Shown here: piece by piece, positions 1 through 64,000 of the stretch | Position numbering within the stretch: the stretch's first letter is position 1 | How the letters are laid out: every line of letters begins with the position of its first letter | DNA from: Chryseobacterium sp. | GTDB lineage: Bacteria; Bacteroidota; Bacteroidia; Flavobacteriales; Weeksellaceae | Assembly (NCBI GenBank): GCA_027492795.1 | Contig: JAPUEB010000020.1 | Location: 1 to 64,000 of the forward strand | Direction: 5' to 3' | Length of the DNA stretch: 64,000 nt | The notes under the pieces: model-generated | What the model saw: the letters and a program-made list of their open reading frames with translations, nothing else | Told to the model about the DNA's origin: nothing | Databases searched by the model: none | Program-made: the position numbers and the translations under genes

Positions 1-87
1 GCAAAAAAAAATATTTATACAATTTTTTTTAATTTAATTTTTAAACAGGCTCTTAGATTCTCCTCTTTATTTTGATTAATCTGTATT

Positions 88-870
88 TTATTCAAACTTC
101 AATATAAACATAAATGCCCGTGAAGAGATTGTAGATAAAGATTTTGTCCAATACGGAGGTGTTGTAGGATAATCGGAAACCAATTCGTTATTAAGGAAGA
201 AAGTTCCCCTGATTCCAGGTGTAAGCTTAAATCTGCTAAAATAAAGTTGAACACCCATTTCTGCAGACCAAGCAAAGTTATTGGTTGTGGATCGGAATGT
301 TCCCTGTAAGTTATCGTCATTATTTTTTGCATTGGATTGCAGGTTCATAATATAGTTTACACCTGTAGCAATATAAGGACGGGAATTGTACCATCTGTCT
401 CCATGTATCTCAATTAATACTGGAACATCCAGTAAAGTTTGCTTAATATTTCTCACTTTATCTGCTTCGGTAAGCTGTTTTGGGGTAAATGGAGGATTTG
501 TGAGGGTTCCTGCTGCATATTGGTCATTTGATTGTGTATCGAAACGGATTTCTCTTTGCAGAAACTGAAGCCCTGGTTCAATTCTCAAATCAAAATGATC
601 GCTCATACGCATTTTTCCGATTAAACCGGCTCCAAAACCATAGCTTGGTTTTGATGTTACCAAGTTGTGGTCCACGTTCATACCATATCTTGGATCCAAA
701 ACAAGACGATAATTATAATACGAACCATTAAGATAGAATCCCCAACTAAATTTCTGCTGGTCGAAACTTTCCAAGTTATCCATCCTGTTTCTGGTACGGA
801 ACTGTGCATCAGCTAGAGAAGCTACGCAAAGTAATGCAAAGAGCAATGACTTTAATAAAATTCTGTTCAT
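88..870 (-). CDS. porT: PorT-like type IX secretion outer-membrane protein
   Basis: The 260-residue product has a signal peptide (residues 1-22, ending ASLADA before Gln) and then a small outer-membrane beta-barrel pattern of alternating aromatic strands (WGFYLNGSYYNYRL, FDLRIEPGLQF) ending in FILKFE with a terminal-region aromatic. Length and pattern fit the PorT/SprT family, which is required for protein export and gliding through the T9SS of Bacteroidetes. It lies 31 bp downstream of menG on the same strand, the arrangement I know for porT in Flavobacteriia. The T9SS-sorted protein at 51812-53887 agrees with the system being present. A generic PorT-family barrel of unrelated role is the alternative. 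Confidence 0.8.
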   Translation of the reverse strand: MNRILLKSLLFALLCVASLADAQFRTRNRMDNLESFDQQKFSWGFYLNGSYYNYRLVLDPRYGMNVDHNLVTSKPSYGFGAGLIGKMRMSDHFDLRIEPGLQFLQREIRFDTQSNDQYAAGTLTNPPFTPKQLTEADKVRNIKQTLLDVPVLIEIHGDRWYNSRPYIATGVNYIMNLQSNAKNNDDNLQGTFRSTTNNFAWSAEMGVQLYFSRFKLTPGIRGTFFLNNELVSDYPTTPPYWTKSLSTISSRAFMFILKFE

Positions 871-901
871 GTGTTAACTGTTATTTTTTCCCTACCTCCG
901 G

Positions 902-1621
902 TTACTTTGTAGCCTTGTAGATAGTGGCTATGCCTAAACTTTGTTTTTTATATTCTACATTACTGAAGCCTGTATCCAGTAAAATTTGTTTCATTTTTTC
1001 TCCAAAGGGAAAAGCATTTACAGAATCCGGAAGATAACTGTATGCGCGATTATCTTTAGAGACAAGCTTCCCAATTTTTGGTAAAATATTTTTAAAATAA
1101 AACATATAAAACGGCCCTAAAAACCCTTCTACCTTTGAAAATTCGAGTATATAAACACTTTTACCTTCCTTCACTACCCTTTTTAGTTCCGCTAATCCTT
1201 TTGTAAGGTTTTCAAAATTTCTAACTCCAAAAGCCACCGAAACCGCATCAAAACGATTTTCTTCGAAAGGAAGACCTTCAGCATCTCCTTTTTGCATAGA
1301 AATTTTGCCGTCTAATTTAAGTTTTTTTATTTTAATAACCCCAACATTTAACATTTGTTGCGATAAATCTAAGCCAACAACCTGTGCATCAGTACCTTTT
1401 TGTATTGCAATTGCAAGATCACCTGTACCAGTTGCTACATCCAAAACCTCTTTTACATGGTCTTTCTTCATCCATTTCACCAAATTGTTTCGCCAAGCAA
1501 CATCAATTTTCATTGAAAGTACGTGGTTCAGAAGGTCGTATTTCGGGGCAATGTTATCAAACATATCTTCCACTTCGCTTTTCTTGCTGGCTCCCGAGTT
1601 GTATGGTTTTACCTGTTCCAA
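902..1621 (-). CDS. ubiE: Demethylmenaquinone methyltransferase MenG/UbiE
   Basis: The 239-residue cytoplasmic enzyme transfers a methyl group from S-adenosylmethionine to demethylmenaquinone, the last step of menaquinone synthesis. The SAM-binding motif I is VLDVATGTGDLAI near residue 60, preceded by the family signature FDNIAPKYDLLNHVLS near residues 21-36. The post-motif AFGVRNFENLTKGLAEL is also typical. Bacteroidetes make menaquinone rather than ubiquinone, so the MenG role is expected. It sits between the membrane protein at 1637-2206 (15 bp upstream) and porT, probably in one transcript. Confidence 0.95.
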   Translation of the reverse strand: MEQVKPYNSGASKKSEVEDMFDNIAPKYDLLNHVLSMKIDVAWRNNLVKWMKKDHVKEVLDVATGTGDLAIAIQKGTDAQVVGLDLSQQMLNVGVIKIKKLKLDGKISMQKGDAEGLPFEENRFDAVSVAFGVRNFENLTKGLAELKRVVKEGKSVYILEFSKVEGFLGPFYMFYFKNILPKIGKLVSKDNRAYSYLPDSVNAFPFGEKMKQILLDTGFSNVEYKKQSLGIATIYKATK

Positions 1622-1636
1622 ATGTATGTATAAGTT

Positions 1637-2206
1637 CTAAAATTTATAATATTCTTTATGATAATTCAGAAAATCCTGCTTTCTGAAGATTTTTGTGCGG
1701 GATTCCACCTTTTGGATATTTTTAATGATTTTATCATATTCTTCATCTATATTATAGTAGAAGTCTTCTGTATAAAGCCCATTAAAGTGTTTTGGTTTAC
1801 CGTAGTAACTCTTCCCGTCTATATTTGTAGTTCCCAACGCCAAAAGTAAGGAATCTTTCTTAATATCGTAGCCGTAATATTGTGTATTTATGTAATAATC
1901 TTGATGAGCAATATTGAGGATACCTCTCATTTTTTTTACTGTAAAAGCTGAATCGTAAAGCAGATTTTTCTTTTGATCCATTACTTTTATGTTGTTTTCA
2001 CCCTTGTTTAACTCAACTTTTAAATATTGACCGGACGAAATAATTTTTTCATTTCCGTTATTAATCTTAAAATAGAAGGTATCCGGAGTGGGATTATCCA
2101 CCAAATAATAATTTTTTTTTGCAAGGAAAAAGAAATATACTCCGAAAGCTATTGCAACAACAAATAAAGAAATTATAAAACCTTTCAGAGCAGGGCTAAT
2201 TTTCAT
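1637..2206 (-). CDS. Membrane-anchored protein of unknown function
   Basis: The family is not recognised. The 189-residue product has one N-terminal membrane helix (residues 9-28, FIISLFVVAIAFGVYFFFLA) and a Tyr- and Lys-rich extracytoplasmic domain with predicted beta strands (TPDTFYFKINNG, YLKVELNKGENNIKV). No catalytic motif is visible. It is the first gene of a likely three-gene transcript with menG and porT. A CAAATTTA box on this strand (-7 sequence TAAATTTG) at 2226-2233 lies 20 bp upstream of its start. Confidence 0.7.
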   Translation of the reverse strand: MKISPALKGFIISLFVVAIAFGVYFFFLAKKNYYLVDNPTPDTFYFKINNGNEKIISSGQYLKVELNKGENNIKVMDQKKNLLYDSAFTVKKMRGILNIAHQDYYINTQYYGYDIKKDSLLLALGTTNIDGKSYYGKPKHFNGLYTEDFYYNIDEEYDKIIKNIQKVESRTKIFRKQDFLNYHKEYYKF

Positions 2207-2225
2207 TTTTATCTAATGATTTTTG

Positions 2226-2233
2226 CAAATTTA
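2226..2233 (-). promoter_or_regulatory. -7 box for the 1637-2206 / menG / porT transcript
   Basis: The minus strand reads TAAATTTG, matching the Bacteroidetes -7 consensus TAnnTTTG. Transcription would start about 14 bp before the ATG at 2206. It is divergent from the box at 2271-2278. Confidence 0.55.
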
Positions 2234-2270
2234 GTAATATTTTTAATTCTGTATTATATAGATTAATTCT

Positions 2271-2278
2271 TACATTTG
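2271..2278 (+). promoter_or_regulatory. -7 box for the ketoacyl-ACP synthase III gene
   Basis: TACATTTG matches TAnnTTTG and ends 25 bp before the ATG at 2304. Confidence 0.55.
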
Positions 2279-2303
2279 CAGTTATTATTTTTTCTTAAAA
2301 AAG

Positions 2304-3371
2304 ATGCCAAATACAATTATAATAGGTTCAGGCAGTTACCTTCCTCCAAAAATCATCGGCAGAGAATATTTTCTTGACACTACATTTTATACAGATGCAG
2401 GAGACCATATCGACAAGCCTTCCGCAGATATCATTGAAAAATTTGTAGAAATTACAGAGATTGAAAACAGAAGATACGTAGAAAAAGGGCAATTTAACTC
2501 TGATATTGGTTTAGAAGCTGCCAAAGAAGCCATTTATGATGCACAAATAGATCCGGAAGAATTGGATTATATTATTTACGCAAGTAATTTCGGTGAAGTT
2601 TCAGATCTTGGACATTCTAATTTCATGCCTACAATGGCAGCAAGAGTAAAGAACAAACTTGGGATAAAAAACAGAAAATGTATTACTTATGACATGATTT
2701 TCGGTTGTCCAGGTTGGGTTGAAGCAATGATTCTGGCAAATCATTTAATAAAAGCAAATACTGCGAAATTAATTTTAGTAATTGGTGCCGAAACTTTAAG
2801 CAAAGTAACCGATCCTTACGACAGAAATAAAATGATTTTTGCAGACGGAGCCGGAGCTGTAGTGGTGAAAGCAACAGAACAAGAAAATGTAGGAATTATA
2901 GCACACAATACCATTTGCGATAACACTATTGAGCTTACTTATCTGGAAAACGCTCCTTCTTTAAATAAAAATGCAGACCAAACACCGCTTTATATCCGTA
3001 TGCAGGGAAGAAAAATTTACGAATATGCGCTGAAAAATGTTCCTGATGCCATAAAGGAAACTTTGGATATGGTGGAACTCAGCATCGAGGATGTGGATAA
3101 AGTCCTTCTGCACCAAGCGAACGCAAAAATGGATCATGCGATGGTAGATCGACTAATGAGACTTTACAACAAAAAAGAATACGATCCTGCAATTGCGCCA
3201 ATGACTATACAGGAATTTGGAAATTCTTCCGTTGCAACCATTCCTACCATGTTCGATATGATTATCAAAGATGAAATGAAAGGACAGAAGTTCAAAGAAA
3301 AAGGCAATATTGTTTTCGCTTCTGTAGGTGCTGGAATGAATATTAATGCTATTGTCTATAGGTTTCCTTAA
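2304..3371 (+). CDS. 3-oxoacyl-ACP synthase III family protein (FabH-like)
   Basis: The 355-residue thiolase-fold enzyme should carry out a decarboxylative Claisen condensation. The Cys-His-Asn triad is visible as C135 (IFGCPGW), H270 (LLHQAN) and N307 (FGNSSVAT). It is longer than housekeeping FabH (about 320-330 residues), and GCPGW replaces the usual ACxG nucleophile context. This points to a specialised branch of the family rather than the primary fatty-acid initiator; the substrate cannot be read from the sequence. It is monocistronic, with its own promoter and a hairpin terminator. Confidence 0.85.
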   Translation: MPNTIIIGSGSYLPPKIIGREYFLDTTFYTDAGDHIDKPSADIIEKFVEITEIENRRYVEKGQFNSDIGLEAAKEAIYDAQIDPEELDYIIYASNFGEVSDLGHSNFMPTMAARVKNKLGIKNRKCITYDMIFGCPGWVEAMILANHLIKANTAKLILVIGAETLSKVTDPYDRNKMIFADGAGAVVVKATEQENVGIIAHNTICDNTIELTYLENAPSLNKNADQTPLYIRMQGRKIYEYALKNVPDAIKETLDMVELSIEDVDKVLLHQANAKMDHAMVDRLMRLYNKKEYDPAIAPMTIQEFGNSSVATIPTMFDMIIKDEMKGQKFKEKGNIVFASVGAGMNINAIVYRFP

Positions 3372-3392
3372 AATATTATTTTTCAATAAGTT

Positions 3393-3426
3393 AAAAAGCA
3401 CAAATTCATTTTTTGTGCTTTTTTCA
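3393..3426 (+). terminator. Intrinsic terminator after the FabH-like gene
   Basis: AAAAGCACAAA pairs with TTTGTGCTTTT and is followed by a T run, 22 bp after the stop codon. Confidence 0.7.
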
Positions 3427-3436
3427 TCAATAAAAT

Positions 3437-4642
3437 ATGCAAAAAAACTTTCTCATCCTTACCGGATTTTTTTTTCTTCTGGAGTTTTACGTTTATCAAG
3501 CTTTTAAAACGTTTACAGAAAATACGGTTGCGCGAATTGCTTATTGGGTAATTACCGTTGCAATTTATGCTTTTGTAGCGTATGAAATATCCAATTTTCA
3601 GCGTTCGGATCGGGATCATCATAGGATTCAGATTATCGCTTCTATTTTTCTGTTTTTTTTGCTTCCGAAAATTTTTGCTGTAATATTTCTACTTTTTGAT
3701 GACATTGGGAGAATTGTACAATATGGCTACACTTTTTTCGTAAAGCCAGAAAACTATTATCCTGAACGCAGAAAATTTCTTTCTATATTGGGATTAGGAC
3801 TTACCGGAATTTTTTCCTTATTGATAATAGACGGGATAATTTTTGGAAAATACCGTCATCGTGCAAGAATTGTGAAATTGAAAATCCCACAACTTCCTTC
3901 AATTTTCAAAGGATATAGAATTGTTCAGATTTCGGATGTTCATAGCGGAAGTTTTTTTCATCCTGAAAAATTGAAACCTGCAATTGATTTAATCAACGAA
4001 CAAAATGCTGATTTGGTGTTGTTCACAGGTGATATGGTGAATAATTTTGCCGAAGAATTCAAACCAATGGTTCAACTTTTTGCCTCGATAAAATCCAAAG
4101 ACGGAAAATTTTCGGTTTTAGGAAACCACGATTACGGCGATTATGGCGAATGGAACTCCAAAGAAGAAAAAGCACAAAACATCCCCAATCTCATTGGTTT
4201 ACAAAAACTTGCAGGCTTCGAAATGCTGCGTAACGAACATCGAATTATTGAAAAAAATGGCGAAAAATTATATATTCTCGGTGTTGAAAATTGGGGTTTA
4301 AAACCTTTTCCTCAATACGGCGACCTCGACAAAGCTTCGCAAGGAATTCCGACAGAAGCAGCCAAAATTTTGATGAGCCACGATCCTACTCATTTCGATG
4401 AAATCGTAAAAAAACATCCTGCAAATGTGCAACTTACCCTTTCTGGACACACTCACGGAATGCAGTTCGGTTTGGATTTGAAAAACTTGAGATGGAGCCC
4501 AGTTCAATACCGCTACAAAAAATGGGCGGATTTGTATGAATCTGAAGGCAAATTTCTTTACGTGAACCGTGGTTTCGGGGTTATTGGTTTTCCTGGAAGA
4601 GTTGGAGTTTTACCGGAAATTACTGTTTTTGAACTGTCTTGA
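3437..4642 (+). CDS. Membrane-anchored metallophosphoesterase (YkuE/YaeI-like)
   Basis: The 401-residue protein has an N-terminal membrane part of about four helices within residues 1-130, then a calcineurin-like phosphoesterase domain. The metal-binding signatures appear in order: ISDVHSGS (D167, H169), FTGDMVNN, VLGNHDYG and LSGHTHGMQFG. Relatives of this type act on phospholipid or UDP-sugar-lipid pyrophosphate substrates outside the cytoplasmic membrane; the substrate here is not known. The gene stands alone, with an inverted-repeat element immediately downstream. Confidence 0.88.
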   Translation: MQKNFLILTGFFFLLEFYVYQAFKTFTENTVARIAYWVITVAIYAFVAYEISNFQRSDRDHHRIQIIASIFLFFLLPKIFAVIFLLFDDIGRIVQYGYTFFVKPENYYPERRKFLSILGLGLTGIFSLLIIDGIIFGKYRHRARIVKLKIPQLPSIFKGYRIVQISDVHSGSFFHPEKLKPAIDLINEQNADLVLFTGDMVNNFAEEFKPMVQLFASIKSKDGKFSVLGNHDYGDYGEWNSKEEKAQNIPNLIGLQKLAGFEMLRNEHRIIEKNGEKLYILGVENWGLKPFPQYGDLDKASQGIPTEAAKILMSHDPTHFDEIVKKHPANVQLTLSGHTHGMQFGLDLKNLRWSPVQYRYKKWADLYESEGKFLYVNRGFGVIGFPGRVGVLPEITVFELS

Positions 4643-4644
4643 TT

Positions 4645-4807
4645 TTTTAAACCACAAAAGTCACAAAAGCTTATTTCTATTTTTAATGTCTAAAAAATAA
4701 CATACAAAAAAGTTCACAAAAATGAAAATCTTTAATTTTCAATCTTATGTGTTCTTTATCACGCACCATTAGAAACTTTAATCTTTTGTGACTTTTGTGG
4801 TTTAAAA
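4645..4807. repeat. MITE-like element with perfect 25-bp inverted ends
   Basis: The left end 4645-4669 (begins TTTTAAACCACAAAAG) is exactly complementary to the right end 4783-4807 (begins CTTTTGTGACTTTTGTGG). The 113 bp between them are AT-rich and non-coding. A third copy of the end sequence, with one extra A, lies alone at 50303-50328. The hairpin could also work as a bidirectional terminator between the convergent neighbours. Confidence 0.7.
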
Positions 4808-4823
4808 CTTTTAGTGATTTTTT

Positions 4824-5576
4824 TTAAAGCAAATAATCCTTCATCAAAGAAGTTGCAAGGTCATTTTCATTTACAAAAGAGAGAAAACTGTTTAGTTTAT
4901 CTTCCAATTTTTTGCCTGTATTGTATTTTTTATAAAAAGGAATTTTTAAGTTATTATCCTCAAAATCAGTAAACTGCAGCATATTAAGATACACTAAAAC
5001 ATAATCTTCATTTTTCAAGGTTTCCAAAACCATATTTTGGTAATATTTTAGAGGAACATACTGAAAAATCGTTTCATTATAGGGAATTTGGGTGTATGGA
5101 GAAATGCTTTCGGGTATTATTTGGATGCCTTTTTCGCTATAAACTTCGGTTTTGCGTTCTAATCTTTTTAAAAGGTAGGTCAGTTTCATTTTCTCAATGG
5201 GAGAATAGTAGGAAAAACCAAGCTGGTCAATAGAATCTAAAGAAATTCCTCCTCCAATATTTCTGATTCCTTTTGCTGATTTACCAATATATTCAAAAAC
5301 TTTTTCTTTTGCTAATTGATTTTTTTCAATATAATCGGATTGTTGAAAAATAGCGATTTCATGTCGTTCTTTGTAGATTAATTTAATCAGTTTTTCAAAC
5401 TTTGAAACGAGAGAATCAGAAATAAAAAAAGTGGCAGTAACTTCATGATTCTCCAAAGTTCGCAGCACACTTTCGGTATTTTTTTCAATAATTTTTATTA
5501 AATTTTCATCAGAAATCTGCAACTTATTTTTAAGGAAATGAACAGAATCTGTAATGTTAAAACTTAATAATATCAT
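4824..5576 (-). CDS. Polysaccharide deacetylase-fold protein, probably non-catalytic
   Basis: The 250-residue product has an NodB-like outline: an N-terminal strand MILLSFNITDS, the stretch LENHEVTATFFISD near residues 40-55, and HEIAIFQQSDY near residue 80. In active deacetylases the first motif carries an Asp-Asp pair and the second a HxxxH metal site. Here the first is NITDS and the second has only one His, so metal-dependent deacetylation is doubtful. There is no signal peptide. The gene is alone on its strand between convergent and co-directional neighbours. Confidence 0.6.
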   Translation of the reverse strand: MILLSFNITDSVHFLKNKLQISDENLIKIIEKNTESVLRTLENHEVTATFFISDSLVSKFEKLIKLIYKERHEIAIFQQSDYIEKNQLAKEKVFEYIGKSAKGIRNIGGGISLDSIDQLGFSYYSPIEKMKLTYLLKRLERKTEVYSEKGIQIIPESISPYTQIPYNETIFQYVPLKYYQNMVLETLKNEDYVLVYLNMLQFTDFEDNNLKIPFYKKYNTGKKLEDKLNSFLSFVNENDLATSLMKDYLL

Positions 5577-5648
5577 TTAAAGTAAATTTTTGTAAAAATT
5601 CATAACTAATTATAAAATAAATGTTTATGAATTTTAATTAAAGTAAAA

Positions 5649-6614
5649 TTAAGATTTTTCCAATTTTACTTTTAGGTTCTTAATCATATCTTTCGTCATC
5701 TCCGAAATATCAAAATCATAGGACAATCCCCAATCTTTTTTCGCTACAGAATCATCTATCGAAGCTGGCCAAGAATCTGCAATTGCCTGTCGAAAATCCG
5801 GTTGATAATCAATTTCAAATTCTGGAATTTCCTTCTTAATTTCTTCAGCCAATTCTTTCGGTGTGAAAGACATTCCACCCAAATTGTAAGACGAACGAAC
5901 CGTTAAACTTTCTTTTGGAGCCTCCATTAATTTAAGAGTTGCATTAATCGCATCATCCATATACAACATCGGCATCGCCGTATTTTCAGAAATAAAACTG
6001 GTGTATTTTCCTTCTTCGATGGCTTCGTAATAAATTTCTACCGCATAATCTGTTGTTCCGCCTCCTGCAGGAGTTTTCCAAGAAATCAAGCCTGGATAAC
6101 GGATGCTGCGAACATCTACTCCATATTTATCAAAATAATATTCGCACCATTTTTCGCCTGCCAATTTTGAAATTCCATAAACTGTTGTTGGATTCAAAAC
6201 AACATCCTGTCCAACATTATTTTTCGGAATTCCTTTTCCAAAAACGGCGATAGAGCTTGGCCAAAAAATCTTCTGAATGAGCCCTTCTTTAGCCATTTCG
6301 CAAAAATGTAAAAGCGGTTCTACATTCAGTTTCCAAGCAAAAAGAGGTTGTTTTTCTGAAGTTCCGGAAAGCAGGGAAGCAAGATGATAAACCGTCGTAA
6401 TGCCGTAGTCGCTAATCACCTGTCTAACCAACTGTGTATTAGTAACATCCATCCTTTCGTAATACTTTGCAGGAGTGGTTTTTTTGTCCCATCTTTCCAA
6501 TCCGGACGCGACAACGTTTTCTTCACCGTGAATTTCAATTAATCTCTTCGTCAGTTCGGTTCCGATTTGTCCTAAAGCTCCTGTAATCAGTATTTTTTCT
6601 GTGGATGTTGCCAT
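5649..6614 (-). CDS. L-threonine 3-dehydrogenase of the short-chain epimerase type
   Basis: This NAD-dependent enzyme oxidises L-threonine to 2-amino-3-oxobutyrate. The Rossmann motif ITGALGQIGTEL is at the N-terminus, the YxxxK pair is in TVYGISKLAGEKW, and RYPGLISWKTP and GGGTTDYAVEIYYEAI are hallmarks of the SDR-type threonine dehydrogenase known from Flavobacterium. I start it at the ATG at 6614 (321 residues). The longer frame reaching 6644 begins inside the -7 box at 6642-6649, so that Met cannot be transcribed from this promoter. Confidence 0.88.
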   Translation of the reverse strand: MATSTEKILITGALGQIGTELTKRLIEIHGEENVVASGLERWDKKTTPAKYYERMDVTNTQLVRQVISDYGITTVYHLASLLSGTSEKQPLFAWKLNVEPLLHFCEMAKEGLIQKIFWPSSIAVFGKGIPKNNVGQDVVLNPTTVYGISKLAGEKWCEYYFDKYGVDVRSIRYPGLISWKTPAGGGTTDYAVEIYYEAIEEGKYTSFISENTAMPMLYMDDAINATLKLMEAPKESLTVRSSYNLGGMSFTPKELAEEIKKEIPEFEIDYQPDFRQAIADSWPASIDDSVAKKDWGLSYDFDISEMTKDMIKNLKVKLEKS

Positions 6615-6641
6615 ATAACCAATTTTTAGTTTTGAATTGAG

Positions 6642-6649
6642 CAAATTTA
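6642..6649 (-). promoter_or_regulatory. -7 box for threonine dehydrogenase
   Basis: The minus strand reads TAAATTTG. It overlaps the upstream in-frame ATG at 6642-6644 and therefore supports the downstream start at 6614. Confidence 0.55.
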
Positions 6650-6681
6650 GAAAATTTGGAATGGTTTAGAAAACAAATCTG

Positions 6682-6689
6682 TAATTTTG
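6682..6689 (+). promoter_or_regulatory. -7 box for gamma-glutamyltransferase
   Basis: TAATTTTG matches TAnnTTTG, 15 bp before the ATG at 6705 and divergent from the 6642-6649 box. Confidence 0.5.
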
Positions 6690-6704
6690 ATAAAATTTTA
6701 AAAA

Positions 6705-8390
6705 ATGAAGAAGTTTTTATTTCTATTCCTAATATTCTCGCAGTTTACCTTCGCACAATTTACGGATTACAATATTTTAAAAGAAGTAAAAGTGAGAAAC
6801 AAGGGAGTTATAGTTTCTGCGCATCCTTTGGCAAGTGAAGCCGGCGCAAAAATTCTGAAAATGGGTGGAAATGCTTATGATGCGATTGTTGCAACACAAT
6901 ATGCACTCACCGTCGTTTATCCACAAGCTGGAAATATTGGTGGTGGCGGATTTTTGGTCGGCGTGAAAAATAACGGCGAAAAATTCACGATAGATTACCG
7001 CGAAACTGCTCCGGAAAAGTCTTCGCGGGATATGTATCTGGATAAAAACGGAAAAGCAAACACCGATTTGTCGCAAAACGGAAGATTAGCTGTTGGAATT
7101 CCGGGTTCTGTTGCGGGTTTTTATGCTACTTTAAAATATTGTAAACTTCCTATGAATCAATTGATTCAACCGGCGATTGATATGGCTGAACAAGGTTTTT
7201 CAATTACGGAAAGAGAAGCGAATTTGTTGAATTCTTTGCGTGATGAATTTTTAAAACACAATAAAAATAAAACCGCTTTTGTAAAATCAGAAAAATGGAA
7301 AGCTGGAGATTTGTTGGTTCAAAAAGAATTGGCTGAAACGCTAAAATTAATTCAGAAAAATGGAGAAAAGGGCTTTTATGAAGGAAAAACGGCTGAACTT
7401 ATCGTTGCTGAAATGAAACGCGGTAATGGAATTATTTCTTTAAAAGATTTGAAAAATTACAAAGCAGTTTCACGAAAACCAATATCATTTGATTATAAGG
7501 GACAAGAAATTGTTTCAATGCCCTTGCCTTCTTCCGGCGGAATTTTGTTGGCTCAAATGCTGAAAATGAGCAGTTTTGAAAATTTAGAAAACTATCAGCA
7601 AAACTCGACAGAAGCCGTGCAAATTATGACGGAAGCAGAACGTCGCGCTTTTGCAGACCGTGCAGAATTTATGGGCGATCCGAATTTTATCAATGATAAA
7701 ACCGAAATGCTGATTTCTGAAGAATATTTGAAAAACCGTTGGAAATCTTTCAATAAAAATAAAACAACGCCAAGTTCAGAAGTTGGTAAAATCATCAAAC
7801 CAATGAACGAAAGTACTGAAACTACACATATTTCAGTGGTGGACAAAGATGGAAACGCAGCGGCTGTAACCACCACATTGAATGGACTTTATGGAAGCAA
7901 AGTTGTGGTTTCGGGAGCTGGATTTTTCCTGAATAACGAAATGGACGATTTTTCTATAAAACCGGGTGTTCCTAATATGTTTGGCGCAGTTGGTGGCGAA
8001 GCCAACAAAATTGAACCTAGAAAAAGAATGCTGTCATCAATGACACCAACAATTGTTTTGAAAAACAACAAACCTTACATCATCGTTGGAACTCCGGGAG
8101 GAACTACGATTCCGACTTCGGTTTATCAAAGTATTGTGAATGTTATTGATTTCAAATTATCACCAAATATGGCGGTAAATGCACCCAAATTTCATCATCA
8201 ATGGCTCCCTGAAGTGGTTGCAGTTGAGAAAAATTTCCCTGAAATCACTATTTCCAATTTGGAAAAATTAGGCTATAAAATTGAAAAATGGAACCAAATT
8301 GGAAGAACGGAACTCATTTTAATTGATGAGAAAGGAAATATTACGGGTGTTGCAGACGGTCGCGGCGATGATTCTGTCGCTGTGGAGTAA
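6705..8390 (+). CDS. ggt: Gamma-glutamyltransferase
   Basis: The 561-residue periplasmic Ntn-hydrolase cleaves glutathione and other gamma-glutamyl compounds. A signal peptide (residues 1-17, ending TFAQ) precedes the large-subunit domain with the Gly-rich stretch NIGGGGF. The autoprocessing site and nucleophile is T373 in TTHISVVDKDGNA, followed by the small-subunit signatures FFLNNEMDDFS, MLSSMTPTIV and GTPGGTTI. Length is normal for the family. It has its own promoter and lies opposite the SRPBCC gene downstream. Confidence 0.95.
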   Translation: MKKFLFLFLIFSQFTFAQFTDYNILKEVKVRNKGVIVSAHPLASEAGAKILKMGGNAYDAIVATQYALTVVYPQAGNIGGGGFLVGVKNNGEKFTIDYRETAPEKSSRDMYLDKNGKANTDLSQNGRLAVGIPGSVAGFYATLKYCKLPMNQLIQPAIDMAEQGFSITEREANLLNSLRDEFLKHNKNKTAFVKSEKWKAGDLLVQKELAETLKLIQKNGEKGFYEGKTAELIVAEMKRGNGIISLKDLKNYKAVSRKPISFDYKGQEIVSMPLPSSGGILLAQMLKMSSFENLENYQQNSTEAVQIMTEAERRAFADRAEFMGDPNFINDKTEMLISEEYLKNRWKSFNKNKTTPSSEVGKIIKPMNESTETTHISVVDKDGNAAAVTTTLNGLYGSKVVVSGAGFFLNNEMDDFSIKPGVPNMFGAVGGEANKIEPRKRMLSSMTPTIVLKNNKPYIIVGTPGGTTIPTSVYQSIVNVIDFKLSPNMAVNAPKFHHQWLPEVVAVEKNFPEITISNLEKLGYKIEKWNQIGRTELILIDEKGNITGVADGRGDDSVAVE

Positions 8391-8433
8391 GGAGTTGGAG
8401 TGTTGGAGCGTCGGAGTGTTTGAGTGATTTAGT

Positions 8434-8976
8434 TTACACTCTTTTTGGAAATAATTCTATCAAAATTTTAAAGCGGCTTTCAAAAATAAATTTCACTTTA
8501 TTTTTCACGTAATTTCCTGCCAATAAATCCCCAAAAAACCCAAAAGGAAGTTTGAAGTTGACAATATCTTTCATCAAAACTTCGTTCTCTGAAATTCCTT
8601 CAAAATGATGCTCGTGATGCCACATTGAATAAGGTCCGAAACGTTGTTCGTCAACGAAAAAGCATCCTCTCCCTTGAACTTCGTTCGCAAACTCTGTTTG
8701 TCTCTCCAAAGGAGAGGGACTTCTAAAATGCGTAATTTCTGTAATCCAATTGCTTTTGATGAAAGGTAAAATTCCAATTTTATAAGTGATAATTTGTCCG
8801 AGATACGTTTTTGGAGGTGGATTGTTCGTGATTTCGAACTGCATTTCTTTCGGCGTTATTTTATCCAAATTCGTAGGAATCGTGAAGAAATCCCACGCTT
8901 TTTCTAAAGAAATTGGGAGTATTTGTTCGGAAGTTAAGGTGTAAATTCCAGATTGTTTGGTGAGGGTGATTTTCAA
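8434..8976 (-). CDS. SRPBCC (START-like) family protein carrying an in-frame repeat insertion
   Basis: The 180-residue product matches the SRPBCC 'cell division inhibitor'-type ligand-binding family: strands ISLEKAWDFFTIPTNLDKI and the late block VDEQRFGPYSMWHHEHHFE. Between ITHF and CFFVDEQ, where I recall relatives being only a few residues apart, about 20 extra residues (85-104, RSPSPLERQTEFANEVQGRG) are encoded by a palindromic repeat (8665-8725) also found between genes at 31621. The reading frame stays open. The ligand is unknown. The insertion is in a surface loop between strands, so the fold may survive. Confidence 0.8.
   Translation of the reverse strand: MKITLTKQSGIYTLTSEQILPISLEKAWDFFTIPTNLDKITPKEMQFEITNNPPPKTYLGQIITYKIGILPFIKSNWITEITHFRSPSPLERQTEFANEVQGRGCFFVDEQRFGPYSMWHHEHHFEGISENEVLMKDIVNFKLPFGFFGDLLAGNYVKNKVKFIFESRFKILIELFPKRV
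8665..8725 (-). repeat. Palindromic repeat inserted in a coding sequence
   Basis: The minus strand reads AGTCCCTCTCCTTTGGAGAG, a CTCTCC-TTT-GGAGAG hairpin, then a second GTTTGCGAAC-GTTC hairpin and GGGAGAGG. The first 20 nt match the intergenic copy at 31621-31640 with one difference. It encodes residues 85-104 of the SRPBCC protein. Confidence 0.7.
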
Positions 8977-9038
8977 TTTTTTGGAGTTTTTTAGGAAACC
9001 TTATAGGTTTTGGAAACCTATAAGGTTTAAGCTGGTTA

Positions 9039-9890
9039 TCAAATCAAAATCCTCAAACTTTTCGGCAAAACTTTCACAGAAATCGGCGACTTAATTTTAT
9101 TAAATTCACCGTCCAAATGCCAATTTTTGGTACTCACTTTAAACTCAATTTCGGAAACAGGAAGATATGTCACGTAATCGTCGTCTTTCAATTTTTTTGT
9201 AAACATTCTAAACGCGAAAAGTGCAGAATAATGCAGCGGAAATTTCTTCACCAAAACCAAATCAACCAAACCATCGCTTTTGCTCGCTTTTGGTGCAATG
9301 TAAGCGTTGTTGCCGAATTGACGGGTGTTTGCAATATTCAGCATTAAATATCTTCCGTTGTGCTGCTGATAATTTAAATCAAAAAATTTCACTTTTATCG
9401 GTTTGTAATTGAAAAAAGTTTGGATGGAAACTTTGATATAATTCTTAAAACCGCGACTCGTTTTTTCAAATTCTTTCACCACTTTTCCATCGAAACCTGT
9501 TCCTGAAACATTGATGGAAAGCCTGTCATTAACCGTAAAAGTATCGATTTGTCTTGAATTTTTTGCTTTAATTTTTTCTAAAAGTTCGTCCAAATTTTTG
9601 CGAAAATTCGTTTCATTGGAAAATCCATTTCCCGAACCTGCCGGAAAAATCGCGAGAATTTTTTCAGTATTAATAATGGTTTTGGCAACTGTGGAAATGG
9701 TTCCGTCGCCTCCTATTGCTACGAAAATATCCGTTTTTTCAAAATTATTTTTGATGAATTCTTCAGTTCCTTCAATCGATTCCGAAATATAGAAATTAGG
9801 ATTATCAACCTTTTTTTTGAGTTCATTCAAAAAAGGATGGTAATTTTTCTTTGCAGAAAAGGGATTGATGATGAAGGCAACGTTTTCCAT
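9039..9890 (-). CDS. Diacylglycerol/lipid kinase family protein
   Basis: The 283-residue protein belongs to the DAGK catalytic-domain family (YegS/DgkB type), which phosphorylates lipid hydroxyls with ATP. The N-terminal strand AFIINPFSAKK and the nucleotide loop FVAIGGDGTISTVAKT are diagnostic, and FPAGSGNGFSNE and VSGTGFDGKVVKEF follow in the right order. I start at the ATG at 9890 (MENVAFII) because the eight extra upstream residues are not part of the conserved first strand. The lipid substrate is not determined. Confidence 0.88.
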   Translation of the reverse strand: MENVAFIINPFSAKKNYHPFLNELKKKVDNPNFYISESIEGTEEFIKNNFEKTDIFVAIGGDGTISTVAKTIINTEKILAIFPAGSGNGFSNETNFRKNLDELLEKIKAKNSRQIDTFTVNDRLSINVSGTGFDGKVVKEFEKTSRGFKNYIKVSIQTFFNYKPIKVKFFDLNYQQHNGRYLMLNIANTRQFGNNAYIAPKASKSDGLVDLVLVKKFPLHYSALFAFRMFTKKLKDDDYVTYLPVSEIEFKVSTKNWHLDGEFNKIKSPISVKVLPKSLRILI

Positions 9891-9942
9891 AAAGTGCAAA
9901 AATAAAGAAAGCAAACCATATTGATTTGCTTTTTAGAAATTA

Positions 9943-10758
9943 TTAAAGTCCAATCCGCTTTATAAATTCGGGTTTCAGCATCAATTTGATTTCTGAAAGT
10001 GGCACTTTAATTAGAACCGGACCCGCTGCATAAGCCGTAATTTCATACTGATTGTAAAGGAAATACAGGTTTTCTTTATCAAAATAAAAATTTTTGTTGG
10101 GCGAAATTTCCTTTACCAAAAGCATCTCTTTTTGTCCTTTTCCTTCATCATTTTTCAGGAAATTGTCCATTAATGCGCGTTTCCAAACACTGGAATCTGG
10201 CGTGAGCAAAATATCCGAAAGTTGCAGCGTTTTATTCTCTCTCAAGTCGAATACTTTGTAATTTTCGTAATAATAACCGTGTGCTCCACCAGAAAATCCG
10301 TCGCCGGTATATTTTATGGTTAAAAAATCGTTTTCATTCGAAAACACTTTCATATCGGAGTTTGCATACCAAGTTTGAGGAAAATCGCGCTCTAAATCGG
10401 CAGCATCTTTTTTGTTTTGGTCAAAATAATCCTTGTTTTTCTTGTTGAGTTCAGCAATCAATTTTTCTTTGGAATATTCAACCAAATGAATGTCTGCTGC
10501 ACCATAAATACTGTCCAAAATCGCCTTATTTTCAATTCCCGAAAAAACCAAAACTTTGGATTTTGATGCAACCGTCAAATTTTTATTGACTTTCACCGAA
10601 TCGTTTACCGAAACAGAATCTATTTTAATGACATCCGCTTTTTGAACTTCAACTTTCGCTGAATCTGCATCTGTTTGCGTTGTAGACTCAACTTTTCCCT
10701 TACTGCAGGAAAATAACAGCGATAATAATATTAAGGAATATACTTGGAATTTTTTCAT
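9943..10758 (-). CDS. DUF3298/RsiV-like lipoprotein
   Basis: The 271-residue product has a lipoprotein signal (LLSLLFSCSKG, Cys at about residue 18), a low-complexity Ser/Asp/Val linker, then a domain with YTGDGFSGGAHGYYYENYKVFDL and FYFDKENLYFLYNQYEITAYA. These blocks are typical of the PF11738/DUF3298 domain found in the anti-sigma factor RsiV and in many Bacteroidetes envelope lipoproteins. No linked sigma factor is present, so an anti-sigma role is not supported here. Confidence 0.75.
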   Translation of the reverse strand: MKKFQVYSLILLSLLFSCSKGKVESTTQTDADSAKVEVQKADVIKIDSVSVNDSVKVNKNLTVASKSKVLVFSGIENKAILDSIYGAADIHLVEYSKEKLIAELNKKNKDYFDQNKKDAADLERDFPQTWYANSDMKVFSNENDFLTIKYTGDGFSGGAHGYYYENYKVFDLRENKTLQLSDILLTPDSSVWKRALMDNFLKNDEGKGQKEMLLVKEISPNKNFYFDKENLYFLYNQYEITAYAAGPVLIKVPLSEIKLMLKPEFIKRIGL

Positions 10759-10793
10759 TTCTCAATTTAATTAAAATTTATTTTCTCCGCAAC

Positions 10794-10830
10794 AAAAAGC
10801 CGTCCAAAAAATTGAACGGCTTTAAAAAAT
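10794..10830 (-). terminator. Intrinsic terminator after gyrB
   Basis: AAAGCCGT and ACGGCTTT form a stem flanked by A and T runs, about 30 bp past the gyrB stop codon. Confidence 0.75.
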
Positions 10831-10861
10831 TTTTAAAATTTCGATTTTTTAAAATCAAAAA

Positions 10862-12796
10862 TTAAACATCAATTTTCGCATAAATAGCGTTTTTCTCAAT
10901 AAATTCTCGTCTTGGCGGAACTTCATCGCCCATTAACATTGAAAAAACGTTGTCTGCTTCTGCCAAACTTTCGATGGTAACCTGCTTCAAAATTCTTCCT
11001 TCGGGATTCAAAGTGGTTTCCCAAAGTTGTTCAGGATTCATCTCACCGAGACCTTTATAACGCTGAACCTCAACACCTTTTCCATCTGGAGACATTTCTA
11101 AAGTGATGTCTTCACGCTCTTTTTCATTATAGGCGTAAATCTTTTTATTTCCTTTTTTCAACAAATATAATGGCGGTTGTGCGATATAAATGTATCCGTT
11201 TTCAATCAATTCCTTCATATAACGGAAGAAAAACGTCAAAATTAAAGTCGAAATGTGAGAACCATCGATATCGGCATCGGTCATAATTACGATTTTATGG
11301 TAACGCAATTTGCTGATGTTCAATGCTTTTGAATCTTCTTCAGTTCCGACAGAAACACCTAAAGCTGTATAAATATTTCTGATTTCCTCGTTGTCATAAA
11401 CTTTATGAAGCATCGATTTTTCAACGTTCAAAATCTTACCTCTTAAAGGAAGAATCGCTTGGAAATGACGGTCACGACCTTGTTTTGCAGTTCCACCTGC
11501 GGAATCTCCCTCCACCAAGAAAATTTCGGAAATTTCTGGATCTTTGGATGAACAGTCGGACAATTTTCCCGGAAGTCCAGAACCTCCCATTGGAGATTTT
11601 CTTTGAACCAATTCTCTCGCTTTTTTCGCGGCTTGTCTTGCTTTTGCAGCCAAAACCACTTTTTGAACGATGATTTTTGCTTCATTCGGATGCTCTTCCA
11701 AAAAGTTGGTTAGCATTTCTCCAACAATTTTATCAACCGCTCCCGAAACTTCGGAGTTTCCTAATTTCGTTTTGGTTTGACCTTCAAATTGAGGTTCCAT
11801 TACTTTTACGGAAATTACGGCAGTTAATCCTTCACGGAAATCGTCGCCGGTAACTTCTACTTTTTCTTTTGCAGGAAGTCCTAAATCATCGGCAAATTTT
11901 TTCAAAGTTCTCGTTAAAGCCCTTCTAAAACCCGCCAAATGCGTTCCTCCTTCGTGAGTGTTGATATTATTAACGTAAGAGTGAAGATTTTCATTGTAGG
12001 ACGTGTTGTAGCGCATCGCAACTTCCACAGGAATATTGTCTTTTTCGCCTTCCATAAAGATGACGTTTTGCATAATCGCTTCACGATTTCCATCAATATA
12101 TTCAACAAATTCCTTTAAACCACCTTCAGAATGAAATTTTTCAAATCTTGGCTCGCCGTTTTCGTCCTTATTTCTCTCGTCGGTTAAAGTAATGGTAATT
12201 CCTTTGTTCAAAAATGCCAATTCACGCATTCTTGCAGCCAAAGTGTCGTAATTGTAAACCAATTCTTGGAAAATCGTCCCATCTGGTTGAAAGAAAACTT
12301 CGGTTCCTGTATTTGTGGAAGTTCCAATTTCTGCAACATCAGCCAAGGCTTTTCCTTTGGAATATTTTTGTTGATACAATTTTCCGTTTCTGGAAACCGT
12401 TGCAATCAGGGAAATAGAAAGCGCATTTACACAGGAAACCCCAACTCCGTGAAGACCACCGGAAACTTTATAGGAATCTTTGTCGAATTTTCCACCTGCA
12501 CCAATCTTCGTCATGACTACTTCCAAAGCGGATTTTTGTTCCTTTTGGTGAAAATCTACGGGAATTCCACGACCGTTATCTTTTACGGAAATACTTTCAC
12601 CTTCGTGAATGGTAACCGCAATCGTATCGCAATGTCCTGCTAAAGCCTCGTCAATAGAGTTATCTACTACTTCATAAACCAAGTGGTGTAGACCTCTTGT
12701 TCCCACATCACCGATGTACATTGAAGGTCTCAATCGAACGTGTTCAATTCCTTCTAATGCTTGAATACTGTCTGCTGTATATTGTTTTTGACTCAT
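10862..12796 (-). CDS. gyrB: DNA gyrase subunit B
   Basis: The 644-residue ATPase subunit of gyrase drives negative supercoiling with GyrA. The GHKL ATPase motifs are VVDNSIDEALAG, DNGRGIPVD and GGLHGVGVSCVNAL. The transducer domain follows, then the TOPRIM motifs EGDSAGGTAKQGRD and MTDADIDGSHI, and the C-terminal PLYLLKKGNKKIYAY and RYKGLGEMNPEQLWETT. It is the short form without the extra domain of the E. coli protein. I start at the ATG at 12796 (MSQKQYTADSIQALEGI); the 28 codons upstream encode a repeat-like leader unlike any GyrB N-terminus. Confidence 0.97.
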   Translation of the reverse strand: MSQKQYTADSIQALEGIEHVRLRPSMYIGDVGTRGLHHLVYEVVDNSIDEALAGHCDTIAVTIHEGESISVKDNGRGIPVDFHQKEQKSALEVVMTKIGAGGKFDKDSYKVSGGLHGVGVSCVNALSISLIATVSRNGKLYQQKYSKGKALADVAEIGTSTNTGTEVFFQPDGTIFQELVYNYDTLAARMRELAFLNKGITITLTDERNKDENGEPRFEKFHSEGGLKEFVEYIDGNREAIMQNVIFMEGEKDNIPVEVAMRYNTSYNENLHSYVNNINTHEGGTHLAGFRRALTRTLKKFADDLGLPAKEKVEVTGDDFREGLTAVISVKVMEPQFEGQTKTKLGNSEVSGAVDKIVGEMLTNFLEEHPNEAKIIVQKVVLAAKARQAAKKARELVQRKSPMGGSGLPGKLSDCSSKDPEISEIFLVEGDSAGGTAKQGRDRHFQAILPLRGKILNVEKSMLHKVYDNEEIRNIYTALGVSVGTEEDSKALNISKLRYHKIVIMTDADIDGSHISTLILTFFFRYMKELIENGYIYIAQPPLYLLKKGNKKIYAYNEKEREDITLEMSPDGKGVEVQRYKGLGEMNPEQLWETTLNPEGRILKQVTIESLAEADNVFSMLMGDEVPPRREFIEKNAIYAKIDV

Positions 12797-12887
12797 AATT
12801 TTTGCAATCTGCTTTCGGCTATCTGCCTTCAGCAAATGATGATTTTGTTTAAATTTTCGGATTGTTTTTGCGGTTTGCAAAGACCAA

Positions 12888-12895
12888 CAAAAATA
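12888..12895 (-). promoter_or_regulatory. -7 box for gyrB
   Basis: The minus strand reads TATTTTTG, about 92 bp before the ATG at 12796. This leaves a leader of about 85 nt and puts the first in-frame Met at 12880 within a few bases of the likely start of transcription. Confidence 0.5.
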
Positions 12896-13212
12896 CTGAA
12901 AATTATCGGGATATGAAAGTTAAAAAGTGTTAGAAAACGGAGAAGTTTTCCACAAAAAACACATTATTTTTTGATTAAATTTAAAGGAAGTTCAGAATTA
13001 AATTTTTGAATATGAAATTCAGTGATTGTCCAATATATTACCCAATCGGAAATTAATTTTCTTCGTTTTCCCCAACCCTTCCTTCGAGAGCCTCAGGATG
13101 ACAGGGAGCGAAGAAAATCGATTTCCTCCCTTTAGGGTCGGGGAAATAAATTGATTTTCATTATGGTATATCTAAATTAGGTGAAATATTGAGTAATCAT
13201 TTAAAGTTTTGA
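12896..13212. other. Non-coding region between the double-OmpA gene and gyrB
   Basis: Apart from the gyrB promoter on its right-hand side in the transcript sense and the palindromic element at 13047-13160, no open frame of credible composition is visible. Confidence 0.5.
13047..13160 (+). repeat. Palindromic dispersed repeat, copy A
   Basis: It begins CGGAAATTAATTTTCTTC and ends with CCTCCCTTTAGGGTCGGGG then AAATTGATTTTCA. The reverse complement of 15970-16067 aligns over its length with a small internal difference near 13080-13110. The element is itself roughly palindromic (TTCCCC ... GGGGAA). Confidence 0.7.
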
Positions 13213-14034
13213 CTATTTTCCAACCAAAACAACTTCCACTCGCCTATTCCTCATCATATCATTTTCGGTAACTTCAGGATAAACCAAGGGATTTTGATGA
13301 CCAAAACCTACCGCATTTATTCTTTTCGAATCAATTCCATTTTTAATGAGAAAATCGCGCACCGCGTTTGCACGAGTAAAGGAAAGATTGAACGTTCCCA
13401 AATCCACATCTTCTCCGTCGAAATTTACATAATCGCAGCAAATGTAACCTTGCAGTTCTATTCTGATTTTTGGATGATCTTTTAAAGTTTTTACCAATTT
13501 CATGAGTGTTGGTTCCGCTTTTGGAAACCAAATATGTCTGCCACCATAAAAATTCATGTTTGGAAGCGAAAAAGTATCTTTCGCTTTCATTTCAGCCACC
13601 TTCAAACTGAAAAAATCCTGTTTTTGTTTACGAAGAATTTTTTCATTCGTTAGAAACGATTTTTCAATGAAAATATCGACTCTTCTGTTTTTTTCGCGCA
13701 AAACTTCTGTGCTGTTATCGTTGATTTGCTTGGTTTCTCCCAAACCCACGGAGTTTCCGATAGTAATATTGCTTCCGATTTTCTTTTTTAAATAATCTGT
13801 TACAGATTTCGCCCTTTTTCCGGACAGAATTTTATTGTATTCATCAGTTCCCGACGTGTCGCAGTTACCAAAAATCCTGAAAGTCAATTTTGATTTCAAA
13901 TTCGCTAAACTGTCGAGTTTTGTGATGGATTTTTCGTTCAATTTATCGCTGTCGTAAGCAAAATAAACGGACGTTTGCATTTGCGATTTTGAAAAATTGA
14001 AGAAAAATATCAAAACTAGAAACAAGATTCTCAT
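13213..14034 (-). CDS. Protein with two OmpA-type peptidoglycan-binding domains
   Basis: The 273-residue exported protein has a signal peptide (residues 1-18) and two tandem OmpA C-terminal-like domains. The first (about 22-130) contains VYFAYDSDKLNE, FGNCDTSGTDEYNKILS and LREKNRRVDIFI. The second (about 165-273) contains the block IELQGYICCDY, FTRANAVRDFLIKNGI and MMRNRRVEVVLVGK. There is no beta-barrel or lipobox. It is probably a periplasmic peptidoglycan-associated protein. The first domain has the Asp and Arg expected for diaminopimelate binding, while the second is more divergent. Confidence 0.8.
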   Translation of the reverse strand: MRILFLVLIFFFNFSKSQMQTSVYFAYDSDKLNEKSITKLDSLANLKSKLTFRIFGNCDTSGTDEYNKILSGKRAKSVTDYLKKKIGSNITIGNSVGLGETKQINDNSTEVLREKNRRVDIFIEKSFLTNEKILRKQKQDFFSLKVAEMKAKDTFSLPNMNFYGGRHIWFPKAEPTLMKLVKTLKDHPKIRIELQGYICCDYVNFDGEDVDLGTFNLSFTRANAVRDFLIKNGIDSKRINAVGFGHQNPLVYPEVTENDMMRNRRVEVVLVGK

Positions 14035-14091
14035 TAAGCAAGTTTTTCTTTAAAAACGTGAAAAATCTGGAAATAGTCTTTATGAAAAATT

Positions 14092-14152
14092 TCGGCTAAA
14101 GCCTATGGAATTTTTAAAATAAAAACGGGCTAAAGCCCGTTCCTATTGATTT
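14092..14152. repeat. Double-hairpin dispersed repeat (GGCTAAAGCC / ACGGGCTAAAGCCCGT)
   Basis: Two palindromes lie 20 bp apart. The second, with its CCTATTGAT tail (14124-14150), recurs at 21053-21079 with differences only in the loop. It also sits where a terminator for lysS would be expected. Confidence 0.7.
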
Positions 14153-14172
14153 TTTTTTAAATACTTTTAATT

Positions 14173-15870
14173 TCAAACCAACTGCATCAAAAGATCCTCC
14201 CCAATTTTCTCCACCTTCATCAAATTATTCTTCGTTAAATTCTTCGTCGCCTTATCCCATTTTTTTCCGGAAAGTTGGCTGCGGTTTTTCACTTCTGAAA
14301 GTTGCATCGGTTCTTCTTGCGAGTTCAAAATTTCAAGAATTACTTTCTCATCTTCGCCCAATTCAATTTGCGGTGTGGTTTTTTCAGGTTTCATTTGCGG
14401 GAAAAACAAAACTTCCTGAATCGAAGGATTATTGGTTAAAAACATAATCAAACGGTCCATTCCAATTCCCAAACCTGAAGTTGGCGGCATTCCATATTCC
14501 AAAGCGCGGATGAAATCGTTGTCAATGAACATCGCTTCATCGTCACCTCTTTCTGAAAGTGCTAATTGTGCCTCAAAACGTTCTCTTTGGTCAATCGGAT
14601 CGTTCAACTCTGAGTAAGCGTTGGCGATTTCTTTTCCGCAAACCATTAATTCAAAACGCTCGGTTAAACCTTCTTTGCTTCTGTGTTTTTTGGTTAAGGG
14701 CGACATTTCAATCGGATAATCGGTGATGAAAGTCGGCTGAATGAAGTTTCCTTCACATTTTTCGCCAAAAATTTCATCGATTAATTTTCCTTTTCCCATC
14801 GTTTCATCCACTTCAATTCCGATGGATTTTGCGAAATCGTACAATTCTTTTTCAGACTTTCCGGTGATGTCGAAACCTGTAAATTTTTGAATAGCTTCCG
14901 TCATCGAAACTCTTGGATAAGGCGCTTTCCAATTGATTTTATGTTCTCCAAATTGAGATTCTGTCGTTCCGTTTACGGCCACTGCACAACTTTCGAGCAA
15001 TTTTTCAGTGAAATCCATCATCCAATTGTAATCTTTGTAGGCAACGTAAATTTCCATCGCCGTAAATTCCGGATTGTGGGTTCTGTCCATTCCTTCATTT
15101 CTGAAGTTTTTGGAGAATTCATAAACGCCGTCAAAACCACCAACAATCAATCTTTTCAGATACAGTTCGTTCGCAATTCTTAAATATAAAGGAATATCCA
15201 AAGCGTTGTGATGCGTGATGAAAGGTCTTGCAGCAGCACCTCCTGGAATCGACTGTAAAATCGGGGTTTCAACTTCAAAATAACCTGCGTCATTGAAGAA
15301 ATTTCGCATCGCATTGAACAATTTTGTTCTTTTTACAAAAACTTCTTTCACTTGCGGATTTACCGTTAAATCGACGTAACGCTGTCTGTAACGTAATTCC
15401 GGGTCATTGAAAGCATCGTGAACTACTCCATTTTCATCGGTTTTTGCTTGGGGAAGTGGACGCAAAGATTTGGTTAATAGCGTGAAATTTTTCACCATCA
15501 CCGTCATTTCACCAACCTGAGTTTTAAACAATTCGCCCTCAACACCAATGATGTCACCGATGTCCAAAAGATGTTTGTAAACATCGTTATACAGTTCTTT
15601 ATCATCGCCCGGGCAAATTTCATCACGGTTAAAATACACCTGAATTTTTCCTTCAGAATCCTGCAATTCCGCAAAACTTGCTTTTCCTTGAATTCTGCGG
15701 CTCATCAATCGACCTGCGATGATGACTTTCTTGCCTTCCTCGAAATTTTCTTTGATGGATTTTGTGGTATCGGTGATTTTATATTCGGCTGCCGGAAACG
15801 CATCAATCCCCAATTCAGTGAGTTTCTGCAATTTTTCGCGGCGGATAATTTCCTGTTCTGATAACGACAT
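14173..15870 (-). CDS. lysS: Lysyl-tRNA synthetase (class II)
   Basis: The 565-residue enzyme charges tRNA-Lys. An OB-fold anticodon-binding domain (about 50-150, [19 protein letters not shown]) precedes the class II core with motif 2 ([15 protein letters not shown]) and motif 3 ([11 protein letters not shown]). After the usual end near residue 500 there is an extra 60-65-residue C-terminal tail that reads like a small winged-helix segment ([20 protein letters not shown]); I recall similar tails on LysRS in other Flavobacteriia. It has its own promoter. Confidence 0.96.
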
Positions 15871-15893
15871 TTTTCTTAATCTTTTTAAACGTG

Positions 15894-15901
15894 CAAAAAT
15901 A
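15894..15901 (-). promoter_or_regulatory. -7 box for lysS
   Basis: The minus strand reads TATTTTTG, 24 bp before the ATG at 15870. Confidence 0.55.
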
Positions 15902-15969
15902 CGGATTTTTCGGGAAATGAATTTAGTCCTAAAACTTGTAGTTTTATGAAAAATTTATTTCATTAAAAA

Positions 15970-16067
15970 ATTTGAAAATCATTTTTTTTCCCCAACCCTA
16001 AAGGGAGGAAATTGATTTTCTTCACACCCTTTAGTGATGGGGAAATGAAGGAAATTAATTTCCGATA
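15970..16067 (-). repeat. Palindromic dispersed repeat, copy B (inverted relative to copy A)
   Basis: On the minus strand it reads CGGAAATTAATTTCCTTC, then CCTCCCTTTAGGGTTGGGG, then ATGATTTTCAA, aligning with 13047-13160. The two copies enclose the double-OmpA gene and lysS in inverted orientation. The rest of 15902-16133 is AT-rich with no gene. Confidence 0.7.
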
Positions 16068-16133
16068 AATTTAAAATTTATAGAGATACAAAGACACAAT
16101 TGATGTTCGTCAATTTTTAACCGAAAGTTTTTA

Positions 16134-16141
16134 TATTTTTG
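16134..16141 (+). promoter_or_regulatory. -7 box for the PAP2 / EptA-like pair
   Basis: TATTTTTG lies 34 bp before the ATG at 16176 and only 10 bp before the in-frame ATG at 16152, which favours the downstream start. Confidence 0.55.
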
Positions 16142-16175
16142 CCGTTAATATGTGGTTTGCATTAAGCATTTGATT

Positions 16176-17009
16176 ATGAATAAAAAAGTGATTGATAATT
16201 TTTCAAAACTTCGCTTCAGTGCGTTTTTGTTGCCGTTGTTCTTAATTATTTTGATTGTTTTTTTTCTGTATCAAAACAATGCTTTAAACACCGATGGTTA
16301 TGTAAAAGTTCAGTTGGATTGGTTTTATTTTCTAAATGCTGAACTATCGAAATATCCTATTTTACAGCAGAATTTGACGTATTTTGGAGATGCTTTCATC
16401 GTTTTATCGCTGCTTTCAATTTTTATCGTTTATGCACCAAAACTTTGGGAAGCGCTGATTCCTGCGTCTTTACTTTCGCTGCTTTTTTCAAATTTGTTGA
16501 AAAATTTATTCAAAGTTCCGCGACCTGCCGCAATTCTTGATTCGGAAAGTTTTACCATTATTGGCAGAAAATTAGCGGCTTTCAACAGTCTTCCTTCCGG
16601 ACACTCCATTACAGTTTTTACGACGCTTACGATAATTTTATTCGCTTTTATGCCTCAAAAATTGATCAATAAAATTCTTTGGATTTTGTTGTATTTGATG
16701 ATTGGAACTGCTTTAATTTTCACGAGAGTTGGTGTTGGTGCACATTTTCCTTTGGACACGATTTTTGGTGGAATTATCGGTTATTGTACTGCTCTTTTGG
16801 GAATTTTTAGCATTCGGAAATTTTCACTTTTCAAATGGATTGAAAACAAAAAATTCTACCCTGTTTTTATGACCATTTTTGTGGTGAGCGTTATTATTTT
16901 GGTTCAAAAAATAATGAATGAACCGCTGCCGATTTATTATTTAACGTTAATTGCGATACTTTTTTCCTTATTTATTTTCACGAAAACTTATGTTCAAAAA
17001 CAAAATTAA
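16176..17009 (+). CDS. PAP2-family membrane phosphatase (possible lipid A phosphatase)
   Basis: The 277-residue integral membrane protein carries the three phosphatase motifs in order: KNLFKVPRPA (KX6RP type), LPSGHSITVFT (PSGH) and TRVGVGAHFPLDT (RX5HX3D). About six membrane helices surround them. It overlaps the following EptA-like gene by 20 bp, so the two are translationally coupled. PAP2 enzymes of the LpxE/LpxF type remove phosphate from lipid A, and in Helicobacter pylori lpxE and eptA are paired in this way. That makes lipid A the best guess, but undecaprenyl pyrophosphate or phosphatidylglycerol phosphate are possible substrates. Start chosen at 16176 from the promoter position. Confidence 0.85.
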   Translation: MNKKVIDNFSKLRFSAFLLPLFLIILIVFFLYQNNALNTDGYVKVQLDWFYFLNAELSKYPILQQNLTYFGDAFIVLSLLSIFIVYAPKLWEALIPASLLSLLFSNLLKNLFKVPRPAAILDSESFTIIGRKLAAFNSLPSGHSITVFTTLTIILFAFMPQKLINKILWILLYLMIGTALIFTRVGVGAHFPLDTIFGGIIGYCTALLGIFSIRKFSLFKWIENKKFYPVFMTIFVVSVIILVQKIMNEPLPIYYLTLIAILFSLFIFTKTYVQKQN

Positions 17010-18510
17010 TATTTACCGATTTGTACTGATTTTAAGCGTTATCAACTTACTGTTTTTTCATCTCGGTTTTTTTAAATATGTAGTTAACAACGTCAATTAC
17101 AGCAGTTTTAGCGGAATTTTACTCATCATCAGTTTGGTAATTATGATGATTGTGGTGAATGCGTTCGTTTTTTCGCTGTTTTTATTTTTGTTCCGAAAAG
17201 TTGGGAAATTTTTACTCGTCTTATTTTTTATTATCAATTCCATCGCGACTTATTTTGTGAATACGTACAGCGTGATTGTGGATGAAAGTATGATTGGTAA
17301 CGTCTTAAACACCAAATACAGCGAAGCCAGTAGTTTTTTTTCGTTGTCGTTTGTGCTTTATCTTTTATTTTTTGGAATTCTTCCGAGTATTTTCATCATC
17401 AAATCTAAAATTGATTACGTAAAACCTAAAAAATTCCTCATCACTTCGGGACTTACCCTACTTTTTATCGCGGTGATGGTTTTTGCAAACGCTACAAACT
17501 GGCTTTGGATTGACAAAAACTCAAAACAATTGGGAGGTTTGGCGATGCCGTGGTCCTATTCCGTGAATTTGGCGCTTTATTACAAACATAAAAGCAACGA
17601 AAATCAGAAAGAAATTTTGTTGCCAAACGCGACGATAAAAGACCATAAAAAATCGGTGGTAGTTTTGGTAATTGGCGAATCGGCGCGAAGTCAGAATTTT
17701 TCGCTTTACGGTTACAATAGAAATACAAATCCGCTCCTTTCAAAAACGGAAAACGTCCACAGTTTCAACGCCAATTCTTGCGCAACCTACACAACTGCGG
17801 GTGTAAAATGCATTTTGGAGCACAAAAACACAAGCGATTTGTATGAAATTCTACCCAATTATCTTTTCAGAAACAATGTGGAAGTGATTTGGCGCACTAC
17901 GAATTGGGGCGAACCTCCGGTTCACATCAAGAATTACCAAAAAACTGAAAATCTAAAACCTTTATGCAAAACCGGCGACTGCGATTATGACGAAGTACTT
18001 TTAAGCGGTCTGAAGGAACAAATTTTAGCCAGTGATAAGGAAAAAGTGTTGGTGGTACTTCACACCAGCACAAGTCACGGACCAACTTACAGCAAAAAAT
18101 ATCCTGCAAGATTTGAAATTTTCAAACCGGTTTGTAATTCCGTAGAACTATCGAATTGTTCACAGGCAGAACTCATTAATGCTTACGATAATACGATAGT
18201 TTACACCGATTATTTGCTTCATAAAGTCATTGAAAATCTGAAACAGTTGAACGATTATGAAAGTACGATGCTTTTTGTTTCCGACCACGGCGAATCTTTG
18301 GGCGAAAAAAACCTTTATATGCACGGTTTACCGATGAGTATTGCGCCAAAGGAACAGTATGAAATTCCTTTCATTGTTTGGGTTTCTGAAGGTTCAAAAA
18401 CCTTGAAAAGCAATAAAAATGTCTCACAAAATCACGTTTTCCACAGCGTGCTGAACTTCTTGGGAATTGAAAGTCCGATTTATGATGAGAATATGAATAT
18501 TTTTAAATAA
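16990..18510 (+). CDS. Phosphoethanolamine transferase, EptA/sulfatase superfamily
   Basis: The 506-residue protein has four to five N-terminal membrane helices (residues 1-160) and a periplasmic alkaline phosphatase-fold domain. Visible signatures are VLVIGESARSQNFSLYGY (metal Glu and entry motif), TYTTAGVKCILEH (around the nucleophilic Thr), LHTSTSHGPTYSKKYP and VSDHGESLGEKNLYMHG (metal-binding Asp-His). This is the EptA/CptA family, which moves phosphoethanolamine from phosphatidylethanolamine to lipid A or core sugars. Start at 16990 (MFKNKIN) rather than 16951: it follows the preceding gene more tightly and begins at the first membrane segment. Confidence 0.88.
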   Translation: MFKNKINIYRFVLILSVINLLFFHLGFFKYVVNNVNYSSFSGILLIISLVIMMIVVNAFVFSLFLFLFRKVGKFLLVLFFIINSIATYFVNTYSVIVDESMIGNVLNTKYSEASSFFSLSFVLYLLFFGILPSIFIIKSKIDYVKPKKFLITSGLTLLFIAVMVFANATNWLWIDKNSKQLGGLAMPWSYSVNLALYYKHKSNENQKEILLPNATIKDHKKSVVVLVIGESARSQNFSLYGYNRNTNPLLSKTENVHSFNANSCATYTTAGVKCILEHKNTSDLYEILPNYLFRNNVEVIWRTTNWGEPPVHIKNYQKTENLKPLCKTGDCDYDEVLLSGLKEQILASDKEKVLVVLHTSTSHGPTYSKKYPARFEIFKPVCNSVELSNCSQAELINAYDNTIVYTDYLLHKVIENLKQLNDYESTMLFVSDHGESLGEKNLYMHGLPMSIAPKEQYEIPFIVWVSEGSKTLKSNKNVSQNHVFHSVLNFLGIESPIYDENMNIFK

Positions 18511-18693
18511 ATTTTACTTTTTAGGAGATTCAACCTTTACTTTTTATGAATACAAATTTGAACTTTTTAGGAGTTTAGTTCCTATATAGTAAAATATTCA
18601 TTAAGTATAACTGAAATTTTCAGAAATGAAAGCGGACAGATTACTCATAAATAAAATATAAAAAGTTCTAAAACAACCAATCAAAATATAATT

Positions 18694-18701
18694 TATCTTT
18701 G
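18694..18701 (+). promoter_or_regulatory. -7 box for the cation/proton antiporter
   Basis: TATCTTTG matches TAnnTTTG, 20 bp before the ATG at 18722. Confidence 0.55.
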
Positions 18702-18721
18702 GAATCTAAAAACTAAGAAAA

Positions 18722-19963
18722 ATGAACGTAGAAATTCCAACATTTGAATTGCCATTTTTCACAAACCTGCTTATTCTATTGGTAGTTTCACGGGTTTTTG
18801 GTGAAATTTTCGAGCGTTTCAAACAGCCTGCCATGATTGGCGAAATTATCGCTGGAATTATCGTTGGTCCTTCTGTTTTAGGGCTTATTCACCGTGGCGA
18901 AGAAATCAAGACCATTTCAGAACTCGGCGTTTTTCTTTTGGTGATTATCGCCGGTTTAGAAATTAATTTTGATGACATTTTAAAGTCTCTAAAAGGAAGA
19001 AATCTCATTATCTCACTTCTCGCTTTTTTCATCCCGAATTTTGCCGGATTTGCTGTTGGTTATTTTTTCGGACTTCAAGCGATGACATCAGTATTCATCG
19101 GACTTTGCGTTGCAATTACCGCACTTCCTGTAAGCATCAGGATTTTGATGGATTTGGGCAGAATAAATTCAGGAATTGGACAAAAAATTATCTCAGTCGC
19201 CATTTTTGACGATATTTTGGCATTAACCATTCTAGGTGTCTTGCTGAATATCAAAGATACCGACATGTCGCTGGTTTCGGTAAGTAAATATGCAGGAATT
19301 TCATTGTTGAAATTAGGCGTTTTCATTGCAATTTTGGTTGGATTTTATTATCTCCTCAAAAAATTTGCGAAACGGGAAAATTATCTGGAACACGAACTCA
19401 ACCGCATAATCTCTCTTTTAAAAGGTAAAGAGTCGCTTTACGCCATATTTTTTGCTTTCATTTTAATATTTTCAACCATCACGGAAACTTTGGGTTTTCA
19501 TTTCATTATTGGTGCTTTTTTCGCGGCGATGCTGATTAACGATAAACTGGTTGGAGAAAAAAACATTGAGTCGTTCCATAAAACCATCAACAGCCTTGCG
19601 ATGGGCTTCCTCGCTCCTATTTTCTTTGCAGGAATTGGTTTGGAATTCAATATTTCTTCCATACAAAATATTGGTTTATTGGTTGCGGTGATTGTAGTTT
19701 CGTATCTTTCAAAAATTATTGGCGGATATTTAGGCGGAAAATTCGCAGGTTTAAGCAATTTATTTTCCATAACAATGGCAATCGGACTGAATGCGAGAGG
19801 AATTATGGAACTGGTGATTGCCAATATCGCCTATAAAGCAGGTTTAATTGATGTTGAAATTTTTTCTATCCTCGTTATTATGGGCGTTTTAACAACTTTA
19901 ACGACACCAATTATGTTGAAAAGAGGGTTTGAAAATTATGAAAAATCAGTCGATCAATCCTAA
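18722..19963 (+). CDS. Cation:proton antiporter (CPA2/KefB-like)
   Basis: The 413-residue inner-membrane protein has about 12 hydrophobic segments. Family signatures are FKQPAMIGEIIAGIIVGPSVLG near residue 35-55, FLLVIIAGLEINFDDILK, the ion-binding VAIFDDILALTILG (Asp-Asp pair near residue 165), and GLNARGIMELVIANIAYKAG near the C-terminus. There is no regulatory RCK (TrkA-N) domain, so it is the short Na+ or K+/H+ exchanger form. It stands alone. Confidence 0.9.
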   Translation: MNVEIPTFELPFFTNLLILLVVSRVFGEIFERFKQPAMIGEIIAGIIVGPSVLGLIHRGEEIKTISELGVFLLVIIAGLEINFDDILKSLKGRNLIISLLAFFIPNFAGFAVGYFFGLQAMTSVFIGLCVAITALPVSIRILMDLGRINSGIGQKIISVAIFDDILALTILGVLLNIKDTDMSLVSVSKYAGISLLKLGVFIAILVGFYYLLKKFAKRENYLEHELNRIISLLKGKESLYAIFFAFILIFSTITETLGFHFIIGAFFAAMLINDKLVGEKNIESFHKTINSLAMGFLAPIFFAGIGLEFNISSIQNIGLLVAVIVVSYLSKIIGGYLGGKFAGLSNLFSITMAIGLNARGIMELVIANIAYKAGLIDVEIFSILVIMGVLTTLTTPIMLKRGFENYEKSVDQS

Positions 19964-20011
19964 ATTCGCCAAAAAATTGAAAAAAGTTTTTTTTAAAGAT
20001 TAAAGTATAAA

Positions 20012-20833
20012 ATGAAGACTATCAACCCAAAAGATATTTCACCAATGCAATTGCAAACCGTGATGCAGACTGCAATTTCTCCACGTCCAATCGCATTGGC
20101 TTCCACAATCGACGAAAATGGAAATCCCAATCTTTCGCCATTCAGTTTTTTCAATATGTTCAGTACGGTTCCACCAATTTTGATTTTTTCACCTGCAAGA
20201 AGAGTTCGGGATAATACCACAAAACATACGCTTGAAAACGTGATGAAAGTTCCTGAAGTGGTTATTGGAACGGTAAATTTTCCTATTGTTCAGCAAATTT
20301 CTTTGGCATCCACAGAATATGGAGACAGCGTAAATGAGTTTGTAAAATCGGGCTTAACGATGAAAGATGCAGATTTTGTAAAACCAAAATTGATCGCAGA
20401 ATGTCCCGCAAATTTTGAATGTAAAGTACTGGAAGTGAAAAGCTTGGGAAATGAAGGCGGTGCTGGAAATTTAATCATTTGTGAAGTGGTAAAAATTCAT
20501 CTTCGGGAAGAATATTTGGATGAAAACGGAAATCTCGACCAAAAAAAACTGGATATGGTGGCAAGATTAGGCGCAAATTGGTATTCCATAAGCAATGAAG
20601 CCAGTCTTTTTGAGGTTCCGAAACCGCTTATAACCAAAGGAATTGGTTTTGATGAATTGCCTGAAAACATTCGTTTTTCAAAAATTTTCACAGGTAACGA
20701 CCTCGGAATGTTGGCAAATGTGGAAGAACTTCCTGCTGTAGAATTTCATAGCGATGAAGAAATTCATAAAAACGCCCAAAAACTGTTGCTGGAAAGCAAG
20801 ATTTCGGAAGCGTGGGAGATTTTAAAAAAATAG
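20012..20833 (+). CDS. Flavin reductase-like domain protein
   Basis: The 273-residue cytoplasmic protein has a split-barrel FMN-binding fold of the flavin reductase-like family (DIM6/NTAB type): SPRPIALASTIDENGNPNLSPFSFFN near residues 24-50, then PPILIFSPARR and NFPIVQQISLAST. It may bind FMN and reduce or use flavin; no partner monooxygenase is next to it. The last 70 residues are extra compared with minimal members. A strong hairpin terminator follows directly. Confidence 0.85.
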   Translation: MKTINPKDISPMQLQTVMQTAISPRPIALASTIDENGNPNLSPFSFFNMFSTVPPILIFSPARRVRDNTTKHTLENVMKVPEVVIGTVNFPIVQQISLASTEYGDSVNEFVKSGLTMKDADFVKPKLIAECPANFECKVLEVKSLGNEGGAGNLIICEVVKIHLREEYLDENGNLDQKKLDMVARLGANWYSISNEASLFEVPKPLITKGIGFDELPENIRFSKIFTGNDLGMLANVEELPAVEFHSDEEIHKNAQKLLLESKISEAWEILKK

Positions 20834-20837
20834 AAGA

Positions 20838-20861
20838 CGAGCGAAATTTCGCTCGTTTTTT
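20838..20861 (+). terminator. Intrinsic terminator after the flavin reductase gene
   Basis: CGAGCGAAATTTCGCTCG followed by six T, 5 bp after the stop codon. Confidence 0.85.
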
Positions 20862-21161
20862 ATGGATTTTTCACATTAATCCAATTCAATCTTAATGATG
20901 TCGCCACTTCGTGGCTTTTTTCAATTATTTTCCTGTTTCAAAGGGCTTTGCCCTTTTCTATTGATTTCGCCACTTCGTGGCTTATTTCTGCTGTTTCTAA
21001 CCAAAGTATTTTATAAATTTTGGCTAAAGCCAAATGAAATCGTAATCAAAAAAACGGGCTTTAGCCCGTTCCTATTGATATCAAATATTTTCAGAAAATA
21101 CAAACAGTTTTTTTTCAAATTTAATCTGCATAATCAGATAAATCTGCAAGAGTAACGAAAA
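20862..21161. repeat. Cluster of short palindromic repeats
   Basis: This gene-free stretch contains GCCACTTCGTGGC twice (20903-20915, 20969-20981), AAAGGGCTTTGCCCTTT then CTATTGAT near 20940, TTGGCTAAAGCCAA at 21020-21033, and AACGGGCTTTAGCCCGTT plus CCTATTGAT at 21053-21079. The last unit matches 14124-14150. The units share a palindrome-plus-CTATTGAT layout, so they look like one family at different stages of decay. Confidence 0.7.
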
Positions 21162-21998
21162 TCACACCACATGATCATCATCCTGTTTTATCTCCAAATT
21201 ATCTTTCAAATCTGGATTTAGGCGATAAAATTTATTTCTTTTGCTTCGCAAACGTATGTTCAGCATTTCCACCGCCAAACTGAACGCCAAACAAGAATAA
21301 ATAATGTTTTTGCTTACATGCTGATGAATTCCTTCTGCAACCAACATTACGCCAATTACCACCAAAAAAGCCAAAGCCAACATTTGCAAACTTGGATGCT
21401 TATTGATAATTCTGGAAATTGGACCTGCAAATGCCATCATAATTGCAATGGAAATAATCACCGCGATAATCATCAACAAAACATTGTCTACCAAACCAAT
21501 TGCCGTTAAAATACTGTCCAAAGAAAACACTAAATCAATTAAAATAATCTGAATGATAATTAAGGTCATTAAACTGGATGCCGCAGAAGCCGTTTTTGGT
21601 TTGTGACGCTCGTCAATCTGCATTTTGCTATGGATTTCAAAAGTACTTTTCGCAATCAGGAAAATACCTCCCGCAAGTAAAATAATATCTTTCCAACTTA
21701 AAGCTAAAGCGCCACTTCCATCAGGTTCTTCCATAAATCCGAGTGTAAGAACCGGCTCTTTCAACCCAATAATCCAATTGATCATCAAAAGCAAAATCAC
21801 ACGGAAAACCATCGCGAAAGTAAGTCCTAAATTTCGTGCGAAACGTTGTCTTTCTTTCGGTAATTTATCGGAAATAATGGAGATGAAAATGATGTTATCC
21901 ACACCCAAAACAATCTCCAAAAATGTCAATGTTAAAAGGGAAATCCATATTTGCGGACTGGCAAAATCAGGAAATTCTAAAGTAGAAAATAAATCCAT
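21162..21998 (-). CDS. TerC-family integral membrane protein
   Basis: The 278-residue protein has about seven membrane helices. TerC signatures are LTFLEIVLGVDNIIFISIIS near residues 23-42 and LIDLVFSLDSILTAIGL near residues 150-170, each with the conserved membrane-embedded Asp-Asn or Asp-Ser. The family takes part in metal ion (Mn2+) export or metalation of secreted proteins; tellurite resistance is the historical label. The C-terminus is charged and rich in Asp, Lys and His. A promoter lies just upstream. Confidence 0.9.
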   Translation of the reverse strand: MDLFSTLEFPDFASPQIWISLLTLTFLEIVLGVDNIIFISIISDKLPKERQRFARNLGLTFAMVFRVILLLMINWIIGLKEPVLTLGFMEEPDGSGALALSWKDIILLAGGIFLIAKSTFEIHSKMQIDERHKPKTASAASSLMTLIIIQIILIDLVFSLDSILTAIGLVDNVLLMIIAVIISIAIMMAFAGPISRIINKHPSLQMLALAFLVVIGVMLVAEGIHQHVSKNIIYSCLAFSLAVEMLNIRLRSKRNKFYRLNPDLKDNLEIKQDDDHVV

Positions 21999-22016
21999 AA
22001 ATTATTTTTTAGGCTG

Positions 22017-22024
22017 CAAATATA
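22017..22024 (-). promoter_or_regulatory. -7 box for the TerC gene
   Basis: The minus strand reads TATATTTG, 19 bp before the ATG at 21998. Confidence 0.5.
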
Positions 22025-22045
22025 ATATTTATGCAAACTAAATTT

Positions 22046-22888
22046 TTATAATTTACGATTTAAAAATTCTATAATTATTTCGGTTGCTTTTTCTAAATCT
22101 TCCGACATAAAAGCTTCATCCCAAGGTTCTTTTGCGCCAAAAGTATGGTTTGCGTTTTCTAAAACTACCAATTCGGAAGTTTTGCACCATTCATGCAAAA
22201 GTTCTGCTTCTTTAGGTTTTACGGCTTCATCTTTTTCTGCAGAAATAATTAGAAAAGGCTTTTCCAGATGTTGGGCTACATATTGAATATTGAAACGCTC
22301 CTCATTCTCTTTATAATCTTCAAAAAACTGAAAATAATGCGGCATTTGCTGTTTTGTACGCCCATTTTCAGAATACATTACGCCTTTTTCTTTCCATTCT
22401 TCCAAACGTTCGCCAGAAGGAAAACGATAACCAAAATGACTTACTCCTGCAAGTGTAACCAACGCATTAATTCTTTCGTCTTCAAAAGCTTCAATGATGG
22501 AAATTCCACCACCGCGACTGTGACCGATAATTGCAATTTTTTCCGCATCAACTTTTTCTTTTTGGCTGAAAAAATCAATAACTTTTTTGTAATCAGATAA
22601 TTCTTTGGAGAAATTATTTTGTCCAAAAGCTTCCAAATCGCCAAATTCTGATGGATTTTCAAGTGTCGTTCCGTTATGCGAAAAATTGAATTTTACGAAA
22701 TAATATCCCGCTTTTGCGAATTCCAATGCCATCAAATCCCAAGCTCCCCAATCTTTGTAACCTTTGTAACCGTGGGCAAAAACAACGAGCGGCATTTTTT
22801 CATAAACATCGTTGTAAAAGGCATCGGCGAGAAATGTTCTGGTTTCGGGATTTTCAATTTTTTGGTTTTTTTGAATTTCTAGTTTCAT
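22046..22888 (-). CDS. Alpha/beta hydrolase (dienelactone hydrolase-like)
   Basis: The 280-residue cytoplasmic hydrolase has the nucleophile elbow IIGHSRGGGISII (Ser near residue 126), oxyanion-side block LVVFAHGYKGYKDWGAW, an acid residue region ISAEKDEAVKPKEAELL and the catalytic His in ENANHTFGAKEPW. All triad elements are present. The substrate is unknown. I start at 22888 (MKLEIQKN) because the 11 upstream codons run into a GTTGCAGGTTGCAGGGTTGC repeat. Confidence 0.85.
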   Translation of the reverse strand: MKLEIQKNQKIENPETRTFLADAFYNDVYEKMPLVVFAHGYKGYKDWGAWDLMALEFAKAGYYFVKFNFSHNGTTLENPSEFGDLEAFGQNNFSKELSDYKKVIDFFSQKEKVDAEKIAIIGHSRGGGISIIEAFEDERINALVTLAGVSHFGYRFPSGERLEEWKEKGVMYSENGRTKQQMPHYFQFFEDYKENEERFNIQYVAQHLEKPFLIISAEKDEAVKPKEAELLHEWCKTSELVVLENANHTFGAKEPWDEAFMSEDLEKATEIIIEFLNRKL

Positions 22889-23002
22889 ATTCAATTTTTG
22901 TTGCAGGTTGCAGGGTTGCAAGTTTCACGGTGCATTTGGGAGCTGTGAAAAAAAAATTCTTAAAGGAAGATTTTCAAATTTACAAAACGATTTTCTAAAC
23001 AA

Positions 23003-23037
23003 AAAACCCTTTCAGCGATTTGAAACGCTGAAAGGGT
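23003..23037 (-). terminator. Intrinsic terminator after M13 metallopeptidase 1
   Basis: AACCCTTTCAGCG and CGCTGAAAGGGTT pair perfectly around an 8-nt loop with an adjoining A/T run, 28 bp past the stop codon. Confidence 0.8.
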
Positions 23038-23064
23038 TGTCTTTACAACAAAATTCTAGTTTTT

Positions 23065-25152
23065 TTACCAAATTTTTATCCTCTCAGCAGGTGCTTTATA
23101 CATTTTGTCGCCTGGTTTAATATCGAATGCGTTGTGAAATGCATCAATATTCAGAAGCGGGCCGAAAGCGCGGTAAAATCCTGGAGAATGAGGATCTGTT
23201 TTTACTTGGTTTACGGTGTAAGCATCTGTTGCTTTGCTGCGCCAAATGGTTGCCCAACTTAAGAAAAATCGTTGGCTCTGATTGTAACCACTGATTAATC
23301 CAGGATTTCCATGATCTTTAAGATACATTTGGAGTGCTTCGTAAGCAACAGCAACACCACCCAAATCGCCGATATTTTCACCAGAAGTAAATTTTCCGTT
23401 CACGAAACTGCCTTTTACAGGTTCGTATTGATCGTATTGTGCGGCAAGTTGTCCCACTTTTGCGTCGAAATTCTTTCTATCGCTGTCTGTCCACCAGTTT
23501 TTCAAATTTCCGTCGCCGTCAAAACGGGAACCGCCATCATCGAAACCATGAGAAATTTCGTGACCGATTACGCCACCAATTCCGCCAAAATTTACGGCTG
23601 GATCTGCTTTAAAATTGAAAAACGGAGGTTGCAAAATAGCGGCAGGAAAAACAATTTCGTTGTTGGAGGAGTTGTAATAGGCATTTACAGTTTGCGGCGA
23701 CATTCCCCATTCGGTTTTATCTACTGGTTTTCCTATTTTTTCAAGATTTTTTTGATAATTCCACGCGGTAACATTTTGTAGATTTCCGTAAAGTGTTCCG
23801 CCGTTTTGTGGAGAGGTCATTTGCAGTTTCGAATAATCTTTCCAAGTGTCTGGATATGCGATTTTCACGGAAAATTTCGCCAATTTATCCTGAGCTTTTA
23901 CTTTGGTTTCGGGCGACATCCAGTCTAATCCGTCAATTCTTTTTGCAAATGCTTTTCGGATGTAGGAAATGTAGGTTTCCATCTGCGTTTTGGCTTCTGC
24001 AGGGAAATATTTGTCCACATACAATTTCCCAAAAGCTTCACCCAAAACGCCGTTAATCATCGAAAGTCCGCGTTTGTCCATAGAACGTTGTTCCTTTTGA
24101 CCTTGCAAATATTTCGAGTAAAAATCAAAATTCAAATCGTCCATTTCTTTGTTCAAACTTCCTAAATTTCCGCGCAGCATGTGATATTTCATATAATCTT
24201 TCAGCAAAGGAAGATTTTTGGAGTTGATGAAACTGTCCATATTTTGATAGTATTTTAGCTCGCCCAAAATCACGCGGTCGGTATTTACGCCAACAGAAGT
24301 AAGATAATTTGGCATGTTAACATTTTTTACCAAAGAATTTAATTCAGCAGTAGTTTTCGGGTTGTAGCGAAGATTTGCGTCTCTTCCTTGTTCGTTGGTC
24401 AATAGATAATTTGCCAATTTATTTTCAAAATTTACCACATTTTCCGCGGCTTGATTGGCGTTTTTATACCCTAAGACCGTAAACAATTTGGTTGCAAAAT
24501 TTTTATATTCTGCTAAAGTTTTCGTGTTGGCTTCGTTTTGTTTCTGATAATAATCTTTACCCAAACCAAGAGCGGGACCACCCAAATAAATGGCGTTCAT
24601 CACCGAATTTTTCATATCTGCACGAACCGACCAAGAATAAAATGGATTTTTACCGGTTTTTGTAGCATCAATCAAGTAATTCTGGAAATCTGCAACCGAT
24701 TTTATGGCATCAATTTTTGCTAAATCTGCCTTAATTGGATTAATTCCGTCCGCATTTCTCTTGTCCCAATCCACAAAACTTCCATAAAGTGCCTGAATTT
24801 TTTGACCTTCGGAACCCTGTTGAAACTGATCCGTCAAAAGTTTATTCATAATTTCCAGCGAAGCATTATCGGTATCTTCACGAAGTTTGTCGAAGGAACC
24901 CCATCTTGTTTTATCGGAAGGAATTTGCGTGGTTTTCATCCAATTTCCGTTCACATAGCTGAAAAAATCGTCTTGTGGACGAACGGATTTATCAAAATAA
25001 TTCAGTTGTAAACCATTTCCTGGGATTTCCACCAATTTTGGAGGAACAGATTGTTGAGTTTCTGCTGTTGCTGTTGCAGTTTTTGTAGATGAACAGGAAT
25101 TAAGAAAAACAATTCCTGAAAATGCGAGAATGCTTATTGTTATTTTTTTCAT
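23065..25152 (-). CDS. M13-family zinc metallopeptidase lipoprotein, paralogue 1
   Basis: The 695-residue neprilysin-like (PepO) enzyme is exported as a lipoprotein (SGIVFLNSCSS, Cys at about residue 19). The N-terminal M13 domain starts RPQDDFFSYVNGNWMKTTQIP. The zinc site is VIGHEISHGFDDGG with the third ligand in GENIGDLGGVAVAYEAL, and the C-terminus ends in the typical APAERIKIW. It hydrolyses peptides at the cell envelope. A close paralogue lies at 31672-33756 on the same strand. Confidence 0.93.
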   Translation of the reverse strand: MKKITISILAFSGIVFLNSCSSTKTATATAETQQSVPPKLVEIPGNGLQLNYFDKSVRPQDDFFSYVNGNWMKTTQIPSDKTRWGSFDKLREDTDNASLEIMNKLLTDQFQQGSEGQKIQALYGSFVDWDKRNADGINPIKADLAKIDAIKSVADFQNYLIDATKTGKNPFYSWSVRADMKNSVMNAIYLGGPALGLGKDYYQKQNEANTKTLAEYKNFATKLFTVLGYKNANQAAENVVNFENKLANYLLTNEQGRDANLRYNPKTTAELNSLVKNVNMPNYLTSVGVNTDRVILGELKYYQNMDSFINSKNLPLLKDYMKYHMLRGNLGSLNKEMDDLNFDFYSKYLQGQKEQRSMDKRGLSMINGVLGEAFGKLYVDKYFPAEAKTQMETYISYIRKAFAKRIDGLDWMSPETKVKAQDKLAKFSVKIAYPDTWKDYSKLQMTSPQNGGTLYGNLQNVTAWNYQKNLEKIGKPVDKTEWGMSPQTVNAYYNSSNNEIVFPAAILQPPFFNFKADPAVNFGGIGGVIGHEISHGFDDGGSRFDGDGNLKNWWTDSDRKNFDAKVGQLAAQYDQYEPVKGSFVNGKFTSGENIGDLGGVAVAYEALQMYLKDHGNPGLISGYNQSQRFFLSWATIWRSKATDAYTVNQVKTDPHSPGFYRAFGPLLNIDAFHNAFDIKPGDKMYKAPAERIKIW

Positions 25153-25497
25153 ATTAAAAAAGTGAATTTCTCAAATATAATGAATTTTGCTTGAATGTTA
25201 CAATCAAAATTTTCTTTCATTTAACTTCCAAAATAACAATAGACATACAGCTTTCAATTTATTTTTCAAAAATTGCAAAAGTTTCTTTATGTAGCAACCA
25301 TTTCTTAAAGATTTGTTTCATTGTTTTGAATGAGATATGAACTGAATATTAAAATTTAATGTATCCCTAATATTAGGGATTTATTTTTTTTCGTAAAAAC
25401 ATTAAATTTGAAGAAAATATCACACAAAAGGGTAATTGCGGCGAATATAAAATCGGAATACCTTTACTGGATGAAATAACCAAAAAAAAACAATATT
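25153..25497. other. Intergenic region at the left edge of the accessory segment
   Basis: It holds the -7 box of the M13 gene (TATATTTG on the minus strand, 25172-25179) and a plus-strand TAAATTTG at 25403-25410 about 88 bp before the barrel gene. Between 25430 and 25490 a short open stretch without a start codon is visible, possibly a remnant. No gene is called. Confidence 0.5.
25403..25410 (+). promoter_or_regulatory. -7 box upstream of the barrel-protein gene
   Basis: TAAATTTG matches TAnnTTTG. It would give a leader of about 80 nt before the ATG at 25498. Confidence 0.45.
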
Positions 25498-26433
25498 ATG
25501 AGAACGAAGATTTTAATTACAGGTTTGATGATGCTTTTGGCAGTGATTAGTTGGGGACAGGAAAAAATAAGCCTCAACAAAATAGATTATGGCAACTCTC
25601 AGTATATTTTTACTGAAAGCACATTAATTGCAGAATGTGATTTAGAAGGAAACAAAAATGGCAACAATGAAAGAGCTCCAATAAATGCAATTTTTGTAAT
25701 CAGTGGTAATAAGGATGACAACTACATAATTAAATTCTTGAAGTGGAAAGAAAACAAAAATAATATTTCAAACAATTTGAAGTACTATTATAAACAAATC
25801 AACCAAAACAGAAATGCCCATAACGAAAAAGTTGTACAAGAATTCAATCTTCTTACAGGGAAAGCCAATGATAAAATTTCAAATATTAGAAACAATGATA
25901 ATGAAAGTGCCGAAACAATCGAAATAATTGAAACTTACTTTCTATTAAGTAAAATAGATTTATTAACAGCGGCTTCTACTTACACTCCAATTCCAAAGTA
26001 TGAATTTGTCTTTGGTACAATTGGATATTTGGTAAGAATAAGACCAGCTACTTCAGGTTTTTCAAGCAATTGGTCTACGGATCTAAATTTAGGAATTGCT
26101 TATGGTGCAAAAGTGAATTTTAATAAAAACTGGGGAATTTCAGCTTTAGGTGGTTTGTCTTTAAGCAAAATAAAAATAGACTCTCTTTCCACAAGTCCCT
26201 CAATAAATAAAAGCATTGAAAAAGTTACGCTGTCTCCAACTGTAAATGTATTACTTAATTACAAAAATTTTTTTGTTGGATTAGGTGTTGGCTACGATTG
26301 GCTGAATCTTGATACAGAGGAATCAAAAAGATGGATCTACAATAGAAAACCATTTTATGCTTTAGGTATAGGCATAAACCTATTTTCCTCAAATAATGGT
26401 AAAGAACCAACACCAACAAACGGTAATAATTAA
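25498..26433 (+). CDS. Putative outer-membrane beta-barrel protein of unknown function
   Basis: The family is not recognised. The 311-residue product has a signal peptide (1-20, AVISWGQ) and a polar N-terminal half rich in Asn and Lys. The C-terminal half has alternating amphipathic strands (WSTDLNLGIAYGAKVNF, WGISALGGLSLSKI, NFFVGLGVGYDWLNL, FYALGIGINLF) as in small outer-membrane barrels. The first residues MRTKIL and the surrounding start region resemble those of the protease at 29321. It opens the AT-rich accessory segment. Confidence 0.65.
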   Translation: MRTKILITGLMMLLAVISWGQEKISLNKIDYGNSQYIFTESTLIAECDLEGNKNGNNERAPINAIFVISGNKDDNYIIKFLKWKENKNNISNNLKYYYKQINQNRNAHNEKVVQEFNLLTGKANDKISNIRNNDNESAETIEIIETYFLLSKIDLLTAASTYTPIPKYEFVFGTIGYLVRIRPATSGFSSNWSTDLNLGIAYGAKVNFNKNWGISALGGLSLSKIKIDSLSTSPSINKSIEKVTLSPTVNVLLNYKNFFVGLGVGYDWLNLDTEESKRWIYNRKPFYALGIGINLFSSNNGKEPTPTNGNN

Positions 26434-26521
26434 TACTTTAAAAACTATAACAACTATAAAATCTTAATTATGAACCTTATCGAAAAATTAAAACAATATA
26501 GGGTAACGTTTTTTTTTTACA

Positions 26522-26992
26522 ATGCTCTTATTAATGATAACATTTGTATTAGTTATTTTTTACTTAATTCCATATACTGATAAAAATAACCAAATACAAT
26601 ATCGTGTTGACTTAGCACATATCATATTAAGTCTTACTTTTCTATTTGCTGGTGGACTTATTGGGTTTATTTTTGCCATTCCTCGCAGGATTTCGAGTAA
26701 TGATATTGAAAATAAATTTGAGGGAAAATATATAGGTAATGACAATCTTGTTCAAATAAGTGATTGGCTTACAAAAATTCTTGTGGGTGTCGGTCTTGTT
26801 AATTTAAAAAGTTTTCCATCACAACTCAATCATTTTGCAAGTTCGTTAAGTTTTGCGTCTTCTAGTGGTTTGCCAGTAAATACAGTTATTGTTGAAATGA
26901 TTATTCTATTTTTTTCAATTGCAGGTTTTATAGTAGCATATCTATGGACTAGATTAAATTTTGTAAAAATTTTAAATAGTTCTGAAAACTAA
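26522..26992 (+). CDS. Small membrane protein with an ISDWLTK module; true N-terminus probably frameshifted
   Basis: The 156-residue product has three hydrophobic segments (residues 1-17, 29-51 and 125-146). Between them is DNLVQISDWLTKILVGVGL, a motif I have seen in varied bacterial two-to-three-helix membrane proteins of unknown role. A better start is the ATG at 26470: its frame reads MNLIEKLKQYRVTFFF and then breaks at a T10 run (26509-26518). With nine T it would join this frame as TFFFTMLLLMITF. The protein is thus about 17 residues longer, or the gene is frameshifted in this genome. Confidence 0.6.
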   Translation: MLLLMITFVLVIFYLIPYTDKNNQIQYRVDLAHIILSLTFLFAGGLIGFIFAIPRRISSNDIENKFEGKYIGNDNLVQISDWLTKILVGVGLVNLKSFPSQLNHFASSLSFASSSGLPVNTVIVEMIILFFSIAGFIVAYLWTRLNFVKILNSSEN

Positions 26993-27005
26993 ATCTCTTA
27001 AAACC

Positions 27006-27533
27006 ATGAACCCAAACATCAACATCCGTCTCGCAACGCTGCAAGATTTGCAGGGCGTTCTTGCGTTGCACGAGAAATACCTTTACCAAAACTTATCGGA
27101 TCCCGAAAAACAGAACGGCTTTATAAAGGTGCGTTACAGCGAAGATGATTTGCGAAAAATAATTGTGGCGCAGGAAATTGTGGTGGCGATTTACGAATAC
27201 AAAATCGTGGGTTATTTTTTGGTTGGGAAGAAAAGTGATTCTCCAAATTTATTACATCAAAAAAATAGAGCATCTCGTTTGGCAAATGAAATGGTAATAC
27301 CTTTTGATAAAGTTGGTTATGGTTGCCAAATATGTTTAGATATGAATTATAGAAATTTAGGTTTGTCAAGACCAATGGTAGATGTTTTAATTGAAAATGT
27401 GAACGATAAATATAAAATATTGTTAAGCACAATTTCTCCCGAAAACAAAATCTCGATAATGAACAGCACTTCTGTTGGATGGCATCCATTAAATAATCTT
27501 GAAATACCCAACTATTACATTTACAAGTTATGA
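27006..27533 (+). CDS. GNAT-family N-acetyltransferase
   Basis: The 175-residue cytoplasmic enzyme begins INIRLATLQDLQGVLALHEKY, the usual GNAT strand 1-helix 1, and carries an acetyl-CoA-binding motif A of the form CLDMNYRNLGLSRPMVDVL. The C-terminus ends in a short aromatic strand. Its stop codon overlaps the ATP-grasp start by 4 bp (ATGA), so the two are translationally coupled. In combined GNAT/ATP-grasp pathways the acetyltransferase acylates an amino group of the precursor; the acceptor here is unknown. Confidence 0.82.
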   Translation: MNPNINIRLATLQDLQGVLALHEKYLYQNLSDPEKQNGFIKVRYSEDDLRKIIVAQEIVVAIYEYKIVGYFLVGKKSDSPNLLHQKNRASRLANEMVIPFDKVGYGCQICLDMNYRNLGLSRPMVDVLIENVNDKYKILLSTISPENKISIMNSTSVGWHPLNNLEIPNYYIYKL

Positions 27534-28387
27534 GATTTTATTGTCTATATGAAGAATTATATGAAGGTGTTGATTTACGCATTGAACAACTTAAGTCCGC
27601 CTGTAAAAAACAAAATATTGAGTTTTTCGCTTTAAATAGTTTAACGCAGGATTATACCAATTTGCCTAAACTCACAAAATCCGATTTGTTATATAATTGC
27701 GCAAGAGGAAGCCAAACATTGGAAAGTATTTTACTTAATCATACTGTAACAACATTCTACAGAAAAAATCCAATGTTCAATCAAACTTATTCCAGTACGG
27801 ATTGGAGCATCCTTCACGAAAAAGCCAATCTTCTTGCTCCAAAAACCATTTTCCATTTAACAACCGATAGAAATTTACTCACAAAATATGTAGATTATCT
27901 AGGCGGTTTCCCAATCATTATCAAAGCAACTGGCGGAACCAGAGGATTTGGAACCCTAAAAATAGAAACTTGGCAAAACCTAATTTCTACCGTAGATTAT
28001 TTGGCAGGAACCAACGACAAATTTATTATGCGTGAATTTATAAAGGCAAAAAACGGTTGCAGATTGATGGTTTTGGGAAACGAAGTGATTGCAGGAGCTG
28101 ATTTTGAAATGAATAAAGAAGATTTTCGGAACGCCATTGATTTGTCGCAGGTAAAATACAAAGCGAGAATTTATCCAGAACACGTCAACAAAACCGCAAT
28201 ACAGGCAACTCATCTTGCGAATGTGGAATTGGGCGGAGTAGATTTTCTGGAAGATGAGGACGAAAATTTTTATTTGCTCGAAGTAAATTTTCCTACTGGT
28301 TTTAGCGGACTGATTGATGTTTGCAGTGTGGATATTCCTTATAAGATGGTTGAATTTTTAAAAAACAAAGCGGATGGAAAAAATTGA
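27530..28387 (+). CDS. RimK-type ATP-grasp ligase
   Basis: The 285-residue enzyme should join a carboxylate to an amine through an acyl-phosphate. The ATP-grasp fold is visible as the Gly-rich loop FPIIIKATGGTRGFGTLKI near residues 125-143, the hinge FIMREFIKAKNGCRLMVLG, and the Mg2+ site DFLEDEDENFYLLEVNFPTG, where EVN is followed by FPTG instead of the common SSPG of RimK. It is coupled at both ends: 4 bp overlap with the GNAT gene and 14 bp overlap with the hydrolase gene. No protein substrate motif is seen. Confidence 0.85.
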   Translation: MRFYCLYEELYEGVDLRIEQLKSACKKQNIEFFALNSLTQDYTNLPKLTKSDLLYNCARGSQTLESILLNHTVTTFYRKNPMFNQTYSSTDWSILHEKANLLAPKTIFHLTTDRNLLTKYVDYLGGFPIIIKATGGTRGFGTLKIETWQNLISTVDYLAGTNDKFIMREFIKAKNGCRLMVLGNEVIAGADFEMNKEDFRNAIDLSQVKYKARIYPEHVNKTAIQATHLANVELGGVDFLEDEDENFYLLEVNFPTGFSGLIDVCSVDIPYKMVEFLKNKADGKN

Positions 28388-29294
28388 ACTGATTGAAAAA
28401 ACTATTGACAAAATTGAAAACTTACTGAAAGAACAACTTCCTGAAAGTAAATACCAATTCGAGTTATACGATTTAGAAACCAATACCAAACATTTCAGAG
28501 GTTTGGATGAGCCTTTTCATTGGGGAAGTGTTTACAAATTATTTGTGGTGGCAGAAATATTGAAAATGGCGGAAGAAGGTTTGCTTGATTTGGAAGATGA
28601 GTTGATTTTGAGAAAAGAGAAATTTAAAAATGGTAGTGGAATATTAAAGTTTTTTACTCACCTTAATAAAATTAGCATTCTTGATGGTTGTAAAATGACA
28701 ATTTCAACTTCCGATAATTTATGTGCAGATGAACTATTAGAAATTGTGGGCATAACAAGATTTAATGAATTATTTAAAAAAGCGAATTTAAAAAATTCAT
28801 TTTTGTGTTATAATCTTCATGATACAGTTATAGAACTATTTTCAAAAATCAAATTTGAAAAAAGGGCATCTTTTTACCGTAGCGAAAACTTTTGCTCTCA
28901 ATTTAATCACTCTTTAGAACAACTATTGAAAAAACATTATACCAACGCAAAGGATTTAAACACGGCTTTATATTTTGTTTTGAACAAATATTTAAGTGAG
29001 AGGCACACAGAAACTTACATAGAAATTCTAAAAACGCCAACAACATACCCACGACTTGATGCATATACGATGTTTAGTCCAGTTGCAATAATTGGCAAAA
29101 GTGGTTCATTAGGATATCAAACCGCATTTAATCAATCAATTATAATTCTAGATATATATAAAGAAAAAATTTTAGGGATTGGCTCTTTTTTATTAAAAGA
29201 AAATAAATATAGAAATTATGAAGCAACCGATACTTTTGGTTTAATCGGCTTGGAGATAGCAAATTTATATGAAGAATTAGAAAATTTAAAATAA
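28374..29294 (+). CDS. Class A beta-lactamase-like serine hydrolase without signal peptide
   Basis: The 306-residue protein has the three active-site motifs of class A serine beta-lactamases and DD-peptidases in order and at roughly normal spacing: S52-V-Y-K55, S113-D-N115 and K242-S-G244. The omega-loop ExxLN with the deacylating Glu is not evident. There is no signal peptide and the N-terminus is a charged helix, so it should stay in the cytoplasm, unlike resistance enzymes. Overlap with the ATP-grasp gene suggests it acts on the product of that ligase, perhaps as a peptidase, amidase or cyclase. That role is inference. Confidence 0.8.
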   Translation: MEKIELIEKTIDKIENLLKEQLPESKYQFELYDLETNTKHFRGLDEPFHWGSVYKLFVVAEILKMAEEGLLDLEDELILRKEKFKNGSGILKFFTHLNKISILDGCKMTISTSDNLCADELLEIVGITRFNELFKKANLKNSFLCYNLHDTVIELFSKIKFEKRASFYRSENFCSQFNHSLEQLLKKHYTNAKDLNTALYFVLNKYLSERHTETYIEILKTPTTYPRLDAYTMFSPVAIIGKSGSLGYQTAFNQSIIILDIYKEKILGIGSFLLKENKYRNYEATDTFGLIGLEIANLYEELENLK

Positions 29295-29320
29295 ATATTA
29301 ACCTTAAAAATTTTGAAATT

Positions 29321-30125
29321 ATGAGAACAAAGATTTTATTATTAGTCTTTTTTAGTTTGCAATTATTTTCTCAAACAATTGATAGAACGAAGTTATGCAG
29401 GTTTTGCAAATGTAATGAACAATTATGTGGACCTTGGAATAAAATTGATTCAGTTGAAATAATTTCTAATGAGAAAACAGAAATACAACCTTTCAATTAC
29501 ATATTACATATTGAAACGAAAGGTTCCTTTAATCAATTGGATTATGGAACTGTATCCTTTATTAATGAAAATAATTTGATTACGGCAAAACATGTTGTAT
29601 CAAAAATTTTGAAGGGCATAAAACTTTCTAAAACAGGTAAAGGAAATGATGAATGGATTACATTTGAAAAAAATGATTTCAAAGTGTCAAAATATAAATA
29701 TGCAGACATAGCAGTAGTAAAACTATTAAACAAAAATAAAATTGAAAAATTGTACGCAGGTAATTTTAAAATTAAACCCTTAAATAGTTTTAAAGTTGAA
29801 AATTTGAATAATAAGACTATTTATTTATCTGGATATCCATGCTATTTTGCTGACTTAGAAGAAAAACATGATAATCTAATAAATAGAAAAACAAATTATA
29901 AAAATTTAAATTTATCTAAAGAAAACTATATTAATTACAAAAATGTTTACTTGTACTGGAGATAGCGGTGCGCCTCTTTGGTTAAAAGATAACAATGATT
30001 TTTTTATTATTGGTATCCATCATGGTGGTGGCAAAGATGGAAAATTTTATGATAATTCTAATATTTCTGTTAAAATCAATGATCAAATTGTAAATTGGAT
30101 AAATTCAATTATAAAAGACAAATAG
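29321..30125 (+). pseudogene. Trypsin-like serine protease, frameshifted
   Basis: The first frame (29321-29965, 214 residues) has a signal peptide (FSLQLFSQ), a Cys-rich stretch LCRFCKCNEQLCGPW, the catalytic His in ITAKHVV (H91) and Asp in YADIAVVKL (D129). It then ends YLYWR. The catalytic Ser motif CTGDSGAPLW lies in the next frame (29943-30125), which continues IGIHHGGG to the end of the domain. Removing one A from the A5 run at 29938-29942 restores one open frame of about 267 residues. The break may be a real inactivating mutation, a sequencing error or, less likely, programmed frameshifting. Confidence 0.75.
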
Positions 30126-30159
30126 ATATGATTTGTAAAATATTTTCAGAAAAATAATA

Positions 30160-31023
30160 ATGAAAATCCTCCTGCTCATTCTTCTGCTGGTTATTATGAA
30201 CATCAGCATCGAGCAACTCACCAACCTGAAAATTTCGGGTGCAGAAATTTTGTTTATCCGCGCCGTGTTCAATTTCGGGTTGGCTGTTTTGGTTGCTGTA
30301 AAAAACAGAGAAACCATTATTCCCCAAAAACCAAAATTACAAATCGGCACTTTTCTGCTTTTCGGTTTGGGAATGTTGCTTAATTTTTCGGCATACCAAT
30401 ACATTTCCGCAGGTTCCGTAAGTACGTTGCAAAGACTGGATATTCCTTTGCTGGTTTTGGTTTCGTTTTTATATTCTCCTTTCAATGGCAGAAAGGGATT
30501 TTTGGCAGTCTTATCTTTTTTGGTGGTGGGTTTGATGATTTTTTATAGTCGCAACGCGCAAGAAAATGTTTTGGGATATGTTTTAATTATTTTCAGCGTT
30601 ATAGTTTTAGTCATCAATACTTTGTTGCAGAAAAAAATTGCGGTAAAGGAAAATATCGCAACCATAATGGCGGTGGTAAGTTTGAGTTCGCTTTTTTGGG
30701 GCGGAATAAGATGTTGGCAATCCGGCGCCGATTTTCAGAAAATTACTCCGATGATTTTGGGAATCATTTTTGGTTTGGCGGTCATCAACCTCATCATTTT
30801 TTATTTGGTAAACGAACTCTACAAAAAATATCCCGCAGAATTTGTGCGTTATCCCTATTTAATTTCCGCTTTTGCGATAATGATTGTGGAAATGCTCATC
30901 AAACAGAAATGGGAAACACCAGTCGTCATTTTTGGAAATATCGCCATTTTAATAATCATCACTTTTTTAGTGGGCAACAAATCTAAAAATCCGTTAACTT
31001 ACTTTAGAACACATATAAAATGA
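30160..31023 (+). CDS. EamA/DMT-family transporter
   Basis: The 287-residue inner-membrane protein has about ten hydrophobic helices in two halves. The EamA signature SGAEILFIRAVFNFGLAVLV lies near residues 25-45 and YQYISAGSVSTLQRLDIPLLVL near 85-105. The family exports amino acids, nucleotides or small metabolites. It follows the metabolite cassette on the same strand and overlaps the next gene by 4 bp. It could export the product of the GNAT/ATP-grasp cassette. Confidence 0.85.
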   Translation: MKILLLILLLVIMNISIEQLTNLKISGAEILFIRAVFNFGLAVLVAVKNRETIIPQKPKLQIGTFLLFGLGMLLNFSAYQYISAGSVSTLQRLDIPLLVLVSFLYSPFNGRKGFLAVLSFLVVGLMIFYSRNAQENVLGYVLIIFSVIVLVINTLLQKKIAVKENIATIMAVVSLSSLFWGGIRCWQSGADFQKITPMILGIIFGLAVINLIIFYLVNELYKKYPAEFVRYPYLISAFAIMIVEMLIKQKWETPVVIFGNIAILIIITFLVGNKSKNPLTYFRTHIK

Positions 31024-31589
31024 ATAAACTTTTCGCAATTCTCACCCTATTCACAATCTCACTTTTCTCCGCACAAACCGCAGAAATACTCAGCAATCAA
31101 TTAAATATCAGAGGTTACTACATTCCCCTGAAAATCGTTTTGCAAAAACCCCATATCTGCAATCCGATTATGCTGAGCAACAATTTTGAGATTAATTTTA
31201 AGGATTCAAACATCATCATCGAGTTTGATGAAGGTTCAGAATTTCCAGACGAAAGAAAACACATCAAATATGCTTTCGACCTTTTGAAAGTTGATAGCAT
31301 CGGAAAAGGCGGAACACAAGTTTACGAAATCAGTAAATATGATAACGTATCAGAATTGATCATCTTAAGCGAATCCATCAGATTTTACCTCCCTGAAAAA
31401 GACAAGGCAAAAGAAGAAATCACCGATTATAAAGGAAATAAAAAAACTGAATTGCTAGATTTCGTGGATTTACAAATACTCCCAACTGAAAATTATTCTA
31501 CAGAACCTTTTGAAGAACGGAAAATTGTAAAAAATTTTCAACAATTAATCACCGACTTAAAAAAATACGCAATTTCTCAAAGCAAATAA
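31020..31589 (+). CDS. Secreted protein of unknown function
   Basis: The family is not recognised. The 189-residue product has a signal peptide (1-18, ISLFSAQT) and no other membrane segment. The mature part is mixed alpha/beta and rich in Lys, Glu and Ile, with no Cys-based lipobox and no evident catalytic motif. A 4-bp overlap with the EamA transporter indicates co-translation. It ends the plus-strand run; a palindromic repeat and the second M13 gene follow. Confidence 0.65.
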   Translation: MNKLFAILTLFTISLFSAQTAEILSNQLNIRGYYIPLKIVLQKPHICNPIMLSNNFEINFKDSNIIIEFDEGSEFPDERKHIKYAFDLLKVDSIGKGGTQVYEISKYDNVSELIILSESIRFYLPEKDKAKEEITDYKGNKKTELLDFVDLQILPTENYSTEPFEERKIVKNFQQLITDLKKYAISQSK

Positions 31590-31620
31590 ATTGTCCTCTT
31601 TTTAAAAAAAAAAACAAAAA

Positions 31621-31655
31621 AGTCCCTCTCCTTTAGAGAGGGATTTAGGGTGAGG
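31621..31655 (+). repeat. Palindromic repeat (AGTCCCTCTCCTTTAGAGAG type)
   Basis: CTCTCC-TTTA-GAGAG hairpin followed by GGATTTAGGGTGAGG. The first 20 nt match the in-CDS copy at 8701-8721 with one difference. It lies between convergent genes and may also stop transcription. Confidence 0.7.
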
Positions 31656-31671
31656 AAAATTAATGTCAGGA

Positions 31672-33756
31672 TTACCAAATTTTTATCCTTTCTTCCGGCT
31701 TCTTATAAAGTTTATCCCCTTCTTTCACCTCAAACGCTTTATAGAAAGCATCGGTGTTTACAAGCGGACCAAAAGCTCTGTATAAACCTGGAGCGTGTTC
31801 GTTGGTTTTGATTTGGTTGATGAGTGCGGCTTCTTTCTGCAAAGTTCTCCAAACAGTTGCCCAACTTAGGAAAAATCTTTGGTCTTGCGTGTAACCGCTG
31901 ATTAACCCTGGATTTCCGTGGTCTTTTAGATACATTTGAAGCGCGTCAAAAGAAATATTCACACCGCCTAAGTCTGCAATATTTTCACCGTTGGTAAATT
32001 CGCCGTTTACAAAGGTTCCTTTCACGGGTTCGTACGTGCTGTATTGCGCTGCGAGGGATTTTGTGGCTTTTTCGAAGTTGGCTTTGTCGTCTTTTGTCCA
32101 CCAATCTACCAAGTTTCCATCGGCATCGAATTGCGCTCCAGAATCGTCGAAACCGTGCGTCATTTCGTGACCGATTACGGCACCAATTCCACCAAAATTA
32201 ATCGCTGCATCCGCTTTTGGATTAAAAAATGGCGGCTGCAAAATTGCGGCAGGAAAAACGATTTCGTTATTTACCGGATTGTAGTAGGCGTTCACGGTTT
32301 GTGGCGTCATTCCCCATTCTTCACGATCGAAAGGTTTTCCAACTTTTTCAAGGTCTTTTCCATATTGCCAACTTGAAATATTTTGAAGGTTTTTATAAAG
32401 TGTCCCACCATTTTCTGATGATGAAATCTCTAGTTTCGAGTAATCTTTCCATTTGTCCGGATAAGCCACTTTCACCGTAAATTTGTTGAGCTTGTTCAGG
32501 GCTTTTTCTTTTGTTACGGAAGACATCCAATCCAAATTATTGATGTGGTGTGCAAAACTTTTTTTCAAATATCCTATCAGTTCCACCATTTGCGCTTTGG
32601 CTTCAGCAGGAAAATATTTTTCTACATACAGCTTTCCGAATGCTTCACCCAAGCTTCCGTCGATAAGTTCGAATGCACGCTTGTTTTGCGCTCTCTGCTC
32701 TTGCTGTCCGCGAAGATATTTTCCGTAAAAATTAAATTTTTTAGCGTCCAAATCGCTGGTAAGATAACTTGCGCTGCCCGAAAGAAGATGATATTTCATA
32801 TAGTCTTTTAGCACCGGAAGATTTTTAGCGTTGATTAATTGGTCGAAATTTTTATAAAAATTGAGCTCACCTACGATTACGCGGTCTGTATTTACGCCTA
32901 CTTTACTTAAAAAATCAGGAATATTTACACTTTTTACGGTGGACTTCAGTTGAGACATTGTAAAAGGATTATATTGAAGCGTTGCATCACGAATTTGCTC
33001 GTTCGTAAGGTAAGTTTGAGCGATAGATTTTTCAAAATTTACAATATTTTGCGCCGTCACTGCCGAATTTTTATATCCCAAAACATCAAGTATTGATGCT
33101 ACATATTTGGTGTATTCCGATAAAGTTTCGGTGTTTTTGGGGTTCACTTTTTGGTAATAGTCCCTTCCCAAACCAAGCGAAGGATTTCCGAGATAAACCG
33201 CATTCATCTTGGAGTCTTTCAAATCGGAATAAACGCCCCATCCATAAAGAAGATTATTGCCTTCGGGAGTGGCTTCTACCATATATTTCTGCAAATCTGC
33301 AACGGATTTTATAGCGTCAATTTTTGCCAAATCATTTTTTATTGGATTTATTCCGTCTGCATTTCGCTTGTTCATATCCATATAAGTGGCATACAAATCC
33401 TGAATTTTTTTACCTTCGCTTCCTGCTGCAAATTTGTCGTTCAGTAGTGAATTCAAAATCGTCATCGAGTTGTTGTCGGTATCTTCCGCCAATTTGTTGA
33501 AACTTCCCCAAGTAGATTTATCCGCAGGAATTTTTGCGGTTTTCATCCAGCTTCCATTCACAAAATTATAAAAATCATCTTGCGGACGAACGGTTTTGTC
33601 CATCGCAGTAAGGTCGAGACCATTTTCAGGGTTTACTTTCACGGTTTCCATTGGTGGTGGCGGTGTTTCGGTTTTTGTGGCAACGGTTTTTGTTGCACAG
33701 GAATTCAGCGCGATTATTCCGGCAAAAGCCAAAACGCTGATGTTGATATTTTTCAT
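31672..33756 (-). CDS. M13-family zinc metallopeptidase lipoprotein, paralogue 2
   Basis: The 694-residue product is similar along its whole length to the enzyme at 23065-25152. It has lipobox IIALNSCA, RPQDDFYNFVNGSWMKTAKIP, zinc motif VIGHEMTHGFDDSG, GENIADLGGVNISFDAL and C-terminal KPEERIKIW. I start at 33756 (MKNINISVLAF), which gives a standard lipoprotein signal; the frame upstream adds only MYF. Both copies look intact, so it is a duplicated pair, now separated by about 6.5 kb of oppositely oriented genes. Confidence 0.93.
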   Translation of the reverse strand: MKNINISVLAFAGIIALNSCATKTVATKTETPPPPMETVKVNPENGLDLTAMDKTVRPQDDFYNFVNGSWMKTAKIPADKSTWGSFNKLAEDTDNNSMTILNSLLNDKFAAGSEGKKIQDLYATYMDMNKRNADGINPIKNDLAKIDAIKSVADLQKYMVEATPEGNNLLYGWGVYSDLKDSKMNAVYLGNPSLGLGRDYYQKVNPKNTETLSEYTKYVASILDVLGYKNSAVTAQNIVNFEKSIAQTYLTNEQIRDATLQYNPFTMSQLKSTVKSVNIPDFLSKVGVNTDRVIVGELNFYKNFDQLINAKNLPVLKDYMKYHLLSGSASYLTSDLDAKKFNFYGKYLRGQQEQRAQNKRAFELIDGSLGEAFGKLYVEKYFPAEAKAQMVELIGYLKKSFAHHINNLDWMSSVTKEKALNKLNKFTVKVAYPDKWKDYSKLEISSSENGGTLYKNLQNISSWQYGKDLEKVGKPFDREEWGMTPQTVNAYYNPVNNEIVFPAAILQPPFFNPKADAAINFGGIGAVIGHEMTHGFDDSGAQFDADGNLVDWWTKDDKANFEKATKSLAAQYSTYEPVKGTFVNGEFTNGENIADLGGVNISFDALQMYLKDHGNPGLISGYTQDQRFFLSWATVWRTLQKEAALINQIKTNEHAPGLYRAFGPLVNTDAFYKAFEVKEGDKLYKKPEERIKIW

Positions 33757-33789
33757 AAAATACAAATATTTGTAATTAGTTGTTCATTA

Positions 33790-34395
33790 TCAAAAAACGT
33801 TACTAAAATTTTTCATTGTCTTATCGTGATATTTTGAAAAGAATATCAAAGCGACTAAACCACCAATTAACGCCATAAAAATATCGGTTTGCGTGTCCCA
33901 AATATAGCCTTGAGTTCCCAGAAAACTATCCCCCGCTTCGCCAGAAAAGAGAGAAACCCACCATTCAATCAGTTCATAAAAAGCGCTAATCGCCAAAACG
34001 ATGGAAATTACAATAAAAAACAACCAACCTTTTCCGTTGATTACTTTTTTGTGCACCAAAATTTCGCGCGCGATCAACGCCGGAGAAAATCCTTGAATAA
34101 AATGACCAATTTTATCGTAATTGTTTCTTTCACCGCCAAAAATTCCGTTCATCCAATCAAAACCGGGAACTTTTGCATAGGTATAATGCGCTCCCAAAAG
34201 CAAAATGAGAAAATGGATGAAAATAACGATGTAAACAAAGTTGGAAAATTCAAATTTTCTGAAAATGACTAATGCCAAAATTCCAACAAAAACCGGCAAA
34301 GCTTCGAGCCACCAAGTGAAAGGTTCTGCTGCGCCGATGTAGGAAACTATGGTTGCGATGAGGGTTAGGATAAGGAGGATGTATTTTATTTTCAT
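33790..34395 (-). CDS. DUF2238 (YjdF-like) inner-membrane protein
   Basis: The 201-residue protein has about six membrane helices. The block YDKIGHFIQGFSPALIAREIL, the acidic ISAFYELIEWWVSLFSGEAGDSFLG and the DTQTDIFMALIGGLVALI segment are typical of the DUF2238/YjdF family, whose function is unknown. It precedes the second M13 gene on the same strand, 33 bp away, and may share its transcript. Confidence 0.85.
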   Translation of the reverse strand: MKIKYILLILTLIATIVSYIGAAEPFTWWLEALPVFVGILALVIFRKFEFSNFVYIVIFIHFLILLLGAHYTYAKVPGFDWMNGIFGGERNNYDKIGHFIQGFSPALIAREILVHKKVINGKGWLFFIVISIVLAISAFYELIEWWVSLFSGEAGDSFLGTQGYIWDTQTDIFMALIGGLVALIFFSKYHDKTMKNFSNVF

Positions 34396-34404
34396 TGTTT
34401 ATAT

Positions 34405-35445
34405 CTATTTCGAGTAAAATCTAAAATATGCTTTTATTATTCTATCCTTTCCCGCAAAAACTACTGTATTTCTATCAACCCACTCACAAAAGTAGAGATT
34501 TTTTTCATCGGAAATTTTCGTCCACGTTTTTCCAAAATCTTGGGAAAATTCTATGTTTTGGTCGCCAACTGCAATAATGTCTTTTCCTTTAGAGTTGGGA
34601 CGGATTTTTACACAGGTTTTATAGCCGCCGTTTTTTCCGGAAGCTTGAATTTGCCAAGTTTTTCCACCATCGTTGGTCGTAGCAATATTATTGATGTTTT
34701 CAAATTGTTTGGTGTAATCTCCACCAACTGCAATCCCGAATTTTTCATCATAAAAATCGATGGAATAAATGCCTGTTGAGGAAGTTCCTTGGATAATTGG
34801 AGTTTCAAAAATTTCAAAAGTTGTAGGATGAAACCTGTTGCTTTTAAAAATTCTTGTCGACGTACCACCAGAAGCTATCCAAAGCGTGTTTTTGGCAATT
34901 GCAATGTTCGTGTTGCTCGCTGCAAAAAAGGCTTCTCCTTCGTGTAATTTTATTTCTTTTTCAAAATTGATTTTCTTCCATAATTGATCGTAATTGCTGT
35001 ATTCAACTAAAACTAAATTATTGTCTTTATCAGGATCACTTACGGCGTAACCTTTGTGTTGGTCTTTGGTAAAAATCAAGGCGTCGTAAAACGCAGTTTT
35101 TAAAGTATCGTTTGCTATAATCTTGCTTTTTAACGTTTTTTTATCAATTTTAAAAAAATATGCCGGACTTTCAATATTTATGGTGTAAAAAGAATTTCTG
35201 TCCTGAGCGAGTGTACGAAACTGCAACTTTTTATTTGAAAGTTTTATCTGCTTTTTATCTACAGTATCTTTCAAAGAAACATAGCCAAATTTGGAATCTG
35301 TTCCCGCATAATACACTTTTCCTTTCCAAATTTGTATCGCTCTTATGGAGATTTTATCTTTTAAAAGTGTTTGAATTTCAAATTTTTGAGCAAATGAAAA
35401 GTTCAGAAAAAATGAAATTATTAGAAAACTAAAAAGCTTTTGCAT
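34405..35445 (-). CDS. Secreted beta-propeller (BNR/Ycf48-like) protein
   Basis: The 346-residue product has a signal peptide (1-18, FLNFSFAQ) followed by repeated propeller blades. Asp-box-like motifs of the form SxDxGxTW appear as TNDGGKTWQIQASG and SQDFGKTWTKIS. Relatives are annotated as oxidoreductases or photosystem II stability (Ycf48) proteins, but no cofactor motif is visible, so a binding or scaffolding role is as likely. I start at 35445 (MQKLFSFLI); the 15 upstream codons fall in an inverted repeat. Confidence 0.75.
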   Translation of the reverse strand: MQKLFSFLIISFFLNFSFAQKFEIQTLLKDKISIRAIQIWKGKVYYAGTDSKFGYVSLKDTVDKKQIKLSNKKLQFRTLAQDRNSFYTINIESPAYFFKIDKKTLKSKIIANDTLKTAFYDALIFTKDQHKGYAVSDPDKDNNLVLVEYSNYDQLWKKINFEKEIKLHEGEAFFAASNTNIAIAKNTLWIASGGTSTRIFKSNRFHPTTFEIFETPIIQGTSSTGIYSIDFYDEKFGIAVGGDYTKQFENINNIATTNDGGKTWQIQASGKNGGYKTCVKIRPNSKGKDIIAVGDQNIEFSQDFGKTWTKISDEKNLYFCEWVDRNTVVFAGKDRIIKAYFRFYSK

Positions 35446-35475
35446 GAAAAATTGTTTAAACCAAAAGTAATAAAA

Positions 35476-35520
35476 TTGCCACGAATGCACGAATATTTTT
35501 TATTAGTGCATTCGTGGCAA
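35476..35520. terminator. Perfect 15-bp inverted repeat between the propeller and permease genes
   Basis: TTGCCACGAATGCAC (35476-35490) pairs with GTGCATTCGTGGCAA (35506-35520) around a 15-nt T-rich loop. A second, weaker hairpin at 35525-35553 stands next to the permease stop codon. It is a terminator or an insertion of a dispersed palindrome. Confidence 0.6.
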
Positions 35521-35569
35521 ACAAAAAATCCCGACAAGAAGCCGAGATTTTCAAAATATTTCAAAAAAA

Positions 35570-37228
35570 TTATTTTCTGTGTTTCCAGTAGCTTACTCCA
35601 TAGTAAATCGTGTGGAAAACAATCATTGCCAAAGAGAAATACATCAACGGCATATCGTCAACTTCCGCATTGCTGTGGTGAAAATAAGATAGTACGATGA
35701 GTAAAATCGTCATTCCAATTCCTGCCAAAGCCGTAATTCTGTAGTTTTTTGGATCATCTGTTGTTCCGTTTTGTTTTCCAAGGAAAGAGTTTTTGATGCC
35801 TCTGTAAAGATAAATATCCAAACCAATCATCATCCAAGCAACCAAACGAATCCAAGTGTCAAAAGGTAGAAAAGCCATCATTCCGAAACAAGTTAAAATC
35901 CCTAAAACCGGAACTAATGGAACCAAAGGAGTTTTAAACGCTCTTGGCGCATCCGGTTGTGTTTTTCTCATCACCAAAACGCCAATACAAACGAGGATAA
36001 ATGCGAATAAAGTCCCAATAGAAGTCATTTCACCAACCACTCTTCCGGGAATGAACGCCGCAAAAGCACTCACCAAAACCAAGAAAAATAAATTGGATTT
36101 GAAAGGCGTTCTAAATCTGCTGTGAATTTCTGAGAAAACTTTCGGTAAAAGTCCGTCTTTCGACATCGAGTAAAAAACACGGCTTTGTCCCATCAACATT
36201 ACTAAAATTACGGATGCATAGCCTAAAAGAATTGCCACAATAATCGTAGTATTCAGCCAAGGATAAGCCGGAACAACTTTTCCGTTTACCAAATTGCCCA
36301 TATTTTCAATCGCAATCGCAACCGGTGCCAAATGATCTCCTGCCGAACCTGAAGTAAATGCGGAATAATGCACCACACCTACCATTACATAAGCAAAAAC
36401 GATGTATAAGACCGTGCAAATTAATAGCGAACCCATAATTCCAATCGGCATTGCTTTTTTAGGATTTTTGGTTTCCTGTGCTGCTGTGGAAACGGCATCA
36501 AAACCAATGTAGGCGAAGAAAACGATTGCTGCGGCCCGAATGACTCCGCTCCACCCAAATTCTCCGAATTTACCTGTGTTTTCAGGAATTAGTGGCGTTA
36601 AGTTTTCCTGTTTTACATATTTAAAACCAACAAAAATGAAGATTAAAACGATGGCAACTTTCAGAATTACAATTAATGTGTTCACAAAAGCAGATTCGCT
36701 GGTTCCCTTTATCAAAACCAAGGACATAATTGACACGATGAAAACCGCAGGAAGGTTAATCATACCGCCATCAAAAGGAGTCGTCATCAGTTCTGGTGGC
36801 AGCGCAACACCAAAATTATGGAATAATTTCCCTAAATATCCGCTCCAACTGGAAGCTACTGTTGCGGCTCCCACTGCATATTCCAACACCAAATCCCATC
36901 CAATAATCCAAGCAATAAATTCGCCCATTGTTGCATAAGAATACGTGTATGCACTACCTGCAACGGGAATCATAGATGCAAATTCGGCATAGCAAAGCCC
37001 TGCAAATGCACAACCTAAAGCTGCAATGATAAAAGAAATCATAATTCCGGGACCGGCGTGATTTGCGGCAGCCATTCCGGTGATAGAAAAAAGACCGGCT
37101 CCAATAATAGCGCCAATTCCCAAAGAAATTAATGCGCCGGAAGTGAGTGTTTTTTTCAGCCCCTTTTCCGATTCGTTGGCTTCAGTAAGAAGTTGGCTAA
37201 GAGGTTTGGTTCTCCAAAGATTTGACAT
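35570..37228 (-). CDS. APC-family amino acid permease
   Basis: The 552-residue transporter has 12-14 helices. Family signatures include ISLGIGAIIGAGLFSITGMAA near residues 35-55, FASMIPVAGSAYTYSYATMGE, and FFAYIGFDAVSTAAQETKNP in the middle. Closest in style to the cationic amino acid transporter (YfnA/CAT) branch. Start at 37228 (MSNLWRTKPLSQLL), the first Met of the conserved cytoplasmic N-terminus. It is divergent from the Crp/Fnr gene. Confidence 0.9.
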   Translation of the reverse strand: MSNLWRTKPLSQLLTEANESEKGLKKTLTSGALISLGIGAIIGAGLFSITGMAAANHAGPGIMISFIIAALGCAFAGLCYAEFASMIPVAGSAYTYSYATMGEFIAWIIGWDLVLEYAVGAATVASSWSGYLGKLFHNFGVALPPELMTTPFDGGMINLPAVFIVSIMSLVLIKGTSESAFVNTLIVILKVAIVLIFIFVGFKYVKQENLTPLIPENTGKFGEFGWSGVIRAAAIVFFAYIGFDAVSTAAQETKNPKKAMPIGIMGSLLICTVLYIVFAYVMVGVVHYSAFTSGSAGDHLAPVAIAIENMGNLVNGKVVPAYPWLNTTIIVAILLGYASVILVMLMGQSRVFYSMSKDGLLPKVFSEIHSRFRTPFKSNLFFLVLVSAFAAFIPGRVVGEMTSIGTLFAFILVCIGVLVMRKTQPDAPRAFKTPLVPLVPVLGILTCFGMMAFLPFDTWIRLVAWMMIGLDIYLYRGIKNSFLGKQNGTTDDPKNYRITALAGIGMTILLIVLSYFHHSNAEVDDMPLMYFSLAMIVFHTIYYGVSYWKHRK

Positions 37229-37351
37229 GTTTATTTTTTTAAGTTTCACGAAAATATAAATTTTTTGGAGATATTAACATTTTTTAAGATAAATATTTTC
37301 AAAAAGCTTTTACCCAACCCAAAAAACCCTCCTAAAAATCAATAATATTCG

Positions 37352-37359
37352 TAAATTTG
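37352..37359 (+). promoter_or_regulatory. -7 box abutting the Crp/Fnr start codon
   Basis: TAAATTTG ends only 4 bp before the ATG at 37364, so transcription from it would begin at or next to the start codon. Confidence 0.5.
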
Positions 37360-37363
37360 AGGT

Positions 37364-37972
37364 ATGAATTTCTACGAGACCTTCCACCCCGAATTTCAAA
37401 AAGAACTGCGCGAAAGCGGCTCCATAAAAAATTTTCGTTCCGGCGATGTTATTTTGGATATGGATGCTTATGTACATTTCATTCCGCTCGTTATTTCAGG
37501 AAGCATGAAAGTGATTCGCACCGAAGAAGACGGCAGGGAAATTTTGCTATATTATATTACTCCAGGCGAAAGCTGCATCGTTTCTATTCTTGCCGCCATC
37601 AAACAGGATACCTCGAAAATAAAGGCCGTTATTGAGGAAGACGCTGAAATTTTGATGATTTCCACCCAAAAAGCAAAAGAATGGATCCATAAATTCCCAG
37701 AATGGACGGATTTTATCTTCACACTGTATCAAAAACGTTTCGAAAACCTTCTAGAAATCGTAAATTCGGTAGCTTTTCAAAAAATAGATTCCCGAATTAT
37801 GCATTTATTGATGCAGAAATCCGAACTGTATCATTCCAAAGAAATCAATACCACCCATCAACAAATTGCCGATGAATTGGGAATTACCCGTGAAGCAACA
37901 AGCCGTGTTCTGAAACAGTTGGAAAAAGACGGATACATTTCGTTGTCGCGCAACAAAATTTTGCTTCTGTAA
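37364..37972 (+). CDS. Crp/Fnr-family transcriptional regulator
   Basis: The 202-residue regulator has a cyclic-nucleotide-type sensory beta-roll (residues about 25-115, GDVILDMDAYVHFIPLVISG), a dimerisation helix, and a winged helix-turn-helix TTHQQIADELGITREATSRVLKQLEKDG near residues 160-187. There is no N-terminal Cys cluster, so it is not an iron-sulfur Fnr, and cAMP-binding Arg-Ser is not evident. Its position beside the rhodanese and sulfur genes, with TGTAAC-type repeats in front of them, makes it the likely regulator of that set. Confidence 0.88.
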   Translation: MNFYETFHPEFQKELRESGSIKNFRSGDVILDMDAYVHFIPLVISGSMKVIRTEEDGREILLYYITPGESCIVSILAAIKQDTSKIKAVIEEDAEILMISTQKAKEWIHKFPEWTDFIFTLYQKRFENLLEIVNSVAFQKIDSRIMHLLMQKSELYHSKEINTTHQQIADELGITREATSRVLKQLEKDGYISLSRNKILLL

Positions 37973-37982
37973 CCATCATCAC

Positions 37983-37998
37983 TGTAAAATGTTTTGCA
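37983..37998 (+). promoter_or_regulatory. Candidate Crp/Fnr operator upstream of the rhodanese gene (weak)
   Basis: TGTAAAATGTTTTGCA is a 7-2-7 inverted repeat with one mismatch. A TAATTTAA box follows after 20 nt and a better TAnnTTTG match (TATTTTTG, 38005-38012) after 6 nt, so whether it would activate or repress is unclear. Confidence 0.45.
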
Positions 37999-38039
37999 CT
38001 ACCCTATTTTTGCAGCAATAATTTAAAAATTTTAAAAAA

Positions 38040-38351
38040 ATGTTCGACTCAATAAAAAATCTTTTCGGATTTGAAAAAACCGACTACGCAGAACTGGTAA
38101 AAAACGGTGCAATTATTCTTGATGTTCGCAGTAAAGGGGAATTTCAAGGCGGCCACATCAAAGGTTCCATCAACATTCCCGTAAATGAACTTTCCAATAA
38201 TCTTTCAAAATTGAAAGACAAAAACAAACCCATTATCACTTGTTGTGCATCTGGAATGCGTTCTGCATCAGCGAAAAGTATTCTGCAAAATGCCGGTTAC
38301 AAAGAAGTTCATAACGGCGGCGGTTGGGCAAGCTTGAATAACAAAATTTAA
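38040..38351 (+). CDS. Single-domain rhodanese-like sulfurtransferase
   Basis: The 103-residue protein has one rhodanese domain: ILDVRSKGEFQGGHIKGSINIP near residues 26-47 and the active-site loop CASGMRS starting at C69, with a second Cys directly before it (ITCC). It transfers sulfane sulfur through a Cys persulfide. There is no signal peptide. It follows the Crp/Fnr gene by 67 bp and ends in a terminator. It matches the sulfur-relay genes at 39959-42314. Confidence 0.92.
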   Translation: MFDSIKNLFGFEKTDYAELVKNGAIILDVRSKGEFQGGHIKGSINIPVNELSNNLSKLKDKNKPIITCCASGMRSASAKSILQNAGYKEVHNGGGWASLNNKI

Positions 38352-38370
38352 AGAATCTTCATAATAAAAT

Positions 38371-38403
38371 AAAGTCTTAATTTTTAAGACTTTTTTATTT
38401 TTT
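38371..38403 (+). terminator. Intrinsic terminator after the rhodanese gene
   Basis: AAAGTCTTAA pairs with TTAAGACTTT, then a T-rich tail. Confidence 0.75.
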
Positions 38404-38432
38404 TAGCCTAATTTTGAAGTCTAATCATCTCA

Positions 38433-39500
38433 ATGAATTTAAGAATTTTTTCTTCAATATTTTTACTCATTTTTCTTCTTTCCTGCTCAAGAAGTACAGA
38501 AAATCAAATTCCAACTCCAACTAAAATTTTAGAAATTAAAGGTGTTGATTTCTCCTTTCTTCCGGAAGTTCGCCAAAGCGGTCAAATATTCTACAATCAA
38601 TACGGAATCGCAGAAGACATGCTCACAACTTTTAAAAACTCCGGCGGAAACGTCATTAGATTGAGGATTTGGGTAAATCCCACAACAGCAAATTCTGATT
38701 TTGCAACCGTAAAATCCCTATCTCAAGAAATTAAAAATAAAGGAATGAAAGTGATGATTTCTGTTCATTATAGTGATTACTGGGCAGATCCTTCGCAACA
38801 AACAAAACCTTTGTCTTGGCAGAATCATACTTTTTCAGAACTTAAAACCGACGTTTATAATTACACCAAAAAAATAGTTTCCGAAATTAATCCAGAATAT
38901 ATCCAAATCGGAAACGAAATCAACAATGGTTTTCTTTGGCCAGAAGGAAATCTTACAAATCTATCTCAATTCAAACAACTTCTGCAAAGTGGAATTTCTG
39001 CAGTTAGAGATACAAATTCTACTACGAAAATAATTCTCCATTTCGCGGGATTTGATGGTGCAACCAATTTTTTCTCACAAATTTCTAATTTAAATTACGA
39101 TATAATCGGTATCAGCTATTATCCAATTTGGCACGGAAAAAACCTGACTTTGGTTCAGCAAAACTTGACAACTATTTCAAATCAGTTCAATAAACCTATT
39201 TTCATTGCCGAAACGTCTTATCCTTTCACATTGGATTGGAACGACCAAACGAATAATGTTGTTGGTCTCAACTCCCAAATTTTGTCAGAATTTCCAGCGA
39301 CACTGGTTGGACAAATGGATTACTTTAATAAAATAAAATCAATTTCAATAGAAGTTCCCAAGGGAATTGGTTTTTGTTATTGGGGTTCAGAATGGACTGC
39401 CTACAAAGGAACTTCATCAACCAATGGTTCTTCTTGGGAAAATCAAGCCTTTTGGGATTTTAGCAATAAATCTAATCCTGTTTTAGATGTCTATAAATAA
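38433..39500 (+). CDS. GH53 arabinogalactan endo-beta-1,4-galactanase lipoprotein
   Basis: The 355-residue glycoside hydrolase is exported as a lipoprotein (FLLIFLLSCSRS). Clan GH-A catalytic residues are visible: the acid/base E162 in YIQIGNEINNG and the nucleophile E260 in IFIAETSYPF. Other GH53 blocks are GVDFSFLPEVRQSGQIFYN, VIRLRIWVNP and MISVHYSDYWADPSQQ. It cleaves beta-1,4-galactan side chains of pectin. It has no SusCD or other polysaccharide-utilisation neighbours and is out of place among sulfur genes. Confidence 0.92.
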   Translation: MNLRIFSSIFLLIFLLSCSRSTENQIPTPTKILEIKGVDFSFLPEVRQSGQIFYNQYGIAEDMLTTFKNSGGNVIRLRIWVNPTTANSDFATVKSLSQEIKNKGMKVMISVHYSDYWADPSQQTKPLSWQNHTFSELKTDVYNYTKKIVSEINPEYIQIGNEINNGFLWPEGNLTNLSQFKQLLQSGISAVRDTNSTTKIILHFAGFDGATNFFSQISNLNYDIIGISYYPIWHGKNLTLVQQNLTTISNQFNKPIFIAETSYPFTLDWNDQTNNVVGLNSQILSEFPATLVGQMDYFNKIKSISIEVPKGIGFCYWGSEWTAYKGTSSTNGSSWENQAFWDFSNKSNPVLDVYK

Positions 39501-39958
39501 TTTTATTGATGTCATTAGTTAATTACATATTATAAGAATATTTTAATTCTGATTATCAATAAAATACAAAAATATACGCAAAGTTTGTCATACTGAAAGT
39601 ATCTCTACAAATATTATTTAGATTCCTACGGAATGACAAACGTGCTGTTTATAAGGGTTATTTAATATGAAGTTAAGTTATGACCTCAATAATTTTAAAT
39701 TTTGGAAATTTAAAAATATACAGTAAAAAACTTTTTGAAAATCCGCTTTGAATAATAACATCTTACGTTTGTAATTCTGAACGTAGTGTAGCGAAGTTAA
39801 TAGTCTACCGCTAGTAAATAGATTCCTAAAAATGTTCTTAGTGATACTGCCAATATAATGAGTCTATTAAGGTTGCCGACAACCACAGAGCAAAATTTTT
39901 TATAGTTTTTTTTCCACTCCCCTCCATAGGAGGGGAATTCTTTTGGAATTTTTTTATG
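39501..39958. repeat. Gene-free region with decayed dispersed repeats
   Basis: GTTTGTCAT (39583-39591) and ATGACAAAC (39633-39641) bound a palindromic unit containing TAGATTCCTACGG. A degenerate second unit starts GTTTGTAATTCTGAACG near 39768 and also reaches TAGATTCCTA. CTCCCCTCCATAGGAGGGG near 39917 is a third hairpin, downstream of the DsrE-like gene, and may act as its terminator. No gene is seen. Confidence 0.6.
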
Positions 39959-40477
39959 TTAGATAAAAATAATCTGCGTTCCTTCTCCTGCTGCTCTTGC
40001 GTAGAAATCGCCAACAGTCAAAACGCCTTCTACTTCTGGAATTAAATCGTCTTTTTTCAAATCGAACATTTCCATTGCCAATTTGCAAGCCCAAAGTCTG
40101 CAACCTGAAGCCGAAAGAATTTCCAAAAATTCTCCAATGGGCGGAATGTCGAGTTTTTCCATTTTGGATTTCATCATTTTTGTGGCGAGTGCTTCCATTC
40201 CCGGAAGTCCGCCCAACATTGTCGGCATGTGCATCGCCGGATTTCCGACGGTTGCAACGTGAATATTGTCGATTGTTTTTTTGTTCACGGCTTCCAAACC
40301 GAAAAAGGTGAAGAAAATTTCGCTTTCAATGCCTTCCATTCTTGCGCCGTTTGCAAGGATAAATCCTGCGTAAATACTTTCTAAAGTTCCTTTAGAGATG
40401 ATGACCATTACTTTTTCTATGGGTTTTGCATCTTTCGGAATGTCTGCTAAAGGATTGATTTGTGTGGTGGTTTCCAT
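39959..40477 (-). CDS. DsrE/DsrF-like family protein
   Basis: The 172-residue cytoplasmic protein has a DsrE-fold of the peroxiredoxin-like DsrE2 (DrsE/DsrF/DrsH) type: KVMVIISKGTLESIYAGFILANGA near residues 22-45, EIFFTFFGLEAVNK, and ASGCRLWACKLAMEMF near residues 127-142, whose two Cys are the likely sulfur carriers. It would pass sulfane sulfur between rhodanese and TusE/DsrC-type carriers. It is the last gene of the minus-strand sulfur run. Confidence 0.88.
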   Translation of the reverse strand: METTTQINPLADIPKDAKPIEKVMVIISKGTLESIYAGFILANGARMEGIESEIFFTFFGLEAVNKKTIDNIHVATVGNPAMHMPTMLGGLPGMEALATKMMKSKMEKLDIPPIGEFLEILSASGCRLWACKLAMEMFDLKKDDLIPEVEGVLTVGDFYARAAGEGTQIIFI

Positions 40478-40581
40478 AATATTGAGATTTGAGATGAAGA
40501 GATAAGAGACACGAGACGAAAATTCAAAATACAGATTTTAAAGTCTCAAATCTCACGTCTTTTAGTCTTGTGTCTATTTTT
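40478..40581. repeat. Short imperfect inverted repeat between tusE- and dsrE-like genes
   Basis: GAGATTTGAGA and AGACACGAGAC near the left end face TCTCAAATCTC and GTCTTGTGTCT at the right end. It separates two genes of one presumed operon and could be a transcript-processing or attenuation point. Confidence 0.45.
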
Positions 40582-40890
40582 TTAGATACAACTTTTCGGT
40601 TTCGGGATTCCTGCAACTTTGCTGGAGATTTTCAGTGGTCCTTTTGGGAACAGCACATAAAATTCCTTGATATCCACAACTCCAGATTTTCCAACGCCGC
40701 GAATTGTTAATGCCACTTCTTTTTTCTGTTGGTCGCGAAGATAATTCAGTACTTCAAAATGTCTTGGCGAAAGTTCTACGTTTTCTTCCTGTGCCAATTC
40801 TTTTGCAACGTCTTCGTTCCATTCTTCCATATTCAGTAAGTAACCTTCTTCGTTTACGTTGATTACTTTTCCTGCGATTGTTTTTTCCAT
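40582..40890 (-). CDS. TusE/DsrC-family sulfur relay protein
   Basis: The 102-residue carrier has the family core LNMEEWNEDVAKELAQEE, LSPRHFEVLNYLRD and the flexible C-terminal arm FPKGPLKISSKVAGIPKPKSCI, shown here only in part by GIPKPKSCI. The penultimate Cys is present. The second Cys of true DsrC (11 residues before) is replaced by Ser, so it is TusE-like and carries a persulfide rather than forming the DsrC trisulfide. It is co-directional with the upstream flavoprotein. Confidence 0.88.
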   Translation of the reverse strand: MEKTIAGKVINVNEEGYLLNMEEWNEDVAKELAQEENVELSPRHFEVLNYLRDQQKKEVALTIRGVGKSGVVDIKEFYVLFPKGPLKISSKVAGIPKPKSCI

Positions 40891-40902
40891 TATTTTTAAA
40901 AT

Positions 40903-41093
40903 TTATAGTCCCCCTTTCCCCCAAAGGGGGAGCAATGTTAATATTTTACTTTCTTTATCATTTGGGAGAAATTTGTTTATTTTAAATTCAAAAGTATTAT
41001 CAGATATTTATTTCCAATACATACAATTGTGCAATTTTTCAACAGATAGTATTAGAGATTTTCCCCCTTTGGGGGAACGGGGGAAATTTCCTT
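40903..41093. repeat. Inverted pair of CCCCC-TTT/AAA-GGGGG hairpins
   Basis: CCCCCTTTCCCCCAAAGGGGG near 40904-40925 is matched by the inverted unit CCCCCTTTGGGGGAACGGGGG near 41060-41085. The right unit covers the last codons of the flavoprotein gene, so that protein ends PVPPKGENL from repeat sequence. The spacer has no gene. Confidence 0.65.
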
Positions 41094-42314
41094 TCCATCC
41101 AAAGACATTTGCGGTGTTACAAACGGAATTTTTCTTGCCGGAAGAAGCATATTCCAATACACCCATTTAAAAACCATTTTTCCTAAATGATTGAATTTAC
41201 TTTCGGTTAAAAGATTAAGCGGTCCAATTCCTCCAAATGGAAATTTTCCTTTCACGGGTTCTACTTCGTAATTGAAATCAATCAACAATGCTTTTCCTTT
41301 TCCTGTTTCAATAAAACAATTGGCGTGTCCGTCAAAATTGGGTTTCAAAGGTTTTCCTTCAATATAATTCAGAATATTTTCTGTTAAAATTTCTGCTTCA
41401 AAATGCGCAACAGAACCTGCTTTTGAAGCGGGAACATCTGTAGCATCGCCGATTACGAAAATATTGTCTTTTACTTTGGATTGAAGCGTGTGTTTATCAG
41501 TCGGAACGTAGTTCAAATCATTTCCAAAACCGGAGCGCAAAATACATTCGTCGCCCATATTTGTCGGAACGGTTACGAGCAAATCAAAATCAACTTCATC
41601 TCCGCCGTAATCGTACATTTTTCCGTTTTCGCCTTCAATATGTTCCACTGCAAAATCGGGTACAATTTTTATGTTTTTTTCTTCTAAAAGATGATTGAGT
41701 TCCGCCGTAGTTTTGGCTTTGGTAAATGCGCCTGAAAGTGGCGTTACATAAGTAATTTCCACTTTGTCGCGCATTCCTTTTTTATAGAAATAATCGTCTG
41801 CCAAAAATGCAAATTCCAAAGGTGCAACAGGACATTTTATCGGCATTTCGGTAATGTGAACCACCAATTTTCCGCCTTCCCAAGTTTCCAATTTTTTGGC
41901 GAGCGCGCAACTGCCTTCAAATGTGTAAAAATCAAAAATATTTTTGTACCAAGTGTCGCCTTTCATTCCTTCTACTTCTTCCGGAGCGGTTTTGCAACCG
42001 GTGGCGATGATGAGAATGTCGTATTTCAGTTTTTGTCCGTTTTTTAGCAAAACTTCGTCGCTGTCTTTATCAATTAAATCAATTTCTTCGCGAACGAGGT
42101 TTACTTTTTTAGGAATAAATTCGTCAATTGTCCTTTTTACGTCTTCAGGTTGATACGTTCCAAAAGGAATAAACAAAAATCCCGGTTGATAATAATGGGT
42201 TTTATATTGGTCAACAATGGTGATTTTCCATTCATTGTCGTGAAGTTCTTTTACCAAATGATTTGCCATCATCGTTCCCGAAGTTCCTGCGCCAAGTATG
42301 AGTAAATTTTTCAT
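41052..42314 (-). CDS. Sulfide:quinone oxidoreductase-like FAD-dependent oxidoreductase
   Basis: The 420-residue flavoprotein starts with a dinucleotide-binding fold (LLILGAGTSGTMMANHLV). SQR-type features are HYYQPGFLFIPFG near residues 40-53, IIATGCKTAP with a Cys near residue 108, IKCPVAPLEFAFLADDY with a second Cys near 160, and VIGDATDVPASKAGS with the FAD-binding Asp. This resembles SQRs that oxidise sulfide to sulfane sulfur at the membrane and reduce quinone. The C-terminal PVPPKGENL derives from a repeat. It leads the operon with tusE- and dsrE-like genes. Confidence 0.85.
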   Translation of the reverse strand: MKNLLILGAGTSGTMMANHLVKELHDNEWKITIVDQYKTHYYQPGFLFIPFGTYQPEDVKRTIDEFIPKKVNLVREEIDLIDKDSDEVLLKNGQKLKYDILIIATGCKTAPEEVEGMKGDTWYKNIFDFYTFEGSCALAKKLETWEGGKLVVHITEMPIKCPVAPLEFAFLADDYFYKKGMRDKVEITYVTPLSGAFTKAKTTAELNHLLEEKNIKIVPDFAVEHIEGENGKMYDYGGDEVDFDLLVTVPTNMGDECILRSGFGNDLNYVPTDKHTLQSKVKDNIFVIGDATDVPASKAGSVAHFEAEILTENILNYIEGKPLKPNFDGHANCFIETGKGKALLIDFNYEVEPVKGKFPFGGIGPLNLLTESKFNHLGKMVFKWVYWNMLLPARKIPFVTPQMSLDGKEISPVPPKGENL

Positions 42315-42354
42315 TTTTTTAAAGAAAGAAGAAGCTTATTTCTAATTTCTACTA

Positions 42355-42362
42355 CAAATTTA
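42355..42362 (-). promoter_or_regulatory. -7 box for the flavoprotein/tusE/dsrE run
   Basis: The minus strand reads TAAATTTG, 40 bp before the ATG at 42314 and 21 bp downstream of the operator at 42384-42399. Confidence 0.6.
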
Positions 42363-42383
42363 CGGCACAAAAAAGCGGGCTTT

Positions 42384-42399
42384 TGTAACATCTGTTACA
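42384..42399 (-). promoter_or_regulatory. Crp/Fnr-type operator (perfect inverted repeat)
   Basis: TGTAACAGATGTTACA on the minus strand is a perfect 7-2-7 inverted repeat. Its centre is about 29.5 bp upstream of the first base of the -7 box, near -40 from the expected start, the class II activator position. Confidence 0.65.
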
Positions 42400-42437
42400 C
42401 AAAAACCCACTTTCGGTATGAGTTTTATCATCAACCG

Positions 42438-43013
42438 CTATTCTTTTGCGATACGCAGCAAACCTCTGATTTCGTTTTCCTTATATCCCGTCGCTTTATC
42501 GTTGGGATAAAGTTCGGAAATTTTCGCCACGACTTCGGGTTTTAAGTCTTTTCCTTTTTCACCGTGACATTGCAAACACATTGCGTTGGTAACCAAAGGC
42601 GCGTAAAAAACGCCATCCTGCATCGTTGCTTTCAATTCTTCTTTTTTCAAAATTTGTTGACGATACATTTCGATGTATTTTCGTTCCGTTTCGTTGGCTT
42701 CATTTTCCGGATTTCTGTTTTTATCGGAAACTCTTTTGATTTTCACGCCATGTTTCTCCTCCATTTGTTTGGTGAGCGGAAGTGCCTCAATATTGCAAAA
42801 AGCCATCGCTCCCACTGTTCCGCTGTCGGCAATTTTTTGGGTTAAGTCAGTCACCAAAAGTTTTTTGGTTTCATCGGCGTATTTTTTCAAACTGTCTATA
42901 GGAAGGGTTTTTACTTCCGTTTCTTTTTCTGCAACTGAATTTTTAATTTCTTCCTTTTTAGAACAACTCAAGAATAAAAGGGATGCTGCGAATGCAAAAA
43001 TTATTTTTTTCAT
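42438..43013 (-). CDS. DUF3365 c-type haem lipoprotein
   Basis: The 191-residue exported lipoprotein (FAASLLFLSCSKK) has a Tll0287-like/DUF3365 sensor-type domain: AFCNIEALPLTKQMEEKHGV near residues 70-90, RVSDKNRNPENEANETE, and the haem-binding CLQCH near residue 147, preceded by FYAPLVTNAM. One haem c is expected. It might accept electrons or sense redox or sulfur compounds in the periplasm. It has its own operator and promoter and lies upstream of the flavoprotein run, with which it shares regulation by sequence. Confidence 0.85.
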   Translation of the reverse strand: MKKIIFAFAASLLFLSCSKKEEIKNSVAEKETEVKTLPIDSLKKYADETKKLLVTDLTQKIADSGTVGAMAFCNIEALPLTKQMEEKHGVKIKRVSDKNRNPENEANETERKYIEMYRQQILKKEELKATMQDGVFYAPLVTNAMCLQCHGEKGKDLKPEVVAKISELYPNDKATGYKENEIRGLLRIAKE

Positions 43014-43027
43014 AACATGATTTTCAT

Positions 43028-43035
43028 CAAAAATA
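43028..43035 (-). promoter_or_regulatory. -7 box for the DUF3365 gene
   Basis: The minus strand reads TATTTTTG, 14 bp before the ATG at 43013 and 21 bp downstream of the operator at 43057-43072. Confidence 0.6.
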
Positions 43036-43056
43036 CGATTTCATTGGAAGAATGTC

Positions 43057-43072
43057 TGTGATGTGAGTTACA
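43057..43072 (-). promoter_or_regulatory. Crp/Fnr-type operator upstream of DUF3365 gene
   Basis: TGTAACTCACATCACA on the minus strand has the same TGTAAC left half as the site at 42384-42399 and the same 21-bp gap to its -7 box. Confidence 0.6.
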
Positions 43073-43145
43073 GTTGTTAAAAAAGAAGCCTAAAAATATT
43101 GAGGATTTTCTAAAATTGATGAGCAAAGCAAAAACTTACTTTAAA

Positions 43146-43213
43146 ACTATAACCATCCCGTCATTAACAAGTTAATGACACTTAGGTTGCTTCGTTCCTC
43201 GCAATGACAGGGG
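43146..43213. repeat. Palindromic dispersed repeat
   Basis: CCCGTCATTAACAAGTTAATGAC is followed by GTTGCTTCGTTCCTCGCAA then TGACAGGGG. CCCGTCATT and AATGACAGGGG face each other. It lies in the gap upstream of pnuC. Confidence 0.5.
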
Positions 43214-43258
43214 AATTCAACACGTCAATCTCAAATTTCAAATCTCAAATCAAAAATT

Positions 43259-43266
43259 TATCTTTG
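43259..43266 (+). promoter_or_regulatory. -7 box abutting the pnuC start codon
   Basis: TATCTTTG ends 4 bp before the ATG at 43271, as in the Crp/Fnr gene, suggesting a leaderless transcript. Confidence 0.5.
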
Positions 43267-43270
43267 AAAA

Positions 43271-43945
43271 ATGAATTTCTACGATCTTTTTCTGAAACCT
43301 TACGAAACCTACACGAATTTTCAGATTTTTTTGGAAGTTACGGCAACTTTTTTCGGAATTTTGAGTGTTTATTTTTCCATCAAAAAGAATATTTGGGTTT
43401 ATCCAACGGGAATTATTTCTACAGCACTCTACGTCTATATCCTCTTTAATTTCGGGCTTCTGGGCGATATGATGATTAATTTTTATTATACGGTGATGAG
43501 CATTTACGGCTGGATTTTGTGGGCAAAAAGTTCGGAAGACCACGTTCACGTTGAAGTTTCTTGGGCAAAGAAAAAAGAGTGGATTTACGGCGGAATTTTA
43601 TTTTTTTTAAGCTTGTTACTCGTTACCATCGTTTATTATTACAAACCGTTGATCGACAATAAATTTTCCATGCAAAACGTAACGCTTGGTTTGGATCATT
43701 TGGATTGGGCGAACTGGCTGGATGTTGTTACCACCGCAATTTTCCTTGTCGGGATGTGGTTTATGGCGAAACGCAGAATTGAAAACTGGATTTTTTGGAT
43801 TATTGGCGATATTATTTGCATTCCGATGATGATTTACAAAGGTTTGGGAATAACCTCATTGCAATATGTAGTCTTTACGGTGATGGCGATAATTGGCTTG
43901 CTGGAATGGATGAAAAATTTGAAAAAAGAAAATTCTAAACTCTAA
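43271..43945 (+). CDS. pnuC: PnuC-type nicotinamide riboside transporter
   Basis: The 224-residue membrane protein has about seven helices. PnuC features are the N-terminal amphipathic segment before TATFFGILSVYFSIKKNIWVYP, the core MINFYYTVMSIYGWILWAK, and WANWLDVVTTAIFLVGMWFMAKRRIENW. It imports nicotinamide riboside (or a related vitamin precursor) for NAD synthesis by facilitated diffusion. No kinase partner is next to it. The TauE/SafE gene follows by 20 bp. Confidence 0.9.
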   Translation: MNFYDLFLKPYETYTNFQIFLEVTATFFGILSVYFSIKKNIWVYPTGIISTALYVYILFNFGLLGDMMINFYYTVMSIYGWILWAKSSEDHVHVEVSWAKKKEWIYGGILFFLSLLLVTIVYYYKPLIDNKFSMQNVTLGLDHLDWANWLDVVTTAIFLVGMWFMAKRRIENWIFWIIGDIICIPMMIYKGLGITSLQYVVFTVMAIIGLLEWMKNLKKENSKL

Positions 43946-43965
43946 AAACAAAATTTTAGAAATTA

Positions 43966-44694
43966 ATGGAAGAAAAATACTGGCTTTTCTATCTTTTGGC
44001 GCTGGTTGCGGAAATTATCGGAACGGTAAGTGGTTTCGGTTCTTCCATCCTTTTTGTTCCTGTAGCTGCCTTGTTTTTTGATTTTCATGAGGTTTTGGGA
44101 ATTACGGCACTTTTTCACGTGTTCAGCAATATTTCGAAAATTTTTCTATTTCATAAAGGAATAAACAAAAAAATAGGTTTCACGCTTGGAATTCCGGCGG
44201 TAATTTCGGTGGCAATTGGCGCACTTCTAAGCAAATACGTTCCGCAAAAAGAACTGGAACTGGGTATGTGCATTGTTTTGGTTTTAGTGTCTATTTATTT
44301 AATTAAAAACTTCGACAAACCGCTTCTGCAAAACAATAAAAATCTTATTTCGGGCGGAATTGCCTCCGGATTTTTAGCCGGAATTATCGGAACAGGCGGC
44401 GCAATTCGTGGGATTGCTTTGACTGCATTCAATTTGCCTAAAGACATTTTCATCGCCACATCTTCGATGATTGATTTGGGTGTGGATTCCACGAGGGCGG
44501 TAATTTATTTCTTCAACGGATTTATGCAGGAAAAGTTCATTTGGATGCTTCCGCCGCTGATTGTTATTTCATTTTTGGGGAGTTGGCTCGGAAAACAGAT
44601 TTTGAAAAAAACTTCCGAAAAATTGTTCCGATACATCGTTTTGGGTGTGATAATCGTTACTTCGATGGTTCAGATTACCAAATATTTTTTGTGA
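43966..44694 (+). CDS. TauE/SafE-family sulfite or sulfur-compound exporter
   Basis: The 242-residue membrane protein has about eight helices in two repeated halves. The signature GTVSGFGSSILFVPVAAL near residues 18-35 and SGFLAGIIGTGGAIRGIAL near residues 130-150 are the paired Gly-rich loops of the TauE/SafE family. Members export sulfite, sulfoacetate or other anions. Its location next to the sulfide-oxidation genes makes export of an oxidised sulfur product reasonable. Confidence 0.88.
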   Translation: MEEKYWLFYLLALVAEIIGTVSGFGSSILFVPVAALFFDFHEVLGITALFHVFSNISKIFLFHKGINKKIGFTLGIPAVISVAIGALLSKYVPQKELELGMCIVLVLVSIYLIKNFDKPLLQNNKNLISGGIASGFLAGIIGTGGAIRGIALTAFNLPKDIFIATSSMIDLGVDSTRAVIYFFNGFMQEKFIWMLPPLIVISFLGSWLGKQILKKTSEKLFRYIVLGVIIVTSMVQITKYFL

Positions 44695-45395
44695 AATTTT
44701 AATAATAACTCAATGAAAAAATTATGGAAGTTTCATTGATATAAGAATTCTACAAATTATTTTTCATACAGCGAAAAAAGTTTAAAAGTGGAAACCCTTA
44801 TTCCATTAGTAAAAAAAGATTAAGATTCCACAAAAAAATCCTTATTTCCTTATTGTTATTGCAAAAATAAAAATTGATCTAATAATGGAATAAGGTTAAG
44901 TCTTCTCCTTCAACACTAAAGGTTACTAAAGGAATAAGGTTTTGATTTCACGGCTTTTTTAGGTTAAACCTCTTGTGCTTTTGCAAAAAAATTGCAATGA
45001 TCTGATTAAAAAAATTATAACACAAAGTTCGCAATGAAGATTTAAAAAAAAATTAATAAATTAGTTCGCAAAGGCACTTCGTTTAGCAAAAATCAAAGTT
45101 TAAAATAGCAATTCGTTTGTTAAGCGAAGCGGCTTTGCGAACGTAAAATATTGATTATTAAACGACTAAATCTTTGCGTTCTTTGCGATATAATCTGTCC
45201 CAAATGCACAACAAGTTGTGTTAAATTATATCTAATTCAACGGTTGAAAAAGCAGTCTTCCAATTAGAATCGAGTTTCTTATTCGTGTTTTCTTGAAAAA
45301 AATTGGGTTTTCATGCAAACTTATCCAATTTGCCTATTTCGTCCGATTCCTCAGCATAAGTTTAAACAAAATCTCCTACAATTTTTCACTTTTCG
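44695..45395. repeat. Gene-free region with two imperfect palindromic elements
   Basis: The first element has ends near 44793-44808 (ACCCTTATTCCATTA) and 44883-44897 (TAATGGAATAAGGTT). The second has 27-nt arms 45064-45090 (GTTCGCAAAGGC...) and 45116-45142 (...GGCTTTGCGAAC) with four mismatches. Sequence around 45170-45190 repeats TTTGCGTTCTTTGCGA. No open frame here looks coding. Confidence 0.55.
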
Positions 45396-45403
45396 TATCT
45401 TTG
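45396..45403 (+). promoter_or_regulatory. -7 box for dapF
   Basis: TATCTTTG, 32 bp before the ATG at 45436. It lies inside the longer open frame and so rules against the start at 45313. Confidence 0.6.
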
Positions 45404-45435
45404 CAAGCCGAATTCAAGTGAATTTCGGCTTTGTT

Positions 45436-46224
45436 ATGAAAAATACTTTAAAATTTTATAAATATCAAGGCACAGGAAACGATTTTGTGATGGTGGATAA
45501 CCGCGATCTGCAGTTTCCGAAAGACCAAAAACTGATCGAAAAACTGTGTGACAGACGATTTGGAATTGGCGGTGATGGTCTGATTTTGTTGGAAAATGAT
45601 CAGGAAAATTTTAAAAATGCAGACTTCAAAATGGTCTATTACAACTCCGACGGAAACGAGAGCACCATGTGCGGAAACGGCGGAAGATGCATCGTTGCTT
45701 TTGCCCATTTTTTGGATATTTTCGAAGAAAAATGCACCTTCAACGCGATTGACGGACTGCACGAAGCCGAGATAAAAAACGGAACCGTAAAACTGAAAAT
45801 GATTGACGTAGAAACCATCGCAAAAGACGGCAAAAACTGCGTTCTGAATACAGGTTCACCACATTTTGTGAAATTTGTAGAAGATGTGGAAAACTTTGAT
45901 GTTTACAAAAACGGTAACGAAATTCGAAATTCTGATACTTATAAAAAAGAAGGCATCAACGTAAATTTTGTTGAGAAAATTGCGGACGACGAACTTTTTG
46001 TAAGAACCTACGAACGCGGTGTGGAAGACGAAACTTTTAGTTGTGGAACGGGAGTTACCGCTTCTGCGCTCACCTTTATGAAAGATAAAAATTTGAATTC
46101 CATAAAAGTGAAGGTTTTAGGCGGAAATTTGAAGGTTTATGCCGAACAAGACGGCGAAAGTTTCAAAAATATTTGGCTGGAAGGACCAGCGAAACAGGTT
46201 TTTGAGGGAAAAACTTTAGTTTGA
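45436..46224 (+). CDS. dapF: Diaminopimelate epimerase
   Basis: The 262-residue enzyme converts LL- to meso-diaminopimelate for peptidoglycan and lysine synthesis. The two catalytic Cys are C79 in MCGNGGRC and C203 in [10 protein letters not shown]. The N-terminal [14 protein letters not shown] and EGINVNFVE segments are also diagnostic. Start at 45436 ([12 protein letters not shown]): the conserved N-terminus begins here and the promoter box lies just upstream. Confidence 0.96.
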
Positions 46225-46330
46225 AGACGGAAGTCCGAAGACCGAAGAAAACATTCGTTATTTATTAAACATTAATCATTAAAAAACTTATTAGTCTTCG
46301 GACTTCGGTCTACGGACTTCAGACTTAATT
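46225..46330. repeat. Inverted repeat between dapF and mltG
   Basis: AAGTCCGAAGACCGAAG (from 46231) faces CTTCGGACTTCGGTCTACGG (from about 46297). It separates two co-directional cell-wall genes. Confidence 0.55.
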
Positions 46331-47371
46331 ATGAAAAAAGGTTGTTCAATTTTTGCGATAATAGCACTTTTAATTCTGCTTGTGGGCGGATTTTTTGGTT
46401 TTAAGTTTTATAAAAAATATTACGGAAACAACGTGGAAAAAGAAGGCTACGTTTTGATTCCCCACCAATCCAACTTTAATGCGATTCTGGATTCTATTTC
46501 GCCTTATTTGAAAAATAAAGAGGAATTTAAGGATGTCGCAAAAGATAAAAATTTGGATAAATTTTTCAATGCAGGTCGATACAGAATTAAAAGCGGAACA
46601 AGCAATACAGACCTCGTGAATATGATAAAGGCCGGAAACCAAACGGAAAATACCTTCAGAATTGGTGATTTCTTCACGGTTTATCAAATGATTGGTAGAG
46701 TAACCAAAAAAACCGAACTGGATTCATTGAGATTTGCAAAAGACTTGAACCAAATTGCAACCGAAAAAGGCTATGCAAACGCAGAAGATTTGAAAAAATA
46801 TTTCTTCATCGATACGTACAACTTCTTCTGGACGGTAACGCCGAAAGAGTTTTTCAAAAAATTTGAAGACGATTACAAAGGTTTTTGGACTCCCGAAAGA
46901 ATTGCCAGAGAAAAAGCAACCGGACTTTCGCGCGAACAAATTTATGCAATGGCATCGCTGGTTTACAAAGAAACCGGCGGAAAACCGGACGAAATGAAAA
47001 CCGTAGCAGGACTGTACATGAACCGCTACAAAAAAGGGATGAAACTGCAAAGTGACCCTACCGTAATTTACGCCGTTGCAAAAGCCTCAAATTTCACGAA
47101 AGAGCCTATTAGAAGGGTTTTGTACAAGGATTTGCGCGAACCTTCACCTTACAATACATACGCAAACGCAGGAATTCCTCCGGGACCGATTTGTGTGGTG
47201 GATAAAAACTCCGTGGATGCCGTTTTGAATTACGAAAAAAATAATTACATCTACATGTGTGCAAATCCTGCAAAATTTGGCTACCACAAGTTCACTGCAA
47301 GCGATGTAGAACACGCCAAAAATGCGAAAGAATATCAGGATTGGCTGAACTCCAAAAACATCAAAAAGTAA
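46331..47371 (+). CDS. mltG: Endolytic murein transglycosylase MltG (YceG-like)
   Basis: The 346-residue enzyme has one N-terminal membrane helix (residues 5-25) and a periplasmic LysM-like plus YceG catalytic domain. The catalytic Glu is E214 in ASLVYKETGG. SDPTVIYAV and YANAGIPPGPICVVD are diagnostic. It cleaves nascent glycan strands and helps end their elongation. It follows dapF, with which it shares the cell-wall theme. Confidence 0.93.
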   Translation: MKKGCSIFAIIALLILLVGGFFGFKFYKKYYGNNVEKEGYVLIPHQSNFNAILDSISPYLKNKEEFKDVAKDKNLDKFFNAGRYRIKSGTSNTDLVNMIKAGNQTENTFRIGDFFTVYQMIGRVTKKTELDSLRFAKDLNQIATEKGYANAEDLKKYFFIDTYNFFWTVTPKEFFKKFEDDYKGFWTPERIAREKATGLSREQIYAMASLVYKETGGKPDEMKTVAGLYMNRYKKGMKLQSDPTVIYAVAKASNFTKEPIRRVLYKDLREPSPYNTYANAGIPPGPICVVDKNSVDAVLNYEKNNYIYMCANPAKFGYHKFTASDVEHAKNAKEYQDWLNSKNIKK

Positions 47372-47538
47372 AGTTTTAACAAACTTTAACAAACGAACGT
47401 TTAACATTTCTGGAAATTTTGCGTCTAATTAGTTGATTCAGAATTTCAGAAAATTCAAAATCCCACAAAATTTTTTGAAAATTTTATAATTTAAAATCAG
47501 CGCAAGTGAAGGAAATTTGCGCTTAAAATAATAATAAC

Positions 47539-50070
47539 ATGATTCATACTGAAATTATTCAGATTCTTACCAAGAAAACGCTTGGTCTTACCTTTGTACT
47601 ATCTGCAGCAGCAATGGCTTTCGCTCAACAAAAAGTAAATGTTAGCGGCAATATCGTAGATAAATCCAACAATCCTGTTCCCTACGCTTCTGTAAGTTTT
47701 GTACATAAGACTGACACAACATTAAGCGATGCTTCATTAACAGACGAAAAAGGTCATTACACACTTTCATTGGCTCCCGGTAACTACACCGTAACCGTTG
47801 AAGCTATCGATTTTAAAAAAATTACCACTTCCAAGCAAATTACAGCTGCCGGAAACATCGGAAATATAACTGTGGAAGCCGAATCTTCATCTACGCTTAC
47901 TCCCACCAAAGATATTGAAGGTGTTACCATTACGGCACAAGCTACAAAAGCGTATCGCGTGGAACTTGACAAAAAAACATACGATGTAAACCAAGATTTA
48001 ATAAGCAAAGGCGGAAATCTTCAGGATGTTTTGCAAAATGTACCTTCAGTTTCCGTAGATACAGACGGAACGGTTTCTATGCGCGGAAGCTCTAACGTGA
48101 GATTTTTGATCAATGGAAAACCTTCTGCACTATTGGGAATTGATGACGGAGCAAACGCTTTACAGTCTATTCCTGCAGACCAAATTGACAAAATTGAAGT
48201 AATTACCAATCCTTCTTCCAAATACGAAGCGAGCGGAACTGCGGGAATTTTGAATATTATTTTGAAAAAAAATAAAAAGATTGGTTTCAATGGAAGTGTT
48301 ACCGGCAGCATCGGATATCTACCGCAAACTTCTTTAAACACCAACCTAAGCTGGAGAAAAGATAAAGCAACATTTTTTCTGAACGGAGGCGGTGGCTACA
48401 GAGAAAGCAAAGGAAAAAACACGAACGATGCAATTTTCTACAATGCTAATTCTGTTTATCAAACACAAGAATCTCACCAAAATTCTGAAACAAACAGCTA
48501 CAACAGAAATTACAACGGTACTGCAGGTTTGGTGTACGATTTTACGGATAAAACCTCTGCAAATGCTTCCATTACTTTAAGACGTTTTGATAGCGAAAGT
48601 GATGGTTTTGTAGATTCGCGTTTTGCATATAATGGCATCAATGCAGGAAATACCAGTTTTCTTTATCCTCTTACCAAAAACAGAAACAGCATTGGACAAA
48701 ATACCAACAATGCAATGCAGGGAGATTTCGGAATCGACCAAAAATTGGATGATAATGGACAAAATTTATCGGTTTCTTTAAGCCTTCAAAAAAATAATTC
48801 GGCAGGAAATTCTGTAATTGAAAAATACTATAACGGTATTTTCAATGGTAAAGACAATGTGGATCAAAACACTGTTAATAAATCAATAGTCGGAAAAGTA
48901 GATTACGAAAAACCAATTGGCGAAAAATCTAAAATAGAAGCAGGTTACAGACTCGACAGAAATGTAAACGACTACGAATATTCTGTACTGAACGACGGCA
49001 TCATTAATCCTGATTTCACCAGCGTTACCAATTACAAAGAAATGATAAATGCCATCTACGCACAATTCAAAAGTAGAATTGGTGAAAAAATTGGTTATCA
49101 AGTTGGTTTGAGGGATGAAATTTCAAAAATTGATGTTGATTTCAGGAATTTGAGTGCAATTGAGCCTTCTATTAGAAAAAACTACAATAATATTTTCCCT
49201 ACGGTATTTTTGAGCTACGATTTTTCAAAAAACAACCAACTTTTATTGAATTATACCAGAAGAATCGACAGACCGCGTTCTTGGTTCATGGTTCCATTCA
49301 ATTCTTATAACGATAGCGATAATATTTTTACGGGAAATCCGAATCTGAACCCTTCGTACATCAATTCTTATGAGTTGGGCTACAGCATTTCCAAAAAGAA
49401 ATTTACGGTAAATCCTACAGTGTACTATCGTTTTACTGAAGATAATGTACAGATGACGAATATTTATAATGAGCAAAAATCAAGATTTGAAACCATGCCT
49501 TACAATATTGGTACAGAAAGCAGATACGGTTTGGATCTTAATTTCACCTACGATCCTTTTCCTTGGTTAAAACTTTTGGGTAGTGTAGACCTATTTGGAT
49601 ATGACAGCAATGGCTCTTTCACTTACAACTATAATTTGAACGGAGTTCCGATGACCAGAACACTGTCTTACGAAGGTAACGGGTTTTCTACGAGAACGAG
49701 ATTGACTACCACTTTTAGGCTCGACAAAACTTTCAGCATGCAGTTCCAAGGTTTCTATCGTGGCGGACAAAAAACTGCTACCACGAAACAGGATCCAATG
49801 TATGCGCTGAATTTTGGAGCTACAAAAACGATTTGGAACGGAAACGGAACGCTTGGTTTCAATATTCAAGATATTTTTGATACCCGAAACAGAACGTTCT
49901 ACAGCTTCGGCGATAATTTTGAGAGAAAATCTTATATGCAGTGGATGCCGAGACAGTTTTCTCTTTCTTTAACATACCGCTTCAAACAAGGCGATAAGGT
50001 GGATCAGCCAAAACGAAGAAGAGACATCAACAATAACGAAAACGGAGGTGATGATATGCCGCCAATGTAA
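47539..50070 (+). CDS. TonB-dependent-receptor-like outer-membrane protein
   Basis: The 843-residue protein has a signal peptide (about 1-29, SAAAMAFAQ), a CarboxypepD_reg-like Ig domain (VNVSGNIVDKSNNPVPYASV, residues about 33-115), a plug domain (LQDVLQNVPSVSVDTDGTVSMRG, ...IDKIEVITNPSSKYE) and a long C-terminal beta-barrel of the OMP_b-brl type ending FSLSLTYRFKQGDK. No SusD partner is adjacent, and the Met- and Pro-rich tail (GGDDMPPM) is notable. The ligand (metal, siderophore or peptide) cannot be read. Confidence 0.88.
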   Translation: MIHTEIIQILTKKTLGLTFVLSAAAMAFAQQKVNVSGNIVDKSNNPVPYASVSFVHKTDTTLSDASLTDEKGHYTLSLAPGNYTVTVEAIDFKKITTSKQITAAGNIGNITVEAESSSTLTPTKDIEGVTITAQATKAYRVELDKKTYDVNQDLISKGGNLQDVLQNVPSVSVDTDGTVSMRGSSNVRFLINGKPSALLGIDDGANALQSIPADQIDKIEVITNPSSKYEASGTAGILNIILKKNKKIGFNGSVTGSIGYLPQTSLNTNLSWRKDKATFFLNGGGGYRESKGKNTNDAIFYNANSVYQTQESHQNSETNSYNRNYNGTAGLVYDFTDKTSANASITLRRFDSESDGFVDSRFAYNGINAGNTSFLYPLTKNRNSIGQNTNNAMQGDFGIDQKLDDNGQNLSVSLSLQKNNSAGNSVIEKYYNGIFNGKDNVDQNTVNKSIVGKVDYEKPIGEKSKIEAGYRLDRNVNDYEYSVLNDGIINPDFTSVTNYKEMINAIYAQFKSRIGEKIGYQVGLRDEISKIDVDFRNLSAIEPSIRKNYNNIFPTVFLSYDFSKNNQLLLNYTRRIDRPRSWFMVPFNSYNDSDNIFTGNPNLNPSYINSYELGYSISKKKFTVNPTVYYRFTEDNVQMTNIYNEQKSRFETMPYNIGTESRYGLDLNFTYDPFPWLKLLGSVDLFGYDSNGSFTYNYNLNGVPMTRTLSYEGNGFSTRTRLTTTFRLDKTFSMQFQGFYRGGQKTATTKQDPMYALNFGATKTIWNGNGTLGFNIQDIFDTRNRTFYSFGDNFERKSYMQWMPRQFSLSLTYRFKQGDKVDQPKRRRDINNNENGGDDMPPM

Positions 50071-50425
50071 TTTGAAGTACGAAGTACGAATTGCGAATTA
50101 CGAATTACGAATTTTGAATCAAAAAAAATCAGGAAAATTTTCCTGATTTTTTTTATTATTTTTTTTGATGTTAAAGATATTTCACATGAATTTTCTTGAC
50201 TTTTAGCTTTCTCATCCTCAAGCGACAAGTCGCATGAGGTTAACATAATGTCGCACTCCGCGCGAAACAGCCTTTATAATAATAGTTTTCAATACATGAC
50301 AATTTTAAAACCACAAAAGTCACAAAAGTTTAAAAGTTTAAAAATAAACTTGTTAAAGGAAAAATAAGATTTCCGTGCAGGCTTTTTTCAATTTATAAAA
50401 AACTTTTGTTTGAGAATTTTCAGAT
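50071..50425. repeat. Gene-free region with tandem GAATTAC units, a terminator and a solo MITE end
   Basis: Just after the receptor stop, GAAGTAC/GAATTAC units repeat. A hairpin AAATCAGGAAAATTTTCCTGATTT with a T8 tail (50121-50154) follows and should terminate the receptor transcript. At 50303-50328 one end of the 4645-4807 element occurs alone. Confidence 0.65.
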
Positions 50426-51448
50426 TTAAGAATCTTGTCTTTTCTCCAAATACTTTTGCCATTCCCAAGTGGTTCGTAAAGCCTCTTGCAAAGAAGTATC
50501 TGCTTTCCAGCCGAGTTCTTTTTCGGCTTTGTCTGCATTTGCGTAAGCAATGGTAATATCTCCTGCTCTACGGTCGCAAATTTGGTAAGGAACAGCTACA
50601 TTATTGGCTTTTTCATATGCTTCAACAACTTCCAAAACAGAAGAACCTTTTCCGGTTCCTAGGTTGTAAATGTCGATTACTGTTTCCGCTTTTTCTGCAA
50701 TTAATTTTTTCAGGGCGGCAACGTGAGCTTTCGCCAAATCTACCACATAGATATAATCGCGAATTGCGGTTCCATCGGGAGTTGGATAGTCATTGCCCCA
50801 AACCGAAAGTTTTTCACGAATTCCGGCGGCAGTTTGTGTAACGTAAGGAATTAAGTTGTTTGGAATTCCGAGTGGAAGTTCTCCTAATTTTGCGGAAGGG
50901 TGCGCTCCTATTGGGTTGAAATACCTCAACAAAGAAATTTTTTTGTGATAAGCTGTCGCAAAATCTTTCAGAATTTCTTCGCCCATCTGTTTGGTTTTTC
51001 CATAGGAAGATTCGGGGGTTTTTAGCGGCGTATTTTCGTCAATGGGCATTTCATCAGCCTGTCCGTAAACGGTACATGATGAGCTGAAAATAAAGTTGGT
51101 GATATTTCTGTCTTTAAATTCCTGTAAAATATTGATTAATGAAAAAAGGTTGTTTTCATAATAATCCAAAGGTTTTTCCTGACTCTCTCCTACTGCTTTG
51201 AAAGCCGCAAAGTTGATGCATCCTTGGATTTTATGGGCATCAAAAACCTGTTTCAGCAGTTCTTTTCGTTTTAAATCAAAGGGATAGAAAAATGGTTTTT
51301 TTCCGGAAACATCTTCAATATTGTTTAAAATAAATTTTTCGGAATTAGAGAGGTCATCTACAATTACTACCTCAAAATCATTATTCAAAAGTTCCACCAC
51401 CGTATGCGAACCAATGTAGCCGAGACCACCTGTAACAAGTATTGCCAT
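50426..51448 (-). CDS. galE: UDP-glucose 4-epimerase
   Basis: The 340-residue SDR enzyme interconverts UDP-glucose and UDP-galactose. It has the NAD motif ILVTGGLGYIGSHTVVEL, the SSSCTVYG serine, the YxxxK pair in SSYGKTKQMGEE and RYFNPIGAHPS. DGTAIRDYIYVVDLA is also typical of GalE. Length is normal. A TACCTTTG -7 box precedes it. Confidence 0.94.
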   Translation of the reverse strand: MAILVTGGLGYIGSHTVVELLNNDFEVVIVDDLSNSEKFILNNIEDVSGKKPFFYPFDLKRKELLKQVFDAHKIQGCINFAAFKAVGESQEKPLDYYENNLFSLINILQEFKDRNITNFIFSSSCTVYGQADEMPIDENTPLKTPESSYGKTKQMGEEILKDFATAYHKKISLLRYFNPIGAHPSAKLGELPLGIPNNLIPYVTQTAAGIREKLSVWGNDYPTPDGTAIRDYIYVVDLAKAHVAALKKLIAEKAETVIDIYNLGTGKGSSVLEVVEAYEKANNVAVPYQICDRRAGDITIAYANADKAEKELGWKADTSLQEALRTTWEWQKYLEKRQDS

Positions 51449-51811
51449 TAATAATTACTTTTCGCAAAGGTACTAAAAAAGAAGCGCTTGAATGAATCAA
51501 ACACTTCTCCAAAAAAAATAAAAAAATTGAAAAAAATTACTTCTCCATCATTATACCTCTTCTTTTGATTGAATTACATGGTTTTTACAGTTTCAAATAT
51601 AGAAAAAATTTTTGAAATACATATACGTATTTTTACCTATTTTTTAAAATTTATGTTACATATTCACAAAAAATAAATTTATAGTGAATACACATGGGCA
51701 AATAGCAATATTTTCATTAATTTATTTTAAAACTTAAACCGTACAAAACAAACATAAAAATGACCGAGATTTCTCTCGGCCACTCCCTAAAAACTAATAA
51801 TGAAAACATTA
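51449..51811. promoter_or_regulatory. galE promoter region with two minus-strand terminators
   Basis: On the minus strand TACCTTTG (51465-51472) is a good -7 box 16 bp before galE. Upstream, GAAGTGTTTGA...TCAAGCGCTTC followed by T6 (51481-51507) and GACCGAGA...TCTCGG (51760-51780) look like terminators of the Ig-repeat gene. The 250 bp between them are AT-rich without genes. Confidence 0.55.
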
Positions 51812-53887
51812 TTATTTTTTGATCACTTTCACTATTTTGGTTTCTTTTGTAGTGAAGATTCTCAATATATACATGGTTTGTGGTAAATCTCGCACTTCTA
51901 ACTGGTATTTTCTATTATTCACCTTTCTTTCCAGAACTTTTTGTCCGCTGCCTGCGTAAAGCTCTATCTTCAAGATTTCGTCGTCAGATTCCACATTTAA
52001 TACATCTGTTACCGGAATTGGGTACACCTTGAAGTTGGATTTCACAGTTTCTACGGTTCCCATACATGCAATCTGCGTAACTGTTACGCCCAATCTGCTT
52101 GTACTTTCGCAAGAATTTGCAGTTTGAGTAGCATAATAGGTTTGTCCGCTTACCAATAATGTTGAGTTTGGTAAAACATTGCCGTTAGTTGCCGCATCAT
52201 ACCATTGAACATTGCTTCCGCTTACTACCAAATCTGCGAGAGTTTGTCCTGGACAGAAGTTTTGTGCAGTATTTCCTGTAGGTGAAGCAGTATTGGTAAC
52301 TGTTGCCGTAACTGCTGTTCTTCCGGAGTTGCACGTTCCATTATCCGTTTCTACATAATAAGTGGTAGAAGTAGAAATACTTGGTGTAGTGAAACTTGTT
52401 CCTGTTCCTAATGCAGTTCCTCCTGTAGCATTTGCAAACCAACTGATGGTTCCTGCAGACGCCGCCGCTCCTAAAGTTACCGTTCCTGCACCGCAGCGTG
52501 AAGCTGGTGTGGTGGAAGTAATTGTTGGAACTGTATTTACCGTAATCGTAACTGCGGTTCTGGTAGAGCTGCAACCTGCTGTAGTGGTAGTTCCCACGTA
52601 GTAGGTAGTAGTAGCACTTACACTTGGCGAATAACTGCTTCCCGAAGCTAGCCAGTTTCCTCCTGTTGCTGCATCATACCAATTTACTGTTCCCGCACTT
52701 GCAACCGCCGAAATTGTGGCTGTTCCTGCGCCACAACGAGTTGCCGGTGTGGTGGAAGTGATGGTAGGAATTTCATTAATAACAGCCTTTATTTCTATTC
52801 TGTTAGAAACACAACCTGCAGCAGAAGTTGTTTCTGCGTAGTAGGAAGTTGTAGCTGTTAAACTTGGAGTAGTATAAGTTGTGCCTGTAGATAATTCTGT
52901 ACCTCCTGTTGCTGCATCATACCACTTCACAGTTCCTGCGCTTGGGTTGGCTGTTAAGGTTACCGTTCCTGCACCGCATCTTGCCACATCGCTACCAGAA
53001 ATGGTTGGAATTGGATTTACAGTAGCTACAACCGCAGTTCTTGTACTTGCTGTACAACCGTTGAATGCTTCTGCATAATACGTAGTTGTTGTAGAAATAC
53101 TTGGTGTTGTAAAACTGTTTCCTGTGTACAGTAACGTTCCTCCTGTAGATGCAGAATACCATTTGATCGTTCCGGAGTTTGGTGTGGCGGAAATGGTTAC
53201 CGTTCCTGATCCACATCTTGATCCTGGTGTTGTTGAGGAAATGGTAGCCGTAGCATTTACTTTAATGTAATTGGTTTTGGTTATCACATCTTCTCCATCA
53301 ATATTTTTCGCTTTCAGCGTTACAGAGTATGTTCCGGCTGTTGCATATTTCACGACAGGGTTTTGGCTGTACATGGTAGATGGACTTACAAAAGTTCCGC
53401 CTGTTACCGTCCATTCCCAAGCTACCGCGTTAGTTGAAGCATCGGTAAATGTTACATTTTGGTTTACACAAATTTCAACAGGTGTTCCCGTGAAATCTGC
53501 TACAGGAAGTACGATTGCACAGTTTTGTTGCTTACTCATACTGCTGCCGTCTCCACTTCCCCCGAAATAGGTGTAAAACTGTGGCGGATCTGCGCATACT
53601 CCGTACATTTTTGTATCTACAGAAGCACCATCGTTGACTCCTCCCATGTAAGCATAGCTACCGGGAGCAAAACCGCATGTTGTATAGATTATAGTATTTG
53701 CTGAAGCTCCATCTGCAATTCCTCCTGTGTAGGCGTATTGTCCGGGAGCGAATCCACAAGTAAGGTTGGTCACCTCAGATTGCGAATTTCCATCTGCAGA
53801 ACCGCCATTATACTGGCCGTAAAGCAAACTGCTGAATATACTTAAAATGAATACAACTGTTCTATTATATTTTTTAGTTGATATCAT
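51812..53887 (-). CDS. T9SS-secreted cell-surface protein with PKD and Ig-like repeats
   Basis: The 691-residue modular protein has a signal peptide (1-25). Four copies of a 27-residue unit containing YxGGxxDGxS and a Cys follow (26-123). A PKD-type domain (about 128-212, ADFTGTPVEICVNQNVTF) and five Ig-like repeats of about 78 residues (RCGAGTVTLxAxxSAGTxxWYDAATGG) come next. A type A T9SS sorting domain ends the protein (about 620-691, KVYPIPVTDVLNVES to IVKVIKK). It is probably surface-attached or released and may act as an adhesin. It is the neighbour of the SUMF1-fold gene. Confidence 0.9.
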   Translation of the reverse strand: MISTKKYNRTVVFILSIFSSLLYGQYNGGSADGNSQSEVTNLTCGFAPGQYAYTGGIADGASANTIIYTTCGFAPGSYAYMGGVNDGASVDTKMYGVCADPPQFYTYFGGSGDGSSMSKQQNCAIVLPVADFTGTPVEICVNQNVTFTDASTNAVAWEWTVTGGTFVSPSTMYSQNPVVKYATAGTYSVTLKAKNIDGEDVITKTNYIKVNATATISSTTPGSRCGSGTVTISATPNSGTIKWYSASTGGTLLYTGNSFTTPSISTTTTYYAEAFNGCTASTRTAVVATVNPIPTISGSDVARCGAGTVTLTANPSAGTVKWYDAATGGTELSTGTTYTTPSLTATTSYYAETTSAAGCVSNRIEIKAVINEIPTITSTTPATRCGAGTATISAVASAGTVNWYDAATGGNWLASGSSYSPSVSATTTYYVGTTTTAGCSSTRTAVTITVNTVPTITSTTPASRCGAGTVTLGAAASAGTISWFANATGGTALGTGTSFTTPSISTSTTYYVETDNGTCNSGRTAVTATVTNTASPTGNTAQNFCPGQTLADLVVSGSNVQWYDAATNGNVLPNSTLLVSGQTYYATQTANSCESTSRLGVTVTQIACMGTVETVKSNFKVYPIPVTDVLNVESDDEILKIELYAGSGQKVLERKVNNRKYQLEVRDLPQTMYILRIFTTKETKIVKVIKK

Positions 53888-53954
53888 CTTTTAGATTTTT
53901 TATTAATAATTAAAAATTTGTACACAGAAACTGTGTTGTAAATCTAAATTGATG

Positions 53955-55418
53955 TTATCTCACACCTCTCCCACCATAATCATAAGATCTGGCAAAAAGA
54001 GTGCTATATATATTAATTCTATCTGATGTTCTGGCGTAACTTGCGCTATTATAATAGCTGCTTCCTCTTACTGTTGCACCGCTTCCGTCTGTATTATTTG
54101 GCCATGAAGCTTGGTCTGCAAATCCTGTAGATGAGAGTGTACCATCACCCAAGTTTCCTGTAAAAGCTACTCCATCTGGAGTTGCCGAACCCACAGCTCT
54201 TTCCCAAACGTTTCCACCCAATTCCATAGCGCCATAAAAGCCTGCTCCTGCAGAAAGTCTTCCTGATGCACTGGTTGCAAAGATACCTGTTCTAAGAGGT
54301 CCTACCGTTGATGCAGGATTACCTTGATTAATTGCACACATACCGTTATTTACTGTAGTAGATGATACTTCTGTTGCTAATTTTGCGTTGGTAATATTTG
54401 AACTGTTTGTTTGAGTTATTTCTGTACTTCCCCATGGATATTCTCCTGGAATCATTGCAAGTGGACCTCTTGCCGCTTTTTCAAACTCCATTTCTGTCAT
54501 GGGTCTTAAAGCAGCCCAATCCAAGTATGCAGCTAAATCTGCCCAACTCATTCCGTTCATTGCTACATTTTGTCCATCATTTGAGCTGTTAGGAGTTCCT
54601 GGTGTTGCATCACAACCAAAAACTGCAGGAATTGCTCCATTTGAACCGGGTGTTACTATTGCAATACCGTTTCTGAACTGGTAAGTTGTGCCTGTCCACA
54701 TCGCAAAAGTTCCTGCTGCACTTATTGGATCTGTAACAACTCTATTTTTTTGTTGCGTGAATGTTAGAGAATTTAAAAAATCAACATATTGTTCCTGTGA
54801 AATTTCATATTTCATCATATAAAATGCGTTGTATCCCATTGGAAAAGTTTGCGGAACGTCTGCTGTGTAAGGTCCCAATTCAGTAGTCGTTAAACCATTG
54901 CTTTGTGCTGTAGCATCTATAGTTCTTGGCGTATAAGAATAAGAGCTTGTTCCGTCTCCCAATTTGTAATTTCCTTGTGGAACATTCACCATCTCAATTC
55001 CATATACTTTGTAGTTGTTGGAAGTTCCGGAAACTGTAGACATCTTCAAAGTGATAGAGGTGGAAGCTACATTTCCGCCACCAACTGCACTTCTTCTAAT
55101 AAAAACGCCTTTTCCATCCGTAACAGGATCTACTTGAAGTGGTGAAGCTGCGGTGTGATCCGCTGTAAGAGTACTTAAATTAGCATGAGCCCAAAGTTTA
55201 GTATTACAATCCTGATATTTAATAAATACCCAAACTGCATCCCAATTTGCAGGAGCAGCACTTGCGTTCCAAGAGTTTTCCCAACTGATGTTGAAGGTGA
55301 TGTTGCTTCCGGATACCGAAGTTCCAGTAATTTGCACGTTGTTCGCCTTTACTGTAGCGATTCCCATGATTACCATGGCTGTAACAAAAACTTTTGTTAA
55401 GAGTTGTTGTGTTTTCAT
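53955..55418 (-). CDS. SUMF1/FGE-fold protein without the catalytic cysteines
   Basis: The 487-residue exported protein (signal peptide about 1-25) has an N-terminal beta domain (NNVQITGTSVSGSNITFNIS, residues about 26-140) and a formylglycine-generating-enzyme fold (about 145-487). It has YNAFYMMKYEISQEQYVDFLN, MTEMEFEKAARGP, GGNVWERAVGS and the final ARSYDYGGRGVR. True FGEs have a Cys pair near the end (GFRC); here the equivalent is GGRGVR, so oxidation of sulfatase Cys is not expected. A structural or binding role, as for the T9SS gliding protein GldJ, is more likely. Confidence 0.85.
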   Translation of the reverse strand: MKTQQLLTKVFVTAMVIMGIATVKANNVQITGTSVSGSNITFNISWENSWNASAAPANWDAVWVFIKYQDCNTKLWAHANLSTLTADHTAASPLQVDPVTDGKGVFIRRSAVGGGNVASTSITLKMSTVSGTSNNYKVYGIEMVNVPQGNYKLGDGTSSYSYTPRTIDATAQSNGLTTTELGPYTADVPQTFPMGYNAFYMMKYEISQEQYVDFLNSLTFTQQKNRVVTDPISAAGTFAMWTGTTYQFRNGIAIVTPGSNGAIPAVFGCDATPGTPNSSNDGQNVAMNGMSWADLAAYLDWAALRPMTEMEFEKAARGPLAMIPGEYPWGSTEITQTNSSNITNAKLATEVSSTTVNNGMCAINQGNPASTVGPLRTGIFATSASGRLSAGAGFYGAMELGGNVWERAVGSATPDGVAFTGNLGDGTLSSTGFADQASWPNNTDGSGATVRGSSYYNSASYARTSDRINIYSTLFARSYDYGGRGVR

Positions 55419-55571
55419 TTTAAAAAAATTTTAAGGTTAGTATTAAGGTTTTATATTGATTTGTGTTTCACAAAGAGATAATTGTAGAATTCGATAGCGA
55501 TTTTTGTGAAGAATTTGTTCAGGTAATTCATGGTTATAATTTTCCCCAAAGTTATTTCGTGCATACAAAAA

Positions 55572-55597
55572 AAATATACCCTGAATTGGGTATATTT
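55572..55597 (-). terminator. Intrinsic terminator upstream of the SUMF1-fold gene
   Basis: AAATATACCC and GGGTATATTT pair perfectly. On the minus strand a T8 run follows. It lies about 70 bp downstream of the response-regulator stop at 55667 and ends that transcript. Confidence 0.75.
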
Positions 55598-55666
55598 CGA
55601 TTATTTTTAATGCGAAAAATAGAGTGTTTATCGAGTTGCTCTACATTGAGTTGCTCAAAAAAAAAA

Positions 55667-56308
55667 CTAGATGTCTTCCAAAAGGTTCATTTCGTTTACC
55701 AACTGTATCAATCGGGGTAAACTGTGGGCTTCTGTTTTACGGTAGATGTTTTTGCGGTGCGTTTCTACAGTAGATTCGGAGATGAAGAGTTTTTCTGAAA
55801 TTTGCTTGTTGGTAAAACCTGCTACCATAAGTGCTACGATTTCTTTTTCTCTGGCAGAAAGTTTTATGTCAGGATAATCAATAATTCTTTTTTTGAAATC
55901 CGAAAGCGCTTTCGCGGCTTCATCAGATAGGTGAAAATAGCCTAAACTCACGTCCTTTAGTGCTTCTGCAAGTTCTTTTCTGTTAATTTTTTTGGAAAGA
56001 TAACCTTCTACACCTATTTTCTCTATCAAATCATAAACTACTTTTGCTTCGCAGTTCATAGAAAGAATAATGATTTTTACTTCCGGAAACTCTTTTTTTA
56101 AAATTTTAGAACATTCTACACCATTTATTGTAGGCATCATCAAGTCCATCAACACCACATCCGGAACTATTTTTTTGTTTCTAATATCGTTTAAAAACTC
56201 ATAACCATCGTTATAGGTCTTTAGGATTTCGATGTTTTTCTCGAAACTCAAAAGCATTTCCAAGCCTTCAATGATGATGTTGTGATCGTCTATTATTACA
56301 GTTTTCAT
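55667..56308 (-). CDS. NarL/LuxR-type response regulator 1
   Basis: The 213-residue regulator has a receiver domain (1-120) with the phospho-accepting Asp in VVLMDLMMPTINGVE (about residue 56) and Lys at LSKKINRK. A LuxR-type helix-turn-helix (about 145-213, LSAREKEIVALMVAGFTNKQ) follows. It is the most distal gene of the minus-strand signalling cluster and is likely the partner of the kinase just upstream. Confidence 0.9.
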   Translation of the reverse strand: MKTVIIDDHNIIIEGLEMLLSFEKNIEILKTYNDGYEFLNDIRNKKIVPDVVLMDLMMPTINGVECSKILKKEFPEVKIIILSMNCEAKVVYDLIEKIGVEGYLSKKINRKELAEALKDVSLGYFHLSDEAAKALSDFKKRIIDYPDIKLSAREKEIVALMVAGFTNKQISEKLFISESTVETHRKNIYRKTEAHSLPRLIQLVNEMNLLEDI

Positions 56309-56439
56309 ATTTTTAGTTTCGGGATTCGGGTTTAGGGTTTCGCGTTTAAAGTTTAAAGTTCCAAGTTTAAAGTTTAAGATATTAACTTAAAATTCACCAT
56401 TAACCATTAACCATTCACCAATTCACTATTCACAGTTCT
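56309..56439. repeat. Simple repeats between kinase and regulator
   Basis: Tandem AAGTTTAAAGTT units are followed by repeated TTAACCATTAACCATTCACC. No coding frame. Confidence 0.55.
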
Positions 56440-58311
56440 CTACAAAGGAATTTCCACCTTCACTTTCGTGCCTTTTCCTTCCGCACTTTCTATATTGATG
56501 TTTCCTTTTAGAAATTCTATTCTGGATTTAATGTTTTCTAACCCTAAACCAGATGATTTTGAATTTATTTTCAAAGGATTGAAACCTTTCCCATTGTCTG
56601 AAATTTCCGCAAAAATTTTATCTTTTTCCTGATTGAGAAGTATGTCGATGGTGTTTGCTTCCGCATGTTTTATGGTGTTATTGATGCATTCCTGAATTAT
56701 CCTGTATAGCACCACCTGTATATTTTGGTCAAGATTTTCTTTCAGACCTTCTATTTTTAGGGAAATATTTAGTTTCGGAGAATTTGTTTTTTCTATTAGA
56801 TCTCGCAGTGCATTTCCTAAACTGTTTTTAATGAGCATATTGGGCATTATTTGGTGCGAAAGCGAGCGTACATCCGCCATTGCATCATCCAAAATCCGCT
56901 GGGTTTTTTCTAAAATTTTATAAAAATTGTTTTTATCTTCTTTAAAGTCATCTAAAACACTCACGTTCATATTCACAGCGGAAAGAAGTTGCCCCACTCC
57001 GTCGTGAAGGTGTGTTGCCATACGTTTTCTTTCATTGTCTTCAGCTTCCATTACCGCCTTCATTGCTAAATCTTGCTGGCGAAGCACCTCTTTTTGCAGC
57101 TTTATTTTTTCATTTTTTCTGCGGTGCCGAAATAGGGAAAATGTAATGCCACCACCAACGAGAAACAGCCCCAATAGAGAAAATATCTCTGCATTTCTTT
57201 TGAATAAGGTGTTTTTGTGCTGCAAAATTTCCTTATTCTTTTTTTCGGTTTCGTAGATAACGTTAAACTCCGTGAAGGAGGCTTGCGTTTTCTCGTTCAT
57301 CATTTTCGCATACAGTTCGCTATAAGCATTTTTGGTTTCATAAGCCCGTTGAAAATCTCCTTTTTTTTCGTAAATTTTTGAAAGAACCTCATAGGCTTTC
57401 AGTTGATTTTTGGCATAATTCGATTTGCTTAAAATCTCTAAGCTTTGCTTCATATAATTTTCGGCTGCTGCAAAATCGTTTTTCATCATCGAAACTTCCG
57501 CAAGATTGATGTAGGAATCGGCAATCCAGTTTATTCTTTTAAATTTTTTATCAATGATTAGGTTTTTTTCAAAGTAAATTTTTGCACTGTCCAGTTTTCC
57601 CATCATCATGTAGCAGCGGGCTTTGTTATCCTGAAATGAAACTTTGGATTCTTCGTTTTTTATGCTGTCGCAAATTTTCAGGTTTTGTTCATCAATTTTC
57701 AAAGCTTCAGCATAATTTCCGCTCATGCCTTCGTTATTTGCCAAAGTATGTGCCGCTATGAGGTAAGCATTTTCGTGTTTTTTGTTTTTTAGGAGCTCAA
57801 AAACTCTTTCAATATTTTTTTTGGATTCTTTGGCGTCACCCTTTTCGGAATTCATTTGGGCGATTGAGGAATAAGCTCCCGCCATACGGATGGTATCCTG
57901 CCTATTATTGGCTATTTTCAAAGCTTTTTGGTAATATGAAAGTGCTTTCGGATATTCGCCCTTATGTTTGTAGATATTTCCCAAACCAATTAGCGCAAAA
58001 TCCTTTATACTGTCCTGTACAGAAGGATTTTCAGAAACTTTCCTCAGGTAATGTTCAGAAAGCTCGAATGAGGATCTTCTGGCAAAATAGATTCCTTTCG
58101 CAGTATTCAGCATTGCCTCATCATTTTCATTTCCTTTTGCGGATTCTTCGAGTTTTTTGATATTTTGGAATACCTGCTCTGTATTGAGGTCTTTATTTTT
58201 TATAAATTCGTTATAGAACGTGTGAATATTTTTGTTTTTGGTGAGGGGTTTATTCTGTTCATTTTTAGAACAGCAAAGCAAAAGCAAAAAAATAAAGTAA
58301 GGATATTTCAT
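56440..58311 (-). CDS. TPR-containing sensor histidine kinase 2 (lipoprotein-type N-terminus)
   Basis: The 623-residue kinase starts with a lipobox (FIFLLLLCCSKN) and a series of tetratricopeptide repeats (about 30-350, e.g. YYQKALKIANNRQDTIRMAGAYSSIAQM). One membrane helix (IFSLLGLFLVGGGITFSLF, about 375-395) leads to a HisKA_3 domain with the phospho-His in MATHLHDGVGQLLS. A HATPase with DNGKGFNPLKINSKSSGLGL completes it. It pairs with the NarL regulator 131 bp downstream and is closely related to the neighbour at 58367-60331. A -7 box TATCTTTG lies at 58341-58348 on this strand. Confidence 0.9.
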   Translation of the reverse strand: MKYPYFIFLLLLCCSKNEQNKPLTKNKNIHTFYNEFIKNKDLNTEQVFQNIKKLEESAKGNENDEAMLNTAKGIYFARRSSFELSEHYLRKVSENPSVQDSIKDFALIGLGNIYKHKGEYPKALSYYQKALKIANNRQDTIRMAGAYSSIAQMNSEKGDAKESKKNIERVFELLKNKKHENAYLIAAHTLANNEGMSGNYAEALKIDEQNLKICDSIKNEESKVSFQDNKARCYMMMGKLDSAKIYFEKNLIIDKKFKRINWIADSYINLAEVSMMKNDFAAAENYMKQSLEILSKSNYAKNQLKAYEVLSKIYEKKGDFQRAYETKNAYSELYAKMMNEKTQASFTEFNVIYETEKKNKEILQHKNTLFKRNAEIFSLLGLFLVGGGITFSLFRHRRKNEKIKLQKEVLRQQDLAMKAVMEAEDNERKRMATHLHDGVGQLLSAVNMNVSVLDDFKEDKNNFYKILEKTQRILDDAMADVRSLSHQIMPNMLIKNSLGNALRDLIEKTNSPKLNISLKIEGLKENLDQNIQVVLYRIIQECINNTIKHAEANTIDILLNQEKDKIFAEISDNGKGFNPLKINSKSSGLGLENIKSRIEFLKGNINIESAEGKGTKVKVEIPL

Positions 58312-58340
58312 TCTTGGATGGAAGGGTTTTTAATTTTTAT

Positions 58341-58348
58341 CAAAGATA
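58341..58348 (-). promoter_or_regulatory. -7 box for the 56440-58311 kinase
   Basis: The minus strand reads TATCTTTG, 29 bp before the ATG at 58311. It suggests this kinase can be transcribed apart from the upstream genes. Confidence 0.5.
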
Positions 58349-58366
58349 AAAAAATACATTTTGGAA

Positions 58367-60331
58367 CTAAGTTATCGGAATTTTAACTTTTATGGAGGTT
58401 CCTTCTCCTTCTTTGCTTTGTATATTCAGCTTACCCTTCATCATTGCGATTCGTGATTTTATGTTTTCTAAGCCTAAACCGGATGATTTTGAAGTTATTT
58501 TCAAAGGATTAAAGCCTTTTCCATTGTCTGAAAAAACAGTTTCTATGTGTGATGGCGTTTGCTTCACAAAGACATTAATTTCGGTTGCGTTGGCGTGTTT
58601 GGAGGTATTGTTGATGCATTCTTGAATTATTCTGTAGAGCACGACCTGAATATTTTGATCCAAATCGTCCTTTAAATCTTCTATTTTCAGGTGGATGTGC
58701 AGTTTTGGCGAGGTAGATTTTTCAATAAGGTCGCGCAAAGCATTGCTCAAGGAAGTTTTGATGAGCATATTTGGCATTATTTCGTGAGAAAGGCCTCGAA
58801 CATCGGTAATGGCATCTTCCAAAATAGTTTTGGTTTTGTTTAGAATTTTACCGAAAACTTCATCGTCTTCCTTATAATCTTCCAAGGCGCTTACATTCAT
58901 ATTGGCGGCGCCCAAAAGCTGTGCTACGCCGTCGTGAAGGTGTGTCGCCATCCTTTTTCTTTCATTGTCTTCAGCATTCATTACGGCTTTTGTGGCGAGA
59001 TCCTGCTGGTGGAGAATTTCTTTCTGAATTTTTATTTTTTCGTTTTTCTTGCGGTGGCGGAAAAGAGAAAATGCAATGGCAGCACCTGCTAAAAATAATC
59101 CCAACAAAGAAAAAATAGTTACATTTCTTTTGAAGATTTTATTTTTGTTTTGAAGAATTTCTTTGTCTTTTTTCTCGGTTTCATACTTTAATGTTAGCTC
59201 CTCTGTTTGTTTGCTTACTGAAAGTTTGAAAATCTTATCGTTTTCATCAATGTATTTCTGGTAATAATAATTGGCGCTGTCGGTTTGGTTCAGGTACATT
59301 TTTACCGTCACCAAGTTTTTGTAAACACTCAAAAGATCTTCCGGTGAGTGTTGTTTTTGAAAAACTCCTTTTAATTTGTGGAATTTTTTTTCAGCCGCTT
59401 CTGCATCGCCCTTTTGCATCAGTGTGGTAGCGTTTTCTATATCGAGACTTGCCAAATCCAAATCTGAATTGAATTTTTTTCTTGCGATTTCAGATTCTTT
59501 CAGTTTTTTCTCGCTTACGGAATCATTATTTTTTTCTCGATAAACACTTGCCATATTTCTCGAAACGTAGGAAATTGCCTGCGTGTTTCCTGTTTTTACG
59601 CATTTTTCGTTGGCTTTGTTATACAGTTTGATTGCTTTATCGTATTCCTTATTCAGCTGATAGGTGTTTCCAAGATTTACATAGTTTTCGCAAAGCCTGT
59701 TTTCGTTATTTTTTTGTTCAAAATATTTTATCGCTTCAACTAAATATTTTTCGGAGCTGCCATAATTTTTTAAGTCTTTAAAGATTACACCTATATTGGC
59801 TTTGGTAACATTCAAATTTTCTTCATCGCCGATTGATTCAAAATAGTTTTGCGCTTCAAGATACATTTTGATGCTTTTTTGAAACTGCGAAAGATTTCTG
59901 TAAACGCTTCCCAAATTATTGTTGAGCTTAGCAATTCCTTTGGTATCATTCAGTTTTTTACGGATTCCGTAAGAAAGAAGGTAGTTTTTTTCAGAATTTT
60001 TGAAATTATTGTTTCTGAAATGTACTGCGCCTACATCACTGTACACTTGCGCCAATAATACCTGATCATTAAGCTCCTGTGCACTCTTTATGGCTTTTTC
60101 ACCATAGTGAAGCGCTGAATCTTTGGAAACACTTGCGTAATACCATGTAAGGTCGGAATAAATTGCCGCTTTGCGTTTAGGTTCGGGATTAGTTCCTAAT
60201 TCCGTTTTTAGCTTTTGTATTACGGTATTGACATCCTGAGCAAATCCTAACTGAAAAAGGAACACACAAAAAATCGCCAAGCTGTAAGTTTGAGTTTGCG
60301 TAGTTTTCAATTTTTTTTGATTATTAAACAA
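58367..60331 (-). CDS. TPR-containing sensor histidine kinase 1
   Basis: The 654-residue kinase has a signal peptide (about 1-31, FLFQLGFAQ), TPR units (about 35-360, including AKLNNNLGSVYRNLSQFQKSI), a membrane helix (IFSLLGLFLAGAAIAFSLF), a HisKA_3 domain with MATHLHDGVAQLLGAANMN and a HATPase (FSDNGKGFNPLKITSKSSG). From the membrane helix on it is nearly identical in layout and wording to the kinase at 56440-58311, so the two are recent duplicates with divergent sensor parts. Confidence 0.9.
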   Translation of the reverse strand: MFNNQKKLKTTQTQTYSLAIFCVFLFQLGFAQDVNTVIQKLKTELGTNPEPKRKAAIYSDLTWYYASVSKDSALHYGEKAIKSAQELNDQVLLAQVYSDVGAVHFRNNNFKNSEKNYLLSYGIRKKLNDTKGIAKLNNNLGSVYRNLSQFQKSIKMYLEAQNYFESIGDEENLNVTKANIGVIFKDLKNYGSSEKYLVEAIKYFEQKNNENRLCENYVNLGNTYQLNKEYDKAIKLYNKANEKCVKTGNTQAISYVSRNMASVYREKNNDSVSEKKLKESEIARKKFNSDLDLASLDIENATTLMQKGDAEAAEKKFHKLKGVFQKQHSPEDLLSVYKNLVTVKMYLNQTDSANYYYQKYIDENDKIFKLSVSKQTEELTLKYETEKKDKEILQNKNKIFKRNVTIFSLLGLFLAGAAIAFSLFRHRKKNEKIKIQKEILHQQDLATKAVMNAEDNERKRMATHLHDGVAQLLGAANMNVSALEDYKEDDEVFGKILNKTKTILEDAITDVRGLSHEIMPNMLIKTSLSNALRDLIEKSTSPKLHIHLKIEDLKDDLDQNIQVVLYRIIQECINNTSKHANATEINVFVKQTPSHIETVFSDNGKGFNPLKITSKSSGLGLENIKSRIAMMKGKLNIQSKEGEGTSIKVKIPIT

Positions 60332-60384
60332 AAATCAACAAAAGTGTCGAGAAAAAAAATACGTAAAATTACGTATTGTTTTTT

Positions 60385-61047
60385 TTAAATCCACTTGTTT
60401 TTATAAGCCAAATTGATGATTTGCGTACGGGAATTGAGGTGAAGTTTTTTATAAATATTGTTCACGTGGGTTCGTACCGTGTTTGGACTGATAAATAATT
60501 TGTCTGCAATATCCTGCGGCGAGGAACCTTTCACCAATTCCTTCAGAATTTCGGTTTCTCGGAAGCTTAGCTGATAATCAGCAGGGGTTTGGGAAGCTGT
60601 TTTTGGCTGATGAGATTCGCTTAAAATTTTCATCGCTCTCCTTGCAATCGCCGGACTCATAGGGATTCCGTCAAATTCAACTACATTTTTTATGGCTTCC
60701 ACTATGTTTACTGCCTTGTCCTCTTTCAGCAAGTAACCACTCGCACCGGATTTTATGGCTTCAAAAATCTTGTCATTGTCCTCATAAATGGTAAGTACGA
60801 TAAATTTTATTTTGGGAAACCTAAGAGAGGATGTGGAAATTGTGGAAATACCGTCCAAGATGGGCATTTCAAGATCCATTAAAACTACATGAGGATGCTC
60901 TTCCTTTGGAATTCGTTCGAGTTTAAAGATGAATTCCTGTCCGTTTTTCGCTTCAAAATCCAAGCAAATGTCCTGATAAGGCTCCAGTTTATCCTTTATG
61001 GTGCCTCTATTGATGTGGTTATCATCTACGATGGCGACTTTTATCAT
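60385..61047 (-). CDS. NarL/LuxR-type response regulator 2
   Basis: The 220-residue regulator has a receiver domain with the phospho-accepting Asp in VVLMDLEMPILDG and Lys in LLKEDKAVN. A LuxR-type helix-turn-helix (FRETEILKELVKGSSPQDIA, then FISPNTVRTHVNNIYKKL) follows. I start at 61047 (MIKVAIVDDN) because this is the canonical receiver N-terminus. It begins 28 bp after the stop codon of the large propeller kinase, with which it forms a pair. Confidence 0.92.
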   Translation of the reverse strand: MIKVAIVDDNHINRGTIKDKLEPYQDICLDFEAKNGQEFIFKLERIPKEEHPHVVLMDLEMPILDGISTISTSSLRFPKIKFIVLTIYEDNDKIFEAIKSGASGYLLKEDKAVNIVEAIKNVVEFDGIPMSPAIARRAMKILSESHQPKTASQTPADYQLSFRETEILKELVKGSSPQDIADKLFISPNTVRTHVNNIYKKLHLNSRTQIINLAYKNKWI

Positions 61048-61074
61048 GGCTAATTTTTTATAAAAATACAAAAA

Positions 61075-63783
61075 TTATTGCTTATTCTGTTTTTCTGTTA
61101 CTTGTATAGTAGTACCCTGCGAACTGGAATACATATGGAGGTTGAAGCCTGCTTCCTTTGCCCTTTCTTTCATATTCTTTAGACCGTTGCCCTCATTTCT
61201 TTCTTGCATGAATCCTTTTCCGTTATCTTTTATTAGGATGGAGATGCGTTCGTGGCTCTCTATTTGAAATTCAGCAATTGTGGCTTCAGAATGTTTTAGA
61301 ATATTGTGAAAAGCTTCCTGAAGTATCCTGAAAAGTGCTATAGCAACCGTGGGGTCAAGTCTTCGGTTGTTGAAAATATCTTCTGCAAATTTGATTTTTA
61401 TCTTGGAGTCGCTTCCAGTAATTTTCTGCACATAACTCATGAAGTTATCAAAAAAACTATCGAGGCTGGTTTCTCTTGAGGATAACACCCAAATCGTTTG
61501 TCGAAGAAGGCTCATGATATAGGTTGCAGTCTCCCTAATATCGTCTAATTTTTGGGTTTCGCATTTTCCCTCAAAATTAATCTTCATCTGATCCACTTTG
61601 TTGATGAGGCTTGTAGTGTAAGCCCCTATATTATCGTGTAAATCTCTACTGATTCTTTTTCGTTCCTGCTCAAGATTTTTTTGCAGCTGAATCAGTTGAA
61701 GCCTATGATGAAATTTTTTGCGATAATAGTTGTAAAAGACAGCTCCAAAAATAGATACTAAAAAAAGTATACTGCACAAAATAAACCAAAACCGAAGATA
61801 AAAGTGCGGCAATACCTGAAGTAAAAACTCCTTTGGATAAACTTTTTCATATCCGTCCGAATTAAGTGTTTTTACACGTATATTGTATTTTCCATAATCT
61901 AAATGGTGAAATCTTAAAACCCTGTCGTCCGGAAAGACACTCCAATTTCCACCGTTCGTCTGATAGTAATACTGCGTTTTGTCCAGAAGGTCATTATCTA
62001 CCGATTTGAAATGTATTTCTGTGAGAAAATTATCTGCCGAGAGTTTAATTTGATGTTCTTTTCCTATATTTTTGTCATCTACCATTACCTTTTCCAAAAA
62101 TGGTTCCGCAGGTTTCGTGTTTGGAAAAATCTGGTTGAGATTGATAATAGAGAAGTTGTCTTCCGTTGCTATTGCAAGCTCGTCAAGCGTTTTCCAATAA
62201 ATACTTTTGATGATGTGGTTTTCTTTATCCCCGAAAATATTGAGCGATCCCAAAGGTTTCAGCACATTTCCTGTTTTTTTCAGAATCATTTTATCGGTTA
62301 CGAGCCAAAGATCATCTTTTTGCGAACGGAAGATAATTTTCACTGAATTTCCGCTAAAACCATCTTTCTCGGTAAAGTTTTTCACAATTTTGCCTTTTAC
62401 CATCGCCGAAAGTCCTTTTTTGTGCCCTACCCAAAGCGTATCTGTTTCGCCGTAGGTAAAGGAAATGTTGTTACTTAAAAGCCCATCTTTTTTGCTGTAA
62501 TTTTTGATGAATTTTAGATTTTTATCGAGTAAAGAAAAACCAGATTCATAGGAAGTTATCACAAATGTGCTGTCATGGTTTTGGAAGAAATTTTCAATAT
62601 TGTTGAAAACAGGATACTTATAATTTTTAAAATTTTTGTCCTCAGAACGATAAACACCGTTTCCATAGGACGAAAACAAAATTTTGTCTTCAAATTTCCG
62701 TATTTTGGATATTCCTGTTCCTAATGCATAGTTTTTGATGTGCTTCAGGCTATTATTAATGATTTTATATTCATCCAAACCTCCGAAAGAACCTAAATAA
62801 AGTTTGTCTTTTTCTATAAAAAACGTTAACGCATCTTTTCTTACAAAAATTTTGGCGAGGAGCTGCTTTCTGTCCATAATATAAACATAGCCGTCTGACA
62901 GAAGATAATATTTCCCAGCTTCGTAGTTAATAGCACGAACTTTCAGATTTTGTAGAGGGAAAATTCTGCGGTTATTGTGAGAACGCATTATGGAAATACC
63001 GCCTCCAAATGATGAAAAATAAATATCTCCTTCTTTTGTTTTCAAGAAATCCGAAACCAAATTGCTTCCTAATCCGTTTTTTTCATTGATGGTGTCGTAT
63101 ATTTCTCGGTCTTTATATCTTGCAATCCCTTTTCCATAAAATACCTCATAACTCCATCTGCCATTTTTTACCTTTTTGGGTCGCAGTTGGCTATTAGTGT
63201 CGAAAAGTTTTACCTTTTTCCCATTTTCATATAAAAAATAGTCGTTTGTTTTATTTCCATCATTATTTTCCGCCGTCACTTTGCATAACGATTTTAGATT
63301 TTTGTTATGCACAGCAAAAAAATTATTTTCATTTCTGATGAGAAAATAATTGGGTTCTAAAGGCGATTTAAAAATGTAAACTCCTGAGGGTTTTGGTCCG
63401 AAGTTTTTATAATTGATAGTAATTTTCTTCCTAACCGTATCGAAATAGAAAAGTCCTTTTTCTGAAAGGTAAATGAAAAGTCCTTTATTGCCGTCCGGAA
63501 CAATTTGGTTGATATAGTTTCCGGGCAATCCCGAATCTGCATCATAGGTAACGAACTTTCCGTTGGCATATTTTACCAGTCCTTTATCTGTTCCCAGCCA
63601 AATGAAGCCATCCTTATCCTGAACTATAGAAAAAATATAATTGCTGGGAAGTCCTTGGTTTTCGGTAATGCTCTCTACAATTGCAGCTTGTTGTGCTGAA
63701 GTAAATACAAAACAAAATCCTGAAATGAGCAGAAGCGATTTCAGAAGTTTTTTTCTAAAAGAACAATGTAATTTTTTAACCAA
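61075..63783 (-). CDS. Two-component regulator propeller sensor histidine kinase
   Basis: The 902-residue kinase has a signal peptide (about 1-31). Two-component regulator propeller repeats (SIVQDKDGFIWLGTDKGL and many further blades, about 35-560) and a Y_Y_Y domain (about 590-660, YYYQTNGGNWSVF...YNIRVKTLN) form the periplasmic sensor. A membrane helix (FYLRFWFILCSILFLVSIFG) leads to HisKA_3 (ISRDLHDNIGAYTTSLINK) and a C-terminal HATPase (IKDNGKGFMQERNEGNGLKN). Unlike hybrid polysaccharide-utilisation sensors it has no fused regulator; response regulator 2 follows directly. Confidence 0.92.
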   Translation of the reverse strand: MVKKLHCSFRKKLLKSLLLISGFCFVFTSAQQAAIVESITENQGLPSNYIFSIVQDKDGFIWLGTDKGLVKYANGKFVTYDADSGLPGNYINQIVPDGNKGLFIYLSEKGLFYFDTVRKKITINYKNFGPKPSGVYIFKSPLEPNYFLIRNENNFFAVHNKNLKSLCKVTAENNDGNKTNDYFLYENGKKVKLFDTNSQLRPKKVKNGRWSYEVFYGKGIARYKDREIYDTINEKNGLGSNLVSDFLKTKEGDIYFSSFGGGISIMRSHNNRRIFPLQNLKVRAINYEAGKYYLLSDGYVYIMDRKQLLAKIFVRKDALTFFIEKDKLYLGSFGGLDEYKIINNSLKHIKNYALGTGISKIRKFEDKILFSSYGNGVYRSEDKNFKNYKYPVFNNIENFFQNHDSTFVITSYESGFSLLDKNLKFIKNYSKKDGLLSNNISFTYGETDTLWVGHKKGLSAMVKGKIVKNFTEKDGFSGNSVKIIFRSQKDDLWLVTDKMILKKTGNVLKPLGSLNIFGDKENHIIKSIYWKTLDELAIATEDNFSIINLNQIFPNTKPAEPFLEKVMVDDKNIGKEHQIKLSADNFLTEIHFKSVDNDLLDKTQYYYQTNGGNWSVFPDDRVLRFHHLDYGKYNIRVKTLNSDGYEKVYPKEFLLQVLPHFYLRFWFILCSILFLVSIFGAVFYNYYRKKFHHRLQLIQLQKNLEQERKRISRDLHDNIGAYTTSLINKVDQMKINFEGKCETQKLDDIRETATYIMSLLRQTIWVLSSRETSLDSFFDNFMSYVQKITGSDSKIKIKFAEDIFNNRRLDPTVAIALFRILQEAFHNILKHSEATIAEFQIESHERISILIKDNGKGFMQERNEGNGLKNMKERAKEAGFNLHMYSSSQGTTIQVTEKQNKQ

Positions 63784-63834
63784 TTTACTTGTTTGAAAGA
63801 CTTTGGTTAAAATTAGTAATTTTTTTAAAGAAAT

Positions 63835-64000
63835 TTATTCTTTTTTTCCGATGTCGTTAATTTCATCTGTAGCAAAGACTAGTTTTTTATTAACAAAATA
63901 TGCAACTGTTAATAATAAAGACATTAAAGCGATGAAACCAAAAATATAACCTAATGTGTAAGGAATATCTTTAGAACCATCCATTTTAGGGATAAATTTT
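63835..64000 (-). CDS. C-terminal part of a membrane protein, cut by the window edge
   Basis: On the minus strand an open frame enters from the edge and stops at 63835. The visible 55 residues include one hydrophobic helix (YTLGYIFGFIALMSLLLTVA), preceded by KFIPKMDGSKDIP and followed by a charged tail ending NDIGKKE. It reads like the last helix of a transporter, but the family cannot be named from this piece. Confidence 0.6.
   Translation of the reverse strand, partial: KFIPKMDGSKDIPYTLGYIFGFIALMSLLLTVAYFVNKKLVFATDEINDIGKKE

Follow-up and report, generated by a model that had tools for sequence, protein, structure and literature searches.

The window, a 64,000-nucleotide stretch of Chryseobacterium sp. 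DNA, carries four genes in the order GNAT, ATP-grasp ligase, serine hydrolase and EamA-like transporter, which we read, with a probability of roughly 0.45, as a horizontally transferable biosynthesis-and-export cassette for a small amide-linked product. The same order, likewise on one strand, is found on L014, a contig binned as Acidobacteria, and the ligase and hydrolase are shown to be under purifying selection by window/L014 dN/dS values of roughly 0.09 and 0.15, which come from a Nei-Gojobori-type script and are rough, synonymous sites being near saturation (pS 0.73). Because the order recurs in another phylum and both core enzymes are under purifying selection, the arrangement appears to go beyond chance, and the initial annotation, which had treated the first three genes as a real unit, is borne out on this point. 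By the same comparison the block as a whole looks like a transferable cassette. The features of the locus are given below.

25490..31600 (ends approximate), no strand: island between two M13 peptidase genes, from comparison of the flanking M13 matches with relatives
27006..27533, + strand: GNAT-like N-acetyltransferase P0001, 175 aa, variable slot, weak match to Pfam Acetyltransf_1
27530..28387, + strand: RimK-like ATP-grasp carboxylate-amine ligase P0002, 285 aa, core gene, Pfam RimK 1.1e-21
27923..27925, + strand: Lys132 in GGFPIIIKATGGTRGFG, which we take to be the ATP-grasp lysine, conserved in L014 and throughout the 6 rows of alignment A1
28280..28288, + strand: Glu251-Val-Asn253, the ExN of ATP-grasp, presumably metal-binding; both E251 and N253 are the same in L014 and in all 6 rows of A1
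28374..29294, + strand: class A beta-lactamase/PBP-A-fold serine enzyme P0003, 306 aa, core gene, without export signal, Pfam Beta-lactamase2 1.3e-24
28527..28538, + strand: SVYK, the SxxK nucleophile motif (Ser52, Lys55), identical in L014
28710..28718, + strand: SDN (Ser113), SDG in L014
28815..28817, + strand: Leu148, aligned to the Glu166 position of class A beta-lactamases (HMMER alignment to PER-1, 1e25_A)
29097..29105, + strand: KSG (Lys242), KTG in L014
29321..30125 (end approximate), + strand: trypsin-like serine protease reading frame with an apparent frameshift at about 29,930-29,945, Pfam Trypsin 6e-4, just under cut-off
30160..31023, + strand: EamA/DMT-like transporter P0004, 287 aa, core gene, weak Pfam EamA match
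31020..31589, + strand: 189-aa protein with a signal-like N-terminus and a 4-bp overlap with the EamA-like gene, from the ORF list and hydropathy

The island measures about 6 kb. Its flanking M13 matches are 6.5 kb apart here and 345-514 bp apart in three relatives, where the two M13 peptidase genes adjoin, and since the cassette lies between genes that adjoin elsewhere the island was probably acquired horizontally. The first three cassette genes are intact open reading frames, and their coordinates agree with the overlaps of 4 and 14 bp reported for them earlier, from which coupled translation can be suggested.

L014 measures 9.8 kb and belongs to a metagenome bin, the binning being the basis of its phylum assignment; it holds a GNAT, a ligase (6001-6864, 66% identical to that of the window), a hydrolase (7146-8051, 52% identical) and the start of an EamA-like gene, inside which the contig ends. 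The flanking genes differ between the two loci. The tight packing described in the initial annotation is retained in part: the 4-bp overlap (ATGA) between GNAT and ligase is kept in L014, but the 14-bp ligase-hydrolase overlap is replaced there by a 281-bp spacer. The GNAT in this place is a different one, with no detectable similarity to that of the window (BLASTP E = 1.2). While the L014 protein scores 41.5 bits against Pfam Acetyltransf_1, above the gathering score of 20.7, the window protein stays below this cut-off (E 0.028, 15.1 bits). The acetyltransferase of the originally proposed trio is thus present as a GNAT-like gene, but what is conserved is a slot filled by dissimilar GNATs and not the gene itself. 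Since the two GNATs show no detectable relationship, the conserved core, as far as these comparisons reach, is ligase-hydrolase-EamA.

The ligase exceeds the gathering score of its Pfam model and has the ATP-grasp domain with the conserved Lys and ExN expected of the superfamily. Its nearest models are the amide-forming RimK, LysX and MptN, with which it has the domain and its conserved residues in common; its N-terminal part, however, aligns poorly with RimK and every equivalog cut-off is missed (77 bits against 331 for the NCBIfam RimK equivalog, 87.4 against 143.4 for rimK_fam). RimK proper, the S6 glutamate ligase, was rejected on these cut-offs. Outside the cassette, the closest relative to come up was P0005 (32% identity over residues 2-281), which lies in a YcaO/TfuA RiPP-type cluster with short ORFs bearing a K(K/R)VKGG leader.

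The hydrolase, also over the gathering score of its model (PF13354), contains the SxxK, SDN and KSG motifs attributed to it at first reading and thus retains the SxxK, Ser130 and Lys234 equivalents. The Glu166 position was placed through the HMMER alignment to PER-1 (whole-chain E 0.0016), in which chain residue Glu145, which we take to be Glu166 in standard numbering, falls on profile position 148. Both cassette hydrolases have Leu at this position, in an omega loop where the sequence alignment is weak, and no Asp or Glu is invariant between E123 and D194 of the two. Judged by hydropathy alone, the three window proteins have neither a signal-like stretch nor a membrane-spanning one, and in the first 43 residues of the two hydrolases the maximum 19-residue mean is -0.19 and 0.10, in line with the earlier statement that the enzyme has no signal peptide. 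With 49.1 and 36.1 bits the hydrolases do not reach the 200-bit threshold of NCBIfam bla_class_A. The enzyme is probably not an ordinary beta-lactamase, and the concern that it might prove to be an exported one found no export signal and, by alignment, no Glu166 base; an ordinary secreted beta-lactamase was rejected on the same two grounds. Leu at the Glu166 position with Ser/Lys/Ser/Lys retained is instead the pattern of PBP-A (Tll2115), of class A-type fold, whose structure (2j7v) ranks with the best matches to solved proteins, but the alignment to it covers no more than about residues 26-151 of the cassette enzyme. Table 1 of PMC7514474 likewise gives Leu at this position in PBP-A, and PMC11189452 describes PBP-A as a DD-peptidase of cyanobacteria with specificity for amidated muropeptides. 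The first 47 residues of the two cassette hydrolases are 87% identical, and recent gene conversion was rejected for this segment because synonymous differences are saturated there (pS 0.95); so conserved a segment could be expected to lie at an interface or in the pocket. The KSG region (aa 228-272) is poorly conserved, at 24% identity. Structure predictions from two-row alignments were of low confidence for both core enzymes (hydrolase and ligase models, mean pLDDT 39.2 and 37.8).

The initial annotation had an EamA exporter and a secreted protein following the trio. The EamA-like gene does appear to belong to the unit: residues 2-30 of P0004 agree at 16 of 29 positions with the truncated frame that follows the hydrolase in L014, with an alignment score of 76 that none of 2000 shuffles reached, while the whole protein as a genome-search query did not return this 42-residue fragment. 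P0004 has seven hydrophobic segments over a hydropathy threshold of 1.6 and matches Pfam EamA in two stretches below the gathering score (0.0048, 17.6 bits against 28.2), and export is the direction of transport that we infer for it. The 189-aa protein, on the other hand, was found only here, in one of 88 family genomes, namely the source genome itself (L014 ends before that point).

In the proposed pathway the ATP-grasp ligase would activate a carboxylate as acyl phosphate and form an amide or dipeptide by joining it to the amine of an amino acid or of another small molecule, and the GNAT would cap an amine of the building block or of the product with an acyl group. As the two loci carry different GNATs, versions of the cassette probably differ in the cap or in its acceptor. 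The PBP-A-like enzyme may then form a cytoplasmic acyl-enzyme on Ser52, the acyl part being passed to water or to another amine so that the conjugate is trimmed, released or rearranged, and the EamA-like protein would export the product. Both the product and these reactions, an acylated-conjugate chemistry with trimming or cyclisation, are putative. In favour of a biosynthesis cassette we count the order kept in L014, the ATGA overlap kept despite GNATs that are dissimilar at the BLASTP level, the dN/dS values, the amide-forming nearest ligase models, the proximity of the L014 GNAT to amino-acid acetyltransferases, the RiPP-type cluster around P0005 and the similar set of families in the argolaphos cluster described below; against it, that there are two cassettes only, one of them on a contig that ends inside EamA, that no building-block enzyme for an unusual unit was recognised by Pfam among the eight island proteins scanned, and that the window GNAT and EamA fall under their Pfam cut-offs. 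A bolder version, which we regard as speculative and rather doubtful, is that a PBP-A-type enzyme without a signal has been relocated to the cytoplasm as an acyl-transfer step (trimming, transpeptidation or cyclisation) paired with the ligase, and that the exchangeable GNAT diversifies the exported product of a mobile, so far undescribed four-gene system. If the pathway is right, a very small transferable cassette would make and export an amide metabolite without belonging to any of the usual cluster types (NRPS, PKS, RiPP), and the beta-lactamase/PBP fold would have found a cytoplasmic use. The core enzymes are short and without membrane segments, so the question is directly testable by expression and metabolomics. 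They also advise caution in annotation, as a class A beta-lactamase-domain protein can be part of a ligase operon and have no deacylation base.

Several known systems combine similar parts. The late genes of clavulanic acid bring together in one pathway Orf12 (orf12; entry 2xep), presumably of beta-lactamase fold, the GNAT Orf14 (orf14) and ORF17 (orf17, gcaS), an ATP-grasp ligase, but these genes stand in different operons there and are accompanied by oligopeptide permeases, not EamA. A title cited in PMC6382702 calls ORF17 an ATP-dependent N-glycyl ligase. The cassette hydrolases match 2xep weakly (E 0.78 and 0.33), and clavam-forming enzymes (ceaS, bls, pah, cas) had no match among the eight island proteins. 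The 16-gene argolaphos (alp) cluster, as described in PMC8976061, resembles the cassette in combining an ATP-grasp enzyme (AlpC), two GNATs, an MFS exporter (AlpN) and a beta-lactamase-family protein (AlpP); AlpP, however, belongs to Pfam Beta-lactamase (PF00144) and not to PF13354, and phosphonate genes are not represented among the eight island proteins.

The main rival to the biosynthesis-and-export reading is detoxification, which we consider unlikely. Here the GNAT would acetylate, the ligase conjugate, the lactamase-fold enzyme open or cleave and EamA expel an amino-acid-like antimetabolite of neighbours, such as a beta-lactam amino acid or a glutamate analogue. A rare, apparently horizontally spread cassette in an island with no recognised building-block genes would suit such a role, and the nearest models of the L014 GNAT are phosphinothricin/arsinothricin amino-acid N-acetyltransferases, with scores far under the model cut-offs; the window GNAT, however, has no match to this group. 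There is also a parallel in tabtoxin producers, where, according to PMC3927611, the acetyltransferase ttr inactivates the toxin and the cluster includes the D-Ala-D-Ala-ligase-like TblF and the membrane protein TblE. Against this, the hydrolase is by alignment without the Glu166 base for class A beta-lactam turnover, and an operon with four different disposal steps would be out of the ordinary. It is less likely still that the ligase adds amino acids to the end of a peptide or protein, in a RimK-like or RiPP-like manner, for the hydrolase to remove. RimK as the nearest solved family and the leader ORFs beside P0005 point this way, but no precursor-like short ORF with the K(K/R)VKGG leader was seen by eye in the island (ORFs of at least 25 aa) or in L014 among ORFs of at least 80 aa, the RimK equivalog score is missed, and a protein tag needs no transporter.

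The resemblance to PBP-A would also fit cell-wall turnover, with the hydrolase acting on cytoplasmic muropeptides, the ligase re-ligating them and EamA moving them, yet the very patchy occurrence is at odds with a housekeeping role, the KSG region differs strongly between the copies and no muropeptide genes were recognised among the eight island proteins, which makes this reading improbable. We give even less credence to an intracellular acetyl-dipeptide osmolyte pathway like that of NAGGN (asnO-ngg), with which the cassette has acetylation and peptide ligation in common. In that pathway, as described in PMC8070244, the single protein Ngg acetylates and ligates and AsnO amidates; the cassette, by contrast, has separate overlapping GNAT and ligase genes together with a hydrolase and a transporter, and AsnO-type amidotransferases had no match among the eight island proteins. 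NAGGN synthase itself was rejected, there being neither a single Ngg-type protein nor AsnO in the island. Least probable of all is that the genes are chance neighbours without joint function, for while only two examples are at hand, the four-gene order is the same in two phyla with different flanking genes.

The cassette is rare, with two copies in all among the genomes searched. No third one appeared in 1850 genome-searches, a sum over ten cassette-query searches (each with one gene and its own threshold) of overlapping samples, so that distinct genomes are fewer. Conservation of the trio across Bacteroidota, for which a neighbourhood search had been proposed, did not show up in the sampled genomes; that the cassette is not confined to the window follows from its recurrence in L014. 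This contig was found in a genome-contig scan by two exact peptide words (DEPFHWG, DLLYNCAR), a scan that would miss diverged cassettes, in a collection that may omit the window's own genome. A single-protein scan of genome contigs with P0002, single-protein scans of viral contigs with P0003 and P0002 and alignment scans of viral contigs gave no relative, and none of the four cassette proteins was matched by PADLOC. Six weak hydrolase matches in genomes (L003, L004, L017-L020) have signal-like starts and, by eye within 1.5 kb on each side, no adjoining ATP-grasp gene. In tblastn of plasmids the window hydrolase had no match and EamA none at 1e-6; the L014 hydrolase matched a single serine hydrolase, from Aureimonas, whose annotated neighbours within 4 kb include neither a ligase nor a GNAT, and the window GNAT matched three records (22-24% identity) with, by eye, no ATP-grasp or comparable hydrolase alongside. 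The two ligase queries returned 26 and 12 plasmid records, the matches listed being below 60% identity and the annotated ones mostly rimK, and 16 and 2 phage records, which are other ATP-grasp proteins.

Between the hydrolase and EamA genes of the window, at a place where L014 has no such gene, lies the trypsin-like frame, absent from the initial annotation, whose second part, with GDSGAPLW, continues in another frame.

The three overlapping genes described in the initial annotation, with overlaps of 4 bp (GNAT/ligase) and 14 bp (ligase/hydrolase), were recovered exactly, and they lie within an island between two M13 metallopeptidase paralogs. The same gene order recurs in L014 (CALMEH010000030.1), a contig from a bin named uncultured Acidobacteria. 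The features of the two loci are:

Window
23065-25152, - strand: M13 metallopeptidase paralog, one side of the island
about 25,490-31,600: island between the M13 paralogs
27006-27533, + strand: first gene, GNAT-like; Pfam GNAT match below the curated cut-off
27530-28387, + strand: second gene, RimK-like ATP-grasp ligase (Pfam 1.1e-21)
28374-29294, + strand: third gene, hydrolase, Beta-lactamase2 (Pfam 1.3e-24)
29321 to about 30125: trypsin-like frame with a frameshift, downstream of the hydrolase; GDSGAPLW portion in a different frame
30160-31023: EamA-like protein, 287 aa, downstream of the trypsin-like frame
overlapping the EamA-like gene by 4 bp: 189-aa protein with a signal-like start
31672-33765, - strand: M13 metallopeptidase paralog, other side of the island

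L014
ATG 5498, stop 6004: GNAT
6001-6864: ligase, ATGA overlap with the GNAT gene; 66% identity to the window ligase
7146-8051: hydrolase, 52% identity to the window hydrolase
from 8358: EamA-like fragment, first 42 residues, then contig end

L014 was found by a genome_contigs scan directed at motif regions, in which one of 56 word matches encoded a relative. There the ligase and hydrolase genes, instead of overlapping by 14 bp, are separated by a 281-bp spacer. The last 29 residues of the transporter fragment are identical to window EamA residues 2-30 at 16 of 29 positions, with an alignment score of 76 against a maximum of 51 among 2000 shuffles. A whole-EamA query gave no match in this genome, as might be expected with so short a fragment, and the EamA link thus rests on these 29 residues and on position. 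Synonymous differences between the two loci are nearly saturated (pS 0.73 for both ligase and hydrolase) and the rough dN/dS is 0.09 for the ligase and 0.15 for the hydrolase, which indicates that both proteins have long been kept for function. BLASTP detects no similarity between the two GNATs (E 1.2), so a single slot in the cassette is occupied by different GNATs. That of L014 is closest to phosphinothricin/arsinothricin N-acetyltransferases, at 39.4 of 170 bits and far under the cut-offs, and matches solved structure 1vhs at 1.1e-10.

The first searches, in family to phylum samples that overlap and with a genus sample consisting of the window's genome alone, argued against conservation. 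Only the window's own genome was matched by the hydrolase query in the family (1/246 at 1e-8), by a two-row ligase profile in the class (1/345 at 1e-25) and by the EamA query in the phylum (1/148 at 1e-15). At 1e-20 the ligase query matched 2 of the 296 genomes of the order, the window's own and one with what by eye is a RimK near rpsP-/rimM-like genes. At 1e-6 the hydrolase query matched 3 of the 395 genomes of the phylum, the window's own and two with weak hits that have signal-like starts and no adjoining ligase. In the phylum of L014 five of the 297 genomes were matched by a hydrolase profile at 1e-10, namely that of L014 and four with weak hits to enzymes that have signal-like starts; in the order of its genome a ligase profile matched 2 of 119 at 1e-25, the second being P0005, a ligase relative outside the cassette. 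Going by all these searches, the cassette is rare in both phyla. Its gene order is shared with L014, but further Bacteroidota cassettes were not found in the genomes sampled.

The hydrolase carries SxxK, SDN and KSG and lacks a signal peptide, as first annotated. Both copies retain SxxK and the Ser130 and Lys234 equivalents, SDN reads SDG in L014, and no export signal was found in either. In a weak HMMER alignment (E 0.0016), Glu145 of the PER-1 chain, which we take to be Glu166 in standard numbering, falls on position 148, an invariant Leu in both cassette hydrolases; between E123 and D194 the two share no invariant acidic residue. Leu likewise occupies the Glu166 position (L158) in PBP-A, which is a DD-peptidase of the class A type (PMC7514474, PMC11189452). 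The Leu at this position and the lack of an export signal suggest that the hydrolase is probably an acyl-enzyme-forming amidase or transferase and not an ordinary beta-lactamase. The best four solved-structure matches cover parts of residues 14-180 only. Between the two loci, identity reaches 87% over the first 47 residues and is only 24% over residues 228-272, which contain KSG. A lactamase would be expected to show the opposite pattern. Beyond the sequence motifs, the tested defining features of a class A lactamase do not fit this protein.

We infer the substrates, reaction directions and export of the cassette, whose anatomy, residues, recurrence and selection are observed, as follows: the ligase would join a carboxylate and an amine into an amide, the GNAT would cap an amine, the PBP-A-like enzyme would trim or transfer via an acyl-enzyme, and EamA would export the product. 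The main rival to this biosynthesis model is a detoxification cassette, which would need the same four activities. The late clavulanic acid genes (PMC6382702) and the argolaphos cluster (PMC8976061) encode similar protein sets, as does tabtoxin in part (PMC3927611), but none of them, as described in these sources, has the cassette's set and order. Tested defining features of the NAGGN and clavulanic acid pathways do not fit either. Searches of open-licence literature for this combination returned no title or abstract concerning such a cassette, although the key amidoligase review (Iyer 2009) may describe it.

In three relatives (G010, G019 and G035) two M13 genes are adjacent on one strand; the gap between their matches is 345-514 bp, and the second match is the better one. 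In the window the matches are 6.5 kb apart, split by the island. An M13 match at E <= 1e-80 occurs in 45 of 59 genomes, own included, and relatives other than these three have one copy or scattered copies. The GC content of the island is mixed: 0.24-0.31 in four genes including the hydrolase, and 0.33-0.37 in the GNAT, ligase, EamA and 189-aa genes, with a window mean of 0.354. The adjacent M13 pair in relatives and the GC mix suggest horizontal gain of the island, with loss elsewhere a possible alternative. Pfam scans of eight island proteins gave no integrase or transposase match.

The ligase combines a RimK-type catalytic half with its own distinct N-terminal half, and the tested defining features of RimK proper do not fit it. 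P0005, its nearest relative found outside the cassette (residues 2-281, 32%, 148 bits), carries a fused 2OG-Fe(II) oxygenase domain and neighbors a YcaO-domain protein and a TfuA-related protein (231.6 bits against a cut-off of 235.2). This locus, L024 (G1159:C403, an entire 8520-bp contig), is a RiPP-type cluster that also holds a fragment resembling the end of an ABC transporter, together with five short frames with a common K(K/R)VKGG leader (KKVKGG in four, KRVKGG in one) and differing tails. No precursor with such a leader was seen in the window island.

The trypsin-like serine protease frame, which has no counterpart ahead of EamA in L014, breaks near 29,940, has a very AT-rich first part (GC 0.24) and is either a pseudogene or a sequencing error. 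Its start region (frame 29321-29965) shares 21 nt, 95% identical and encoding MRTKIL, with that of an outer-membrane-barrel-like protein (25498-26433). Elsewhere in the window's phylum, L003 by eye holds an SH3/NlpC-like protein followed by a pair of adjacent class A-like enzymes whose starts are signal-like. A class A-like serine hydrolase of Aureimonas (L026, 3968-4792), beside an ABC transporter and an M81 peptidase, may be a further case of the fold in an unusual role.
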